Under the pieces are notes generated by a model. The model made no database searches. It saw only the letters and a list, made by a program, of their open reading frames with translations, and was not told the origin of the DNA. Shown in pieces: positions 1 through 64,000 of a stretch of DNA of 64,000 nt. Positions within the stretch are counted from its first letter, which is position 1. Every line of letters begins with the position of its first letter. This DNA comes from Deltaproteobacteria bacterium (GTDB taxonomy: Bacteria > Desulfobacterota_D > UBA1144 > Nemesobacterales > JAJCZQ01): assembly GCA_029262335.1 (NCBI GenBank), contig JAJCZQ010000026.1, forward strand, positions 1 to 64,000. The letters run 5' to 3'. The translations under genes and the position numbers were made by a program.

Positions 1-1195
1 GATGAGATTCCTCCGCAAAAACCGGGACAGTATCGGAAGCAAAATGTTTTTGCGGCTCTTCAAAATTTCCCTCATAATTCATGACCGGATTATATGGCTC
101 CTTTTTATCATAACTTTTGGGATTAAAACTCTCCGAAGATCCACGGGGATTACTGTAGTCCTGCCTTTGTTCGTAAAAGGAACTGTCTCTTTTTTCTCCA
201 TAACCAAGCATCCATGGTGCAGTAGAGAGCATATTACCTATAGCCTGCTTAATAATACTACCAACATGTGACTGGTTACGGAACCTGATTTCGTGTTTGG
301 TCGGGTGGACATTAACATCCACATCCACGCTATTAATCTCAACAAATAATGCGCCCTGGGGGAACTTTCCTGACGGAAGCATTTTGCCATATGAGTCCAT
401 AATTATCCTTGTAAGAAACCTGTCTTTTACGGGCCTTGAATTTACATAAGTATAAAGTTTTTGTGTATTTGTCCTGTTCGAAAGCGGACTGCTCAGGAAA
501 CCGTGAACTTTTATGCCTTCGGAAGTAAAATCAATTTCATATATCTCTTTGGAATTAACAATATCCTTTAAACGTTCAAATATATTAGGTTTAGGTTCAA
601 ATTTAAAAACAATTCTTTCATCATTTAGCACTTCAAACCCAACATTTGGATTCGATATTGCTTCCCGCTGAATAATCTCAATAGTCCTGATTAACTCTGT
701 CTCGTTTTTCTTAAGGAATCTCAGCCGGGGGGGCGTATTAAAAAACAGATTTTTAACTTCAATGGTAGTACCGTAAGGGCATCCTGCATCATCTACCTTT
801 CTTATCTTTCCGCCGTCAATAATAATTGAAGTCCCTGAATTATCATCTCTTTGCCTGGTAAGGAGTCTGAATCTGGATACACTTGCAATACTTGGAAGGG
901 CCTCACCTCTGAAACCGAGTGTTCCGAGTGAGAAAAGATCGTCTATGGATTTAATCTTGCTTGTAGCATGTCTTTCAAGACTCATCAGTGAATCATCTCT
1001 GGACATACCATGCCCGTCATCAGATACAGAGATATATCTCTTACCACCTGCCCTTAGCTCGACCTTAATAAAATTAGCACCAGCGTCCAGGGAGTTTTCC
1101 ACCAGCTCTTTTACTACCGAAGCAGGTCTTTCTACTACTTCTCCGGCAGCAATTTTTGATACGAGTATATCGGGAAGGATTCTAATTTTGGCCAT
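1..1195 (-). CDS. mutL: DNA mismatch repair protein MutL (3' end outside window)
   Basis: Reverse-strand translation from 1195 reads MAKIRILPDILVSKIAAGEVVERPASVVKELVENSLDAGA...DDGHGMSRDD...RHATSKI, the MutL GHKL ATPase signature. Not in the ORF track because it runs off the window edge. Confidence 0.95.
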   Translation of the reverse strand, partial: MAKIRILPDILVSKIAAGEVVERPASVVKELVENSLDAGANFIKVELRAGGKRYISVSDDGHGMSRDDSLMSLERHATSKIKSIDDLFSLGTLGFRGEALPSIASVSRFRLLTRQRDDNSGTSIIIDGGKIRKVDDAGCPYGTTIEVKNLFFNTPPRLRFLKKNETELIRTIEIIQREAISNPNVGFEVLNDERIVFKFEPKPNIFERLKDIVNSKEIYEIDFTSEGIKVHGFLSSPLSNRTNTQKLYTYVNSRPVKDRFLTRIIMDSYGKMLPSGKFPQGALFVEINSVDVDVNVHPTKHEIRFRNQSHVGSIIKQAIGNMLSTAPWMLGYGEKRDSSFYEQRQDYSNPRGSSESFNPKSYDKKEPYNPVMNYEGNFEEPQKHFASDTVPVFAEESH

Positions 1196-1269
1196 GAAAT
1201 TATAAGCTCATTAATAAAAGTAAGCATCCTGCCTGAAGAAAAAAAGATTGATAATCATAATATTAGTAT

Positions 1270-1584
1270 TTACTCAACTTTTTTCTTCTCAATTTTACCG
1301 TTCTTAAACAACTCGATTAAAGAATCTACCGGGATTGCAGGCAGAGTAATAATATCTACTGTCCCCCTTGCACAAAGATCTATTGAGACTTCACCTATCG
1401 TCTCATTGTCCGGGGCATCAACAATATTTACAAAGTCGTACTGTCCAAGAGTTGCAAACTGGTCTATTACCTTAACTCCCCTGCTCTCCAGTTCATTGTC
1501 CACTTCCCTTATTCTGTACGGCCTTTCCTTTAAGGTTTTACGGCCATCAGGTGTTAATTTGCTTAGAAGTATATATATTCCCAT
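1270..1584 (-). CDS. GYD-domain protein
   Basis: 104 aa; MGIYILLSKLTPDGRKTLKERP...GQYDFVNIVDAPDNE matches the GYD family pattern. Confidence 0.75.
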   Translation of the reverse strand: MGIYILLSKLTPDGRKTLKERPYRIREVDNELESRGVKVIDQFATLGQYDFVNIVDAPDNETIGEVSIDLCARGTVDIITLPAIPVDSLIELFKNGKIEKKKVE

Positions 1585-1710
1585 AGTGTTGTTATTATAT
1601 AATTTTTATTATAAATTTTAACAGTAAAAATAGATCATTAACATAAATATTCTATTTCCACTTTTATAATGTATAATTTAACCCTTAAAAAAATCCATGC
1701 GGGGACACAT

Positions 1711-3111
1711 ATGTCAAACAAATGCAAAAATAATTTTTTATTATCCCTCCTAATTCTGATATCAATTATATTTATTCCCTCTATTTCCTACTCACAAAGA
1801 ATAAAGGCAGATAAGGCAATTGTTATAGAAGACTATACATGGGGTGCCTCCACAATGGGCAGCCAGGCAACACTTAGAAACATAACTTTAAAAAATACAA
1901 GCCTGCAGGAGTTTGAGAATATAGACATAGAACTTGAACTATTTACCATTAACAGCATTCCGCAGGGATCTTTAAGAGGGACTATTCATGATGTCCTTCC
2001 CGCAGGTGCTACAAAAACTTTTGAAAAAATAAAATTTGGACTTATGCATTCTGACCTTCAAAGATCAATCGCAAGGGTTGTAAGGGCGGACTATATTCAG
2101 ACCGGCACACCTGATCAGCCTTCAGACCTCATTTTGGTAACCAATTGGGAATGGCAGGGCGGACAGTACGGTACAGAGGGAATATTAAAGGAAATCACAC
2201 TTGAAAACAGAAGTGACCAGAACTACAAAGACATTAAAATCAGGATTAACGACCTGGGAGTAAGGGGTTCTTCCAAGGTAGGTGTTGAAGGTTATACAAG
2301 CAACGTTGTTATCCATGACATACTGCCTGCAAAATCGAGTTCAACATATAAAAATGTAAATGTAGGGTTCAGGCACCCTGATTCTACCGATAGTCACATC
2401 TATGTCCTCGATGCAAACCAGCTGTCTAATAAAGAGCTCAGATATATCCTCAAAAAAGAGACAAAAGATGGTAAATACGAAACTGCCAAACAGATTGAAA
2501 TTACTCTTGAAGACGAGCCTGAAAAAAGGCTTTCAATCGCAGAAAGATACAGGCAAAAAATTGAAGAAACTGATGTTGATTTTAATACCGGAGTTGCAGA
2601 CTCCGAAATCAATGAAAATCCTGGTGTAGATATTCCTTCTGATGTTGCTACAGAGGAAGACGTTGTTTCATCAAAGGATACAGTGGCTACAAGGGCCGAA
2701 CAAAAAGAGTTTGACCAGGAAGATATGCTTAAGAACAAACCGAGCGAAGAACTAAATCCAAAAGAGATAGAGCTTGGATATGTTACCGACGATGATATTG
2801 CACTGCCTAAACAGGACATTGTTGTCACTGATTTTAAATGGGGAAGCGGTGTCCCAGGATCACAGGGGATTCTTAAAGAAGTTAGGCTTAAGAACAGGAG
2901 CGGCATAGCTTACTCCAAAATTGAACTGGTGGTGGAATTCGTATCATCCACAGGGGTACCACTTGCATCCAACAAGGTAAAAATAATAGATGTACTCCCG
3001 CCTCATTCCAGTAAAACCTTTGAGAATCTGAACCTTGGATTAATAGTAGTGCTGCCGAATGAAAAGGATATGATAATAACAGTAAAGGATGCTAAGAGCA
3101 GCGTAGAATAA
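1711..3111 (+). CDS. Exported protein with three copies of a ~100-aa repeat domain (FxLYD-like/beta-sandwich guess)
   Basis: Signal peptide MSNKCKNNFLLSLLILISIIFIPSISYS from the internal ATG at 1711; repeats begin VIEDYTWGAS..GSQATLRNITLKN, LVTNWEWQGGQYGTEGILKEITLEN and VVTDFKWGSGVPGSQGILKEVRLKN. Confidence 0.75.
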   Translation: MSNKCKNNFLLSLLILISIIFIPSISYSQRIKADKAIVIEDYTWGASTMGSQATLRNITLKNTSLQEFENIDIELELFTINSIPQGSLRGTIHDVLPAGATKTFEKIKFGLMHSDLQRSIARVVRADYIQTGTPDQPSDLILVTNWEWQGGQYGTEGILKEITLENRSDQNYKDIKIRINDLGVRGSSKVGVEGYTSNVVIHDILPAKSSSTYKNVNVGFRHPDSTDSHIYVLDANQLSNKELRYILKKETKDGKYETAKQIEITLEDEPEKRLSIAERYRQKIEETDVDFNTGVADSEINENPGVDIPSDVATEEDVVSSKDTVATRAEQKEFDQEDMLKNKPSEELNPKEIELGYVTDDDIALPKQDIVVTDFKWGSGVPGSQGILKEVRLKNRSGIAYSKIELVVEFVSSTGVPLASNKVKIIDVLPPHSSKTFENLNLGLIVVLPNEKDMIITVKDAKSSVE

Positions 3112-3130
3112 GCATTAAATAAAAAGGTTG

Positions 3131-3379
3131 TTATACTTCAGCTTCTGTACTCAGGAAGGTTGCTGCTTCATCGACAATCTCAACCAGCCTGTCTCTGAAA
3201 AGGTTTATACCATCAAGCGGAATAACAATGCAGGACCGTCCCCCGCTCAGTTCGGTAATTCTAAGATATTTCCCTTTGTGGTTCTCTTTTATATCAAAAA
3301 AAAATCTTTTAGACTCTATATCAACGTGTTTACTTGCCAGTTCTTTCTCAGATTTATCCATTTTCTGCCTCCGCCTCAA
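3131..3379 (-). CDS. Pur-alpha-like / DUF3276-type nucleic-acid-binding small protein
   Basis: KRFFFDIKENHKGKYLRITELSGGRSCIVIPLDGINLFRDRLVEI resembles the bacterial PUR-alpha repeat. Confidence 0.65.
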   Translation of the reverse strand: MRRRQKMDKSEKELASKHVDIESKRFFFDIKENHKGKYLRITELSGGRSCIVIPLDGINLFRDRLVEIVDEAATFLSTEAEV

Positions 3380-3503
3380 ACCATCTCTAAATTTTATAGG
3401 GTTGGAAATAATAACCTTTCAAATCAAAAAATCAAGCAGCAGAAAAAGGGCTGAAAATTTAAATAAATTGTATTAAATCAAAAATTATATATTTTGTAGG
3501 AAG

Positions 3504-3941
3504 ATGCCCAGAATAAGAGTAGATGAACCGAAAAACTATGTATTTTTGACAGAATTACCCGTAAGGATCAGTGATATAAATTACGGGGGACACCTTGGCC
3601 ATGATGCCGTCCTGCCGTTTACTCACGAGGCAAGGGTCAGGTTTTTAAATACACTAAATTACACTGAAATGGACTTTGGGGGGCCCGGGATCGTCCTGTC
3701 AGGTGTAATGATCGAATACATTAATGAAACCTTTTACGGGGACACCATAAGGATAAAGATAGCAGTTTCCGGTTTTCATAAAAACGGACTTGATCTTGTG
3801 TATCAACTGGAAAATAAGAATAAAGATATTCCTATTGCAAGAGTCCTGACTTCAATAATATTCTTTGATTATGAAATACGTAAAGTAGTCAGAACTCCTG
3901 CAGAAGTAATTAATAAACTTGAAAATCTGCCGTCTATATAA
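3504..3941 (+). CDS. Hot-dog fold acyl-CoA thioesterase (4HBT-like)
   Basis: VRISDINYGGHLGHDAVLPFTHEARVRFL; 145 aa. Confidence 0.75.
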   Translation: MPRIRVDEPKNYVFLTELPVRISDINYGGHLGHDAVLPFTHEARVRFLNTLNYTEMDFGGPGIVLSGVMIEYINETFYGDTIRIKIAVSGFHKNGLDLVYQLENKNKDIPIARVLTSIIFFDYEIRKVVRTPAEVINKLENLPSI

Positions 3942-5528
3942 TTACTCTTCCTGTTCCTCGTCGTCTTTATCAAACCTGTAACCGATAAATAAAGAGTTAG
4001 GCCCACGCTTAACAAGGAAAAGGGCAAGTTTGCCTTCTACCACTTTCTCTATTGCACTGTTGTAGTCATCAAGACTGTTTATTTCTGTTTTATCAATGCT
4101 GGTAATAATGTCTCCGCTCCTGAAACCGGCATCATATGCTTTAGTACCTCTTTCCACGTTAAACAGAATCACACCACTTTCACGGTCAAGTTTATATGTT
4201 TTTGCAAGTTCCGGAGTAATTTCCTTAACATTGAGCCCTATTTTACTATCAACACTTTCTTCAGGGACATCAGCTGCTTTCTTAGCGTCTTTTAGTTCAC
4301 CAAGCTGGACATCAAGGACCTTCTCCTTTCCGTCCCTTATTATTGTTAAACTAACATCACTGTCGGGTTTTGTAGCACCTACAAAACGGGTAAGGTCCGC
4401 AAACTCTTCAATCGGCTGATTGTTAAACTTAATTACAACATCTCCGCTCTTAAGGCCGGCCTTTTCTGCGGGACTGTCAGGGCTTACTTCTGCAACCAAT
4501 GCACCATTAGTACCGTCAAGGCCAATACCCTCGGCTATTTCAGGTGTGATTTCCTGTATTATGACACCGAGCCACCCTCTTACCACTTTTCCGCTGTCCT
4601 TTAGCTGGTTTATTACATTTGAAGCTAAATTAATCGGTATTGCAAAGCCAATACCCTGGCCACGTGCAGAAATAGCCGTATTTACACCAATTACTTCACC
4701 ATTCAGATTAAATAATGGCCCGCCGCTGTTACCCGGATTAAGAGGTGCATCAGTTTGTATAAAATCATCATATGCCCCAAGTCCCAAAGACCTGCCCTTG
4801 GCGCTTATTATGCCGGAGGTTACCGTATAACCAAGGCCAAAAGGATTACCTATAGCCATTACCCAGTCACCTATTCTAAGTTGATCAGAGTTCCCTACTT
4901 CTACTGCTACAAAATCATATTCAGCTTCAATCTTAAGTACAGCAAGATCAGTCTTGGCGTCTTTTCCTATCACCTCTGCTTTAAATTCAGTACCGTCTTC
5001 AAGAATAACCTTAATATCTTCGGCCCTTTCGATAACATGATTATTGGTAACAACATATCCGTCCTGGCTGATTATAAAACCTGACCCCAGGCCCTGTCTT
5101 TTAAACTCTTTTTGCTGAGGATTCTGTCCGCCAAAAAACTTTTTAAAAAAATCTTCAAACGGGTCTTTCTGCCCGCCATAAGGTGAATTTGGAGCCTGTT
5201 GGAGAAACCCTCTTCGTTTTACAACACTAGTTGTGCTTATATTTACCACAGATGGTTTTAATACTTCCACAAGGTCAGCAAATGACGGCAGGTTTCCGTT
5301 TCGTATTTGTGGTACTTTTGATGCAGAACTTTTTTTATTGGAAATTTTATCGGATTTCTTTTTTTCTTTTTTCTTTTGTTTATCTGACTGTTCTCCTGCA
5401 TTGGATTGCATGGATTCAGCACTTTTATCCTGTTTTTTTTCTGTATTGGAATCGTCGGCACGCTTGCATGAAGCTGAAATTGAGACAATTAAAACTGTAA
5501 TTAACAACAATGAATACAACCTGGTCAT
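3942..5528 (-). CDS. HtrA/DegP (Do family) serine protease with two PDZ domains
   Basis: GSGFIISQDGYVVTNNHV, TDLAVLKIE, NPGNSGGPLFNLNGEVIGVNTAI; two PDZ segments. Confidence 0.95.
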   Translation of the reverse strand: MTRLYSLLLITVLIVSISASCKRADDSNTEKKQDKSAESMQSNAGEQSDKQKKKEKKKSDKISNKKSSASKVPQIRNGNLPSFADLVEVLKPSVVNISTTSVVKRRGFLQQAPNSPYGGQKDPFEDFFKKFFGGQNPQQKEFKRQGLGSGFIISQDGYVVTNNHVIERAEDIKVILEDGTEFKAEVIGKDAKTDLAVLKIEAEYDFVAVEVGNSDQLRIGDWVMAIGNPFGLGYTVTSGIISAKGRSLGLGAYDDFIQTDAPLNPGNSGGPLFNLNGEVIGVNTAISARGQGIGFAIPINLASNVINQLKDSGKVVRGWLGVIIQEITPEIAEGIGLDGTNGALVAEVSPDSPAEKAGLKSGDVVIKFNNQPIEEFADLTRFVGATKPDSDVSLTIIRDGKEKVLDVQLGELKDAKKAADVPEESVDSKIGLNVKEITPELAKTYKLDRESGVILFNVERGTKAYDAGFRSGDIITSIDKTEINSLDDYNSAIEKVVEGKLALFLVKRGPNSLFIGYRFDKDDEEQEE

Positions 5529-5651
5529 TTATAAGCCTCCTGACTTAAAAAGTTTAAATAAATATAGTCATGTAAATACTATAGGCAAGGATATCCACGC
5601 CTTTGGTCTTTTCTATTTTTTTTTGACTAATAATTGCCAATATGTTCTCGG

Positions 5652-6167
5652 TTAATTAAATAATATTTCTATTATTTTTTCAGAAATCATTTGAGGCGTC
5701 AGTCCATCAGTCTCTACAACGTAATCAGCACTTTCATATAAGTCCTTTCTGCTTTCAAGCAGATCACGCGCAGTTTCAAACGGGTTATCTACATCCAAAA
5801 GGGGCCTTCCCCTCTCTTCTTTGATACGTTCCCATATGGTATCAATACCGGCTTTTAGATAAATACCGGTCCCAGAGGATTCTATTATGTTTAAATTAAC
5901 CTGGTTTACTACAATGCCTCCGCCTGTAGAAACGACAAGATTATTGTTGTCCTTTGATACACTGGTTAAACAGTCTGTTTCCAGTTTCCTGAACTGTTCT
6001 TCCCCCATTTGTGAAAATATATCTGTTATTTTTTTGTTTGATGTCTTTTCAATTAAATCATCAAGATCTATGAATTTATAACCGGTAGAATCTGATAAGA
6101 TCTTACCAACAGTTGACTTGCCGGCACCCATAAAGCCAATAAGATACAATTTACTTAGTTTATTCAA
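5652..6167 (-). CDS. aroK: Shikimate kinase
   Basis: LIGFMGAGKSTVGKILS...FIDLDDLIE...STGGGIV...RGRPLLD. Confidence 0.92.
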   Translation of the reverse strand: MNKLSKLYLIGFMGAGKSTVGKILSDSTGYKFIDLDDLIEKTSNKKITDIFSQMGEEQFRKLETDCLTSVSKDNNNLVVSTGGGIVVNQVNLNIIESSGTGIYLKAGIDTIWERIKEERGRPLLDVDNPFETARDLLESRKDLYESADYVVETDGLTPQMISEKIIEILFN

Positions 6168-6190
6168 TTTATTGAATTATCAGAAAAAAT

Positions 6191-6799
6191 TTAACTATCC
6201 TGAGTATATTCAGGCCTCGCAAGTTTCTCAACATATTTTCCGATTATATCACATTCTATATTTACTATAGAAGATATTTCTAAATCACCTATTACAGTTT
6301 CAACTTGCGTATGCGGGATAATGTTTACAGAAAATATATTTTCTTTGATATCATTAACGGTAAGACTGATGCCGTCAATGGCAACTGAGCCCTTTGTAAT
6401 TATATATTTGGCAAGATTGTTATCCACTGAGAAACTGTATTCAATAGATTTTCCAACATGAACGATTTCCGTAACTTCACCGACTCCGTCAATATGGCCC
6501 GTCACAATATGCCCGCCGAATCTACCGTCCGCTTTAAGTGCTCTTTCAAGGTTTACCCTTACTCCGGGCTTTAATCCCGAAAGGTTTGTTTTTGCAAGTG
6601 TTTCATGAGAGGCATCAAAGGTAAACCGGCTTTCTGATAAAGATACAACCGTAAGGCATACTCCATTTACGGAAATACTTTCGCCTATAACCAGTTCTTC
6701 TGAATTTATTTTATTAAATTCAATTATATACCTGTTCTCTTTCTCCCCTTTTTCAATCTCTTGAACAGTCCCAATATCTTCTATTAATCCGGTAAACAT
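6191..6799 (-). CDS. ribE: Riboflavin synthase, alpha chain
   Basis: Start reassigned to MFTGLIEDIGTVQEIEKG; duplicated lumazine-binding halves (SISVNGVCLTV, SVAIDGISLTVN). Confidence 0.93.
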   Translation of the reverse strand: MFTGLIEDIGTVQEIEKGEKENRYIIEFNKINSEELVIGESISVNGVCLTVVSLSESRFTFDASHETLAKTNLSGLKPGVRVNLERALKADGRFGGHIVTGHIDGVGEVTEIVHVGKSIEYSFSVDNNLAKYIITKGSVAIDGISLTVNDIKENIFSVNIIPHTQVETVIGDLEISSIVNIECDIIGKYVEKLARPEYTQDS

Positions 6800-6804
6800 A
6801 ACAT

Positions 6805-7284
6805 TCACTCTTTTTTGAAAAGCCCGGTTGCTATTACAAGTATAGCACCTATGGTAATACAACTGTCGGCAATATTAAACGGAGGCCAGTTTAATGAGGG
6901 GTTACCAAACCAGTGAAAATTAAGAAAATCCGTTACATATCCCAGCCTGAACCTGTCTATTGAGTTTCCTATAGCACCGGAAAGAATAAGTGATAAACCA
7001 ATTATCATTGATCTGTTTTTCTCTTCTGTATTTTTTATTATCATAATTAAGACAGAAAGTGCTATAGCAAATACAGCTATATAAAAAGGCAGTTTGAACT
7101 GCTGGGGCATGTTCTGCAGCATTCCAAATGCTACTCCGCTGTTCCTTAGGTGAGTAAGATTAAAGAACGAAAAAACATCAATTGAGGAATATAGAGGAAT
7201 ATCGAGCCGCACCAGATATTTTGTTAACTGGTCAAGTGTAACAGCAACAACAGTGATAATAAGAGTGATTGTGTATTTATTCAT
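6805..7284 (-). CDS. lspA: Lipoprotein signal peptidase (signal peptidase II)
   Basis: DQLTKYLVR, LRNSGVAFGM, SGAIGNSIDRFRLGYVTDFL, NIADSCITIG. Confidence 0.95.
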   Translation of the reverse strand: MNKYTITLIITVVAVTLDQLTKYLVRLDIPLYSSIDVFSFFNLTHLRNSGVAFGMLQNMPQQFKLPFYIAVFAIALSVLIMIIKNTEEKNRSMIIGLSLILSGAIGNSIDRFRLGYVTDFLNFHWFGNPSLNWPPFNIADSCITIGAILVIATGLFKKE

Positions 7285-7295
7285 TTTCTCAAAGT

Positions 7296-9512
7296 TTAAT
7301 TACCAAGCTCCCAGTTTGCCCTTTGTATAAAGTTATCAGCGTATGATTTAAACTCTCCGCCGTCTTCATCCATCCTGGCTAATTTATTAAATGTCTTAAT
7401 TGCACCATAATAATCACCTGCTGAATACTGCGCAACCCCTAGTGACTTTAAATTTTCCATACGAAGGTTTTTTCCGGGGAGTCTTCTTATTTCTGAAATC
7501 TCTAAATTTTCTATTGCCCTTTTAAAATTCCCCTGCCTTAAATATATCCTTCCCAGGAGATAATAAGCAGGCACATAAGAGCGGTATCTTTGCTTAAGGT
7601 CTTCAAGAATGGCAATTTTTTCCACAGTATCATCCGTAAGCAGGAATTCCTTATATGCGCTCTTTATATTTTTATTAAACCTTTTTAAATCTATTTTCAG
7701 ATCTATTGATCTCTTTATATCATTTGGCAGGCTGCTGTCCCTTAACTTAAGAAAATGTGGGTATGCGTATTCATATCCTTTTTTGTCCCAAAGAACATTA
7801 GTTTTTAAATTGTTAATGATATTTACATCAATCTTTGTTAGTCCGTCGGCATTTAGATTTAATAGCTTATCGTAGTCTTTATTGTAGTAATATGAGTAAG
7901 CCAGAGCCGTTTTGATATTTGGATTTTGAGGGCTTAATTTAAATGCTTTTTCAAAATCATCGGTTGAACCGTAAAAGTTATCAGAGGCGTAATCTTTATA
8001 TCCTTCAGAAATATAAAAATCTGTTTTTCTTGGGCAGCTGTCCTCAAATATACTTTTATCCGAAAACTTATACTCGGAAAACTTACCCGCATCATCCGGA
8101 AGCTCTATCTCTTCATTCAGGTATTTGACCCACAATGCAATCAGTTCATCTTCTGATTTATTATATTCATCGGTATTTCCTGTCCTGTAATACTCCTTAA
8201 ATTTCTCAACTCCAAAGTTATCTATCAGGTATCTCGAATATGAACCCATCAGTGTATAACTTATGGAAGGAGGATAATACCAGAATCCGTAACCAAGAAA
8301 ATCGTCCAGATTGTTATTCAAATTGCCTTTATTTATCAGAGTTTTGGAAAGCTGGTGTTTGTCCATAACATTCACAGGCCAGTCTACAGCTACTGCTATT
8401 CCCTCAATTAATCCTTTTTTAGGGCTGATTTTCAAAGTCCTGGAGCCAAATTCCGAAGAGATTATATGAACAAGTTCATGTTTTAGTTCGCCAATCGGAT
8501 AGCTGTTAAAAACCTGGTGAATTTCACCGTGTATGGGGTTTGCAACAGTTGCGTGCAGGGAGCCAAAATATTTTTTCCTGACTTTTGTGTCAGGGTAAAT
8601 ATAAGAATTTATTTTATCGCTAATATCTACGTCTAAATATTCGCTGACCTCATTGTATCTCCATTCATGGTCTTTTGCTATTAACTCTATGTTCTTGGCT
8701 GCTTTTGATTCCGGGTCATAATGTATAAGAAAATGTTCTGTCTCATATGTATTTGTAAGCACATTATTCTGTATATAGTCCCTTGAGTACCTGATCCCAA
8801 GATTTTCCTCTTTTTGATAGGAAAAAATCAACAGCATCAGCAAAATAAACAGCAGTATAAATGAACCAAGTCCCGGGGAACCTTTTTTATAGTTCTGAAG
8901 AATATTTATTAAAGTAAAAATAAATAATGCCCAGGCAAGAATTATGAATCTGTATATAATCAGTGTCGAACTGACCGGAATAAATTTGTCATAAACTGAA
9001 CCCGGGAAATAACCAATAATGGGATTAAAGAAAAAGATATGGGATTGATAATAAAGCTCATACAAAGAGAATAATATTGTAAGTATCAGGATTAATGCCC
9101 CGATAAGAAATCCACGTCTCCTGAAAATCATACCGGCAAATGATCCTATTGCAGTGGAGTAGACAACAGAAATCAGCGGAATTAACAAATAAAAATATAT
9201 TCCTGATTCAAGGCTGCAGTCTTTGTTTAATATGGAACTTACTAAACCCACAGCAAAATTTATCGCCACAAGCACAAGGTTTAAAAGAAAAAGTTTTGAA
9301 AGAAAATCAGTTGTGTTAAAACCTGAATATGATGATTGCAGACTGTCATTTATTGATTCGGCAGAGATAAATACCGTAATAAAGGAAAGAAATATTGAAG
9401 AAAAAACGGAATATTCAAAACCCAGGACACCAATTAACGGAAAAAGGCTAAGAATTACCGAGAAAATTAATACTAATATTACACATACTAAATATTTTTT
9501 GGTCAGGAACAT
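7296..9512 (-). CDS. Polytopic membrane protein with HEXXH zinc-metallopeptidase-like domain and C-terminal TPR repeats
   Basis: Multiple hydrophobic N-terminal segments; ELKHELVHIISSEFG...LIEGIAVAVDW (HELVH plus downstream E); TPR-like YYLLGRIYLRQGNFKRAIENLE. Confidence 0.7.
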   Translation of the reverse strand: MFLTKKYLVCVILVLIFSVILSLFPLIGVLGFEYSVFSSIFLSFITVFISAESINDSLQSSYSGFNTTDFLSKLFLLNLVLVAINFAVGLVSSILNKDCSLESGIYFYLLIPLISVVYSTAIGSFAGMIFRRRGFLIGALILILTILFSLYELYYQSHIFFFNPIIGYFPGSVYDKFIPVSSTLIIYRFIILAWALFIFTLINILQNYKKGSPGLGSFILLFILLMLLIFSYQKEENLGIRYSRDYIQNNVLTNTYETEHFLIHYDPESKAAKNIELIAKDHEWRYNEVSEYLDVDISDKINSYIYPDTKVRKKYFGSLHATVANPIHGEIHQVFNSYPIGELKHELVHIISSEFGSRTLKISPKKGLIEGIAVAVDWPVNVMDKHQLSKTLINKGNLNNNLDDFLGYGFWYYPPSISYTLMGSYSRYLIDNFGVEKFKEYYRTGNTDEYNKSEDELIALWVKYLNEEIELPDDAGKFSEYKFSDKSIFEDSCPRKTDFYISEGYKDYASDNFYGSTDDFEKAFKLSPQNPNIKTALAYSYYYNKDYDKLLNLNADGLTKIDVNIINNLKTNVLWDKKGYEYAYPHFLKLRDSSLPNDIKRSIDLKIDLKRFNKNIKSAYKEFLLTDDTVEKIAILEDLKQRYRSYVPAYYLLGRIYLRQGNFKRAIENLEISEIRRLPGKNLRMENLKSLGVAQYSAGDYYGAIKTFNKLARMDEDGGEFKSYADNFIQRANWELGN

Positions 9513-9581
9513 AAATAGTTAACTGGATCGAAAATATATTATAAAGACTGAAGCATGGTCTAATGTATTAAATCAAAAAAA

Positions 9582-10280
9582 TTATGTATCGTTTAACCTG
9601 AACAGGATTGGAACCTTAACCCAGCTGGGTACAAACTTACCGTTGAATTTTTCGGGGACAAACTTCCATTTTTTTAAAGCGCTTTGGGCTGAATTATCAA
9701 GTACCGTATAGCCTGATGTTTTAACCAGCCTCATATCACCCACATTCCCGTCATCAAGTACCTGTACATTAAATACAACCTCTCCTTCATAACCCCTGCG
9801 TCTTGCTACCATTGGATATTCCGGTTTTATGTTAGAGCCATATTCAGGTTTGGCACTGTATTTTAATGTTTTTTCTGCTTCGTTCTTTTCGTTTCCACCT
9901 TTTTTAATTTCTTTATTTAAATTATTGCCGATTTCCTGCTGAAATAATTTATTTTCTTTTTTTTGCTCTAAAGAAATTTTACTGCTGTTTTTGGTGATTT
10001 TATATCTATTTTTAGTTTTTGAAATTTCAGGCTCTGCTGTTTTTGTTAAAGGCTTTATTTTTTCTGCCTTAGCCGGTGAATTTTTTTGAGGATTTTCAGA
10101 ATATTTAGGGCTGTCCGTTTTTACAGAATTATTATAGACACTTACATGTGTGAGGCCGCTTTGACTTTTACCGTTAAATACCAGAAGTCCAAGTTCCAGC
10201 AGGGATAAAAGAAAAGCTGAAATCAGGACTAAATGAATAAAAACCGAATAAAACAAATATTTTTTAATACCTTTTTTCAT
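9582..10280 (-). CDS. TonB family energy-transducer-like protein
   Basis: Single N-terminal TM, Lys/Pro-rich spacer, C-terminal YPMVARRRGYEGEVVFNVQVLDDGNV...SGYTVLDNSAQSALKKWKF. Confidence 0.88.
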   Translation of the reverse strand: MKKGIKKYLFYSVFIHLVLISAFLLSLLELGLLVFNGKSQSGLTHVSVYNNSVKTDSPKYSENPQKNSPAKAEKIKPLTKTAEPEISKTKNRYKITKNSSKISLEQKKENKLFQQEIGNNLNKEIKKGGNEKNEAEKTLKYSAKPEYGSNIKPEYPMVARRRGYEGEVVFNVQVLDDGNVGDMRLVKTSGYTVLDNSAQSALKKWKFVPEKFNGKFVPSWVKVPILFRLNDT

Positions 10281-10308
10281 ACTTATTTACTTTTATTTCC
10301 AGTTTGTC

Positions 10309-10785
10309 TTAATTTATATCGACAACAATAAATTCCCTGATTCCCCCTGGTGTTCTTACCTGCACATCATCATCAATTTCCTTTCCTATCAATGCTCTTC
10401 CGATAGGAGAAGATATTGAAATTATACCATTATCAGGATCGGATTCATCATCTCCGACAATCTGATATTTTAGTTCATCACCACTTTCAACATCTTCAAG
10501 CGTGGCGGTCAGGCCAAACACCACACGGTCCTTATTACTAATTTTACCGGGATCAATAACTTCGGCTCTGCTGGTTTTTGCTTCAAGTTCCTGTATTCTT
10601 CCCTCAATAAATGACTGTTTGTTTTTTGCTGTTTCATATTCAGCATTTTCTGAAAGGTCACCCAGAGACCTGGCAAAAGAAATCGCTTTAATTACTTCCT
10701 GCCTTTCTACGGTTTTTAATCTATGTAGTTCTTCCTTAAGTTTTTTGTAACCCCCTGGTGTCATGGGGAATCTTTCTACCGACAT
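10309..10785 (-). CDS. greA: Transcription elongation factor GreA
   Basis: MTPGGYKKLKEELHRLK...ARSLGDLSENAEYETAKNKQ...ISSPIGRALIGKEIDD. Confidence 0.96.
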   Translation of the reverse strand: MSVERFPMTPGGYKKLKEELHRLKTVERQEVIKAISFARSLGDLSENAEYETAKNKQSFIEGRIQELEAKTSRAEVIDPGKISNKDRVVFGLTATLEDVESGDELKYQIVGDDESDPDNGIISISSPIGRALIGKEIDDDVQVRTPGGIREFIVVDIN

Positions 10786-10803
10786 TGATTTCCTCCGGCC
10801 CTG

Positions 10804-13800
10804 TTAGTAATCCTGGATTGCCTTTACTTCCAGTCCTGTTTTTTTCATGCTATCAATAGCCCCTGTCGCTGCTTTTGCTCCGGCCAGGGTTGTAAAATAA
10901 GGGATATTATAAATAATTGTATTTCTTCTGATTGAGAATGACTGGGCAACTTCCTTCTCACCAAATGTTGTATTTATCAACAACTGCACATCATTATTTT
11001 TAAGATAATCAGTAATATCAGGCCTTCCTTCCGATACTTTATTTACCTTTTCATTAACTATACCTTTTTCCGATAGAAATTTGGAAGTCCCGCCGGTACA
11101 GATTAATTTAAAATCAAGTTCTGTTAGTTTTTTTGCAATATTTAATACTGTTTCATTTTTATCTTCATCTTTTACACTTATAAATGCAACACCCTCAAGC
11201 GGAAGGGAGTTGCCCGATGCTATCTGCGCCTTTGCAAATGCTTTATTAAGTTCAGGGTCGATACCCATAACTTCACCGGTTGATTTCATCTCAGGGCCGA
11301 GAATGGTGTCTACCCCAGTAAATTTTATAAATGGGAACACTGACTCTTTTACACAATAATGTTTAGGATGAATTTCTTCTGAAAACCCGAGTTCTTCGAG
11401 TTTTTTTCCAATCATTATTTTTGTACCCAGTTTTGCAAGAGGAACTCCTATCGCCTTACTGATAAATGGAACAGTCCTGCTCGCCCTTGGGTTTACTTCA
11501 ATTAAAAATATCTCTTCATCTTTTATGGCAAACTGTATATTAGCAAGGCCCTTTACATTAAGAGCAAGAACAAGGTCTTTTGTCTGCCTTTTTATTTCGT
11601 CAATTGTTTCCTGTTTAATGGAAAACGGCGGTAGTACCATTGCGCTGTCACCTGAATGAACACCCGCTTCTTCAATGTGCTCCAGGATACCAGCTACCAC
11701 GACCAGCTCTCCGTCACTTATCGCATCAACATCCACTTCCTTTGCATCTTTTAGAAACTCATCAATAAGTACAGGATGATTAGGGGATACATTTACCGCT
11801 TCATTCATATATTTTACAAGTGCCTTTTCACTGTAAACGATTTCCATTGCCCTGCCCCCAAGCACATATGAAGGCCTTACTACTACCGGGTAACCTATAT
11901 CCTTTGCAATATTTAAGGCTTCATCCTCACTCCTGGCAATGCCATTACGGGGCTGCTTCAAATTTAATTTTTGTATCAGGTCCCTGAACCTCTCCCTGTC
12001 CTCTGCAAGATCAATGTTCTCAGGTGATGTCCCGAGGATTTTCACACCTCTTTGTTCAAGTGGGATTGCAAGCTTAAGGGGTGTCTGACCTCCCAGCTGC
12101 ACTATAACTCCATCCGGCTTTTCCCTGCTTATAACAGCTAGTGCATCTTCAAGTGTTAATGGTTCAAAATACAGCCTGTCTGATGTATCGTAGTCCGTAC
12201 TTACCGTTTCGGGGTTGCAGTTAATCATTATGGATTCATAGCCTTCTTCCTGCAGTGCAAAAGAAGCATGTACGCAGCAGTAATCAAACTCAATACCCTG
12301 CCCTATCCTGTTGGGGCCGCCCCCGAGTATAACAACTTTTTTCTTATCAGTTGGTATGGACTCATCATCGTATTCATAAGATGAATAGAGATACGGGGTA
12401 TATGCCTCAAATTCTGCTGCACAGGTATCAACCATTTTATAAACCGGGCTTAATCCAATACTTTTTCTTTTTTCGGAAACCTGGTCTTCACTGCAATCAG
12501 TAAGGCCTGAAATAATTTTATCCGAGAATCCGTATTCCTTTGCTTTTTTTAGTAAATCATCAGGAATGGAATTAATATCATATTCTTTTATCTTAATTTC
12601 GAGATCTATAATCTGCTTAATATTATTTAAAAACCACGGGTCAATTTTGCAAAGCCCGAATATATCTTCAACATCCAAACCCAGGCGAAATCCATCTGCC
12701 AGGTACCAAAGCCTTTTTGAGTTTGGAATTCGTATATTTTCTTTTACTACTTCAATGTCATCTGATACAGATTCAAAACCGTATGAATCGACCTCAAGAG
12801 ATCTGATTGCTTTATTAAAAGATTCCTTAAATGTCCTTCCTATGGACATAACTTCACCGACTGATTTCATCATAGTTGTTAATGTAGGGTCGGTCTGAGG
12901 AAATTTTTCGAAGGTAAATCTTGGAATTTTTACAACCACATAATCTATTGTAGGTTCAAAAGAGGCGGGTGTGTATCGTGTTATATCATTTGAAATTTCA
13001 TCAAGCGTATAGCCTACTGCAAGTTTTGCTGCAATCTTTGCAATTGGAAAACCGGTGGCCTTGGAAGCAAGTGCTGAACTTCTCGATACCCTTGGGTTCA
13101 TCTCAATAATTACTATTTCACCGTTTTCCGGGTTTACACCAAACTGTATATTTGAGCCGCCTGTATCAACACCTATCTCCCTTATTATCGCAACAGAAGC
13201 ATCACGCAGCTGCTGGTACTCTTTGTCTGTAAGTGTCTGTGCCGGGGCAACGGTAATACTGTCACCGGTATGTACTCCCATTGGGTCAAAATTTTCTATT
13301 GAACAGATAATTACTACATTATCCATGTTGTCACGCATAACTTCATACTCGTACTCTTTCCAGCCAATTACGGACTGCTCGACAAGTATCTCGGATACCG
13401 GGCTCAGGTCGAGTCCGGTTTTTGCAAATTCACCAAACTCTTCTTTATTGTATGCAATACTTCCGCCTGTACCCCCAAGTGTAAATGAAGGCCGGATGAT
13501 TATCGGATAACCGATCCGATTTGCTATTTCCCAGGCCTCGTCCATATTATGGGCAACTCCGCTCTCGGGGACTTTAAGGCCGATCTTCAGCATTGCTTCC
13601 TTAAAAAGTTCTCTGTTTTCAGCTTTCTTTATTGCTGGAAGCTTGGCACCAATTAACTCAACACCGTATTTTTCAAGGACGCCAGACTCAGCAAGCTCCA
13701 CTGATATATTTAATGCAGTCTGCCCACCCAAAGTCGGAAGGAGGACATCAGGTTTTTCTTTTATAATAATCTTTTCAACGATTTCAGGAGTCAGGGGTTC

Positions 13801-13998
13801 TATATATGTACTGTCGGCAAGGCTGGGGTCTGTCATAATTGTTGCCGGGTTGCTGTTTACAAGGATTACCCTGTATCCCTCATCCATAAGCGCCTTACAT
13901 GCCTGCGCCCCGGAGTAATCAAACTCACATGCCTGGCCAATTACAATTGGGCCCGACCCGATTATTAATACACTTTTTATGTCTTCTCTTTTAGGCAT
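10804..13998 (-). CDS. carB: Carbamoyl-phosphate synthase large subunit
   Basis: 1064 aa; [37 protein letters not shown]; duplicated ATP-grasp halves and C-terminal MGS domain. Confidence 0.97.
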
Positions 13999-14048
13999 TT
14001 TTCAGTTTCAACCAGTTAAAATTTATTTCTTTATATGCAGCTACAGGT

Positions 14049-14074
14049 AAATACGATTTAAAGAAATCGTATTT
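14049..14074 (-). terminator. Stem-loop downstream of thiC (11-bp perfect stem, 4-nt loop)
   Basis: aaatacgattt-aaag-aaatcgtattt; extendable through AGGTA/TACCT with a bulge; lies between thiC and carB, both on minus. Confidence 0.5.
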
Positions 14075-14151
14075 TTATACCTAATTCTTTATTTACAGGC
14101 AATAAATACAGTTTTTAAATGAAGATTGAATTAAATAATGTCACAAATTTA

Positions 14152-16074
<1,923 letters not shown>

Positions 16075-16141
16075 TTAGAAATAATTTTTCTGAATATATA
16101 TTATTGAGTCGGGAGCAGTATTAAGTAATATATGATGCCAA

Positions 16142-17191
16142 ATGTTTAAATATATATTAGGTATAGAATCTTCCTGCGATGAAACTTCCGCAGCCGTTGT
16201 TGAAGACGGGAAAAAGCTGCTTTCAAATATTGTTGCTTCCCAGATCTCAACCCATTCAAAATACGGCGGGGTTGTACCCGAAGTAGCATCGAGAATGCAT
16301 GTTGAATCCATCATCCCTGTTATTGAGGAAGCACTGGATAAAGCCAAATTAGACTTTAATGATATCGACGGAATTGCCGTTACCCAGGGCCCCGGACTTA
16401 TAGGCTCACTTCTTGTGGGACTGGCATCCGCAAAGACCCTCGCATTTTCTCTTGATAAACCACTGCTTGGAGTAAATCATCTTGAAGCGCATATATCAGC
16501 CGTGCACCTTGAAAATGAAGTTGATTTTCCTTTTATTGCACTTATCGCATCTGGCGGGCACACAAACCTGTATATGGTAAATGGATTTACGGACTTTGAA
16601 CTTATAAGTAAAACGCGGGACGATGCTGCAGGTGAGGCTTTTGATAAAGCAGCAAAGGTTCTTGGGCTTGGTTACCCCGGGGGTGTGATGATAGACAAAC
16701 TGTCAAAAAGCGGGGACAGGGATACTTACAAGTTTCCAATACCATTTAATACAAAAAAGTCCTATGACTTTAGTTTCAGCGGTATTAAAACTTCTCTTGT
16801 ATATTTCCTGAAAAAAAACGAGATAAAAGATGATAACGATTTAAATGACATTTGTGCCGGCTACCAGGAATCAATAGTAAGGAGCCTTCTTAATAAAACT
16901 TTCAATGCTGCAAACGAACACAATATTAAAAGGGTGGTTATTTGCGGGGGCGTCGCCTGTAATTCGAGGATCAGAGAACTCGGTGCGGAATATGGAAAGG
17001 AAAATAATATTGAACTGTTTTACCCTTCACCGTCTCTTTGTACAGATAACGCCGCAATGATAGCAACTCTTGGCTGCTATAAATTCCGTGAAGGTGACCT
17101 TTCTAAACTTAATATAGGTGCATATTCAACTTTAAAAACAAAAATAGTACGCGGCCAGAAAAGTTTTACCGACTCAACTCAGCAATCATAA
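16142..17191 (+). CDS. tsaD: tRNA N6-adenosine threonylcarbamoyltransferase TsaD
   Basis: ILGIESSCDETSAAVVEDG, HLEAHISAVHLE, VVICGGVACNSRIRE. Confidence 0.97.
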   Translation: MFKYILGIESSCDETSAAVVEDGKKLLSNIVASQISTHSKYGGVVPEVASRMHVESIIPVIEEALDKAKLDFNDIDGIAVTQGPGLIGSLLVGLASAKTLAFSLDKPLLGVNHLEAHISAVHLENEVDFPFIALIASGGHTNLYMVNGFTDFELISKTRDDAAGEAFDKAAKVLGLGYPGGVMIDKLSKSGDRDTYKFPIPFNTKKSYDFSFSGIKTSLVYFLKKNEIKDDNDLNDICAGYQESIVRSLLNKTFNAANEHNIKRVVICGGVACNSRIRELGAEYGKENNIELFYPSPSLCTDNAAMIATLGCYKFREGDLSKLNIGAYSTLKTKIVRGQKSFTDSTQQS

Positions 17192-17481
17192 TCCACAACT
17201 GCCCTTTCTGTTCTTACCTCTGATATATAACCCGCTACATTTAAATGCTCAGGATGTTTCTGGTAGACATCAAGGTCTTCTTTAGAATCAAACACAGAAT
17301 AAAGCACCACATCAAATGCTGCTTCGGATGAATTGAAATTAATTCCAACTTCAAGCTCTTTAATTTCACTTATTTTGGAAGTCAGTCCATGAAGCATGTT
17401 CTTTACATTTTCTGTAATCTCACTTTTTGTTTCCCCGTTATGACTGTCCTTTAACTTCCACATTACAATATGTTTGATCAT
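17179..17481 (-). CDS. Dabb (stress-responsive alpha/beta barrel) domain protein
   Basis: MIKHIVMWKLKD...VGINFNSSEAAFDVVLYSVFDSKEDLDVYQKHPEHL. Confidence 0.85.
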   Translation of the reverse strand: MIKHIVMWKLKDSHNGETKSEITENVKNMLHGLTSKISEIKELEVGINFNSSEAAFDVVLYSVFDSKEDLDVYQKHPEHLNVAGYISEVRTERAVVDYDC

Positions 17482-17501
17482 AAAATTCCTCCGGATTATA
17501 T

Positions 17502-17930
17502 TTAGTAAATAAAGGGTAAGATTCTGTAAGTTCTTTGTTTATAAAGGCCGAAATCACTCACCTTTTTTGAAAGAATATTTTCATAATAAATTATTGTTAG
17601 TACAACTGTTACCATCAGGATACACCAAACAAGTACTCTTGGTATGTCTAACCTGCTGTATACCCAGGAAGTGGAAAGAATTATCAGCGCTGTATATATG
17701 GGATGGCGGATATATACAAATGGCCCTTTGGGAACAAGCCTGGATTTTTTGGTGCTTTGTTTCAGCAAAGAGAACTTATCGAACTTTATTGTCCAGAGTG
17801 TCCAGGCTATCAGGAAAAGGGCAAATACCTCAAACGAAAGGATTACTATGTTGCTTGTTACAATAGGCCCGGTAAATACTATATAGCCCATGCATAAGAA
17901 CTGTAAAATAAGAAGCGGCATCAATTTCAT
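17502..17930 (-). CDS. Isoprenylcysteine carboxyl methyltransferase-like membrane protein
   Basis: LVPKGPFVYIRHPIYTALII; several TM segments. Confidence 0.75.
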   Translation of the reverse strand: MKLMPLLILQFLCMGYIVFTGPIVTSNIVILSFEVFALFLIAWTLWTIKFDKFSLLKQSTKKSRLVPKGPFVYIRHPIYTALIILSTSWVYSRLDIPRVLVWCILMVTVVLTIIYYENILSKKVSDFGLYKQRTYRILPFIY

Positions 17931-17991
17931 TTTTTTCTCTTAATCTCTGCACCTGTTTTCTGATTTCGGACTAAAAATATTGCAATATCTT

Positions 17992-18339
17992 TTACCTTTT
18001 TACAACAGGAATCAACACCCAAATTTTTTTATCTGTGTGATAACCCCAGCTTGGTATGTAAAAAATATAGCTGCCGGATAAGTTGTCCAGTCCGTTTAAT
18101 GTAAATTTTATCTTTTTTTTCTTACAATAATCAACTGTCAGCTTTCCTTCCTCACATAGTTCTAACTCTTTTTCTTTTCCTAATGTTTCAGGACTGAGTT
18201 CAAATGCAAGCCTGTTTCTTGTGTTGTCTAACTCCGGGCTGTTATAAATAATCCAGATTTTTTTTTCACCGTTTATACTCAGCACGATGAGTAATGCCGG
18301 TTTGTCCCCCGGGTAATTAAAAATTTTTATATTATCCAT
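17992..18339 (-). CDS. Hypothetical protein overlapping the coaX stop
   Basis: 115-aa ORF, 8-nt overlap with coaX on the same strand. Confidence 0.55.
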   Translation of the reverse strand: MDNIKIFNYPGDKPALLIVLSINGEKKIWIIYNSPELDNTRNRLAFELSPETLGKEKELELCEEGKLTVDYCKKKKIKFTLNGLDNLSGSYIFYIPSWGYHTDKKIWVLIPVVKR

Positions 18340-19096
18340 TTAATTTAAATAAGATATTAAGTCCCTTTAGAGTAAGATATTTATCAGCATGCTGAATCAT
18401 TTCGGATTCTTCGGTAATGATTTCTGAAAACCCGCCGGTGGATACTACGGCCGGTTCAGTATCCATGGAGTTTTTTAATCTGCCGATCATTCCGTCAACT
18501 AATGATACGTATCCGTAAAAAATCCCGGCCTGCATACTTTCCACAGTATTCCTGCCAATAATATTTTCCGGCTTTTTTATACTTACTTCGGGTAATTTTG
18601 ATGTATGCTGCGACAGTGCATCAGATGAAATTTTTATACCCGGGGCAATAGCACCTCCCATGTATTCACCATCTGCAGAGACGCAGTCAAAAGTTGTTGC
18701 AGTACCGAAATCAACAACAATAGTGCTGGTTTTAAAAATGTTGAAAGCTGCTACCGAGTTTACAATCCGGTCAGCCCCAACTTCTTCGGGGAAATCATAA
18801 AGGATTGGCATATCGGTTCTGGATGTATGACTTACTTCTATCGGGTCAAGTCCGGTCACATTCTTAACAGTGTCGGCAAGAACATCTTTAAGCTCAGGAA
18901 CAACACTTGAGATTATTGATGCTGTAATCCGGTTGGAATCAAGACTTTTTTCACTTAATTTGTTAAATAGGTTTGAATGGAACTGTTCTATGGTTGAGTT
19001 TTTACTGGTCTTAATGTTAAAGGAAGTAATTAAAACTTCATTATCAAAAACACCGAATGTAATGCTTGTGTTTCCAACATCAATGGCTAATAACAT
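18332..19096 (-). CDS. coaX: Type III pantothenate kinase
   Basis: MLLAIDVGNTSITFGVFDN, ADRIVNSVAAF, VVDFGTATTFDCV, GGAIAPGI. Confidence 0.95.
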   Translation of the reverse strand: MLLAIDVGNTSITFGVFDNEVLITSFNIKTSKNSTIEQFHSNLFNKLSEKSLDSNRITASIISSVVPELKDVLADTVKNVTGLDPIEVSHTSRTDMPILYDFPEEVGADRIVNSVAAFNIFKTSTIVVDFGTATTFDCVSADGEYMGGAIAPGIKISSDALSQHTSKLPEVSIKKPENIIGRNTVESMQAGIFYGYVSLVDGMIGRLKNSMDTEPAVVSTGGFSEIITEESEMIQHADKYLTLKGLNILFKLNG

Positions 19097-19166
19097 AAGG
19101 AACTATTATTCTTAATTTTAACAATAAATAAAGAATAATAGCTCCGATGAATTTTAATGAATTTTT

Positions 19167-20249
19167 TTAGTTGTTTACAAAACCCCTGAGGGCAAGTCTT
19201 GTGTCACGCTTTCTTATTTTTGTTAAAGCTTTTCTTTCGATCTGCCTTATTCTTTCTCTGGTCAGGTTATACATTGAACCAATCTCATCCAATGTACATT
19301 TATCCTCATCACCTATCCCGTATCTCATGCGAATTATATTTTCTTCTCTTTCACTAAGGTCGGCAAGTGCATCTTCAAGAGCTTTGTTTAGTGAAATCTG
19401 TGCAATAAAGTCATCCGGCACAGGTTTTAGATCGGGGATTGTTTCGGCAATATTTGTTCTGCCGTTTCGTGAAGGATTTTCAGCATCAAGGTAAACAATG
19501 TTTGTGCTAGTTGCACTCATAGCGTTTTTAATTTTCTTGACACTTAACCCGGAAGTTTTAGCCAGTTCATCAACACCCGGATTATCGCTTCCGTTGTTAA
19601 TTAACTGGTGTGTTAGTTTGTTAATTTTATTTGCCTGTTCCAGGACCCTGACAGGCAGTCTGATAAGTCTTGTTTGATCGAGCAATGACCTGGAGATTCT
19701 CTGGATAATCCACCAGGATGCATATGTTGAGAACCTGTAGCCTTTTGAGTAATCATACTTCTCAACAGCTTTCATCAATCCAAGGTTTCCTTCCTGGATT
19801 AAATCAGCCAGCGGCAGGCCTCTGGTTAAATAGTTCTTTGCAATACTGATAACAAGTCTGAGGTTACCCTTAATAAACTTGTTTCTGAACTCAAGAATCT
19901 TTCTTTCGTTGATGGTCCTAAGTGTCTCAAGCCTGTTTATATCTTTTGCTTTTCCAGAGGACCTTCTCTGACTAACAAGTACTATCTTTTTATTGATAGC
20001 ATTGATATTCTTCTCAAATAGTTTTATCTGAATCGAGTATTCAACTTCCTGCTTCGCAGTTAAAAGATTCTCTGAACCTATTTCCTTAAAATAATTTTGA
20101 AGAGTAAAAAAATCATCTTCAGAAATAGTTTTAGACTTTGTATTCGTATTAAACTTTAAGGACTTATCCTCCGAAGAGTCCGAAAAATTTGCAGAATCAT
20201 AGCTAAAGTCACTTTTTCCAGCTACATACTCTTGAACTAACTCTGACAT
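19167..20249 (-). CDS. RNA polymerase sigma-70 family factor (RpoD/RpoS-like)
   Basis: DLIQEGNLGLMKAVEKYDYSKGYRFSTYASWWIIQRI, IRLPVRV, LTRERIRQIERKAL. Confidence 0.93.
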   Translation of the reverse strand: MSELVQEYVAGKSDFSYDSANFSDSSEDKSLKFNTNTKSKTISEDDFFTLQNYFKEIGSENLLTAKQEVEYSIQIKLFEKNINAINKKIVLVSQRRSSGKAKDINRLETLRTINERKILEFRNKFIKGNLRLVISIAKNYLTRGLPLADLIQEGNLGLMKAVEKYDYSKGYRFSTYASWWIIQRISRSLLDQTRLIRLPVRVLEQANKINKLTHQLINNGSDNPGVDELAKTSGLSVKKIKNAMSATSTNIVYLDAENPSRNGRTNIAETIPDLKPVPDDFIAQISLNKALEDALADLSEREENIIRMRYGIGDEDKCTLDEIGSMYNLTRERIRQIERKALTKIRKRDTRLALRGFVNN

Positions 20250-20495
20250 ATCATTCCTCCATCAAAACTGATATACACAAGATTAATGCAATTTATATGC
20301 CAGCAAAATTTTAACTCCACTTTAATTTTGCTTCCCACATCTTGTGTGCAAAAATTAATCAAAACACATTATTTTGTCACATAAGAAATCATGATGTGAA
20401 TTATCTTGCACATAATTATACACCAATTGACAAAAAAACACACATTGATTTTTTTAAAGGATATTATAAACTATTTACCGGAACTTGTACAGATC

Positions 20496-21419
20496 ATGAG
20501 AATTTTACAGACAGGCGGAGCAGGGTTTATTGGTTCATGGGTGGCCGAAAATTATCTTAAAGAAGGACATGAAGTTTTAATTTACGATAATTTGTCATCC
20601 GGTACTGCCCAAAATATACCACAAGATGCAGAGTTCGTTGAAGGTGATATACGTAACTATAGTATGCTTGAAGAAGTCTTTAAAAAATTCCGTCCTGAAG
20701 TAATTAACCACCATGCAGCACAGATTAATGTAAGAGTTTCAGTTGATAATCCGGTTTTTGATGCTGAAACAAATATATTAGGATCCATAAATCTCCTCGA
20801 GTTATCCGTTAAATACAAAGTTGCTAAATTTATTTTTGCATCAACAGGCGGGGCAATATACGGGGAGCCGAAGAACATCCCTGCAGATGAATTAACTGAC
20901 AACCAGCCTCTATCACCTTATGGAACTTCTAAACTATGTGTTGAAAACTATTTAAATTACTACAATAAAATATACAATCTCGATTTCACCGCACTTAGGT
21001 ATTCAAACGTATACGGGGAAAGGCAAAACCCTCATGGTGAAGCAGGTGTTGTCGCAATATTCTGTACAAATATACTTAACGGCAAAGACTGTAAAGTGTT
21101 TGGAGACGGAAACCAGACGAGAGACTATGTACACTGCGAAGATGTTGCCCGGGCTAATCTGCTTAGCCTTGATTCTGCAACTGGTATTTACAATATTGGC
21201 ACCTCTGTAAGTACATCTGTAAATGACATTGTTACAAAGCTAAAAGATTTTTCCGGAATCGATTTTAAAGCCGAACACCTTCCCGCAGTTCCGGGGGAGG
21301 TAAATCATATTTCTCTTGATACAAAACTTGCCTCAACTGTACTTGGCTGGTCCCCTGTGATCAGTTTTGATACAGGACTTGATAGAACCTGGCACTGGTT
21401 CAAAAACAACCTGTCATAA
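20496..21419 (+). CDS. NAD-dependent epimerase/dehydratase (UDP-glucose 4-epimerase-like)
   Basis: Start reassigned to MRILQTGGAGFIGSWVAENYL; SPYGTSKLCVENYL (YxxxK), NVYGERQNP. Confidence 0.9.
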   Translation: MRILQTGGAGFIGSWVAENYLKEGHEVLIYDNLSSGTAQNIPQDAEFVEGDIRNYSMLEEVFKKFRPEVINHHAAQINVRVSVDNPVFDAETNILGSINLLELSVKYKVAKFIFASTGGAIYGEPKNIPADELTDNQPLSPYGTSKLCVENYLNYYNKIYNLDFTALRYSNVYGERQNPHGEAGVVAIFCTNILNGKDCKVFGDGNQTRDYVHCEDVARANLLSLDSATGIYNIGTSVSTSVNDIVTKLKDFSGIDFKAEHLPAVPGEVNHISLDTKLASTVLGWSPVISFDTGLDRTWHWFKNNLS

Positions 21420-21487
21420 AAACTTTATAGATACGGTTGATTATAATTTCTTTGTTGGTATCTTTACCTGACTCGGAGGAATTAACT

Positions 21488-21712
21488 ATGTCCCAAAAAG
21501 ACAAACTATATGACGTAAGAGTTGTCGATAGATATATTAAGGAAGGCATGCTGACGGAAAAGAATTACGCTGGCTATATCAAAAAACTTCCTGACGTCGC
21601 TGAAAAAGGTCAGACACTAATAATTGACGAAGAAGAAATAGCCGCTGACACAGAAGAAACAGAAGGCGAAGTTGAAACAACTGAGGATCAGCAAGGAACT
21701 GAAATTGAATAA
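21488..21712 (+). CDS. Small acidic-tailed hypothetical protein
   Basis: MSQKDKLYDVRVVDRYIKEGML... after GGAGGAATTAACT ribosome-binding site; C-terminus very Glu-rich. Confidence 0.7.
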   Translation: MSQKDKLYDVRVVDRYIKEGMLTEKNYAGYIKKLPDVAEKGQTLIIDEEEIAADTEETEGEVETTEDQQGTEIE

Positions 21713-21926
21713 AATCCAGACATGGGAATATAAAGTAGTTACAACTGATTCTTTAGTTCAGGAACCTCAAAATCATGACATTGCAGTTTCTCAGGAAGCA
21801 AGCAACGAAAGGAAAGAAACTTCTAAGAGCAGTATTCAAAAATCACTAAACGCTTTAGGTCACGATGGCTGGGAACTTATTTCAGTACTTGGTGAGTTCT
21901 GTATATTTAAAAAATCTAATATTTAA
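21705..21926 (+). CDS. DUF4177-like small protein (TTG start overlapping previous stop)
   Basis: TWEYKVVTTDS...SLNALGHDGWELISVLGEFCIFKKS. Confidence 0.6.
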   Translation: MNKIQTWEYKVVTTDSLVQEPQNHDIAVSQEASNERKETSKSSIQKSLNALGHDGWELISVLGEFCIFKKSNI

Positions 21927-21935
21927 TTCTAAAAC

Positions 21936-23468
21936 TTATTCCCACTCAATTGTACTTGGCGGTTTGGTTGAAATATCGTAGACCACCCTGTTAACACCTT
22001 TTACTTCATTAATAATTCTAACAGATATTTTTTCCAGAAGCTCGGGAGGTATCCTTGCCCAGCTGGCGGTCATTCCATCTACACTTGTTACGGCCCTAAG
22101 GGCAATTACATTGTCATAGGTCCTCTCATCACCCATAACTCCAACTGTACGTATAGGAAGGAATACACAAAAGGCCTGCCAAATATTGTCATATTCCCCG
22201 CCCTGCTTAAGCTCCTCAATAAAAATGTGGTCGGCACGGCGAAGGATTTGAAGTGAGTCTTCTGTAATTTCACCTATTATTCTGATTGCAAGGCCTGGTC
22301 CGGGAAATGGATGCCTGTTTAAAAGTCCACCAGATACTTTTAAAGCCCTGCCTACTTCCCTTACCTCGTCTTTAAAAAGTTCCCTTAGTGGTTCAACCAG
22401 TTTTAAGTTCATTTTTTCGGGAAGCCCGCCAACATTATGATGAGATTTAATAGTTGCCGATGGCCCCTTAACACTCACACTTTCAATTACATCAGGATAT
22501 AAGGTACCCTGGGCCAAAAACTCTGCATTTGAAAATTTATGTGCTTCTTCATCAAACACGTTTATAAATTCTTCACCGATAATTTTTCTTTTCTCTTCAG
22601 GGTCAGTTACACCGCTAAGTTTTGATAAGAATCTTTTCCCTGCATCAACATCAATAAGGTTAAGTTCAAGCTCTTTATAATTTTTAACAACCTCTTCAGA
22701 TTCGTTTAGCCTCATAAGCCCCGTATCAACAAACACGCAGGTGAGGTTATTTCCAATTGCTTCTTTCAGTAGGACTGCAGTTACAGTTGAATCAACACCT
22801 CCGGACAGTGCACAGATTACTTTCGAATCCCCCACAGTCTCTCTTATGTTGCGAATGCAGCTTTCAACAAATGATTCCGGGTTCCATAGGCCCTTGCAGC
22901 CTGATATCCTGTAAATAAAGTTAGACAATATCTGTTTGCCAAGAAGGGTATGTGCTACTTCCGGATGAAACTGGGTTCCGTAGATTTTAAGGTCTTCACA
23001 TTTTATAGCAGCTACCGGGGTATTGTCTGTAAATGCTACTGAAATAAAGTTGTCAGGGATTTCAAGCACCTTATCACTATGAGACATCCAGACATCTGTT
23101 GCTGCAGGTATTTCTGAAAAAAGGTCGTCAGTTTTGCTGGTATTTATTGTAGCTGGCCCGTACTCTCTTTTATCTGATTTTTCGACTTTACCGCCAAGAA
23201 GCTGGACAATTAACTGCATCCCGTAGCAAATTCCAAGTACCGGAATACCAAGGCCTAATACCTTGTTATCTATTGTTGGTGAATCTTCGTCCCAGACACT
23301 TGAAGGCCCACCGGATAAAATAATTGCATTTGGAGAAAGTTCTTTTATTTCATCAATGGATGTATTAAATGGTTTAATCTCTGAATATACACCAAGCTCT
23401 CTTACACGCCTTGCTATAAGCTGAGTGTACTGAGAACCAAAATCTAAGACCAGTACATTTTCTGACAT
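21936..23468 (-). CDS. guaA: GMP synthase (glutamine-hydrolysing)
   Basis: [50 protein letters not shown]-terminus. Confidence 0.98.
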
Positions 23469-23486
23469 TGTTTTTATGGATGGACT

Positions 23487-24956
23487 TTATTCTATCCTGT
23501 AGTTAGGGGCTTCGTTTGTAATAATTACATCATGTACATGACTTTCCTTAAAACCCGCATTTGTTATTCTTACAAATTTTGCATTGGATCTGAGTTTGCC
23601 AAGATTTACACATCCTGTGTAGCCCATCCCCGACTTTACTCCGCCAATAAGCTGATAGATAATACTTCCGAGAGATCCCCTGTGCGGCACTCTCCCGCCT
23701 ATTCCTTCAGGCACAAATTTTGAGTCTTCATCAATATCGTCCTGGGAATACCTGTCTTTACTCCCCTTCTTCATCGCCTCAATAGAGCCCATACCCCTGT
23801 AGACTTTATAAGACCTTCCCTGGAATAACACTGTTTCCCCGGGTGCTTCGTCCGTTCCGGCAAACAGGTTGCCAATCATTACGGAATATGCTCCTGCTGC
23901 CAGGGCTTTTGTAATATCACCGGAATACTTGATACCGCCGTCTGCTATTATTGGTACATTCTTTTTGGAAGCAGCTTTTGATACTTCACTGATTGCTGTA
24001 ATCTGGGGGACTCCTATCCCGGCAATTATTCGGGTAGTGCAAATTGAACCTGGCCCTACTCCTACTTTAAGTGCATCTGCTCCGGCCTTGATTAAAGCCT
24101 CTGCTCCGGCAGAAGTTGCAATATTGCCGGCAATTATTTCAATTTTTTTAAAATTTTTCTTTATATATTTAACAGTGTCTATTACCTTCTTTGAATGTGC
24201 ATGCGCCGTATCAATAATAATTACATCGCAGCCTACAGACAGTAATTTTTCCACCCTTTCATCAATGTCAGTAGAAACCCCTACAGCACCGCCGCATCTG
24301 AGTCTTCCCATACTGTCTTTGGATGCGCTGGGGAATTTTTCTATTTTTTCAATATCCTTCATGGTTATAAGCCCACGAAGGCGAAAACGGGAATCAACAA
24401 CCGGGAGTTTCTCGATCTTATACCTGTGAAGCAGTTCCTTCGCTTCTTCAAGTGTTGTTCCTTCCTTGGCAGTTACAAGGTCTTTCTTAGGTGTCATTAC
24501 ATTCTCAATCTTAAAATGAAGGTTTTTTTCAAATCTCAAATCACGGTTGGTAATTATTCCATTCAGTGTGCCGTCATTCTTAATAACCGGAAGTCCTGTT
24601 ATCCCGAAATTATTCATAATATCGACAGCATCCTTTACCAGCTGATTAGGTTTTACAGTGAGCGGATTGACTATCATACCGCTTTCAAATTTTTTTACTT
24701 TTTCTACTTCAGATGCCTGAAAATCAGCAGACATGTTCTTATGAATAATGCCAATTCCGCCTTCCTGCGCCATTGTTATTGCTGTCCGGGCTTCGGTAAC
24801 AGTATCCATTGCAGCACTTATAAGCGGAATATTTAATTTGATTCCGGGAGTTAACTGGGTGGATACATCGACATCAGTGGGCAAAATTTGAGAGTAAGAA
24901 GGTACAAGTAGAACATCATCAAATGTTAAGGCTTCTTCAACCTTACCTACACTCAT
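23487..24956 (-). CDS. guaB: Inosine-5'-monophosphate dehydrogenase
   Basis: [16 protein letters not shown] pair, [20 protein letters not shown]. Confidence 0.98.
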
Positions 24957-25366
24957 TATTTCTTTCCTTTAGGTTTTTTAACAGCAGTTTTTTTCTCCGC
25001 TGGTTTTTTTGCTGGTGGGGCCGCCGGGGCCTTTGGAGCAGCAGACTTTGGAGCTCTTGGTTTCTTTTTTGGTTTTTCTACTGGAATCTGCTTTGCAGTA
25101 CTCGGAGTTAATAATATTTCCAGGACTTTTTTCCTCATTTCGGGAAGCCCTACTCCAAGCTCAACTTCAATTGCCTGTTCTTTATCAGTCAGGTGTACAA
25201 AAACGGGCAGCACTCCTACAAATGTCTCAGAATCAACTCTTTCAAATCCAAGTGCTTTAAGAAGTTTTTTCTGGAATACCGGAAAATCAACTGTTGCTAT
25301 TTCAGCAGTCTCCTGTGGTAATAACCCGTCCTGGCTTACGCTTACTTTTATCTTGGTAGCTTTCAT
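24956..25366 (-). CDS. Hypothetical protein with Lys/Ala/Pro-rich histone-like C-terminal tail
   Basis: 136 aa ending [41 protein letters not shown] overlap with guaB start. Confidence 0.7.
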
Positions 25367-25470
25367 AATATATTATTACACTCCATTTCTATTTCATTAG
25401 AATAACTGCTTTTTTTCAAAGTATTAAAAGGGTTATATTACAAGAACCGGAGTTATTTAGCAAGGAAATA

Positions 25471-26793
25471 TCAAGGATTCTCACCAATATCTGCAGAATC
25501 ATATCCAACTACTTCAACCCTGTATTTCAAACCCAGGATTTTTTCTTTCGCCGGAAAAATCGAATAAAAGGGGATTACCTCTCCCGGCTGTATATCAAAA
25601 TTGAGTCCATCAAGATTGTTGGCATCATCATAGCTGATATCACCATTTTTTCTGTTCAGTTTAGCCTGGATACTGTTAAATGTACTGTTTTTGATTTCCC
25701 TGTTGGACAGGGTATTTCCCGCAAATAATTCCTGTATAAAAATATTTGTGCCCTCGGATATATAGTAGACACGGAGTTTAAGGTAATTTACCGGACTTGT
25801 TGATGTATTTACTGCTTCCCCTGAAACAACAAAAACCTGGCCGTATTTTGAACTTTGCCAGCTGCCATTATCTTCTTTTATCTTTATGTTCTTTTTTAAT
25901 TCGAGTCCGGCATTTCCGCCATACAAACCTCTGGCATAGTTATCAAACCGGTTAAAATAATCATTAGGGTATATTTTAGTTTCATTTAACAAGAACATTG
26001 TGACAAGAAAAAGTGCCGCTATCAGTATTATTGCAAAAATCCAGCCTATTAATTTCTTAAAAAATCCGCTGCTTCCCTTACTCCTGCGGTATCTTCTTAC
26101 GGGTGCAGTTTTTGCGGATGCTGCATAACGAGGCTCCTGTACATCAGAAGACGATGCCACCGTACCCTTTGTATATGTCTGTTCAAGTACATCCTGGTCA
26201 AGGCTAAGGTTAGGACTTTTAAATTCATCCCCGCCTTTTTCGCCTGCGGAGATCTCCGTCTTTTGTTGAGGTGGTTTAAACTCTTCAGCTGGAATATCAT
26301 CTTTCTGAACACCCTGATCTTCAGCCATATCATCAAGGTGGTCAATTTCCAGGTTAAGGAAAGGATCAGGTGCTGTTTCCTGTTCTGTAGGTGCGGTATC
26401 TAAATTAACACTTTGATCGGAAGTTTCTAAATTTTCGATATTCAGATCAGCGCTTAAATCAGGTTTATCTTCAATACCAGGTGTAATTAATTCTTCATCC
26501 GATTTTTCTGGTTTATTAAAATCCAAAGTTTCGGTCGGAGTTTCAGTTAAAGGCTCATCCTGAGTTATGGGTAATTCATTTTCATCTATGGATGGAGTAT
26601 CAGGTACAAGGTCTTCCTGCTGTTCCTGAGCAAAAGGATCAGGCGAAGTTTCAGGACTATGTTCATCATGGAGACTGTATTCAAAAAAGAAAACCTCCCC
26701 ACACTTCGAACATCTCACCTTGATTCCGGGCGGCTTAACTTTATCATCCCCTACCCTGAACTTTGTTTTACATGCTTCACATTGAATTATCAT
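25471..26793 (-). CDS. MJ0042-type zinc-ribbon, TM, DUF3426-like protein
   Basis: MIIQCEACKTKFRVGDDKVKPPGIKVRCSKCGEVFFF (CxxC...CxxC), acidic linker, TM segment, C-terminal VVSGEAVNTSTSPVNYLKLRVYY. Confidence 0.85.
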   Translation of the reverse strand: MIIQCEACKTKFRVGDDKVKPPGIKVRCSKCGEVFFFEYSLHDEHSPETSPDPFAQEQQEDLVPDTPSIDENELPITQDEPLTETPTETLDFNKPEKSDEELITPGIEDKPDLSADLNIENLETSDQSVNLDTAPTEQETAPDPFLNLEIDHLDDMAEDQGVQKDDIPAEEFKPPQQKTEISAGEKGGDEFKSPNLSLDQDVLEQTYTKGTVASSSDVQEPRYAASAKTAPVRRYRRSKGSSGFFKKLIGWIFAIILIAALFLVTMFLLNETKIYPNDYFNRFDNYARGLYGGNAGLELKKNIKIKEDNGSWQSSKYGQVFVVSGEAVNTSTSPVNYLKLRVYYISEGTNIFIQELFAGNTLSNREIKNSTFNSIQAKLNRKNGDISYDDANNLDGLNFDIQPGEVIPFYSIFPAKEKILGLKYRVEVVGYDSADIGENP

Positions 26794-27033
26794 AACTTAA
26801 TAAAAATGTATCATAATCATTTATTAATAGTAATTTTAAGATCAAAATTCTATTTAACAAAAATATTTTTTATTTAGATAAAAATAATTTATCTGAAAAA
26901 AGATAATGCTTATTATAGTTTATTTTTCATTATAAATGTATCTTCTAGATTAAATCAACTTAAATACATTGCAAAGGGGATATTACTTATGTAGAATTTC
27001 CTATTACAAATTACCTTGGAGTTACCTTACATA

Positions 27034-27987
27034 ATGGATAATGAAAACCCAATTTTAAAGTTAAAAAATGAGATGGACAAACATGTGGTTGGGCACGACC
27101 AGGTAAAGATGGCCCTGCTGCTTGGAATTATATCTAGGGAACATATATATATTGAAGGCCCCCCAGGTACAGCAAAAACAATGCTGTCCGAGATTATATC
27201 TTCTGCTGCCCAGTTAAATTTCTTTTTCTACCAGCTTCACAGGGACACAAGACTGTCCGAACTCATTGGTGACCTTGTAATATCTAAAGAAAAAAGCGAT
27301 GAAGGCGAAATAATAAAGCAGAAAATTGTTAAAGGTGGTATTTTAAAATCCGAGATTTGCCTTTTGGATGACATATCCAGGGCACCCGGAGAGTCCCTGA
27401 ATGTACTTCTTCGTATTCTAAATGAAAGAAAGTTTTTTAATGAACCAATCCCGCTTATGACAGCAATTGCCACGAGCAACCCTACCGCAGATGAGTATTA
27501 CAATGAACCTCTTGACCCTGCAAACCTCGACAGGTTTGTACTTCAGATAAAATCTCTTGGGATTTCATACGGCAAGGGCTGGGACGATGCAAGAAAAGTA
27601 ATTGAGCTTTATTCCAACAAATCATTTAACGAAGATATTCCGGTTTCTGTCAGCAAAGAAATTCTGGACGAGTCTTATAATAAATTAGACAAGATGGAAA
27701 TACCTTCTGAAGTACAGGAAGGGCTTGCCAACTTTGTTACGATCTTAGTAGAAGATTACGGATTAAATGAAACAAATTCATTAATATCCGACAGAACTTT
27801 CTTTGTAAAATCCCTTAAGATAATTCGTGCTCATGCACTTATATCCGGAAGAGATACCTGCACAATGGAAGACCTCCAGGCATTAAAATACATGACTGCA
27901 TTCAGGATCCCTGAAGACATTTATGACCAGCTGGACAATATTCTGCAAAACCTGGATCGTAAAAAAAAAATCCAAATGACGAGCTAA
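27034..27987 (+). CDS. MoxR-family AAA+ ATPase
   Basis: IYIEGPPGTAKTMLSEII (Walker A), ICLLDDISRAPGESLNVLLRILNERKFF. Confidence 0.92.
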   Translation: MDNENPILKLKNEMDKHVVGHDQVKMALLLGIISREHIYIEGPPGTAKTMLSEIISSAAQLNFFFYQLHRDTRLSELIGDLVISKEKSDEGEIIKQKIVKGGILKSEICLLDDISRAPGESLNVLLRILNERKFFNEPIPLMTAIATSNPTADEYYNEPLDPANLDRFVLQIKSLGISYGKGWDDARKVIELYSNKSFNEDIPVSVSKEILDESYNKLDKMEIPSEVQEGLANFVTILVEDYGLNETNSLISDRTFFVKSLKIIRAHALISGRDTCTMEDLQALKYMTAFRIPEDIYDQLDNILQNLDRKKKIQMTS

Positions 27988-28007
27988 GAGACGAGGCTGA
28001 ACAGCCT

Positions 28008-29141
28008 ATGTCCGAGTTTGACCAGGATTTTCCCGACGACCAGGAACTCAAAGAAAAACCTGACGATGAATCAGAGAAACAATCGGAAGAAGAAGTGTCC
28101 GATGCCAGGAAAACTTTTTTCCAGGCCCTGAAAGAATTAAAGGAAAACATCGACCAGGAAAGTGAAATGAATCCCCCCGATGATTTAAACATTCCTTCAG
28201 ACCCAACAGGTCAGCCTTTTGATGACGGCAACTCCGAAGAGAAGGATTCACAAACCGATAAAATATTTGCCAGCAAATCTGAGAACTCAGGCGAAGACGA
28301 TGATCTTCTGACACCCGGGAAAAGAAACCTCGACACTGCAGACAATATCAAGATGATAATGAAAGTCCTTGACGGGAACTTCCAGAGAAACATTGCCAGA
28401 AAAGCATTCCATCCGGGCGGCGTTCCGAGGACCTGGAAAAGAATGACAACATTTGATGAAGTTGAAGATGTAGACCCAATGGACGCATTTGTATGGGCAG
28501 ACAACATGTCGCCGCAGCTCCCAAGGGTCCACAGAAGGGAAAAAGAAAGGCTTGGCGGTGAAATTGCAATACTTAGAGACGTTAGTACATCTATGATGGG
28601 TGTTTACAGTGAATGGTCATCCTCGGTGGTAAAAGGGGTACTTGAGCTTGCCCGATCAAAGAGCATGAGAGTAGGTTATGTAGAGTTTAATCATAAGTCA
28701 TTTAAGTATAAAAAGAACTCAAGATTTTTTACACGTGATTACGAATGGGTGCTAAACCTTTCCACCAACACAGAATGTTCAGGCAATACAAACTATGAAG
28801 ACGCCCTTAGCGAGTCTCTTTCCGAATTCAGGGGCAGGGGCTTAAGGAACAAGCACATACTTTTCATTACTGATGGAATCCCAACTTCAGGGGACTGTGA
28901 TGTTTTTCGCGAAAGGGTCCTTGCCAAAAAACTTGGTGTTTGCATTCACTCAATCTTTATCGGTTCTAAAAACTATCCCAAAATTCTGCAGCAGGTTTCC
29001 CAGGAAACAATCGGCACGCAGTTTGTTGCATTCAAGGGAAAAGACGGCCTTATTAAGATTGAAAGGAAAGATAAGTTTTTTACCGGCAGGGATGAAGTCA
29101 AAACCCAGGTTGACCCGTTTGATAAAGTTTTCTCAAACTAG
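28008..29141 (+). CDS. VWA-domain protein partnered with MoxR ATPase
   Basis: LRDVSTSMMG (MIDAS), NTNYEDALSESL, HILFITDGIPTSGD; adjacent to the MoxR gene. Confidence 0.88.
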   Translation: MSEFDQDFPDDQELKEKPDDESEKQSEEEVSDARKTFFQALKELKENIDQESEMNPPDDLNIPSDPTGQPFDDGNSEEKDSQTDKIFASKSENSGEDDDLLTPGKRNLDTADNIKMIMKVLDGNFQRNIARKAFHPGGVPRTWKRMTTFDEVEDVDPMDAFVWADNMSPQLPRVHRREKERLGGEIAILRDVSTSMMGVYSEWSSSVVKGVLELARSKSMRVGYVEFNHKSFKYKKNSRFFTRDYEWVLNLSTNTECSGNTNYEDALSESLSEFRGRGLRNKHILFITDGIPTSGDCDVFRERVLAKKLGVCIHSIFIGSKNYPKILQQVSQETIGTQFVAFKGKDGLIKIERKDKFFTGRDEVKTQVDPFDKVFSN

Positions 29142-30142
29142 TTTTTATTTCTGTTCCTGATGTACTTATTCACGGCGTTTACATGGCTGCGGTAATCAAT
29201 AGAAAAGTAATGGCTCCCGTCACCCTTTGAAACAAAAAAAAGATATTTTACATCAGAAGGATTAAGGGCTGCATGAAGTGCCTCTTTCCCGGGATTGGCA
29301 ATTGGCCCCGCGGGAAGCCCGTAGATCTGGTATGTGTTGTAGGGAGTTTTGGTACTCAGGTCTTTCTTTCTTATGTTTCCATCATAACTTTCGCCCATTC
29401 CGTATATAACAGTCGGGTCACACTCCAGCCTCATACCTATTCTCAGCCTGTTGTGAAAAACAGCCGAAATATTGTCTCTCTCCGAGTCTGTACCCGTCTC
29501 TTTTTCGATCATTGATGCGAGGATTACAACCTGGTGGTCTGTTAATTTTATATTTTTCTCATTGGTTAGATTTTCAAAAACATTGTTAAAATTACCAACC
29601 ATTGTTTCAATTACTTCTTTAGTTTCAACAGACTTTGGAAAGGAATAAGTATCAGGAAAGAGATACCCTTCAAGAGAAGATATATTTTTGCCAGTCAGCT
29701 CTTTTGCATATTCGGCATCTGATACGAGTTTAAGAAACTCGTCTCTGTCAGCAAAGCCGCTCCTGTGCATAATGTCAGCAGTTTCTCTTATAGATTTACC
29801 TTCCGGGACCGTCACCTGCCTCAGGTATACATCTCCGCTTGCAAACTTTTTTATGATTGCCTCCATACTGCTTCCCGAAGGTATCTCGTACTCACCAGCC
29901 TTTAAGCTGTTTGCCTGGCCGTTTAGATAGGCGGATATTAAAAAAAGTGTTTTGTTCCTGATCAGTTTATTTTCATCAAGGATTGTGCTGATCTTTCTAA
30001 GGCTCGAGCCTTTTGGTATCTCTATAAGTGAAGTTTCCTTTGAATAACTGTCAAGGAAAATCAGGTAGTAAAAAGTTATGGATAAAACAATCAGGGTAAT
30101 TACTAATAAGGATGCTGTATATAAAAATAATTTATTTTTCAT
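29138..30142 (-). CDS. mltG: Endolytic murein transglycosylase MltG (YceG-like)
   Basis: ASMIEKETGTDSERDNISAVFHNRLRIGMRLECDPTVIYGMG...YNTYQIYGLPAGPIANPGKEALHAALNP. Confidence 0.95.
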   Translation of the reverse strand: MKNKLFLYTASLLVITLIVLSITFYYLIFLDSYSKETSLIEIPKGSSLRKISTILDENKLIRNKTLFLISAYLNGQANSLKAGEYEIPSGSSMEAIIKKFASGDVYLRQVTVPEGKSIRETADIMHRSGFADRDEFLKLVSDAEYAKELTGKNISSLEGYLFPDTYSFPKSVETKEVIETMVGNFNNVFENLTNEKNIKLTDHQVVILASMIEKETGTDSERDNISAVFHNRLRIGMRLECDPTVIYGMGESYDGNIRKKDLSTKTPYNTYQIYGLPAGPIANPGKEALHAALNPSDVKYLFFVSKGDGSHYFSIDYRSHVNAVNKYIRNRNKN

Positions 30143-31283
30143 TCTTTTTTGAAACCACTGCCAGGTCGTCCCTGTGTATGACCTCGTCACTGTATTTGTA
30201 ACCCAGGATTTTTTCTATTTCGCTGGTCTTTTTCCCGGCAATTTTTCGTACTTCCTCGGCGCTGTAAGTTGATATGCCCCTTGCCAGTTCAGTACCGCTT
30301 TCATCAAGGCAGATAATACAATCGCCAATACCAAAGCTGCCCTGCACTTTTAGTATTCCCGAGGGAAGCAGGCTTTTCCCTTTTTTTAGAATAGCGGCTC
30401 CGGCGCCTTCATCCAGTGTTATTTTACCCGCTGCTTTTAAGTTATATGCAATCCAGTGTTTCCTTGCCTTTAATTTGTCCTGGGATGGAAGTACCAGTGT
30501 ACCGAACTCTTCTCCTTTAAATATTCTGCTAATTGAATCATTTTTTTCTCCATTAGCAATTACTGAGGGCACGCCAAATAGAGACGCTTTTTTAACAGAT
30601 TCAATCTTTGTTTTCATTCCGCCTGTAGTGGTTTTACCGGTTGTCCCACCGTCTATTTTCTCAATTTCATTATTAACTTCGTTTACAAGGGAAATAAACT
30701 CCGCATCCGCATTTTTCTTTGGGTCTTCACTGTAAATACCGTCTATGTTTGTCAGCAATATCATTAAATCTGCTTCTGTAAGTGAAGTTACAAGTGCTGC
30801 AAGGTTGTCATTATCTCCTATCATAATCTCTTCTATTGCAACTGTATCGTTTTCATTCACAATTGGGATAATTTCCATCTCGAGGAGTCGCTGAATTGTT
30901 TTTCTTGAGATTAAAAACCTTTTCCTGTCTGAAAAACCGTTATGAGTAAGGAGTATCTGGGCGACGTGAATATTGTATTTGGAAAACGCCTTTTCGTAAC
31001 TCCATATAAGTGAACATTGGCCGCAGGCCGCAATAGCCTGCTTTGTATGAATATCAGTTGCCCATTCTTCGGCACCAAGTTTCTTCATTCCCGACGCAAT
31101 GGCCCCGGACGATACAAGTATTACTTCGATATTTTTTTCTCTTAGCTTAAATATCTGCGCAGCTATCTCGCCGAATCTTGACTCAAGAAGATTCCCGTCA
31201 TCATCGGTAAGAACACTGCTTCCGACTTTAATTACTACTTTTTTTATACCTGAGAAAAACTTTTTCCGGTCAAAACTTTCCAT
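30132..31283 (-). CDS. proB: Glutamate 5-kinase with PUA domain
   Basis: VVIKVGSSVLTDDDGNL, VNENDTVAIEEIMIGDNDNLAALV, C-terminal PUA-like segment. Confidence 0.96.
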   Translation of the reverse strand: MESFDRKKFFSGIKKVVIKVGSSVLTDDDGNLLESRFGEIAAQIFKLREKNIEVILVSSGAIASGMKKLGAEEWATDIHTKQAIAACGQCSLIWSYEKAFSKYNIHVAQILLTHNGFSDRKRFLISRKTIQRLLEMEIIPIVNENDTVAIEEIMIGDNDNLAALVTSLTEADLMILLTNIDGIYSEDPKKNADAEFISLVNEVNNEIEKIDGGTTGKTTTGGMKTKIESVKKASLFGVPSVIANGEKNDSISRIFKGEEFGTLVLPSQDKLKARKHWIAYNLKAAGKITLDEGAGAAILKKGKSLLPSGILKVQGSFGIGDCIICLDESGTELARGISTYSAEEVRKIAGKKTSEIEKILGYKYSDEVIHRDDLAVVSKKNEK

Positions 31284-31323
31284 TTGAGCAATAATATTAC
31301 CAAAAAAGACTGTTTTGTATCTA

Positions 31324-31352
31324 TTGACATTAAATAAACATCAAGCTAACTT
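31324..31352 (+). promoter_or_regulatory. Putative sigma-70 promoter of tRNA-Gly
   Basis: TTGACA (31324-31329), 17-nt spacer, TAACTT (31347-31352), 18 nt upstream of the tRNA. Confidence 0.5.
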
Positions 31353-31369
31353 TTTCATCTACCTAAAAT

Positions 31370-31446
31370 GCGGGAATAGCTCAGTTGGCTAGAGCGTCTG
31401 CTTGCCAAGCAGAAGGTCGCGGGTTCGAATCCCGTTTCCCGCTCCA
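31370..31446 (+). tRNA. tRNA-Gly (anticodon GCC), CCA encoded
   Basis: GCGGGAA acceptor pairs with TTCCCGC; D-arm GCTCAGTTGGCTAGAGC; anticodon arm TCTGC-TTGCCAA-GCAGA; T-arm GCGGGTTCGAATCCCGT. Confidence 0.97.
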
Positions 31447-31504
31447 TCTTTTTAAAAAATATTCCCTGTATTACAGTTCATATAATTACTTTTATGAGAT
31501 TTTT

Positions 31505-32578
31505 ATGTATAATAAAGCCTTACTTTTCACGAGGATTTCTTTGGAACCACTTAAATTTTTGCTAATAATATGCTTTGCCCTAACGTTTCTAAGCCCTGCT
31601 ACACTTTACGCAGGTGTCCTAACTTCCAACATCTCTGAGTCCGAAACAGATACCGGTGAGAATAGACTCTATACTTTTTTTGATCTGCGGGAAAGAGAAA
31701 CATACCTTCAGCTCACAAATATCGAAGAAATCAGTGCATTAGTACATATACAGATTTTTAATGTGAATGACAACTGTAATGAGAACAATTTCTTTGATAC
31801 ATATACCGGAAACGACACTCATATTTATAATCTAAGAGACATAATTACAAACAATGGAAATCCGTCAGGTGTTGTCCTGCCTGAGAGTGCATATGGAATT
31901 GTTGCAATTTCATTGGTTGACCCCGAGGATGGTGGATTTGAATTTATTGATCAATTAATTGGGAATACCAGAATAATTGATGAGTCAGGCTACGAATACA
32001 GGACAAATACTGCCGGAAGGGGTGGCCTCAACCAGGATTCAACAGAAAATGCATTATTGCAGTATCCAAATTACACTTTTAATTTCAATAAGGAAGAGGG
32101 AGTAATCTTTTCAGATATAGTAGGATTAACAATTAACGACGATGACGATGATTGTAACCCAGATGTAGCGGAAGTATGTGTAGCAGACCCGACAAGGGCT
32201 TTTATCGCTTTTGATGTAGACATACTTAACAATAATGAAGATATATTTTCATGCCGTAATGTAATTTTTGCCTGTATTGATGAACAAAACCCACGCCAGG
32301 ACGAACTGCTGGAACTTGTAGGAGTTGCAAACATTGCCAGGTTTGAATACGGAATAAATAATGCGATCCCTCACAGTAAGGGGGGAGAGCTGTTATGCCC
32401 CGGCAATATTATTGATGAAGGACTTGTTACATTACAGACAGTAAGACAACCAACAAATTTTAACAATAATGCAACGTTTCTTTACTTTGTTGGATTTGTA
32501 GGACTGAATAACGGCAATGAAAGGGGCAGTATGGATATGTTTTGGAATTTCAATTTACGTTCTATACCGCGATCATAA
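31505..32578 (+). CDS. Secreted hypothetical protein, paralogue of 35714-36787
   Basis: Signal-peptide-like N-terminus after ATG 31505; FDLRERETYLQLTN...HIQIFNVNDNCNENNFFD...HIYNLRDIITNNGNPSGVVLPE...GINNAIPHSKGGELLCPGNI. The track start (31385) overlaps the tRNA and is rejected. Confidence 0.75.
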   Translation: MYNKALLFTRISLEPLKFLLIICFALTFLSPATLYAGVLTSNISESETDTGENRLYTFFDLRERETYLQLTNIEEISALVHIQIFNVNDNCNENNFFDTYTGNDTHIYNLRDIITNNGNPSGVVLPESAYGIVAISLVDPEDGGFEFIDQLIGNTRIIDESGYEYRTNTAGRGGLNQDSTENALLQYPNYTFNFNKEEGVIFSDIVGLTINDDDDDCNPDVAEVCVADPTRAFIAFDVDILNNNEDIFSCRNVIFACIDEQNPRQDELLELVGVANIARFEYGINNAIPHSKGGELLCPGNIIDEGLVTLQTVRQPTNFNNNATFLYFVGFVGLNNGNERGSMDMFWNFNLRSIPRS

Positions 32579-32610
32579 GTACTTTCAGGGAATTGGCACA
32601 TCAAAGATTC

Positions 32611-33444
32611 TCAATACCTTTTAGAACGAACATAAACAATACAATCCTCTTCGGATCGGCATAAGATATTGTTGCCGGCACTACCTGTTAAATCTAAATA
32701 ACTGCCGGGGCTGATCCTGTTTTCATTTTTGTCACCTGGCAACCTTTTACTAAGTTGTCCCTCTATCACTACAACCTGCAATGAAGAATTTTTATTACCA
32801 ATATTCCCCTCAAATCCTGGTGGGAGTTTGAGCATTGTTCCGCTCAGCTGTCCTTTTTGTGGACTACCCCAAAGGTAAGCAGCCTCTGCCCCGCTTGATG
32901 TGGGAAGATCCGAACTGTTTAACCATACAAGATTAGATTTATCGATATTAACAGGCCTTTCACCATTATCAAAAGCATCTCCGGCAGGATGGACAAGAAA
33001 GGGCCCGTCATCAATCTCAATATAAGCAAGGCAGCCGCCCTTACAGGAGGTTATATGCACTTCCCCGGCCGGCTGTGTCCAGAATGATCCAACCGGCATC
33101 CACATATCCGCCGCCGCAGGGTCATCATTGTGAATAAGCCCCCTTATCACAACTCCCCGGTATGAGAAATTGTGAATATGTGGAGGAGATGAAAAACCGT
33201 CTGTAAATTCAACAAGAAATCCCGAAGGCCCGGGCACTAAACGCTCACCCCAAAGGTTTGCGGCTTTTGGACTTTTGTCTCCGCGTTTAGGGTTGAGCTG
33301 CTGCCATTTTACTTCTGAGACATAAACAACATTAGTATCCTGGTCTGACAACTGGTCCTGAACATAGCTGTTTTGATTGATCCCTGTACTGCTGCATGCA
33401 ATGAATAGTAAGAACACGAAGGTTATTTTTGGAAAGATTCTCAT
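32611..33444 (-). CDS. DUF4437/cupin-like lipoprotein
   Basis: [19 protein letters not shown] lipobox; [20 protein letters not shown]...[18 protein letters not shown]. Confidence 0.75.
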
Positions 33445-33599
33445 AATTTATTTTTGCTATTATTATACTGGACTTTATACTCCGCAATAAGTTTTAAAAT
33501 TTAGAAAAGATATTTGACTAAATTAATACAACCCTTATTTCTTATTAAAAATTCTGAATTATAATTAGGTAAATATTTAATTGTGGGTGGGGATACAAC

Positions 33600-35327
33600 T
33601 TGTCTATTAATATTTATAAGAAAAAATTATTTATTTTTACATTTCTAATAATTACATCTTTTGCTTATTCTTTGAATACCGCAATCGCATCTCAGAATGA
33701 TACGCAGGACAAACAGTTAGAAGCAGTTATAAAAAAAGAAAACAAGACAGTTAATAAGCAGGAATGTACGACATCAGAAATAGATCTTTCCCAGGGAAAG
33801 CTATGCGGGAAAACTGTAAATTTACCTGGTAAAAAAACTGCAAATACCTACCTTGGCATCCCTTTTGGTGAAACTACAGCCGGAATTAACCGCTGGCGGT
33901 CACCTATTGCAGATTCAGGATGGAACGGCACATTAAAGGCCACTGAACATGGTCCCGCATGCCCCCAGACAAACAGGTTTGACCCGACTCTGCCATATAA
34001 TGAAGACTGCCTTACCGTAAATGTCTGGACCCCTTCAGGAAAATCAAAGCAGCCAAGAAGCGTGATGGTGTATATATACGGCGGCGCATTTTTATACGGC
34101 TACAGCGGTGACCCTGTATATGACGGTGCTTATACAGCCGCTAATGGAGATGTAGTTGTTGTTAGCATGAACTACCGCGTTGCTTCACTCGGTTTTTTGG
34201 CCGGTATAAAAGACAAAAATTCCGGTGAAGAGATTAACGGCAACTTTGGTATTATGGACCAGGCACTTGCACTAAAGTGGGTAAAGGACAATATATCTAA
34301 TTTTGGGGGAGACCCGGATAAAATTACACTCTACGGGCAGAGCGCTGGTGCATCCAGTGTTGCACTTCATTTAACCGGCCCTTCTAACAGCCTTTTTAAC
34401 AAGGCAATTATGCAAAGCAACCCCCTCGGCATTCCATATAAATCTATAAAAGATTCTAAGCCAATCGCGGAAGATTTTGCAAAAAATATTGGCTGTAATG
34501 TTGATGATCTTGAATGCTTACGCTCAAAAACGGCAGAGGAAGTTATTAAAGCAGAAATTCTTAAAGGCAGGGTTTTAGAAGCTGCACTACACGGCATTAA
34601 AGACTTCCTGGTCTGGGCACCTGTGATTGATGGGAAAATAGTCAAAGCTCACCCTTTAAAACTTATAAAAGAAACCGGGATAAGGAAACCTCTTATTATC
34701 GGCACAAACAAAAACGAAGGGCTTACATTTGTAGGGTTTGCTATGAACAAAATTGGCCTGAAAAAACTAAGTGATATTGAATACTCTCTGGCACTTGATG
34801 TTGTGTTCAGGAACAATAAACTGAAAAATAAAGTATTAAAAAAATATCCGCACCAAAACAATGACAATGAAAAAATGCTTGGAAATGTTCTTACAGATTA
34901 TCTTTTTACCTGCCCTTCCCTCTTTCTCGCCGATAATTCTTCAAAAAAAACGTGGGTCTATTTATTTGACGAGGTCCCTTCATTTAACCCGTTAAAAATA
35001 ATAAACCTTACAGTATGCGGAGATGCAGTATGTCATGGATTTGAACTGCCCTTTGTTTTCCATTCTGCCGGGAATATTGGTTACTCATTTACTCCTGAGG
35101 AGAAAATGCTTTCGGTTCTTATGGTTGACTACTGGACTAATTTTGCCAGGAACACCGATCCGGATGGTAAGGATGAAATATGGCCAACATATAAATCAAG
35201 AACATCTAATGTAATTTTTGTTACACCGATTAATGAAATTGAAAGTAAAAAAGACCTTAAAGCAAGATGCGATTTCTGGGACGGTATTGGCTACGATTTA
35301 CATACATCATTCTGGGATATTTTTTAA
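33600..35327 (+). CDS. Type-B carboxylesterase (TTG start)
   Basis: Signal peptide; TYLGIPFGE, EDCLTVNVWTP, ITLYGQSAGASSVALHL (GxSxG), GTNKNEGLTF. Confidence 0.93.
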   Translation: MSINIYKKKLFIFTFLIITSFAYSLNTAIASQNDTQDKQLEAVIKKENKTVNKQECTTSEIDLSQGKLCGKTVNLPGKKTANTYLGIPFGETTAGINRWRSPIADSGWNGTLKATEHGPACPQTNRFDPTLPYNEDCLTVNVWTPSGKSKQPRSVMVYIYGGAFLYGYSGDPVYDGAYTAANGDVVVVSMNYRVASLGFLAGIKDKNSGEEINGNFGIMDQALALKWVKDNISNFGGDPDKITLYGQSAGASSVALHLTGPSNSLFNKAIMQSNPLGIPYKSIKDSKPIAEDFAKNIGCNVDDLECLRSKTAEEVIKAEILKGRVLEAALHGIKDFLVWAPVIDGKIVKAHPLKLIKETGIRKPLIIGTNKNEGLTFVGFAMNKIGLKKLSDIEYSLALDVVFRNNKLKNKVLKKYPHQNNDNEKMLGNVLTDYLFTCPSLFLADNSSKKTWVYLFDEVPSFNPLKIINLTVCGDAVCHGFELPFVFHSAGNIGYSFTPEEKMLSVLMVDYWTNFARNTDPDGKDEIWPTYKSRTSNVIFVTPINEIESKKDLKARCDFWDGIGYDLHTSFWDIF

Positions 35328-35434
35328 TATAAAAGAAGGAGACCATCTTTAGTGAAATCTCGGTTTCACCTTATCATACCTACAAGCCAAATATATATAG
35401 ATATAACTGACAGTCTCCTGAGCGCGGCCCTCAA

Positions 35435-35584
35435 CTAGTGTTTAAGCGGGGCCTTTCGCTGTTTTTTCCATTTTCGTTCGCCTGCATACCTCAGGTAACT
35501 CTTCCCGGCTACAACCGGGGCATTTTTAACCTTCTTCCATTTCCTGTTACCAAGGTATTCAAGGAAAGCTTTCTTTACAGACAT
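35435..35584 (-). CDS. Small (49 aa) highly basic protein with internal duplicated motif
   Basis: Reverse translation: MSVKKAFLEYLGNRKWKKVKNAPVVAGKSYLRYAGERKWKKQRKAPLKH*, preceded by AAGGGGAAATTAA (RBS-like). Below the length cutoff of the ORF track. Confidence 0.6.
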   Translation of the reverse strand: MSVKKAFLEYLGNRKWKKVKNAPVVAGKSYLRYAGERKWKKQRKAPLKH

Positions 35585-35713
35585 TTAATTTCCCCTTTTT
35601 AATTTCCTTATAGTAAAAGTATATGATAAAAAGCGTTTAAAAACAGTCTATTTTTGGGCCATTAAATATGATATATTTATTTGATAACTGATTTTTTTGT
35701 GGAGGAGTGAGGC

Positions 35714-36787
35714 ATGAAACTTAGACAATTCTTTTTAACTTTATTTGTACTATCTGTATTTTTAATTCCTGGCATTTCCAAAGCGGGTGTGGGACCACCT
35801 TTTATTTCATTTACACTTCCCGAAAGTGACGGAATAAATAATTTTGATGCATTTAATCTCACACTTTTTTATGTATTCGATTTAAGAGAAAGGGAAACTT
35901 TCATCCAGGTTACATACCCTGACCAGGGTGTAAATGCTTCTGTACATGTGCAGATCTTTGATGTGAGCAATAACTGCAATGAAAATAATTTCTTTGATCT
36001 TTTTACTCCAAACGACACACATGTTTATAACTTAAGAGACATTCAAACCAACAATGGAACTCCATCAGGTGTAGTACTCCCCGATAACTCTTATGGTATA
36101 GTTGCCGTGGATATTCAGGGGATATTTAATGGCATGGCTATCTCTACAGGCGGTGGGTTAGGAAATGTAAGAATTGTAGACAATAATGGCTATGAATACA
36201 GGACCAATGCTGTACAGTTTGTAGATACAAGATTAACAGATGCTATAGATGAAAATACCTTCTATTCATTTAATTTTAATTCTGAAAACGGCGTATCACT
36301 TTCAGATATCTACGGAATAACACTTCAGAGAATACCTTTAAATTTTCAAGGCTCTAACCCGTTATTATTTCAGGAATGGGCTGCTACAAATGTACAGGAC
36401 GTATTTTCTCCTTTCGATATAGATATATATGACCTTAACGAAGTGCCCTTCTCATGCAGGGACATTGTATTTTCCTGTGTAAACGACACTAATCCTTTGC
36501 TTGAAGAGTTGCTCGAAATTTCCGGAAAAAGTGTTGCAAGCTTTGATTACGGTATTAATAACTCAATCCCGCACAGCAGGGGTGGTGAACTTTTATGTCC
36601 TGGCAATATTGTTAGTGATGGGATTGTTAAATTAACTCCTGAGATAAGGCCCGGTCTTGATATCGGCCTAAATGATTTTGCCTTTTTTGGTTTTGCCGGT
36701 TTAAACAATGGTAACGGTAGGGGTAGCTTTGACTCGTTCTGGTTATTTAATTACCCCAGTATTGGTTTAGAATTTAATAATTTATAA
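35714..36787 (+). CDS. Secreted hypothetical protein, paralogue of 31505-32578
   Basis: FDLRERETFIQVTY...HVQIFDVSNNCNENNFFD...HVYNLRDIQTNNGTPSGVVLPD...GINNSIPHSRGGELLCPGNI; signal peptide; GGAGGAG RBS. Confidence 0.8.
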   Translation: MKLRQFFLTLFVLSVFLIPGISKAGVGPPFISFTLPESDGINNFDAFNLTLFYVFDLRERETFIQVTYPDQGVNASVHVQIFDVSNNCNENNFFDLFTPNDTHVYNLRDIQTNNGTPSGVVLPDNSYGIVAVDIQGIFNGMAISTGGGLGNVRIVDNNGYEYRTNAVQFVDTRLTDAIDENTFYSFNFNSENGVSLSDIYGITLQRIPLNFQGSNPLLFQEWAATNVQDVFSPFDIDIYDLNEVPFSCRDIVFSCVNDTNPLLEELLEISGKSVASFDYGINNSIPHSRGGELLCPGNIVSDGIVKLTPEIRPGLDIGLNDFAFFGFAGLNNGNGRGSFDSFWLFNYPSIGLEFNNL

Positions 36788-36808
36788 TGGTTTAATAAGA
36801 AAAACTTT

Positions 36809-36848
36809 AAAAAAAGGGGCATTGAATTAAATCAGTGCTCCTTTTTTT
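36809..36848. terminator. Bidirectional terminator between the secreted paralogue and gdhA
   Basis: aaaaaaaGGggCAttga...tcagTGctCCttttttt: A-run, GC-containing stem, T-run between convergent genes. Confidence 0.7.
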
Positions 36849-36850
36849 AT

Positions 36851-38209
36851 TTATACTATCCCGTAAGCAAGCATAGATTCTGCTACTTTTACAAACCCCG
36901 CAAGGTTTGCCCCTTTGACATAGTCCACGTGGTTTTTGCCTTCTTTTCCATATTCGACGCACTGCTGATGGATATTTATCATAATCTCTTTTAGCTTCGC
37001 ATCCACTTCTTCTCTGCCCCATGACAGTCTGAGTGAGTTTTGGCTCTGCTCAAGGCCTGATACTGCCACCCCGCCGGCATTTGCCGCCTTTGCGGGGCCG
37101 AAAAGTATTCTGGCTTTTCTGAACTCGTGTACTCCTTCAAGTTCTGTAGGCATATTTGCCCCTTCAGAAACTGCTATAATCCCGTTTTTCAGAAGAGTTT
37201 TCGCTTCCTGGTGATTTATTTCATTCTGAGTTGCACAGGGAAAAGCCACATCTGCCGGGACTGACCATGGCCTTTTCCCATTAAAAAATTTTGCATTTTT
37301 GTATCTGTCTGCATATTCAGATATCCTTCCTCGCCTTACTTCCTTTAGGTCTTTTATAAATTCGAGTTTTTCATGGTCTATTCCGTCCTTATCATAAATA
37401 AATCCGGACGAGTCCGACATGGTAACGACTCTTGCCCCCATTTGGGTTGCTTTTTCAACCGTATAGATCGCAACATTACCTGAACCCGAAACGAGGCATG
37501 TTTTGCCCTCGAGGCTGTCACCCTTATTTTTGAGCATATCCTCGCAGAAATATACACATCCGTAACCAGTTGCTTCTGTCCTTACGAGGCTTCCGCCAAA
37601 AGAAAGTCCTTTTCCCGTTAATATCCCTGTAAATTCATTGGCAAGTCTCTTATACTGGCCAAACAGATAACTTATCTCCCTGCCCCCTACCCCTATGTCA
37701 CCCGCCGGCACGTCCGTATCTTCACCAACATGCCTGTGAAGCTCTATCATAAGTGAGTGGCAAAACCTCATAATCTCTCGGTCTGATTTACCTTTGGGAT
37801 TAAAATTTGACCCTCCCTTACCGCCTCCCATAGGGAGTCCTGTAAGGCTGTTTTTAAATACCTGTTCAAATCCAAGAAATTTTAAGATACTAAGATTTAC
37901 TGAAGGATGAAACCTCATTCCGCCCTTATAAGGCCCGATAGAGTTATTAAACTGCACCCGCCAGGCCCTGTTTACCCTGACATTACCGGCATCATCTTCC
38001 CAGGAAACACGAAATATTACGATCCTGTCCGGCTCTGTCATTCTTTCAAGTATTCTGGCATGGAGGTAGTCCTCGTTATTAAGTACATAGGGCATTAAAT
38101 CTTCCACAACTTCCCTAACGGCCTGGTGAAATTCAGGCTCACCCGGGTTTCTTTTTACAAGGCCATTCATGAATTTTTCAACTTCAGCTCTTGATTTCGC
38201 AGTTGACAT
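36851..38209 (-). CDS. gdhA: NADP-type glutamate dehydrogenase
   Basis: VNRAWRVQFNNSIGPYKGGMRFHPSVNLSILKFLGFEQVFKNSLTGLPMGGGKGGSNFNPKGKSD. Confidence 0.97.
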   Translation of the reverse strand: MSTAKSRAEVEKFMNGLVKRNPGEPEFHQAVREVVEDLMPYVLNNEDYLHARILERMTEPDRIVIFRVSWEDDAGNVRVNRAWRVQFNNSIGPYKGGMRFHPSVNLSILKFLGFEQVFKNSLTGLPMGGGKGGSNFNPKGKSDREIMRFCHSLMIELHRHVGEDTDVPAGDIGVGGREISYLFGQYKRLANEFTGILTGKGLSFGGSLVRTEATGYGCVYFCEDMLKNKGDSLEGKTCLVSGSGNVAIYTVEKATQMGARVVTMSDSSGFIYDKDGIDHEKLEFIKDLKEVRRGRISEYADRYKNAKFFNGKRPWSVPADVAFPCATQNEINHQEAKTLLKNGIIAVSEGANMPTELEGVHEFRKARILFGPAKAANAGGVAVSGLEQSQNSLRLSWGREEVDAKLKEIMINIHQQCVEYGKEGKNHVDYVKGANLAGFVKVAESMLAYGIV

Positions 38210-38325
38210 AAATACTCCTCAAAAAGTTTAATTTGTTTATAAATCAACTTACGAGGAAGATTGAAAATATAGTTTTAAGAATTTTTTACAGGGGATTGCA
38301 ATAAGGGAGAAAAACTTTTAAAATA

Positions 38326-38532
38326 TTACTTATTAAACACTGATTTGAATTTATTTTTTGTTTGATTATCAAGGTTCTTATTCAGGTAATCGTGAATAGA
38401 TTTTCTTATAATTTCGGAAACATCCATTTCAAGTTTCCATTTTGCTTTTGCAATAACCTCGTAAAGATCATCATCGATGAAAAAAGTCATTTTTCTGTTC
38501 ATTGCTTTCTTACCAATCGGTTTCCTGGCCAT
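38326..38532 (-). CDS. Ribbon-helix-helix-like small DNA-binding protein
   Basis: RKMTFFIDDDLYEVIAKAKWKLEMDVSEIIRKSIHDYLNK, 68 aa. Confidence 0.65.
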   Translation of the reverse strand: MARKPIGKKAMNRKMTFFIDDDLYEVIAKAKWKLEMDVSEIIRKSIHDYLNKNLDNQTKNKFKSVFNK

Positions 38533-38547
38533 GGCCGGAAATATACC

Positions 38548-38592
38548 ATATTATATGAATAATGCATAATATACATTTTATACATATAATAT
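38548..38592. repeat. Perfect 10-bp inverted repeat upstream of the RHH gene (candidate operator)
   Basis: atattatatg (38548-38557) and catataatat (38583-38592), 25-nt spacer, in the divergent intergenic region. Confidence 0.6.
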
Positions 38593-38649
38593 TTACATTA
38601 CAGCTACAATAATTTATAATATCTTTCATCCAGAGAGAGGAGGTACAAA

Positions 38650-39003
38650 ATGGGCTTAGAGTTAATAAAAAACCCGGAGAGTTGGAAAGAAGAGTGGGGA
38701 TTAAACAGTGGGCACTATACTGTTGAGGGCCTTATGTACAGGGCTGTAGAGGAATGCGTCGCAAATATGGAAAACCAGAAGATGCATCCCATTATGGTTA
38801 TTGCCGAATACATTGTGGAGATGAAGAAATACTATCCCGATGAATTTGTCAGCGATAATTTAATGAAGGCTGCTGCCCAGCTTTTAACAGAAAACTACAA
38901 CAAGGTGGAGGCTGATGAAATTTACTATTTCATGCTAAAGACCGAAATTGATCATAATTTTGGTTTAGACACAATAAAAAACCTTGTTAAAGAGTTCAGC
39001 TGA
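38650..39003 (+). CDS. Hypothetical 117-aa protein
   Basis: ORF with strong AGAGGAGGTACAAA RBS before ATG. Confidence 0.7.
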   Translation: MGLELIKNPESWKEEWGLNSGHYTVEGLMYRAVEECVANMENQKMHPIMVIAEYIVEMKKYYPDEFVSDNLMKAAAQLLTENYNKVEADEIYYFMLKTEIDHNFGLDTIKNLVKEFS

Positions 39004-39072
39004 CCTTCGGTGAAATCCAGGTGTAAATATTAAATTTATTTACACTTTAAATTTTGCAATATATTATATTGA

Positions 39073-39096
39073 ATAATTGAATTTCTATTCAATTAT
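39073..39096 (+). terminator. Intrinsic terminator
   Basis: ataattgaat-ttct-attcaattat (10-bp stem) followed by GATTTTTTT. Confidence 0.6.
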
Positions 39097-39139
39097 GATT
39101 TTTTTGCAAATTAATACTGGGCGAGAAGGTTAATTTACT

Positions 39140-39370
39140 TTGGAAAAGAAAAATCTTGAAGACAAGATGAGCGCAATTGGGCTTAAGCGTAACAAGATTG
39201 AAAAACTCAAGGTCTTTATTGACCAAAAGAACTCTTCAAAAAACGTCAGGTTTAATTTTGGCGCAAATACCGTTGATTTCAAAGACGAAGAATTTGAAAA
39301 CGGTTTGCTAAATGAAATTGCTGAAAAATTAATAAACCAGCTGGAAAATGAAATAAAATCCTTAGATTAA
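39140..39370 (+). CDS. Small hypothetical protein (TTG start)
   Basis: 76-aa ORF, upstream GAAGGTTAATT RBS-like. Confidence 0.5.
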   Translation: MEKKNLEDKMSAIGLKRNKIEKLKVFIDQKNSSKNVRFNFGANTVDFKDEEFENGLLNEIAEKLINQLENEIKSLD

Positions 39371-39393
39371 ATTTTTATTCACCTTTGTAGAAA

Positions 39394-39705
39394 TTAATTT
39401 ACTATAATAGTTTTTTTAATGATTACAGTAGGTTTGGCCTCAACCGGCACACCTATTACTTCAATTGCAACCAGCTTCCCATCCTTTTCTGATGCCTGGA
39501 CCCTGTAGCCGGTGGATATGTCTTTGAGTTTGCTTTGTACCGCCTGAAGATTATAAATCTGGCCTGCATTATCCTGAATCCTGACTACATTGTCACCTAC
39601 CAGGGTAACTTCTCCGGTAATCTCCTGCATTGATGATGCATTTAGTCCTGAACTAAGAAAAAGAGTAATAACAAATACAAATAAAATAGAAGTAAATCTT
39701 TTCAT
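39394..39705 (-). CDS. Exported hypothetical protein (DUF5666-like guess)
   Basis: Signal peptide then EITGEVTLVGDNVVRIQDNAGQIYNLQ. Confidence 0.65.
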   Translation of the reverse strand: MKRFTSILFVFVITLFLSSGLNASSMQEITGEVTLVGDNVVRIQDNAGQIYNLQAVQSKLKDISTGYRVQASEKDGKLVAIEVIGVPVEAKPTVIIKKTIIVN

Positions 39706-39807
39706 AACAATACCTCCGGGTATTAATTTTGATCAGATTCACCCTCGCCTCTAGTTATAAGTATGGGGAAAGAGAATTGAACTTCAAGGATTTTATTTAT
39801 TAAAAAT

Positions 39808-40410
39808 CTAAGCGTCTATGTTTATATAACCGGGCTGGTTTTCTATCCGTCTGCACCACTTTTCAACATTAGAAAATTCCGAAATGTCTATACCGCCCTC
39901 ATTTGCAAGCAGTATATATGGATAACAGCACATATCAGCTACTGAGTAACGCCCGGCAAGAAAATCGTTATTGGCTAAATGATCTTCCATAATTGAAAGG
40001 GACTGTTTTCCCTGCTGCTGATGCGATTCAAGCTGGGTCTGGTCAAAATTTCCTTCACCTAGAAATTTAAGATAATATCTCGATACTGCAAGGTACGGAT
40101 CAATTGAAGTCTTACCAAAAATTGACCACTGCATAATCCTGCCAAATTCTTCGGGTGTGTCTGAAAAAAATGCATTTGGCGAATATTTCTTGGCAATATA
40201 AATGGCTACAGCATTAGATTCCCAGATTGTAAACTCCCCGTCTATAAGTACTGGTATTTTCTGGTTTGGATTCAGGCTGGTAAAACTTTCGGTCTTATGC
40301 TCCCCTTCAAACAGCTCTACCCTTACTTTTTCATAATCAAGGCCGAGGTGAGACAAAAGAAGCCTTGCCTTGTAGCAGTTACCCGATAGGGGATGGTCAT
40401 ATAATTTCAT
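39808..40410 (-). CDS. Glutathione S-transferase family protein
   Basis: MKLYDHPLSGNCYKARLLLSHLGLDYEKV...NPNQKIPVLIDGEFTIWESNAVAIYIAKKY. Confidence 0.9.
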   Translation of the reverse strand: MKLYDHPLSGNCYKARLLLSHLGLDYEKVRVELFEGEHKTESFTSLNPNQKIPVLIDGEFTIWESNAVAIYIAKKYSPNAFFSDTPEEFGRIMQWSIFGKTSIDPYLAVSRYYLKFLGEGNFDQTQLESHQQQGKQSLSIMEDHLANNDFLAGRYSVADMCCYPYILLANEGGIDISEFSNVEKWCRRIENQPGYINIDA

Positions 40411-40447
40411 ATTCTAATCCTGATATTCTGTAATTTTAATTAACTGT

Positions 40448-40939
40448 TTAATCCATAATAAAGCTAAGGAATTTTTCATTAAAATTTTCCTCGCCAAACA
40501 CCTTGAATAGTGCTTTCCTGTTCGGAAGAAAATAAAGTACATTGGCCTTAGTGAGTATATCTTTGCCCGCCTTTATCACAGTCTCAACTTCTACCCTTCG
40601 TTTTTCATGGTTTGATATTTTGCCTGAAACAACGAGTTCGGTATCCATTGGTACCGGTTTTAAATAGCTAAGATCAATTTTTGCAGTAAGTCCAATCTTT
40701 TTTATACAGTCAAACATTGCCCAGTATGCTACTTCATCTATCAGTGCACACTGTACACCACCATGAAGTATTCCGGGAAAACCATTAAAGTGCAGCTCGG
40801 GTTTGATCTTTGAAAAGACTTCTTTCCTTTCATCATCAGCATAAAATTTTAACCTGAGCCCGTGGCTGTTATTCGGGTGACAGGCAAAACAGTTATTGCC
40901 GGGAAAATCCAGGAATGAATTTTCTACTTCTCTTATCAT
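40448..40939 (-). CDS. PaaI-type hot-dog thioesterase
   Basis: NNCFACHPNNSHGLRLKF...FPGILHGGVQCALIDEVAYWAM. Confidence 0.85.
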   Translation of the reverse strand: MIREVENSFLDFPGNNCFACHPNNSHGLRLKFYADDERKEVFSKIKPELHFNGFPGILHGGVQCALIDEVAYWAMFDCIKKIGLTAKIDLSYLKPVPMDTELVVSGKISNHEKRRVEVETVIKAGKDILTKANVLYFLPNRKALFKVFGEENFNEKFLSFIMD

Positions 40940-40946
40940 GCAGTAA

Positions 40947-43379
40947 TTAATCTCTCTCTACTACTTTAGCAACAGCAGCCACTCTTTCATCATCTGCAAG
41001 TCCAATGAGCCTTAACCCCTGTGCTCCTCTTCCGTATACGCTGATCTCGGATACTTTCATCCTAATCACCTTGCCGCCATGTGTTGTTATTATCATGATT
41101 TCCATATCATTTGTGACCTGGAATGCGCATACAACCTTTCCGTTTTTACCGGTTGTTTTAATTGTCATAACGCCTTTTCCGCCACGGCCCGTAATCCTGT
41201 AGGCATCCACAATGGTCCTCTTTCCGTATCCCATCTCGGTTACGGTCAGCACCTGTGCTTCGGGCGTCTCAAGCACCTCAAGGCTAACTACATGGTCACC
41301 TTTACCCAGCCTTATGCCTCTTACCCCTGTTGCACTCCTTCCCATGTCCCTAACATCATGTTCATCAAACCTTATTGCCTGGCCGTCTCTTGATGTTATA
41401 AGAATTTCGTTGGTACCATCTGTGATTCTAGCACCAATAAGTTCGTCTTTATCTTTAATGTTTATGGCAATAATTCCTCCAACCCTTGGCCTTGAGTATG
41501 CCATCAGTTTTGTCTTCTTAATAACACCGTTTTTAGTTCCCATGATAATAAATTTATCTTCTTCAAACTTGGTTACGGGAAGTACAGCCGCAACAGTCTC
41601 GGTGTCAGCAAGATTAAGAAGGTTTACCATGGCTTTACCCCTGGTGTTTACACCCGACTCGGGTATTTCGTGTACTTTAAGCCAGTAACATTTTCCAAGA
41701 TTTGAGAAAAACAGTACGTAATTATGCCTTGAGGCAACAAACAGGTCTTCAACAAAATCAGTATCTTTGGTATTAATCCCTGTTCTTCCTTTTCCGCCTC
41801 TTTTCTGGCTTCTGTATACACTGAGAGGGGTTGTTTTTATATAGCCTTCATGAGTGATTGTAACCACCATGTCTTCATCAGCTATCAGGTCTTCTATGGA
41901 AAGCTCTTCAGCGCTGTCCATAATCTCAGTCCTTCTTTTATTTGCAAACTGGTCTCTTATCTGAAGCAGTTCATCCTTGGCTATGTTTAAAATCAACGCT
42001 TCGCTTGCCAGTATTCCAAGAAGGCGTTCTACTGTTTTAATTAGTTCTTTTCTTTCTTCAAGTATCTTATCGGTTTCAAGTGCAGTAAGCCTTTGCAGCC
42101 TCATATCCAAAATTGCCTGGGCCTGAATATCGCTAAGGGAAAGCTTGCTGATCAGCCCCTCTTTTGCTATCTGCGGGCTTTGTGACTTCCTGATCAGTTT
42201 TATTACTTCATCAATGTTATCAAGTGCGATCTTTAGCCCTTCCAGTATATGGAGCCTTGCTTCTGCCTTTGCCAGCTCAAACTGTGTACGCCTTGTGATA
42301 ACTTCTTTTCTGTGGTCAATAAACTGTGCTATTGTTTCTTTGAGCGTAAGCACTTTCGGCTGGTTTCTTACAAGCGCAAGCATTATCACGCCAAATGAAG
42401 AATCCATAGGGGTGTGCTTATATAGCTGGTTGAGAATCACTGCTGCATGCTCTCCGCGTTTAATCTCTATCACGAGCCTTATTCCGTCGCGGTCCGATTC
42501 GTCGCGGATATCTGATATGCCTTTTATTTTTTCATCCCTTACAAGCTCGGCTATTCTTTCTGCAAGTTTTGCCTTGTTTACCTGATAGGGGAGTTCTTCT
42601 ACTATAATTATTTCCCTGTCGCCTTTCTTTTGCTTTTCTATCCTGGCTTTTGCCCTTAGTTTGAGAATACCCCTTCCGGTCTCATAAGCTGATTTGATAG
42701 GTTCTCTGCCAAGTATAAATCCACCGGTTGGGAAATCCGGCCCCGGCATATGTGTCATTAGTTCACTTATTGTAATATTCGGATTTTCGATCTGTGCAGT
42801 GACGGCATCTACAAGCTCTCCCAGATTATGGGGTGGTATGTTGGTAGACATTCCGACCGCTATACCGGAGGTACCGTTTAAAAGAAGATTAGGTACTTTT
42901 GTCGGCAGTACCATTGGCTCAGATTCACTGCCGTCATAGTTAGGTAAAAAATCAACAGTTTCTTTATCAAGGTCATCAAGCATCTGGGAAGCTACCCTGG
43001 CAAGCCTTACCTCGGTATACCTCATCGCTGCAGGTGAGTCTCCGTCAACAGAGCCAAAGTTACCCTGTCCGTCTACAAGCGGGGTCCTCATTGAAAAGTC
43101 CTGCGCCATCCTCACAAGTGTGTCGTATATGGCGCTGTCCCCATGGGGATGGTATTTACCCATAACGTCCCCTACAATCCTTGCTGATTTCTTATATGGC
43201 CTGTTCCAAGCATTTCCCACTTCATGCATTCCATAGAGAATTCTTCTATGGACAGGTTTAAGCCCGTCTCTTACATCCGGAAGGGCCCTCCCTACTATCA
43301 CACTCATGGAATAACTTAGATAAGATTCCTTCATCTCATCTTCAATATTTACAGGAAGAATCATTGGGTCCGTGGACAT
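40947..43379 (-). CDS. gyrA: DNA gyrase subunit A
   Basis: [65 protein letters not shown] (GyrA-box) in the C-terminal domain. Confidence 0.98.
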
Positions 43380-43569
43380 TTAGTTTTAAGCCTCCGAAAA
43401 ATTAGAAAAATAGAAATTATTAATACTGGTAAACTTTCTTGGTTGTTGGAATATTCTAACCGTTTTTTTTATTAGTTTTAATAGTAAATTCAATTAATTT
43501 TAACAAATACCAATATCTTCATAAGTGCCCCAGATTGCTATATATTTGCACTATGGTAGTATATGCGAA

Positions 43570-44115
43570 ATGCAGGTTTTAACCGGAAAGGTAAAAGGGA
43601 GAAAACTAAAGGTCCCGAGTTCCAAAAAAGTAAGGCCTACTACAAGCAGGGTTAAGAAATCAATATTTGATATCCTTGGTGATTTAGAAGGGTTAAATGT
43701 ACTAGATCTCTTTGCAGGTTCAGGCAATCTTGGTATTGAAGCGTTGAGTAAAAATGCCTCAAATGTTACTTTTGTGGAAAAAGACAGGGCCGCATTCAGG
43801 CTGATTAATGAGAACATAGATAACTGCGGATTCGGCGACTTAACCAAAGTGATAAATAGTGACTTTGAGAAAGCCCTCAAACACCTTGAAAGAAAGGAAG
43901 AAAAGTTTGACCTGATTTTTATTGACCCGCCATATGAAATATATGATAAGGTAAGTTTTATTGATATGCTGCAATTATCAGTCACTGTTTTAAACAGTTT
44001 TGGTACAGTGGTAATGGAACATAATAAAGAACTATTTTTAGAAAATTTGGATTTTGACCTTGAAACTAGGAAATATGGCAGTACTAATATTACTTTTTTC
44101 TGGAGCAAAAATTAA
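43570..44115 (+). CDS. rsmD: 16S rRNA (guanine966-N2)-methyltransferase RsmD
   Basis: Start reassigned to MQVLTGKVKGRKL; KVRPTTSRVKKSIFDIL, LDLFAGSGNLGIEALS, LIFIDPPYE. Confidence 0.93.
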   Translation: MQVLTGKVKGRKLKVPSSKKVRPTTSRVKKSIFDILGDLEGLNVLDLFAGSGNLGIEALSKNASNVTFVEKDRAAFRLINENIDNCGFGDLTKVINSDFEKALKHLERKEEKFDLIFIDPPYEIYDKVSFIDMLQLSVTVLNSFGTVVMEHNKELFLENLDFDLETRKYGSTNITFFWSKN

Positions 44116-44598
44116 ATGAGCAGAGTTGCAATTTACCCGGGTTCCTTTGACCCCTTTACATTCGGACACCTCGATATTATTGAACGCGGTTCAAAAGTGT
44201 TTGATAAGATGGTTGTGGCAGTTGCTTATAATGTTTCCAAGAATACTACATTCTCAATCGAGGAGCGTGTAGAAATTATTGATGAAGTATTTAAAGACAA
44301 CGACAGGGTGGAGGTAGACAGTTTTAAGGGACTCCTTGTCGACTATGCAAAATCAAAAGGTACTAACATTGTTCTAAGAGGTATGAGGTCCGTTTCGGAC
44401 TTTGAATATGAAATGCAAATGGCGCATGCAAACAAATCACTTGACCCCGGACTTGAAACAGTATTTATGGTTACTAGCAGGAAGTATTCTCACATAAGCT
44501 CTTCCCTCATAAGGGAGATTGTTTCACTTGGCGGTTCAGCAGGGGATTTAGTGCCTGAAGTCGTAGAAAAAAAACTAAAACAGAAGCTCCAGAATTAG
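44116..44598 (+). CDS. coaD: Phosphopantetheine adenylyltransferase
   Basis: AIYPGSFDPFTFGHLDIIERG, VLRGMRSVSDFEYEMQMA, SHISSSLIREI. Confidence 0.97.
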   Translation: MSRVAIYPGSFDPFTFGHLDIIERGSKVFDKMVVAVAYNVSKNTTFSIEERVEIIDEVFKDNDRVEVDSFKGLLVDYAKSKGTNIVLRGMRSVSDFEYEMQMAHANKSLDPGLETVFMVTSRKYSHISSSLIREIVSLGGSAGDLVPEVVEKKLKQKLQN

Positions 44599-44608
44599 GA
44601 GGAATAAA

Positions 44609-45802
44609 TTGAAACTAGCAAACAGAGTGCAGAATCTGAAGCCATCTGCTACGCTCGCAATTACGGCGAAAGCCAAGGCACTAAAGGCTGAAGGAATAGA
44701 TGTCATAGGTTTTGGTGCAGGAGAGCCGGACTTTGATACGCCCGATAATGTAAAAGATGAGGCAATTAATGCCATCAATGAAGGTTTCACAAAATACACA
44801 GTGGTTGGTGGCACCGACGAACTAAAAGACGCCATAATAGCCACCCTTAAACGTGATCATAATTTAAGTTATGAAAGAAGTGAAATTCTTGTTTCCTGCG
44901 GCGCAAAGCACACGATATACAACATCACCCAGGCCCTTTTTGAAGCCGGTGATGAAGTAATAATACCAGCACCATACTGGGTCTCTTACCCCGACCAGAT
45001 AATGTTAACTGGAGCAACTCCCGTGATATTACAGACGGAGGAATCAAACAAATTTAAGATTGACCCAGAAGAGCTCAGAAAGTGTATCAATTCAAATACA
45101 AGCGCCATTATACTTAACTACCCGTCAAACCCCACCGGGACCACTTATTCCGAGGATGAACTGCGCGTTATTGTAGATATCTGCCTCGAAAACGGAATGA
45201 CCATAATCTCAGACGAGATATACGAAAAGATCCTTTATGGCGACAACGTACATGTTCCGGTAGCTGCGCTGAGTAAAGAAGCGCGGGAATCAACAATACT
45301 TGTTAACGGTGTTTCAAAATCATATTCAATGACTGGGTGGAGAATAGGCTATGCAGCAGGAGACAAAGAAGTTATTTCTGCTATGTCCAAGCTTCAGGGA
45401 CAGTCCACATCCAACCCAACTTCCATATCCCAGATGGCCACAATAGAAGCATTAAACGGCCCCCAGGGATTTATAAATGAAAGGGCGCAGGAATTTCACA
45501 GGCGCAAAAACTATATTGTCACAAGGTTAAACAGTATAGACGGGTTCAGCTGTTTTGATCCGCTTGGGGCATTTTATGTTTTCCCGAGTATATCAGGATT
45601 TATAGGCAAAGAGTTTAACGGCAAAAAAATCAGCGGCTCCATAGATTTTACAGAGTTTTTACTTGAAGAAGCCAAAGTAGCAGTAGTTCCGGGAATAGCT
45701 TTTGGCAAGGAAGACTATCTAAGAATTTCATATGCAACTTCAATGAAAAATATTGAAGAAGGTATGGACCGGATAGAAAGAGCAGTTAAACAACTAACGT
45801 AA
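44609..45802 (+). CDS. Class I aminotransferase, aspartate aminotransferase-like (TTG start)
   Basis: GFGAGEPDFDTPDNVK, NYPSNPTGTTYSEDEL, GVSKSYSMTGWRIGY. Confidence 0.93.
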   Translation: MKLANRVQNLKPSATLAITAKAKALKAEGIDVIGFGAGEPDFDTPDNVKDEAINAINEGFTKYTVVGGTDELKDAIIATLKRDHNLSYERSEILVSCGAKHTIYNITQALFEAGDEVIIPAPYWVSYPDQIMLTGATPVILQTEESNKFKIDPEELRKCINSNTSAIILNYPSNPTGTTYSEDELRVIVDICLENGMTIISDEIYEKILYGDNVHVPVAALSKEARESTILVNGVSKSYSMTGWRIGYAAGDKEVISAMSKLQGQSTSNPTSISQMATIEALNGPQGFINERAQEFHRRKNYIVTRLNSIDGFSCFDPLGAFYVFPSISGFIGKEFNGKKISGSIDFTEFLLEEAKVAVVPGIAFGKEDYLRISYATSMKNIEEGMDRIERAVKQLT

Positions 45803-45805
45803 ACA

Positions 45806-46912
45806 ATGGATAAAATAAGGCTTGGATTATCTGCAACACTATCAGGTATCTACAGCCTTCAGGGTATTGATTCACTAAATGGATTAATACTCTGGTCCGA
45901 ATATCAAAACAGCCTTGGCGGAATAGAAGTAAAAGAGTTTGGGGGAAATCTTCCTGTTGAACTGGTCTTTTTTAACGACGAGAGTAAAGCTGAAAAAACT
46001 GCCAAAATTACTTCACGGTTAATTAACGAAGAAAATATTGATCTGCTTCTGGGGCCGTATTCAAGCAGCCTGAGCCTTGCCTGTGCCAAAGTGGCTGAAG
46101 AATCCGGAAGAATTCTCTGGAATTACGGTGGTTCCACGGATGAAATATTAAGCGATGAATATAAAAACACGGTTACATTTATTACGCCGGCAAGCCGTTA
46201 CTTTGACCCCTATCTCAATTTTTTAAAAGATATTAGTCCCAATGATCTTCGTATTGGGGTTGTATATGCCGAAGACAGCGGGTTTTCACGCCAGGTATCC
46301 GGTGGGGCCGTTCGTTTCTGCAAAGAAAACTCTATATTTCACAAAACATACAAATATAAAAGCGGCACCGATGATTTTTCAGCCATCGCTGACCAGATAA
46401 GAAAAGACTCCATTAAGACCGTAATTGGAGTTGGCAGGTTTCATGACGATCTAAGGTTTGCTTCTTACCTTAAGGGGTTAAACGTATGCCTTCCCGGCGC
46501 CAGCATAGAGGAGTTTAAAATTAAACTGGGAAAAGACAGCGAAGGTTTCTGTTCCATATCCCAGTGGGAGCCCAGGATAAATATAATTCCTGATTTTGGT
46601 ATAGATTCTGCTTCTTTCACAGAGCTTTATTCAGCCCGTTTTGGCAAAATTCCGGACTACGTTTCGGCCCAGTCATTTAACATTGGGAATATTCTTACAC
46701 ATTTTATAGAAACCCTTGGTACTGTTGATGAACACAGGTTAAGAGATGAGATAGTAAATTCCGGATTTAATACATTTTATGGTGAATTTTCAGTTGGATT
46801 AACCAATAAATTTCAGACCGGCCATAAGACCGTTGCTACCCAATGGCAAAATGGGAAAAAGGAGATCATCTATCCCCCCGAGCATTCAACAGCTGAATAT
46901 GTTGAACCCTGA
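45806..46912 (+). CDS. Branched-chain-amino-acid-type periplasmic-binding-protein fold (type I) protein without signal peptide
   Basis: MDKIRLGLSATLSGIYSLQGIDSLNGLILWSEYQN...LLLGPYSSSLSLACAKVAEESGRILWNYGG...RIGVVYAEDSGFSR. Confidence 0.8.
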   Translation: MDKIRLGLSATLSGIYSLQGIDSLNGLILWSEYQNSLGGIEVKEFGGNLPVELVFFNDESKAEKTAKITSRLINEENIDLLLGPYSSSLSLACAKVAEESGRILWNYGGSTDEILSDEYKNTVTFITPASRYFDPYLNFLKDISPNDLRIGVVYAEDSGFSRQVSGGAVRFCKENSIFHKTYKYKSGTDDFSAIADQIRKDSIKTVIGVGRFHDDLRFASYLKGLNVCLPGASIEEFKIKLGKDSEGFCSISQWEPRINIIPDFGIDSASFTELYSARFGKIPDYVSAQSFNIGNILTHFIETLGTVDEHRLRDEIVNSGFNTFYGEFSVGLTNKFQTGHKTVATQWQNGKKEIIYPPEHSTAEYVEP

Positions 46913-46919
46913 TAAAAAC

Positions 46920-46953
46920 AAGGGCAAGTCAATGCGTGCACTGACTCGCCCTA
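46920..46953. terminator. Large imperfect stem-loop; T-tract only on the minus strand
   Basis: aGGGCaAGTCAaTGCgtGCAcTGACTcGCCCt; minus-strand reading ends ...GCCCTTGTTTTTATC. Confidence 0.45.
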
Positions 46954-47289
46954 TGGAGGATGGGGAATGAAAGCTTATAGATATATCTTCGTTAATATAT
47001 TAATTGGCAATAATCATGCCATTAGACCATTTTTTAAGAAGAAATCCCCACCACAAAATAATTTATTAATCATCCCAACCAGTTACTAGTGATACATAAA
47101 ATTTATTATAAATATATTCTAAACTAACTAAGAATAATTAGCTAGTCATAATTTGTATTATTTTAAACAATTTTTGCGCATGTTTACCCAACAACAATAT
47201 TATATGCCCTTTTTTTGGGAATAAATCATTTATTTTAAATATTCAGGCTAATTTTTAACTATAAAAACATTACAAATTCGTATTTCTGT

Positions 47290-47341
47290 AAAAAAATAAC
47301 CCCATTCACCTTCAACTGTTAGAACAGGTTAAGTAAATGGA
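47290..47341 (-). terminator. Intrinsic terminator of 47368-48213
   Basis: Minus strand: CCATTTAC...CTGTTctAACAG...GTGAATGGGGTTATTTTTTT. Confidence 0.6.
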
Positions 47342-47367
47342 GCTATCACAAAGAAGGCTACATAGTA

Positions 47368-48213
47368 TTATTCAATTTCAAAGCATGTTTCGTTTGCCGT
47401 CTGGTTTCCACTCACTTCTCTTGCCAGCACCTCAAGCTTCACCTCGTCTTCCGATGAAAACAGCCCTGATGGCAGCTCGACCATTGTTTCATTAGGGGCA
47501 AGATCATAAGTCAGTTTAAGCGGTGTGGGCTCTTCTCTCTCAACCACGACCTGATAACCAATTATTGTAATATCTGTTGAATTCTGGGGTGATCCAAGTT
47601 CTGGGTGTGAAGTTGTAACCGGGTCCCATGAAATAACGGGAGGATCACTTACTGCCGGAGCCTCTTCCTCATCACAATCATCTGGAGTCGCCACTCCTGA
47701 CACAGAAAGCACAGGAGGTGCTGGTATTAAATGCGTAACCTCTGCTTCTCCGCTAAGTTCCTGTCCGTCTAAAGTCAGTCCCTCAACTTCATAGATACCC
47801 TCTGGAAATCTTTTAAAGAAATCGTCCGGATCCAGTTCATCAAATGTGGGCTCGGCACTTTCAAAAAACAGTTCGGTAAGGCCCTGCCTCGCAAGACGGC
47901 CCCTGTTTCTGATAACAAGAATACGCCTTTCTTTGGTGTCCTCTATAACAAGTTTCCTCCAGGGTTCCCCGTCAATAAGGGCGTGAATTCCGAGGTCACC
48001 GTCAGTGTTGTTAAGCTCAAAAAAGATATTTACAACATCAAACGGTATCTCATTACCGTCATCATCATCTTCTTCTGCCATGGCAAATGGAGTACCAAGA
48101 GTGAGAAGAAAAACTAATACTGAAAAAAGCAGTACCGAAAAGGTAAATCCGATCCTTTCCCTGTTACTGATAAAACTTCTGAAATGCAACGAAAATAATC
48201 TTAAAGAATTCAT
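47368..48213 (-). CDS. Exported protein with beta-sandwich/FN3-like C-terminus; diverged paralogue of 50529-51266
   Basis: Signal-like N-terminus (VLLFSVLVFLLTLGTPFAMA), FFKRFPEGIYEVEGL, PPVISWDPVT; AGGAGG RBS. Confidence 0.7.
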   Translation of the reverse strand: MNSLRLFSLHFRSFISNRERIGFTFSVLLFSVLVFLLTLGTPFAMAEEDDDDGNEIPFDVVNIFFELNNTDGDLGIHALIDGEPWRKLVIEDTKERRILVIRNRGRLARQGLTELFFESAEPTFDELDPDDFFKRFPEGIYEVEGLTLDGQELSGEAEVTHLIPAPPVLSVSGVATPDDCDEEEAPAVSDPPVISWDPVTTSHPELGSPQNSTDITIIGYQVVVEREEPTPLKLTYDLAPNETMVELPSGLFSSEDEVKLEVLAREVSGNQTANETCFEIE

Positions 48214-48338
48214 AATAAAACCTCCTGAATTTGATTTTAATAAAAAGATAGCAAATCAAAATTACGGGAAGTTTTCCAAATAATTACAGTTTTGAAATGA
48301 TTTTGAAATGAAGTTTTAAGATAATAAAACCGCTTGAA

Positions 48339-49721
48339 TTAAGCTGGAAGGTAAATAGAGAATATAGAACCTGAACCTGGTTCGCTTGTAACTTCCACAT
48401 ATCCGCGGTGCGCACCTACTATTGCTTTTACAAGACTGAGTCCAAGGCCAAGGCCCCTTTGTGTACGGCTTTCATCGCCCCTGTAGAGACGTTCCCATAT
48501 ATTTTCGAGTTCCTCTTTGGGTATACCAATACCGGTATCTTTTATTTTTATAACTGCCTTTGTTCCCTTGTGAACTACTTCAATATCAATTTTTCCACCC
48601 GGAGGAGTGTACTTAATGGCATTATCAAGCAGATTGGCAAGGACCTGCCTCATCCAGTTACTATCTATTGTAAGAAAAAATTCCGCAGGATAAATCTTGT
48701 TAAGTGACACTTTTTTTTCTTCGGCAACATAGCCATAAAGATCTACCACTCCATCTATTAGTTCGGCAATATTGTTTCTTTCCGGATTAAGCTTCAGTGC
48801 ACCTGTCTCGGCTTCTGATACGTCCATCAGAGTGTTCAATGTCAGAAGGATTCTTTCTGATTCCTCTATACAGTCACTAATGGCTTCACGCAGTTCATGC
48901 TCATTGTTTTCCGACTGGAGTGCCATTTCGGCTGTTCCCCTCAGCCTGGTCATAGGTGTGCGAAGGTCATGTGCAACGTTGTCCAGAATATTCTTCATGC
49001 CGTTTATTAAGGACTCTATTTTATCCAGCATGCTGTTAAAAAGTGTTATAAGTTCTTTGCTAAATTTGTCTGCAGCCGGAGCAACTGGTGCCCTTTCCTT
49101 AATTCTCGCACTGGATACAATGGAGTTTAGTGTATTGATCAACTGTCTTATTGGGCTAAGTGCACGGTCAGCAATGAATACGCCTCCTATGTATGCAAAA
49201 AGAACTATGGGAATTATTGCAAAAATAAAAACTTTCCGGATTTTGGCAAGGAGGTTTTCTCTCTTGTCCATACTTTGCCCAAGCTGCAGGACAGTACCAT
49301 CAAAGAGCACCTTGGATTTAAACTCATAATCCTGCTCATCACCTTCAACAGATATCCATTCTTTATTATTAAGGCTATTAGCAACATCAAGTTTATTAAC
49401 ATTAAATTCATCCCAGTCTTCAGGTATTCTCAGAATTATAGTTTGACCCTCGTTTCCGATAAGGCGGTGAAAGATTGATTCATAATCATCCTCAAAGACA
49501 TCTTCCTTTAGAGTTTCCAGCCCTTCTTCTTCGTATAAAACTCCCATCTCATCAAGGTCTTCGTAGATTTCATCCCTGCTCTGTTCATAAATAAATGAAG
49601 AAATTACCGAATAAGTATAGATATTTATTATGAGGGAACTGATTATGAATATCACCGTGTACCAGGTGATTAGCCTGAAACTGCTGGACTTAAAGAGAAG
49701 TTTAGGATTCTTTAAGAACAT
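48339..49721 (-). CDS. Sensor histidine kinase (HAMP, HisKA, HATPase)
   Basis: NVAHDLRTPMTRLRG H-box, LANLLDNAIKYTP N-box, DTGIGIP, GLGLGLSLVKAIVGAH. Confidence 0.95.
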   Translation of the reverse strand: MFLKNPKLLFKSSSFRLITWYTVIFIISSLIINIYTYSVISSFIYEQSRDEIYEDLDEMGVLYEEEGLETLKEDVFEDDYESIFHRLIGNEGQTIILRIPEDWDEFNVNKLDVANSLNNKEWISVEGDEQDYEFKSKVLFDGTVLQLGQSMDKRENLLAKIRKVFIFAIIPIVLFAYIGGVFIADRALSPIRQLINTLNSIVSSARIKERAPVAPAADKFSKELITLFNSMLDKIESLINGMKNILDNVAHDLRTPMTRLRGTAEMALQSENNEHELREAISDCIEESERILLTLNTLMDVSEAETGALKLNPERNNIAELIDGVVDLYGYVAEEKKVSLNKIYPAEFFLTIDSNWMRQVLANLLDNAIKYTPPGGKIDIEVVHKGTKAVIKIKDTGIGIPKEELENIWERLYRGDESRTQRGLGLGLSLVKAIVGAHRGYVEVTSEPGSGSIFSIYLPA

Positions 49722-50376
49722 ATCCTACACCTCTTATGGTATGAATCATTTTATTTTCTGATTCCCGGTCAATTTTATCCCGCAAACGGCACACGAGGAC
49801 ATCCACTACATTGGTCTGCGGATCAAAATTATAATCATACACATGTTCCAGAATAATGGTTTTTGAAAGCACCCTCTCCGGGTTCCTCATAAAATATTCA
49901 AGAAGCGAAAATTCCTTTGGCTGTAAATTTATATTTTTTTTACCTCTTTTCACTTCTCGTGAGAGTAGATTAAAAGTTATATCTGCATATTCCAGGTGCG
50001 TTGGTTCCGCTGTGTTACTTGACCTCCTGATAAGGGCCATAATACGAGCAAGTAGTTCTGAAAAGGCAAAGGGTTTTGTCAGGTAGTCGTCCCCTCCGGT
50101 CTGAAGGCCTTTTACCCTGTCATCAACTGACCTTTTGGCACTGAGAATTAATACCGGAATCGTAATCTCTTGGTTTCTAAGTTCCTCAATTACACTAAGC
50201 CCGTCCATCTTCGGCAGCATTATATCTACAATTGCCGCATCATATGGATCGACCAGCGCCATATCAAGTCCCTCTTCGCCGTCATATGCACAGTCGACAA
50301 CAAAGCCGGATTCCCTGAGTCCCTTTTTAATAAAGGAAGCTATCTTTTTATCATCTTCGATAATTAAAATTCTCAT
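49702..50376 (-). CDS. OmpR-family response regulator
   Basis: MRILIIEDDKKIASFIKKGL, DIMLPKMDGL, LTKPFAFSELLARI, winged-helix C-terminus with VDVLVCRLRDKID. Confidence 0.96.
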   Translation of the reverse strand: MRILIIEDDKKIASFIKKGLRESGFVVDCAYDGEEGLDMALVDPYDAAIVDIMLPKMDGLSVIEELRNQEITIPVLILSAKRSVDDRVKGLQTGGDDYLTKPFAFSELLARIMALIRRSSNTAEPTHLEYADITFNLLSREVKRGKKNINLQPKEFSLLEYFMRNPERVLSKTIILEHVYDYNFDPQTNVVDVLVCRLRDKIDRESENKMIHTIRGVGYVLKES

Positions 50377-50481
50377 TTTAAGTATTTAAAAATTCTTCCT
50401 GTTTAATCTAATAATAACCCAAATCCACAGTTTTATTCAAAGATTACGAAATTGTAATAATTCAGCAATATTGGGGCAATC

Positions 50482-50493
50482 ATAGGGCCCTAT
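50482..50493. promoter_or_regulatory. 12-bp perfect palindrome overlapping a TATAAT -10-like hexamer
   Basis: ATAGGGCCCTAT at 50482-50493; TATAAT at 50491-50496; in the divergent region between the response regulator and the exported protein. Confidence 0.4.
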
Positions 50494-50528
50494 AATCCTT
50501 GTATATGAAAGTTATTGAGAAAATAAAA

Positions 50529-51266
50529 ATGAAGAGAAAAAATAATAAAAACTTTTATGGAGGCGCATTCTTATTCGGGCTTGTTTTCCTGTTCCTGACA
50601 TCCTGTAATGATTCTAAAAATATGTTCAGTCCGGACGAAAATTCCAACAACAATACCGATTTTAAAAATATTGAGGTAATACTCGAATATTTTGCTGATT
50701 CAGAAACTGTGAAAGGCCACTTTGTTGTTAATCCCGGTTTTGAACTCGGTGACCTTGTTATTGAGAACCCGGACAACAATGTAATTCTGGATTTTTTCAG
50801 TGATGAAATAAAGATCCATCCAAACTATCTGGAATTTTCCACATCACAGACAACACTGTCTGAGTTTAAAGAATCTTTTCCAAAAGGTGAATATAAATTT
50901 TCATCGTGGAGGGCTGTAAATTCCCGGACAAAATCTATCTACAATCTCTCTTTTGAATTTAGCGACCCCCCTGAAATTCTGCATCCGCCTTCGAGATACC
51001 TGCTTAGCAACAATGAAGATTTGATTCTTAAGTGGAGAGGTTTTGAGAATACAAAGTCATATATAGTACGGATTTTTGAAAATGGGATGCTCATATATTT
51101 TTCAAGATTAAAAAACACCAAAAATGAAATTTTGCTGTCAAGTTCCTACTTTAAAAATAACAAGGAATACCGCGTAAGGCTTTCGGCCGTAAACAATTTT
51201 GGAAATATGGTAACAAGAAGCCTGAGCTTTAATACAGAAAAAGAAAAATTAATAAAAATCAATTAA
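50529..51266 (+). CDS. Lipoprotein, diverged paralogue of 47368-48213
   Basis: MKRKNNKNFYGGAFLFGLVFLFLTSC lipobox; LSEFKESFPKGEYKF, PPEILHP..LILKWRGF. Track start 50499 (TTG) is possible. Confidence 0.7.
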   Translation: MKRKNNKNFYGGAFLFGLVFLFLTSCNDSKNMFSPDENSNNNTDFKNIEVILEYFADSETVKGHFVVNPGFELGDLVIENPDNNVILDFFSDEIKIHPNYLEFSTSQTTLSEFKESFPKGEYKFSSWRAVNSRTKSIYNLSFEFSDPPEILHPPSRYLLSNNEDLILKWRGFENTKSYIVRIFENGMLIYFSRLKNTKNEILLSSSYFKNNKEYRVRLSAVNNFGNMVTRSLSFNTEKEKLIKIN

Positions 51267-51283
51267 TCAAAGGAGGTACAGTC

Positions 51284-52063
51284 ATGAAGTATCAAAGAAA
51301 TTATTTAGTTTTGTTGATGATGTTGTTAACAATCCCGTTCTTAACAATTGGTGGTTGCGATAGTACGAACAACAATAACAGTAACGGTGGTGATTCAGGA
51401 GACAACGGGGACAGCGGGCCAATCGTAAACCTTGCCTGCCCTGAAACAAACCTGAGTTTAACAGTATGTGACCCGGAAAACGGGCCGTTTACAGTAGTAA
51501 TTGATAACGGTTTTTTTCCTCTAGTAGTTGGGAGCAGCAGTGTGCTTGAGGGTGTTGATGATGAAGGAGCATTAATCAGGGTTGAGATAGATGTACTCGA
51601 CGAGACCGAAGAGGTTGCAGGGGTAACAACCAGGGTAGTAACCGAAACGGAATTTGAAGACGAAGAACTTGTTGAGATATCAAGAAACTTCTTTGCACAG
51701 GCACCAGACGGGACTGTTTGTTACTTCGGTGAAGATGTTGATGATTTTGAAGACGGTGAGATAGTAGGTAACGACGGAGAGTGGCGTGCCGGAGAAAACG
51801 GCAACCTTCCCGGGATATTTATGCCTGCAAATCCGCAAATAGGTGATGTGTTCAGCCAGGAATTTGCCCCCGGAATAGCACTTGATCAGACAGAGATAAC
51901 AGATCTTGGTGCAACTTTTAATTCACCGTTTGGCACCTTTACCGATACTCTTTCCGCAACAGATTGTGACCCGCTCGATGACGGATCGAGTGATGACAAG
52001 ATTTATGTTGATGGAATTGGCCTTGCACTTGATGCAACTGCCGAGTTAATTTCATTTGAATAA
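51284..52063 (+). CDS. Conserved lipoprotein of unknown function
   Basis: TIGGCDS lipobox, Asn/Gly/Asp-rich tether, VVIDNGFFPLVVGSSSVLEG...GTVCYFGEDVDDFEDGEIVGNDGEWRAGENGNLPGIFMPANPQIGDVFSQEF. Confidence 0.85.
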   Translation: MKYQRNYLVLLMMLLTIPFLTIGGCDSTNNNNSNGGDSGDNGDSGPIVNLACPETNLSLTVCDPENGPFTVVIDNGFFPLVVGSSSVLEGVDDEGALIRVEIDVLDETEEVAGVTTRVVTETEFEDEELVEISRNFFAQAPDGTVCYFGEDVDDFEDGEIVGNDGEWRAGENGNLPGIFMPANPQIGDVFSQEFAPGIALDQTEITDLGATFNSPFGTFTDTLSATDCDPLDDGSSDDKIYVDGIGLALDATAELISFE

Positions 52064-52085
52064 CTAGTTCGAAAAATTATATAAT

Positions 52086-52117
52086 AAAAAAGGGATAATA
52101 AATGTTATCCCTTTTTT
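52086..52117. terminator. Perfect 13-bp stem bidirectional terminator
   Basis: aaaaaagggataa-taaatg-ttatccctttttt. Confidence 0.85.
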
Positions 52118-52177
52118 ATATATTCTGGATGTTAATAACAGATAAAGAGTCTTAAATATTTAATTCGGGACATTAAA

Positions 52178-53491
52178 ATAAAAACTTTAATCTTAATTCT
52201 ATTAATTATATTTATTCCTATAAATTCTCTTTTAGGGCAGTCTATAACTTCTAAGTTCAGATCAACTTCCACAAGGGAAAGCTTTAATCCAAATGACCCT
52301 CCCGAGACAAGAATCCCGATTGCCCCTTACCTCACATTTGGTGCACAGATAGAACTCGAAGTAATATTTGAGCATAACTTTGACCTTGATGATAATGAAA
52401 AGGACGACATTTACACCCTCGTACCTGAACTGTCTCTTGCCCTGTCTTATGATCCAAACAGGCATATACAGATTTTTGCCAACCTTGTCGGAAATGCGGA
52501 ATTCATATGGGAAAACGGCGTAAATAATAATGAATACACTCTCGAATTTGAACAGCTTTATATACTGTTTAAAAATCTTTTAAATGATAGGTTTGCACTT
52601 CAGATCGGCAGGCAAAGGTTTGAGGATGAAAGGCAATGGCTCTACGAAGCTGAGCTTGACGGTGTTAGGGGATTTTTTCTTTACGATGATTTTTTTACTG
52701 AATTTTCTGTTACAAGGGGCGGCCTTGTGGACAGGGACCTGCTAAATAATGATGTAGCGGATAAAACTAATAACTATATATTCAGCAGTTCATACGAATT
52801 TGCTGAAGACACTCTTGCGGGTATTTACCTTGTTTACCGTAATGACACCACAAGTGAAAACGACAGCCCCTTTTTTATTGGGTTTCACTCCGAAGCCGAA
52901 CTCACAGACGAACTTGAGTTTTGGGCTGATGCTGCATACGTAACCGGTAACGATGGTGACAATGAAATAAGCGGATTCGGTTTTGATGTGGGAGCTGTTT
53001 ATTCATTTGATACTTTTTTTGAGCCCTATATAACACTGGCTTATGCATTTGGAAGCGGAGACGGTAATGCCGAAGATGGTAAAGACAAGAATTTCCGCCA
53101 GACCGGACTCCAGGGAAATGAAGGTGATTTTAACGGTGTGGTAGATTTCCTGTATTACGGCGAGGTATTTGATCCTGAGCTAAGCAATATGTCGATTATT
53201 ACAGCAGGACTGGGTATCAATCCTACGGAAGAAAGCTCAATTGATATTATTTATCACCACTACAGACAAACAAAAGCATCAGCCGAACTTAGGGAATCAG
53301 CTATTGAGGCAGAACCAGACGGAGTAAATAAAAGCCTTGGAAATGAGATTGACCTGATACTTGGTTATGAAGGTTTTGGTGAGAGAATTGCCGTAGGAAT
53401 ATTCTTTGGCTATTTCATCCCGGGTGATGCATTCCCCGAAGCTAATGGCAATGCTTTTTTAAGTAGAATAATAATGGAATATGAGTTTTAA
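52178..53491 (+). CDS. Outer-membrane porin, alginate-export (AlgE)-like; non-canonical ATA start or mutated ATG
   Basis: Open frame extends upstream of the track start (52727): (ATA)KTLILILLIIFIPINSLLGQSITSKF...LQIGRQRFEDERQWLYEAELDGVRGFFLYDDFFTEFSVTRGGLVDRD...; CGGGA 7 nt before ATA; ends SRIIMEYEF. Confidence 0.75.
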   Translation: MKTLILILLIIFIPINSLLGQSITSKFRSTSTRESFNPNDPPETRIPIAPYLTFGAQIELEVIFEHNFDLDDNEKDDIYTLVPELSLALSYDPNRHIQIFANLVGNAEFIWENGVNNNEYTLEFEQLYILFKNLLNDRFALQIGRQRFEDERQWLYEAELDGVRGFFLYDDFFTEFSVTRGGLVDRDLLNNDVADKTNNYIFSSSYEFAEDTLAGIYLVYRNDTTSENDSPFFIGFHSEAELTDELEFWADAAYVTGNDGDNEISGFGFDVGAVYSFDTFFEPYITLAYAFGSGDGNAEDGKDKNFRQTGLQGNEGDFNGVVDFLYYGEVFDPELSNMSIITAGLGINPTEESSIDIIYHHYRQTKASAELRESAIEAEPDGVNKSLGNEIDLILGYEGFGERIAVGIFFGYFIPGDAFPEANGNAFLSRIIMEYEF

Positions 53492-56139
53492 TCTGTAAAA
53501 ATATTTTCTTTATTTTTTTGAAATATTTCCTTCCAAAGTTCATAACCTTTTCTGCTCATATGGAGCTGGTCCGGGGTAAATAGTTCATCCCTGACATTAC
53601 CATTTGAATCCAGCATTTCACTAAATACATCCAGATAACAGGTATACGGTTCATTTGAAAGGAACTGTCTTATAAGACTATTGGATGCTTCTATTCTGTC
53701 AATAAATGAATATCTTGCGGGACTGGGTTTAATCGATACAAATGTAAATTTAGCTGTCGGGTATTTTTCTCTGAATTTATAATAAAAAGCCACAAACGAA
53801 TTTAGTATCTGCTTTGGGACTTTGCCGTCACCAATGTCATTGTCACCTGCATAAAAGACAAGTGACTCTAAACTCTTTTGTCTGAAAAGCCTGTCAAAAT
53901 AGTGCCTGCAGTAATCAATTCTTGACCCGCCAAATCCAAGATTTAAAATATCATAATCTTCAAGGTCTTTTTTTAGCCCGTTCCATAACCTTATTGTAGA
54001 ACTGCCGTAAAAAATATACTTCCTTTCCGGACTTCTTTTTATTTGTCTTTCAAGGATCCTGATATCTTTTTCAAAAAGGTTTTTGTCTATTACAAAAGGG
54101 GCCGTTTTTACTTTTTCAAAAAAACTTAAATTAATTTTAGAATTCTGTATCTCCGAGGCCTGTTCCACAGCTTCACTGATATAAGACCTGTATTTTTCTC
54201 TATAACCGGATAAAAATTCAAAAAGCATTTCCCGGCTGTCCTTATTACCATTGAGTATTTCAGAGATCCTGAAAGGTTTTTTTATAACAACTGATAACAC
54301 ACTCTGGTTTATCCTTTTATCAAAATTGGCTATCGCAATGGGAACAATTAAAGGTTCCGGTTCGATGGAAAGGGCGAGCGAAAAAGCACCCGGTTTAAAT
54401 TCTCCGGGAGAAAGGTCCGTACTATGGCTTGTGCCTTCAGGGCTGAGTGCCAGGCTGACTCCATTTTTGATATAACTCCCGGCGGTTTTATAAAAGTTTT
54501 TCCTTCTTTCTATTTTATCACTCTTTGATTCTTCAATAAGCTCTGACTCTTTTGTATATACGTTTATATGCCCAAGCCTTTCATAATAGTTTTCATGCCC
54601 ATACTCCTCGGCCTTTGGCACCCTGACCACCCTGATTGAAGGAGAGCCGTATTTCTTATAGAGGATCATCGAACTGATAAAATGAGAATCAAGTGTAATC
54701 TGGAAATTGTTTGGAAGGGTATTGTAGGGATGATTTACAAGATGGTTATAAATAAAAATATTACCGGGACTGTCCGGCAAATTATCCCAGCCTGTAATTA
54801 TATGGGGGACATTTTCAAATATTCCAATAAACTGCTTATCTGCAGACTCCCTTATTTCTTCCTCGCCAAGTTCCGAAGGTGCCTCTGTAACAGACTGGTA
54901 AACATGTTTAAGGCCCGCAAAGAAAGAGTATTCTTTATAGACTTTTCCGAGGATATTCAAAATTAACCGTGCAATCCCCTTTTCGAGGGCTTCACCATTT
55001 TTTTCGAGTTTAAAAAGCAGGTTAAATGCGTCATCAAGTGTTAGCGGACTGTTCAGTAAGTGCGGCACCTTGTGAAGACCGGAATTAACACTGAGCTGGG
55101 TTGAGTTCTGCTCAATAATGTTTCTTACCGCTATAATTTCTCTCTCATAACTGTTTGATATAAGCCCGGCCCTTGCATTTCGGAGCCTAATTGACACTAT
55201 CCACAACAGTCTCTTGGCAAGTGAAAGGGAAAGTTCGGGAGTATTGTTAATAACCTTATCAATATCTGCTTTACTAATATGATAAATCACAGAATCCCTT
55301 GTAGCGGCCAGGGTAATATCATTTGTCATACCCGATGCCCCGCCTGCCCAGCCGACAACATAGCCTGGTGTGTCGATAAAACTGATTACTGATGATTCTT
55401 CTATAGTTAACTCCCTGTTCTCTTTATCCTTATGAAAACAGATCGCGGTATTTCCGTACGCAAGCAGATATAGGCCATCAGCCTCTTCCTCCTGCTTATA
55501 AATAATATCACCCTTTATATACCACCTCTTCTGGGCGACCTTTGAGAGTTTTCTAATTATGGCTTCCGGGAATACTTCAAAAAAGGGTGAACTTCGAAAA
55601 AGTGCCAGTGCCTGCGGAACAACAATATTATCTACCGGATTCAGAAACCTGTATTTGCTGCCAATTTCGTGTTCCCAGTCCGCATTGTTAAGACCGGCGA
55701 GCTGGTCACGTACATGAGAAAGCAGATCCAGGCTCTTGTTTAAAATAAAGAACACAAATTCACAGCCCAGGGACGGCTCCTGTTCAAAGAACTGTTCAAG
55801 GTTGTCGTGGGACCATTTTATAAAAACACTTTTTTCCTCGCACCTGACAGTTGTTGCATAACGCCTCGGGTGCCTGAATCCTGACCAGCCTATTGGGGTA
55901 AATTTTTTAGTGCTTTTTCCCACTGAAAACTCATCTGACTTGTCCTCAACACTGATACTGAAATTAACGTGGCCTTCCAGGAGGAAAAAAAGAGAGTGGC
56001 TGTTTTCATACTGCCTGGAAATTACATGGCCTTTTGATACTTCGGTAATTTCGGCAATCCTTGCCAGGAATTCAATTTTATTTTTATCAAAATTATTTGC
56101 GAATGGAAGTGATTTTATTATCTCTATTTTGTTATACAT
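53488..56139 (-). CDS. Multidomain fusion: two cNMP-binding-like domains, PlsC-like acyltransferase, SGNH/GDSL hydrolase
   Basis: CNB-like GHVISRQYENSHSLFFLLEGHV and GDIIYKQEEEADGLYLLAYGNTAI; PlsC-like SPEGTSHSTDL...FKPGAFSLALSIEPEPLIVPIAI; SGNH YIFYGSSTIRLW, LGFGGSRI, VFYAGDNDIGDG, FTPDQLHMSRKGYELW. Track start 56178 gives a 13-aa longer N-terminus. Confidence 0.82.
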   Translation of the reverse strand: MYNKIEIIKSLPFANNFDKNKIEFLARIAEITEVSKGHVISRQYENSHSLFFLLEGHVNFSISVEDKSDEFSVGKSTKKFTPIGWSGFRHPRRYATTVRCEEKSVFIKWSHDNLEQFFEQEPSLGCEFVFFILNKSLDLLSHVRDQLAGLNNADWEHEIGSKYRFLNPVDNIVVPQALALFRSSPFFEVFPEAIIRKLSKVAQKRWYIKGDIIYKQEEEADGLYLLAYGNTAICFHKDKENRELTIEESSVISFIDTPGYVVGWAGGASGMTNDITLAATRDSVIYHISKADIDKVINNTPELSLSLAKRLLWIVSIRLRNARAGLISNSYEREIIAVRNIIEQNSTQLSVNSGLHKVPHLLNSPLTLDDAFNLLFKLEKNGEALEKGIARLILNILGKVYKEYSFFAGLKHVYQSVTEAPSELGEEEIRESADKQFIGIFENVPHIITGWDNLPDSPGNIFIYNHLVNHPYNTLPNNFQITLDSHFISSMILYKKYGSPSIRVVRVPKAEEYGHENYYERLGHINVYTKESELIEESKSDKIERRKNFYKTAGSYIKNGVSLALSPEGTSHSTDLSPGEFKPGAFSLALSIEPEPLIVPIAIANFDKRINQSVLSVVIKKPFRISEILNGNKDSREMLFEFLSGYREKYRSYISEAVEQASEIQNSKINLSFFEKVKTAPFVIDKNLFEKDIRILERQIKRSPERKYIFYGSSTIRLWNGLKKDLEDYDILNLGFGGSRIDYCRHYFDRLFRQKSLESLVFYAGDNDIGDGKVPKQILNSFVAFYYKFREKYPTAKFTFVSIKPSPARYSFIDRIEASNSLIRQFLSNEPYTCYLDVFSEMLDSNGNVRDELFTPDQLHMSRKGYELWKEIFQKNKENIFTD

Positions 56140-56245
56140 TTCAGATTTACCGGTTTGCTTTGTCCCAATATATAACAAAGTTCATGCCATATAAAATATT
56201 GTGTGATTGATGACAGTTACATAAAGCACTGAAGAACATTCATCT

Positions 56246-56272
56246 AAATATGCTTAATTTTTAAGCATATTT
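56246..56272 (-). terminator. 12-bp perfect stem-loop downstream of tRNA-Ala
   Basis: aaatatgcttaa-ttt-ttaagcatattt. Confidence 0.4.
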
Positions 56273-56333
56273 ACACCCTCTATTTTTAAAAACCTGCTAT
56301 AAAATATTTATGGGTTCTGTAAAAAATAAAAAG

Positions 56334-56409
56334 TGGTGGAGCCGATCGGGATCGAACCGACGACCTCATGAATGCCATTCATGCGCTCTCCCAACTGAGC
56401 TACGGCCCC
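56334..56409 (-). tRNA. tRNA-Ala (anticodon GGC), CCA encoded
   Basis: Reverse strand GGGGCCGTAGCTCAGTTGGGAGAGCGCATGAATGGCATTCATGAGGTCGTCGGTTCGATCCCGATCGGCTCCACCA; anticodon loop ATGGCAT. Confidence 0.97.
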
Positions 56410-56461
56410 TTATAGAAGTATTAATTTTAGAAACATTATTTTTACTGTAAAAGCGTTTTTT

Positions 56462-57610
56462 TCAACCGGTAAAACGTTTTTTTAAAAATAAATAAAAACC
56501 CGGTAAAAAAGAGATAATAAAAGTTAACGGCATAAGTGAAGTTATTCCATAAATAAAATCCATACCACTCCCGGGCTTGTTACCCATTGCGGCAAATCTG
56601 AGTTTATTATTTTCTTCAATACCTAAAGTACCCGGAGTGTTCTCAACCCATTTGATTCTCTGAAACCAGTCCAGAAGTTTTCCGATTGAAACAACTACTC
56701 GGTGAAACATATTTTTATAGTCATAATAAACTGTATTCATTTTTGATTCGGGATATATAAAGACTATATAAAGCACCATCATTTGAAGGGAGAATGTGGC
56801 AACTCCTATTGTCAGGTCAATTCCAAGATGCAGGATAATTCCCATCAAAATTGTAAACCTTCTCAGTCTTGGTATCCATAAGCCAAAAGCCAGCAGGCCT
56901 TCTGCAAACAATGTAAACGGGCCGAGTGACCTCCAGAAATATTCAAGGTATTCACCACTTAGAGCTGAGTTTATAAAGTCCGGGAAATCACCCCTGATTG
57001 TTCTTTCACTCAGGAACAACAGTATGATATCGCCGGAAAGCCAGGAGTAATTTAGTTTCTGAATAAAACTAAAACTGTAAACAATACTAATCAGCACCTG
57101 TAAAAGTCTTATTGGTAGGATTTTACCCTTTTTATTTTTATTCTTATAAATTAAGGAATCAATGCTGTAATGGTCATTGCATCTGCTGAACCCAAGTATC
57201 AGCATTACAATGACAAATAAAAAAGTGTGGTGATGGTAGTTGAACTGGCTAAGAAAAAAAAGGTATGCAAAGGTAACAGAAATGAAAATACCTATATACC
57301 TTGTAAAAATCCCGAGTATAAAAAACACTGAGGCAATAAGTAAAAGTTCTTCTAAAAATTGGTAATGAAACAGATCAGGTACCGGGAGCCATTCAAATCC
57401 GGGCACAGGATTTACAAAACCATCAAAATGATAATTCTTTAATGAGGGAAAACTGTACTTAGGAAAACGAAACCACATCTCACCTGGTCTTTGCAGATTA
57501 TGAAACCCTGTAAGTTTAAAGAAAAAAACAGTTCCAAAAAATATTCTAAGGAGGCAAAGACTTTGACGCGACCTCTCATCAAACCAGAATTTGTTCCATT
57601 TATTTATCAA
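56462..57610 (-). CDS. HTTM-domain (vitamin K-dependent gamma-carboxylase-like) membrane protein
   Basis: SRQSLCLLRIFFGTVFFFKL...YHHHTFLFVIVMLILGFSRCNDHYSID...LLQVLISIVYSFSFIQKLNYSWLSGD. Confidence 0.8.
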   Translation of the reverse strand: MINKWNKFWFDERSRQSLCLLRIFFGTVFFFKLTGFHNLQRPGEMWFRFPKYSFPSLKNYHFDGFVNPVPGFEWLPVPDLFHYQFLEELLLIASVFFILGIFTRYIGIFISVTFAYLFFLSQFNYHHHTFLFVIVMLILGFSRCNDHYSIDSLIYKNKNKKGKILPIRLLQVLISIVYSFSFIQKLNYSWLSGDIILLFLSERTIRGDFPDFINSALSGEYLEYFWRSLGPFTLFAEGLLAFGLWIPRLRRFTILMGIILHLGIDLTIGVATFSLQMMVLYIVFIYPESKMNTVYYDYKNMFHRVVVSIGKLLDWFQRIKWVENTPGTLGIEENNKLRFAAMGNKPGSGMDFIYGITSLMPLTFIISFLPGFYLFLKKRFTG

Positions 57611-57617
57611 TATAAAT

Positions 57618-58067
57618 TTAGTCCCCTGGTTGTTCAGGATATTCTATTACAACAAAAGTAGTTCCTTCATTGTTCTTTGAAAAATTGAGCCTGCTGTTAA
57701 TCCTGTATAATAATTCGGCCCTGAAGGTATTAAAGTCCTCATCTATTTTTTTATTGTTATACATATAGCGCGTATAATTTCTTATCCACGACCGAAGGGC
57801 CCCATCGGAATACCTTGTCTTTCCGCTTCTCTTTAATTTTTTTCTTACTTTACCGCTTAGTTCCTTACCGGGTTTATATCTTACTTTTTCACCGTTCTCT
57901 TTGACCCAGTAATAGTTGACCTTAAATGCGACCTGTTTTGAGAATGTACCCCAGCCGTACCTGTTATCATCGGTTACAACCGACCTTACTCCGAGGGGTA
58001 TTAATATGACTATCAGGAGTATTATTGGAATATTCCACCACCACCTGATTTTCTGTTTTTCTTCCAT
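57618..58067 (-). CDS. Membrane-anchored hypothetical protein immediately upstream of HTTM gene
   Basis: Single N-terminal TM (WNIPIILLIVILIPLGV), 149 aa, 7-nt gap to the HTTM gene. Confidence 0.7.
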   Translation of the reverse strand: MEEKQKIRWWWNIPIILLIVILIPLGVRSVVTDDNRYGWGTFSKQVAFKVNYYWVKENGEKVRYKPGKELSGKVRKKLKRSGKTRYSDGALRSWIRNYTRYMYNNKKIDEDFNTFRAELLYRINSRLNFSKNNEGTTFVVIEYPEQPGD

Positions 58068-58153
58068 TATTAACTAAAATTATAACCAGCAATTCAATGT
58101 AGTATTAAATTATGTATAATTTTCTTTTTTTATAATTCGCAAGGAGCTTTTTA

Positions 58154-59449
58154 ATGAAATCAATAAACGTAGGACTAATAGGTGCAGGTACCGTTGGAAC
58201 AGGTGTCTACAAAATATTAAAAGACAATATCAGTCTTATCAGAAAAAGAAGACAGTTTGATGTTAAGGTGAAAAAAATTGCCGATATTGCACCCACCAGA
58301 AAAAGGGCGGTAAAAATTCCCGCATCTTTATTTACAAAAGATGCTTACGATCTTATTAACGATCCGGAAATTGATGTAATTATTGAGCTGGTCGGCGGGA
58401 CTAAAATTGCCAAAAAATTTGTTATAGATGCCCTTAAAGCAGGCAAACACGTTGTTACTGCCAACAAAGCACTCCTGGCCCATCATGGCAAAGAGATATT
58501 CGGGCTTGCAGCAAAAAAAGGACTTGGCGTGGGTTTTGAAGCAAGTGTCGGCGGGGGAATCCCGATAATACAATCTGCCATGGAAGGTTATGTTGGAAAC
58601 AATATTGTTTCTATCCATGGAATTATGAACGGCACCTCCAATTATATTCTTTACAAAATGACTGAAGAAGGACTCGATTTTAATACAGTATTAAAGCAGG
58701 CACAGGACGAAGGATATGCAGAGGCTGACCCTGGATTTGATATAGACGGCGTAGACGCTGCCCACAAGCTTTCAATCCTTGTTATGCTCAGTTGGGGTAA
58801 ATTTTATAAATTTTCAAGTTACCATGTGGAAGGTATTAGAAACATAAACCCGCTTGATATCTCCCTTGCCGATGAGCTTGGTTATAAAATAAAACTCCTC
58901 GCAATTGCCAAGCAGACAAAGGCCGGAATCGAAGCCGGTGTATATCCTGCACTTGTAAAAAAAGGGACCCAGCTTGCAGATGTAAAAGAAGCATTTAATG
59001 CAATCTATGTTGTAGGAGATGCCGTAGGCCCAACAATGCTATACGGACAGGGTGCAGGAATGATGCCAACTGCAAGTGCTGTAGTAAGTGATATTGTTGA
59101 AATTTGCGGCAATCATTGCAACTCTGATTCTCCGCTTGTACCAAACCTTTATGCTGAAAAAGAAAAATTAAACCTTGTAGACCTAAAAGATACTTCAAAC
59201 AAGTACTACCTTAGATTTGAAGTAATAGACAAACCGGGAGTCCTTGGTTCAATTACCGGCATACTTGGCAAACACAACATAAGTATTGCGTCCATGATAC
59301 AAAAAGGGAAAAAGGGCAGGTCCGTACCTATTGTGCTGATGACACATGAGGCAGTGGAAAATAACCTTTTAAGGGCCATAAAAGAAATTGAACGCAGAAA
59401 AAACCTGACAAAAGCCAAAACACTTTTTATAAGGGTTGAAGAAATTTAA
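58154..59449 (+). CDS. hom: Homoserine dehydrogenase with ACT domain
   Basis: VGLIGAGTVGTGVYKIL, GIMNGTSNYILYKM, DEGYAEADPGFDIDGVDAAHKL, DKPGVLGSITGILGKHNISIASM. Confidence 0.96.
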   Translation: MKSINVGLIGAGTVGTGVYKILKDNISLIRKRRQFDVKVKKIADIAPTRKRAVKIPASLFTKDAYDLINDPEIDVIIELVGGTKIAKKFVIDALKAGKHVVTANKALLAHHGKEIFGLAAKKGLGVGFEASVGGGIPIIQSAMEGYVGNNIVSIHGIMNGTSNYILYKMTEEGLDFNTVLKQAQDEGYAEADPGFDIDGVDAAHKLSILVMLSWGKFYKFSSYHVEGIRNINPLDISLADELGYKIKLLAIAKQTKAGIEAGVYPALVKKGTQLADVKEAFNAIYVVGDAVGPTMLYGQGAGMMPTASAVVSDIVEICGNHCNSDSPLVPNLYAEKEKLNLVDLKDTSNKYYLRFEVIDKPGVLGSITGILGKHNISIASMIQKGKKGRSVPIVLMTHEAVENNLLRAIKEIERRKNLTKAKTLFIRVEEI

Positions 59450-59456
59450 TATAGAT

Positions 59457-60515
59457 ATGAGTCAAAATAATATTGATTCTAATATTCACAGGAAAATTTT
59501 TGAATCGTTTAAAGACGGCCTCATAATCACAGATGAGGATCTGAATATTATTGACCTCAACGATGCCGGCGAGATTCTTATAAATACTTCAAAAAAAAAG
59601 ATAACAGGGACCTGCTGCTCAAAAATTCTTCCTGAAGAACAATTTTTACAGGCAGAAAAATCACTTTCAGAAGAAAGGGACATAACTGAAGATGAAGTTG
59701 AACTAAGAATTTATCCGCATGAACCCGTGCTTCTCCAGATCACTTTTTCACCTTATTATTCTAATACAGGAAAGACCGAAGGCGTGATAATTCAGCTTAA
59801 GGATATTGAAGGTATAAAATTCCTGAGCGGTTACAACACCCAGCAGTCTATTACATCCAATTTTGAAAATCTTTTACTCGGCATGGCCCACGAACTTAAG
59901 AACCCGCTTAGCGGAATCAAAGGGGCAGCCCAGCTTCTTAAAAACAAGCCTTCAGGCAAAGAGTTAACAAAATGTTCTGAGATAATTACAAAGGAAGCAG
60001 ACCGCTTAATAGATCTCCTTGAAAGAATGAAGAGGATCGATGATTTTGCAGAAGAGCAGTTTGAAGAGTTTGATATTCACGAAATTTTATTTGATATAAT
60101 TTACCTCGAATCAAAAACCGGGGAGAAAAACATAAATTTTGAAAAAAACTTTGATGTGGCACTCCCTCCTATCCGCGGCGATGAAAACTCTGTAAAACAG
60201 GTATTCATTAATATAATAAAAAATGCCGTACAGGCTGTTGAAGCTGATGGAGAGATCAACATAGTCTCAAGGTGGGTAAGTGATTACAAAATAAAATCCA
60301 ACTCGGCAATCATGGTCTCTATTTCGGATAACGGCCCCGGAATACCGGCTGATGAACTTGCACATGTATTTACACCTTTCTTTAGTACAAAGAGTGGAGG
60401 CACAGGCCTTGGGCTTTTTATTTCAAACCAGATAATATCAAAACACGGTGGTGCAATATTTTTGGAAAGTGAAGTTGGGATCGGTTCGGAATTCAAAATT
60501 TATCTTCCCGCCTAG
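59457..60515 (+). CDS. NtrB-like PAS sensor histidine kinase
   Basis: PAS segment; LLGMAHELKNPLSGIKGAAQLL; SDNGPGIPADELAHVFTPFFSTKSGGTGLGLFISNQI; adjacent to ntrC. Track start 59436 (TTG) is possible. Confidence 0.88.
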   Translation: MSQNNIDSNIHRKIFESFKDGLIITDEDLNIIDLNDAGEILINTSKKKITGTCCSKILPEEQFLQAEKSLSEERDITEDEVELRIYPHEPVLLQITFSPYYSNTGKTEGVIIQLKDIEGIKFLSGYNTQQSITSNFENLLLGMAHELKNPLSGIKGAAQLLKNKPSGKELTKCSEIITKEADRLIDLLERMKRIDDFAEEQFEEFDIHEILFDIIYLESKTGEKNINFEKNFDVALPPIRGDENSVKQVFINIIKNAVQAVEADGEINIVSRWVSDYKIKSNSAIMVSISDNGPGIPADELAHVFTPFFSTKSGGTGLGLFISNQIISKHGGAIFLESEVGIGSEFKIYLPA

Positions 60516-60564
60516 TAAGATTATATATTTGTGTATAGTCTAAACATCTGAACCAGGACGTATT

Positions 60565-61986
60565 ATGAAAAAAAGAATTTTAGTAGCAGACGATGAAGAG
60601 AGTATTAGGTGGGTACTAAGTACATCACTCGAAAAACAGGGTTATGAAGTCGACCTTGGAGTAAACGGTACTGAAGCACTCGAAAAAGCCTTAACCAATA
60701 ATTATTCTCTTATTATTCTGGATATAAATATGCCGGACATAAGCGGTTTGTCTGTCCTTAAAGAGCTCAAGGAAAACAACTATGAACGGCCGATTGTACT
60801 GATTACAGCACAGAACACTGTAAACAATGCAATCACCGGGATTAAGCTCGGCGCATATGACTATATTGCAAAACCTTTTGATCTTGATGAAGTAAACACT
60901 CTTGTTGCAAAAATCATTGCCAACTTTACTCAAAACGAAAAAGCCCGGAAGAAGAAAACCGTTGAAGTTACCGAAAGCGAACTTAACCTTGGAATTATTG
61001 TAGGAAAATCCCCCGAGATGCTCGACATATATAAAACCGTTGGAAGAATAGCGGACAAGGATATTACAGTCTTAATTACGGGCGAAAGCGGTACTGGAAA
61101 AGAACTAATAACACGTGCACTGCACTCAAACAGCGGACGTAGTGATGAAAAACTCGTCTCGGTAAATATTTCTGCTATCCCAAAAGATTTGATTGAAAGT
61201 GAACTTTTTGGCCATGAGAAAGGCGCTTTTACAGGGGCACAAAATGCAAAGAAAGGAAGGTTCGAGGAAGCTGACAAAGGTACTCTTCACATTGACGAAA
61301 TAGGGGAAATGTCGGCCGACCTCCAGTCAAAGCTGCTTAGGGTTTTGGAAGAAAACAAGTTTTACAGACTTGGAAGTGAAACACCTCTGGAAGTTGACGT
61401 CAGGATTGTGGCATCAACAAACCGTGATCTGAATGCAGAGATTGAAAACGGAAATTTCAGGGAAGACCTGTTTTACAGGTTAAATGCAATTAGCATTAAA
61501 CTCCCTCCTCTCAGAAACAGGAAAGAAGATATACCGATACTGCTTGAGTTTTTTAACAATAAATATTCCGAAACCTTTAAAATTGAAAAGAAGGTCTTTT
61601 CAAAAGATACACTTAAAACACTTATCGACTATTCATGGCCCGGAAATGTCAGGGAACTGGAAAACACAATTAAGAGGGTCATTTTACTTACTCCCGATAA
61701 AGTTATTAACCCCGACCATCTATTGGAACAGGCACCTCATATAATAAAAGGGGCAACTGCAAGGGGAGGAAGCAATCAGGCAATAAGCGACATTGTAAAC
61801 AACCTTGTTTCTAATCTTGAGGAATCATCGGGAAATGTCTACACGGATATAATCAACAAATTTGAGAAGCAGCTTCTTGAAATAATTCTTGATCAGACTA
61901 ATGGGAATAAGAAGAAAGCTGCGGAGATACTTGGTATAAACCGTAATACCCTTGCAAAGAAACTTACAGAGTTTGACCTGAACTAG
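60565..61986 (+). CDS. NtrC-like sigma-54-dependent response regulator
   Basis: Receiver domain; GESGTGKELITRALH, ELFGHEKGAFTGAQ, NVRELENTIKR; Fis-type HTH KKAAEILGINRNTLAKKL. Confidence 0.94.
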   Translation: MKKRILVADDEESIRWVLSTSLEKQGYEVDLGVNGTEALEKALTNNYSLIILDINMPDISGLSVLKELKENNYERPIVLITAQNTVNNAITGIKLGAYDYIAKPFDLDEVNTLVAKIIANFTQNEKARKKKTVEVTESELNLGIIVGKSPEMLDIYKTVGRIADKDITVLITGESGTGKELITRALHSNSGRSDEKLVSVNISAIPKDLIESELFGHEKGAFTGAQNAKKGRFEEADKGTLHIDEIGEMSADLQSKLLRVLEENKFYRLGSETPLEVDVRIVASTNRDLNAEIENGNFREDLFYRLNAISIKLPPLRNRKEDIPILLEFFNNKYSETFKIEKKVFSKDTLKTLIDYSWPGNVRELENTIKRVILLTPDKVINPDHLLEQAPHIIKGATARGGSNQAISDIVNNLVSNLEESSGNVYTDIINKFEKQLLEIILDQTNGNKKKAAEILGINRNTLAKKLTEFDLN

Positions 61987-62647
61987 TCAATTTCTTTTTC
62001 AATTCAGATAATGCAATTTTTGCGGCGGCCTGTTCTGCCTGTTTTTTGTTTTTCCCCTTACCTTCACCCATAAACTTTGAATTTATTTCAACTTTTATCT
62101 CAAAGCTTTTATTGTGCGGCGGGCCCTCTTCCTTAATTACAGAGTACCTTGGTATCTGGCGAAATTTCTTTTGTGCAACTTCCTGTAGCTTGGTCTTAAA
62201 ATCGAGGAATATTTCCTCATTTGTTATGCAGTCTTTAATGATTTTTTTGATAATATTAAAAGATTTCCTATAACCGCCATCAATATATACCGCACCAATT
62301 ACCGCTTCGAATGTACCGGCAAGGTTAGACACCCTTTCTCTGCCCCCTGTATTTTCTTCTCCCTTTCCAAGCAGTACCTGCTTATCTATTCTCAGTTTAG
62401 CAGCATATTTTGCAAAATTAGCCCGGCTTACAATGGAACTTCTGATTTTGGAAAGCTCACCCTCTGTATGGTGGGGATACATATCAAACAGTACCCTGGC
62501 AACAACACAGCCGAGTATGGCATCACCCAGGTATTCAAGCCTTTCATTACTTTCTACCGAGGTTTCATTGGCAAATGAGCTATGGGTTAAAGCAGTTTTT
62601 AGCAGGGATCTATCTTTGAACTTATAATCTAATTTCTTTTCAATCAT
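61964..62647 (-). CDS. rnc: Ribonuclease III
   Basis: NERLEYLGDAILGCVVARVLFD, AVIGAVYIDGG, C-terminal dsRBD KNKKQAEQAAAKIAL. Confidence 0.96.
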   Translation of the reverse strand: MIEKKLDYKFKDRSLLKTALTHSSFANETSVESNERLEYLGDAILGCVVARVLFDMYPHHTEGELSKIRSSIVSRANFAKYAAKLRIDKQVLLGKGEENTGGRERVSNLAGTFEAVIGAVYIDGGYRKSFNIIKKIIKDCITNEEIFLDFKTKLQEVAQKKFRQIPRYSVIKEEGPPHNKSFEIKVEINSKFMGEGKGKNKKQAEQAAAKIALSELKKKLTSSGQTL

Positions 62648-62763
62648 TAGTAGAAAAAGCTAACATAACTCAAATCAAAATCAATCTGGAGCTGTATAAT
62701 AAATTTCTCTAAATCTCAGCAATAATATTTAATGCCTTATATGACTAAAAAATAACAACTTTA

Positions 62764-62780
62764 TGCCCAAAAAAGAGGCA
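62764..62780. promoter_or_regulatory. Candidate NtrC binding site (TGC-N11-GCA)
   Basis: TGCCCAAAAAAGAGGCA, 17-nt dyad matching NtrC half-site spacing, ~184 bp upstream of the -24 element. Confidence 0.45.
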
Positions 62781-62962
62781 CAAACATGTTCTTTGTTTCA
62801 GTAAAAAAAAAGGCAAAATTGTAGTAAAATTTATATTATTTTTTTTTAGGATTTTAAAACAAGCAAATATTCAATAATTATAGACTTTTATATTGTTTTT
62901 AAATGAGTTTTATAATAAGATATTAACAGAGTTGGGGTTTTATAGAATAATTTTTGCAAAAG

Positions 62963-62979
62963 TGGTATGTTGTTTGCAA
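62963..62979 (+). promoter_or_regulatory. Candidate sigma-54 promoter of glnB-glnA
   Basis: TGGTATGTTGTTTGCAA: GG (62964-62965), 10 nt, GC (62976-62977). Confidence 0.7.
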
Positions 62980-63013
62980 TTAACTGTATTCAATATCACT
63001 AATTATGATATAA

Positions 63014-63379
<366 letters not shown>

Positions 63380-63423
63380 TAACAATAGAAGATACTTCTA
63401 TCTTTACTTAAAGGAGAAAAGTA

Positions 63424-64000
63424 ATGCCCACACAAAAAAAAGGAGGTGAAACTGTGTCTACACCAAAGAATGGAACAGATGTCCTCAAAATCATAAAAGA
63501 CAAAAAAATCGAATTTGTTGATTTCAGGTTTTTAGATTTTGTAGGAATGTGGCAACATTTTACAATCACATCAAAAGAGGTCGACAAAGACACTTTTGAT
63601 TCAGGTTTAGGATTTGATGGATCAAGTATCAGGGGATGGCAGTCAATCCACGCAAGCGATATGCTTGTGGTACCAGACCCGACTTCAGCTAAAATTGACC
63701 CATTTATGGTAAGGCCAACTATAGCTATTATTTGTGATATTGAAGACCCAATTACAAGGGAAGCATATTCACGTGACCCGAGAAATATTTCAAAGAAAGC
63801 TCTGGCTTATCTTAAAAGGACAGGAATCGCTGATTCAGCATTCTTTGGCCCTGAACTTGAGTTTTTTATATTTGACGATGTAAGATATGACCAGACTTCA
63901 AACTCAGGCTACTACTTTGTAGATTCAACTGAAGGTATCTGGAACTCCGGCAGGGAAGAATATCCAAACCTTGCTTACAAACCAAGACATAAAGAAGGAT
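63424..64000 (+). CDS. glnA: Glutamine synthetase type I (partial, continues past window)
   Basis: MPTQKKGGETVSTPKNGTDVLKIIKDKKIEFVDFRFLDFVGMWQHFT...DGSSIRGWQSIHASDMLVVPDP. Alternative GTG start at 63454. Confidence 0.95.
   Translation, partial: MPTQKKGGETVSTPKNGTDVLKIIKDKKIEFVDFRFLDFVGMWQHFTITSKEVDKDTFDSGLGFDGSSIRGWQSIHASDMLVVPDPTSAKIDPFMVRPTIAIICDIEDPITREAYSRDPRNISKKALAYLKRTGIADSAFFGPELEFFIFDDVRYDQTSNSGYYFVDSTEGIWNSGREEYPNLAYKPRHKEG

Follow-up and report, generated by a model that had tools for sequence, protein, structure and literature searches.

The window, that is, the whole 64,000-nt stretch of DNA that was analyzed (contig JAJCZQ010000026.1), carries on its minus strand a single uninterrupted open reading frame (ORF) that spans exactly positions 53488 to 56139, opens with an ATG at position 56139, and encodes a protein of 883 aa followed by a stop codon (Table 1; residue i corresponds to nt 56139 − 3(i − 1), counted downwards). 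An alternative start is possible at a TTG 13 codons upstream; homologues of the protein begin at the ATG position. The ORF is present as a single copy in its 2.09-Mb genome, which belongs to the same order as the genomes carrying full-length relatives. The initial annotation had read this stretch as a single-chain fusion of two cyclic nucleotide-binding (CNB)-like domains, a PlsC-like acyltransferase, and an SGNH hydrolase. This reading holds: the ORF is intact and contains all of the motifs quoted at the time, and Pfam supports two CNB domains, an SGNH hydrolase, and a divergent PlsC-type acyltransferase (the last also recognized by hhalign), in an architecture that is conserved. In one respect the list of four modules was incomplete, in that a helical segment (aa ~330 to 435) between CNB2 and the acyltransferase has to be added to it.

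Table 1. Features of the fusion gene and its product (coordinates are positions in the window)
Feature	Residues (aa)	Position (nt)	Strand	Basis or remark
Whole ORF, CNB–CNB–helical–acyltransferase–SGNH	883 in total	53488..56139	minus	
CNB1	~1–150	55690..56139	minus	Pfam cNMP_binding second stretch, cassette alignment, tandem-CNB Foldseek matches
CNB2	~176–325	55165..55614	minus	Pfam cNMP_binding 205–299, cassette alignment
Helical segment	330–435	54835..55152	minus	Structure model, Foldseek 8ia1/1iuq over 342–376 columns
PlsC/GPAT-type acyltransferase core	436–665	54145..54834	minus	PF01553, hhalign
Block I, H466...D484	466–484	54688..54744	minus	hhalign; invariance across two phyla
Block II equivalent, GHINVYT	523–529	54553..54573	minus	Thr529 for canonical Arg
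Block III, PEGTS	567–571	54427..54441	minus	Ser571 for Arg of canonical PEGTR
Linker	666–690	54070..54144	minus	Location of gene split in G017 and Persicobacter
SGNH hydrolase	691–883	53491..54069	minus	PF13472, invariant columns, Foldseek

Among the 58 genomes of the phylum that were searched, the full-length fusion occurs in the window's genome and in 13 genomes of one sister genus. These 13 Dadabacteria homologues are conserved end to end, at 58 to 59% identity to the window's protein, and every module is under purifying selection: dN/dS values (Nei-Gojobori, sister-genus members) lie between 0.02 and 0.16 in both CNB domains and the helical segment as well as in the acyltransferase, linker, and SGNH domain. 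Full-length homologues in 13 other genomes, combined with low dN/dS, rule out a chance or chimeric ORF. One genome (G036) retains only a remnant, with both ends present and the middle missing, which suggests that the fusion gene is dispensable. Since two ordinary PlsC genes are found elsewhere in the window's genome, the fusion protein is not the housekeeping LPA acyltransferase. Hydropathy over 19-residue stretches reaches a maximum of 1.49 and no transmembrane (TM) segment is apparent; a cytosolic or peripheral location is therefore expected. Separately, the idea that the fusion stands in for a canonical plsC lost in some relatives was dropped: the plsC region of G040 also contains broken rpsB, tsf, and pyrH genes, likely as a result of long-read indels, and G034 may have the same problem.

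The fusion unites two genes that recur elsewhere as neighbors. In another Dadabacteria genome (G017), the gene is split into a 697-aa CNB–CNB–acyltransferase gene and, 17 bp further on, a 199-aa SGNH gene, the pair being followed by a patatin gene; on a megaplasmid of Persicobacter sp. JZB09 (Bacteroidota), a 655-aa CNB–CNB–acyltransferase gene is separated by 1 base from a 209-aa SGNH gene, with a PAP2 phosphatase nearby. Pfam confirms the domains of both split pairs, and the Persicobacter acyltransferase matches nearly the whole PF01553 model, above the cutoff. Adjacency in two phyla, together with fusion in most members, points to a shared function. The tree leaves the order of events undecided between a single fusion and reversion (fission) in G017. 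No operon is conserved across genomes that would give the protein a pathway context, no homologue was found in the viral contigs searched, and a search of phages returned only weak matches, at 25% identity, over CNB2 and just after it.

The acyltransferase domain is recognizable by both family models and profiles. PF01553 (Acyltransferase) matches the whole protein at 2.4e-4, just below the gathering score, and the isolated domain at 4.7e-5, above it; a profile of the domain aligns to 12 ordinary PlsC proteins in hhalign with a probability of 98.5 (E value of 3e-15). In this alignment, the canonical His is matched by H466 and the canonical Asp by D484, and between them lies a 13-residue insertion (LVNHPYNTLPNNF), which is near-invariant, most of its residues being the same across two phyla. 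The catalytic block had been called atypical, and its spacing is indeed unusual, but the His/Asp pair is intact, and it is the HX4D motif that is split by the insertion. A weak match to Thermotoga maritima PlsC likewise aligns H466 with the catalytic NH; H470, the second His in the motif, is replaced by Tyr in one relative and is, hence, not catalytic. The His, Asp, and PEGT of the domain are invariant across two phyla, as are the PEG of block III and the VP of block IV in seven sequences from these phyla. The 12 ordinary PlsCs all have an Arg in block II (a canonical example reads GHIPIDR) and another in block III; at these positions the fusion family has Thr529 and Ser571, both of them invariant. 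Published work attributes binding of the G3P phosphate in plastid GPATs to a Lys/His/Arg/Arg pocket (PMC4785142), and, taken together with the loss of the two Arg residues, this makes G3P or lysophosphatidate (LPA) an unlikely acceptor.

Confidence in our structure models is moderate (mean pLDDT of 62 and 66). A Foldseek search with the model of aa 330 to 662 (mean pLDDT of 66) retrieves the plastid GPATs 8ia1 (E value of 3.5e-4) and 1iuq (E value of 4.2e-4), after which come two further acyltransferases, 1k30 and LpxM; beyond these, the best match has an E value of 0.19. Because the Foldseek alignment spans the helical segment, this part is probably the equivalent of the helical domain at the N terminus of plastid GPAT; searched alone, it matches no Pfam family.

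The SGNH domain is matched by Lipase_GDSL_2 (PF13472) at 2.4e-9, above the gathering score, and its Ser714 (the nucleophile), Gly737/738, Asn767, Asp857, and His860 are invariant in all seven aligned sequences; block I reads GSS, not GDS. Foldseek places the domain with sialate O-acetylesterase and PAF acetylhydrolase (PAF-AH), at TMt values of 0.70 to 0.81, the former being the nearest in sequence among solved structures. These solved relatives leave the SGNH substrate unsettled, and the superfamily as a whole acts on many non-lipid substrates. A stand-alone SGNH relative in Agrobacterium lies near sugar genes.

At the other end of the protein, cNMP_binding (PF00027) matches in two stretches (2.7e-15, above the gathering score), and Foldseek with the full model finds the tandem CNB proteins PKG, PKA R, and Epac. 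We aligned the cassettes of the two domains with those of ordinary CNB domains from the loci examined; the canonical motif is FGE(L,I,V)AL...R (PMC2246266). In the CNB1 cassette (GWSGFRHPRRYATT), Trp85 stands in place of the canonical Glu and Arg93 is retained and invariant; in the CNB2 cassette (GWAGGASGMTNDIT), the canonical Glu and Arg are both missing, with Trp264 at the Glu position (Phe in Persicobacter). Arg93 stands at the position of the phosphate-coordinating Arg (Arg209 in PKA). CNB domains with altered cassettes bind other ligands, such as haem in CooA and chlorophenols in CprK (PMC2246266).

What we infer for activity, substrates, ligand, and coupling is, tentatively, an acyl-lipid remodelling enzyme with two catalytic heads, soluble, cytosolic, and allosterically controlled, a reading that we favor while placing it just short of probable. 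The tandem CNB domains would bind a small ligand other than cAMP or cGMP, or respond to a partner, and thereby modulate catalysis. Removal of an acyl chain from an ester would fall to the SGNH domain (Ser714-Asp857-His860), whereas the PlsC/GPAT-type domain would use acyl-ACP or acyl-CoA as thioester donor and place an acyl chain on the hydroxyl of an acceptor, with H466 as the general base and D484 as its partner, the acceptor being a lipid or polyol other than G3P or LPA. Fused in this way, the domains would allow a single chain both to deacylate a given class of molecule and to acylate it again. Lipid acyl transfer and hydrolysis would fit both enzyme families, and the catalytic residues of both the acyltransferase and the SGNH domain look intact. 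By analogy, ligand gating is plausible, and the signal sensed is probably other than ordinary cAMP; the CNB domains could also be purely structural or dimerising. A bolder version, which we consider unlikely, is a single-chain lipid editing switch, in which a non-cAMP CNB ligand would choose between deacylation by the SGNH domain and reacylation by a member of a new PlsC subfamily that carries an acceptor loop as an insertion, lacks the phosphate-binding Arg, and uses an acceptor outside those of the known glycerolipid acyltransferases.

Several other readings bear on the same features. The acceptor that is acylated and deacylated might be a sugar, a peptide, or a small metabolite rather than a lipid, as in the tailoring of secondary metabolites or cell-surface sugars. 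We regard this as a possible, if minority, explanation: it would accommodate the loss of the phosphate-binding Arg residues, with which the acceptor is probably not G3P or LPA, as well as the sequence affinity to sialate O-acetylesterase and the genomic surroundings of the Agrobacterium relative, but in its core the acyltransferase belongs to the PlsC/GPAT type of glycerolipid enzymes, the split pairs are adjoined by genes for lipid enzymes (the patatin and the PAP2 phosphatase), and PAF-AH, a phospholipid enzyme, is also among the nearest SGNH folds. That the protein has a regulatory or scaffolding role, with one or both enzyme domains catalytically dead, seems to us quite improbable. The insertion of 13 residues might deform the catalytic site, which would count against the remodelling enzyme as well, and an interrupted HX4D, lost block II and III Arg residues, and marginal PF01553 scores are what a dead acyltransferase might display; against this, the acyltransferase His, Asp, and PEGT and the complete SGNH catalytic set do not vary across two phyla, and dN/dS is low in the catalytic modules.

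The remaining readings concern the signal. A cAMP- or cGMP-gated glycerophospholipid acyltransferase/lysophospholipase, in which both CNB domains bind cyclic nucleotide and switch a PlsC-like LPA acyltransferase, would be in keeping with two domains that pass Pfam, with the phosphate-site Arg93 kept in CNB1, and with the class III cyclases (PF00211) encoded in the window's genome (one) and in G017 (two). No such cyclase, however, was found by PF00211 in any of the 14 sister-genus genomes, 13 of which have the protein intact; the cassette Glu is replaced in both CNB domains, CNB2 is without the Arg, and the block II and III Arg residues of LPA and G3P acyltransferases are gone. Gating by cAMP or cGMP, the ligands considered in the initial annotation, is thus not supported, given the noncanonical phosphate-binding cassettes and a sister genus without a class III cyclase hit, and this reading is improbable. 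More remote still is a role in defense, with the CNB module sensing cCMP or cUMP as in Pycsar effectors and the lipid-acting domains serving as a membrane-attacking effector. CNB1 does match the PADLOC models of Pycsar TIR effectors (PycTIR), at 6e-10 to 2.5e-7 over their CNB, but this domain is broadly shared, and the fusion has no TIR, no TM segment, and no cyclase partner in an adjoining gene (nor, by PF00211, anywhere in the sister genus). PADLOC finds nothing in Persicobacter, a plasmid search with CNB1 for Pycsar kin returned Persicobacter only, and housekeeping rather than defense genes flank the gene in the sister-genus locus examined.

If the remodelling enzyme that we favor is real, a single chain would both transfer and hydrolyze acyl groups under direct allosteric control, a mode of lipid tuning that would be new. 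Dadabacteria are a candidate phylum without a model organism, known mainly from sponges, seawater, and sediments. The lipid-remodelling idea is directly testable, since the catalytic residues are clear, and the Persicobacter pair makes a form from a cultured strain available. In addition, the HX4D of a PlsC-type active site is here interrupted by an insertion, a form that escapes standard motif scans.

All modules belong to known superfamilies. In the literature searched, we found neither a described protein with the CNB–CNB–acyltransferase–SGNH architecture, so that the early claim of novelty for it stands uncontradicted, nor an acyltransferase subfamily with a split HX4D. The CNB–patatin phospholipases (NTE/PNPLA6 type) also fuse CNB domains to a lipid esterase; by comparison with these enzymes, SGNH replaces patatin in the fusion protein, and an acyltransferase is added. 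Eukaryotic phospholipases fused to CNB domains have been described (PMC2246266). Like the PKA R subunit, PKG, and Epac, the fusion protein has a tandem CNB fold upstream of an effector, but both of its phosphate-binding cassettes are noncanonical. With PlsC (1-acyl-sn-glycerol-3-phosphate acyltransferase; PF01553) it shares a superfamily by profile and the His, Asp, PEGT, and VP blocks, from which it departs in the HX4D insertion, the change of Arg to Thr in block II and to Ser in block III, the lack of an apparent TM segment, and the joining to CNB and SGNH domains. The plastid GPATs (squash 1IUQ and Myrmecia 8IA1) are likewise soluble, and in them, too, a helical domain at the N terminus precedes an alpha/beta domain with HX4D; here, identity is ~12 to 13%, the Lys/His/Arg/Arg pocket is not evident, and the match derives from the model with a pLDDT of 66. 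Finally, GSS-type SGNH/GDSL esterases of Agrobacterium and Gemmatirosa have the FYGSSSxRxW, GFGG, GxND, and DxxH motifs in common with the SGNH domain, at 31 to 37% identity, but are encoded by stand-alone genes, unlike the fused domain described here.

Lipid-enzyme genes lie beside the split pairs, in which the CNB–CNB–acyltransferase and SGNH hydrolase are encoded separately. The HTTM-domain and small-protein genes that precede the fusion in the window were not found beside it in L007, the sister-genus locus examined.

Genes neighbouring the fusion and the split pairs
Feature	Coordinates	Position	Match
HTTM-domain membrane protein	window 56462-57610	upstream of fusion, same strand	2e-19
Small protein without clear family	window 57618-58067	upstream of fusion, same strand	
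Patatin-like phospholipase gene	L020 320-1360 (G017, Dadabacteria)	directly downstream of split pair	PF01734, 5e-34
PAP2-family phosphatase gene	L032 3617-4477 (Persicobacter)	~540 bp upstream of CNB-acyltransferase/SGNH pair	2.6e-13

Among the sister-genus genomes, the fusion is the sole PF01553 match in single-contig G034 (C1), where the absence of a separate gene of this family may reflect either loss of plsC or sequence errors. In G040, the canonical plsC is broken (C1:806000-820000, L096), and because several housekeeping genes (rpsB, tsf, and pyrH) are broken together with it, this long-read assembly probably contains indel errors. At the syntenic position in G036 (C3; L017 879-1362), the fusion gene is reduced to its first ~57 and last ~90 residues, out of frame; this fragment is what an internal deletion left behind.

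Dadabacteria and Bacteroidota share almost every position of the 13-residue insertion within the acyltransferase HX4D block (window 54688-54744), which is better conserved than most of the protein.
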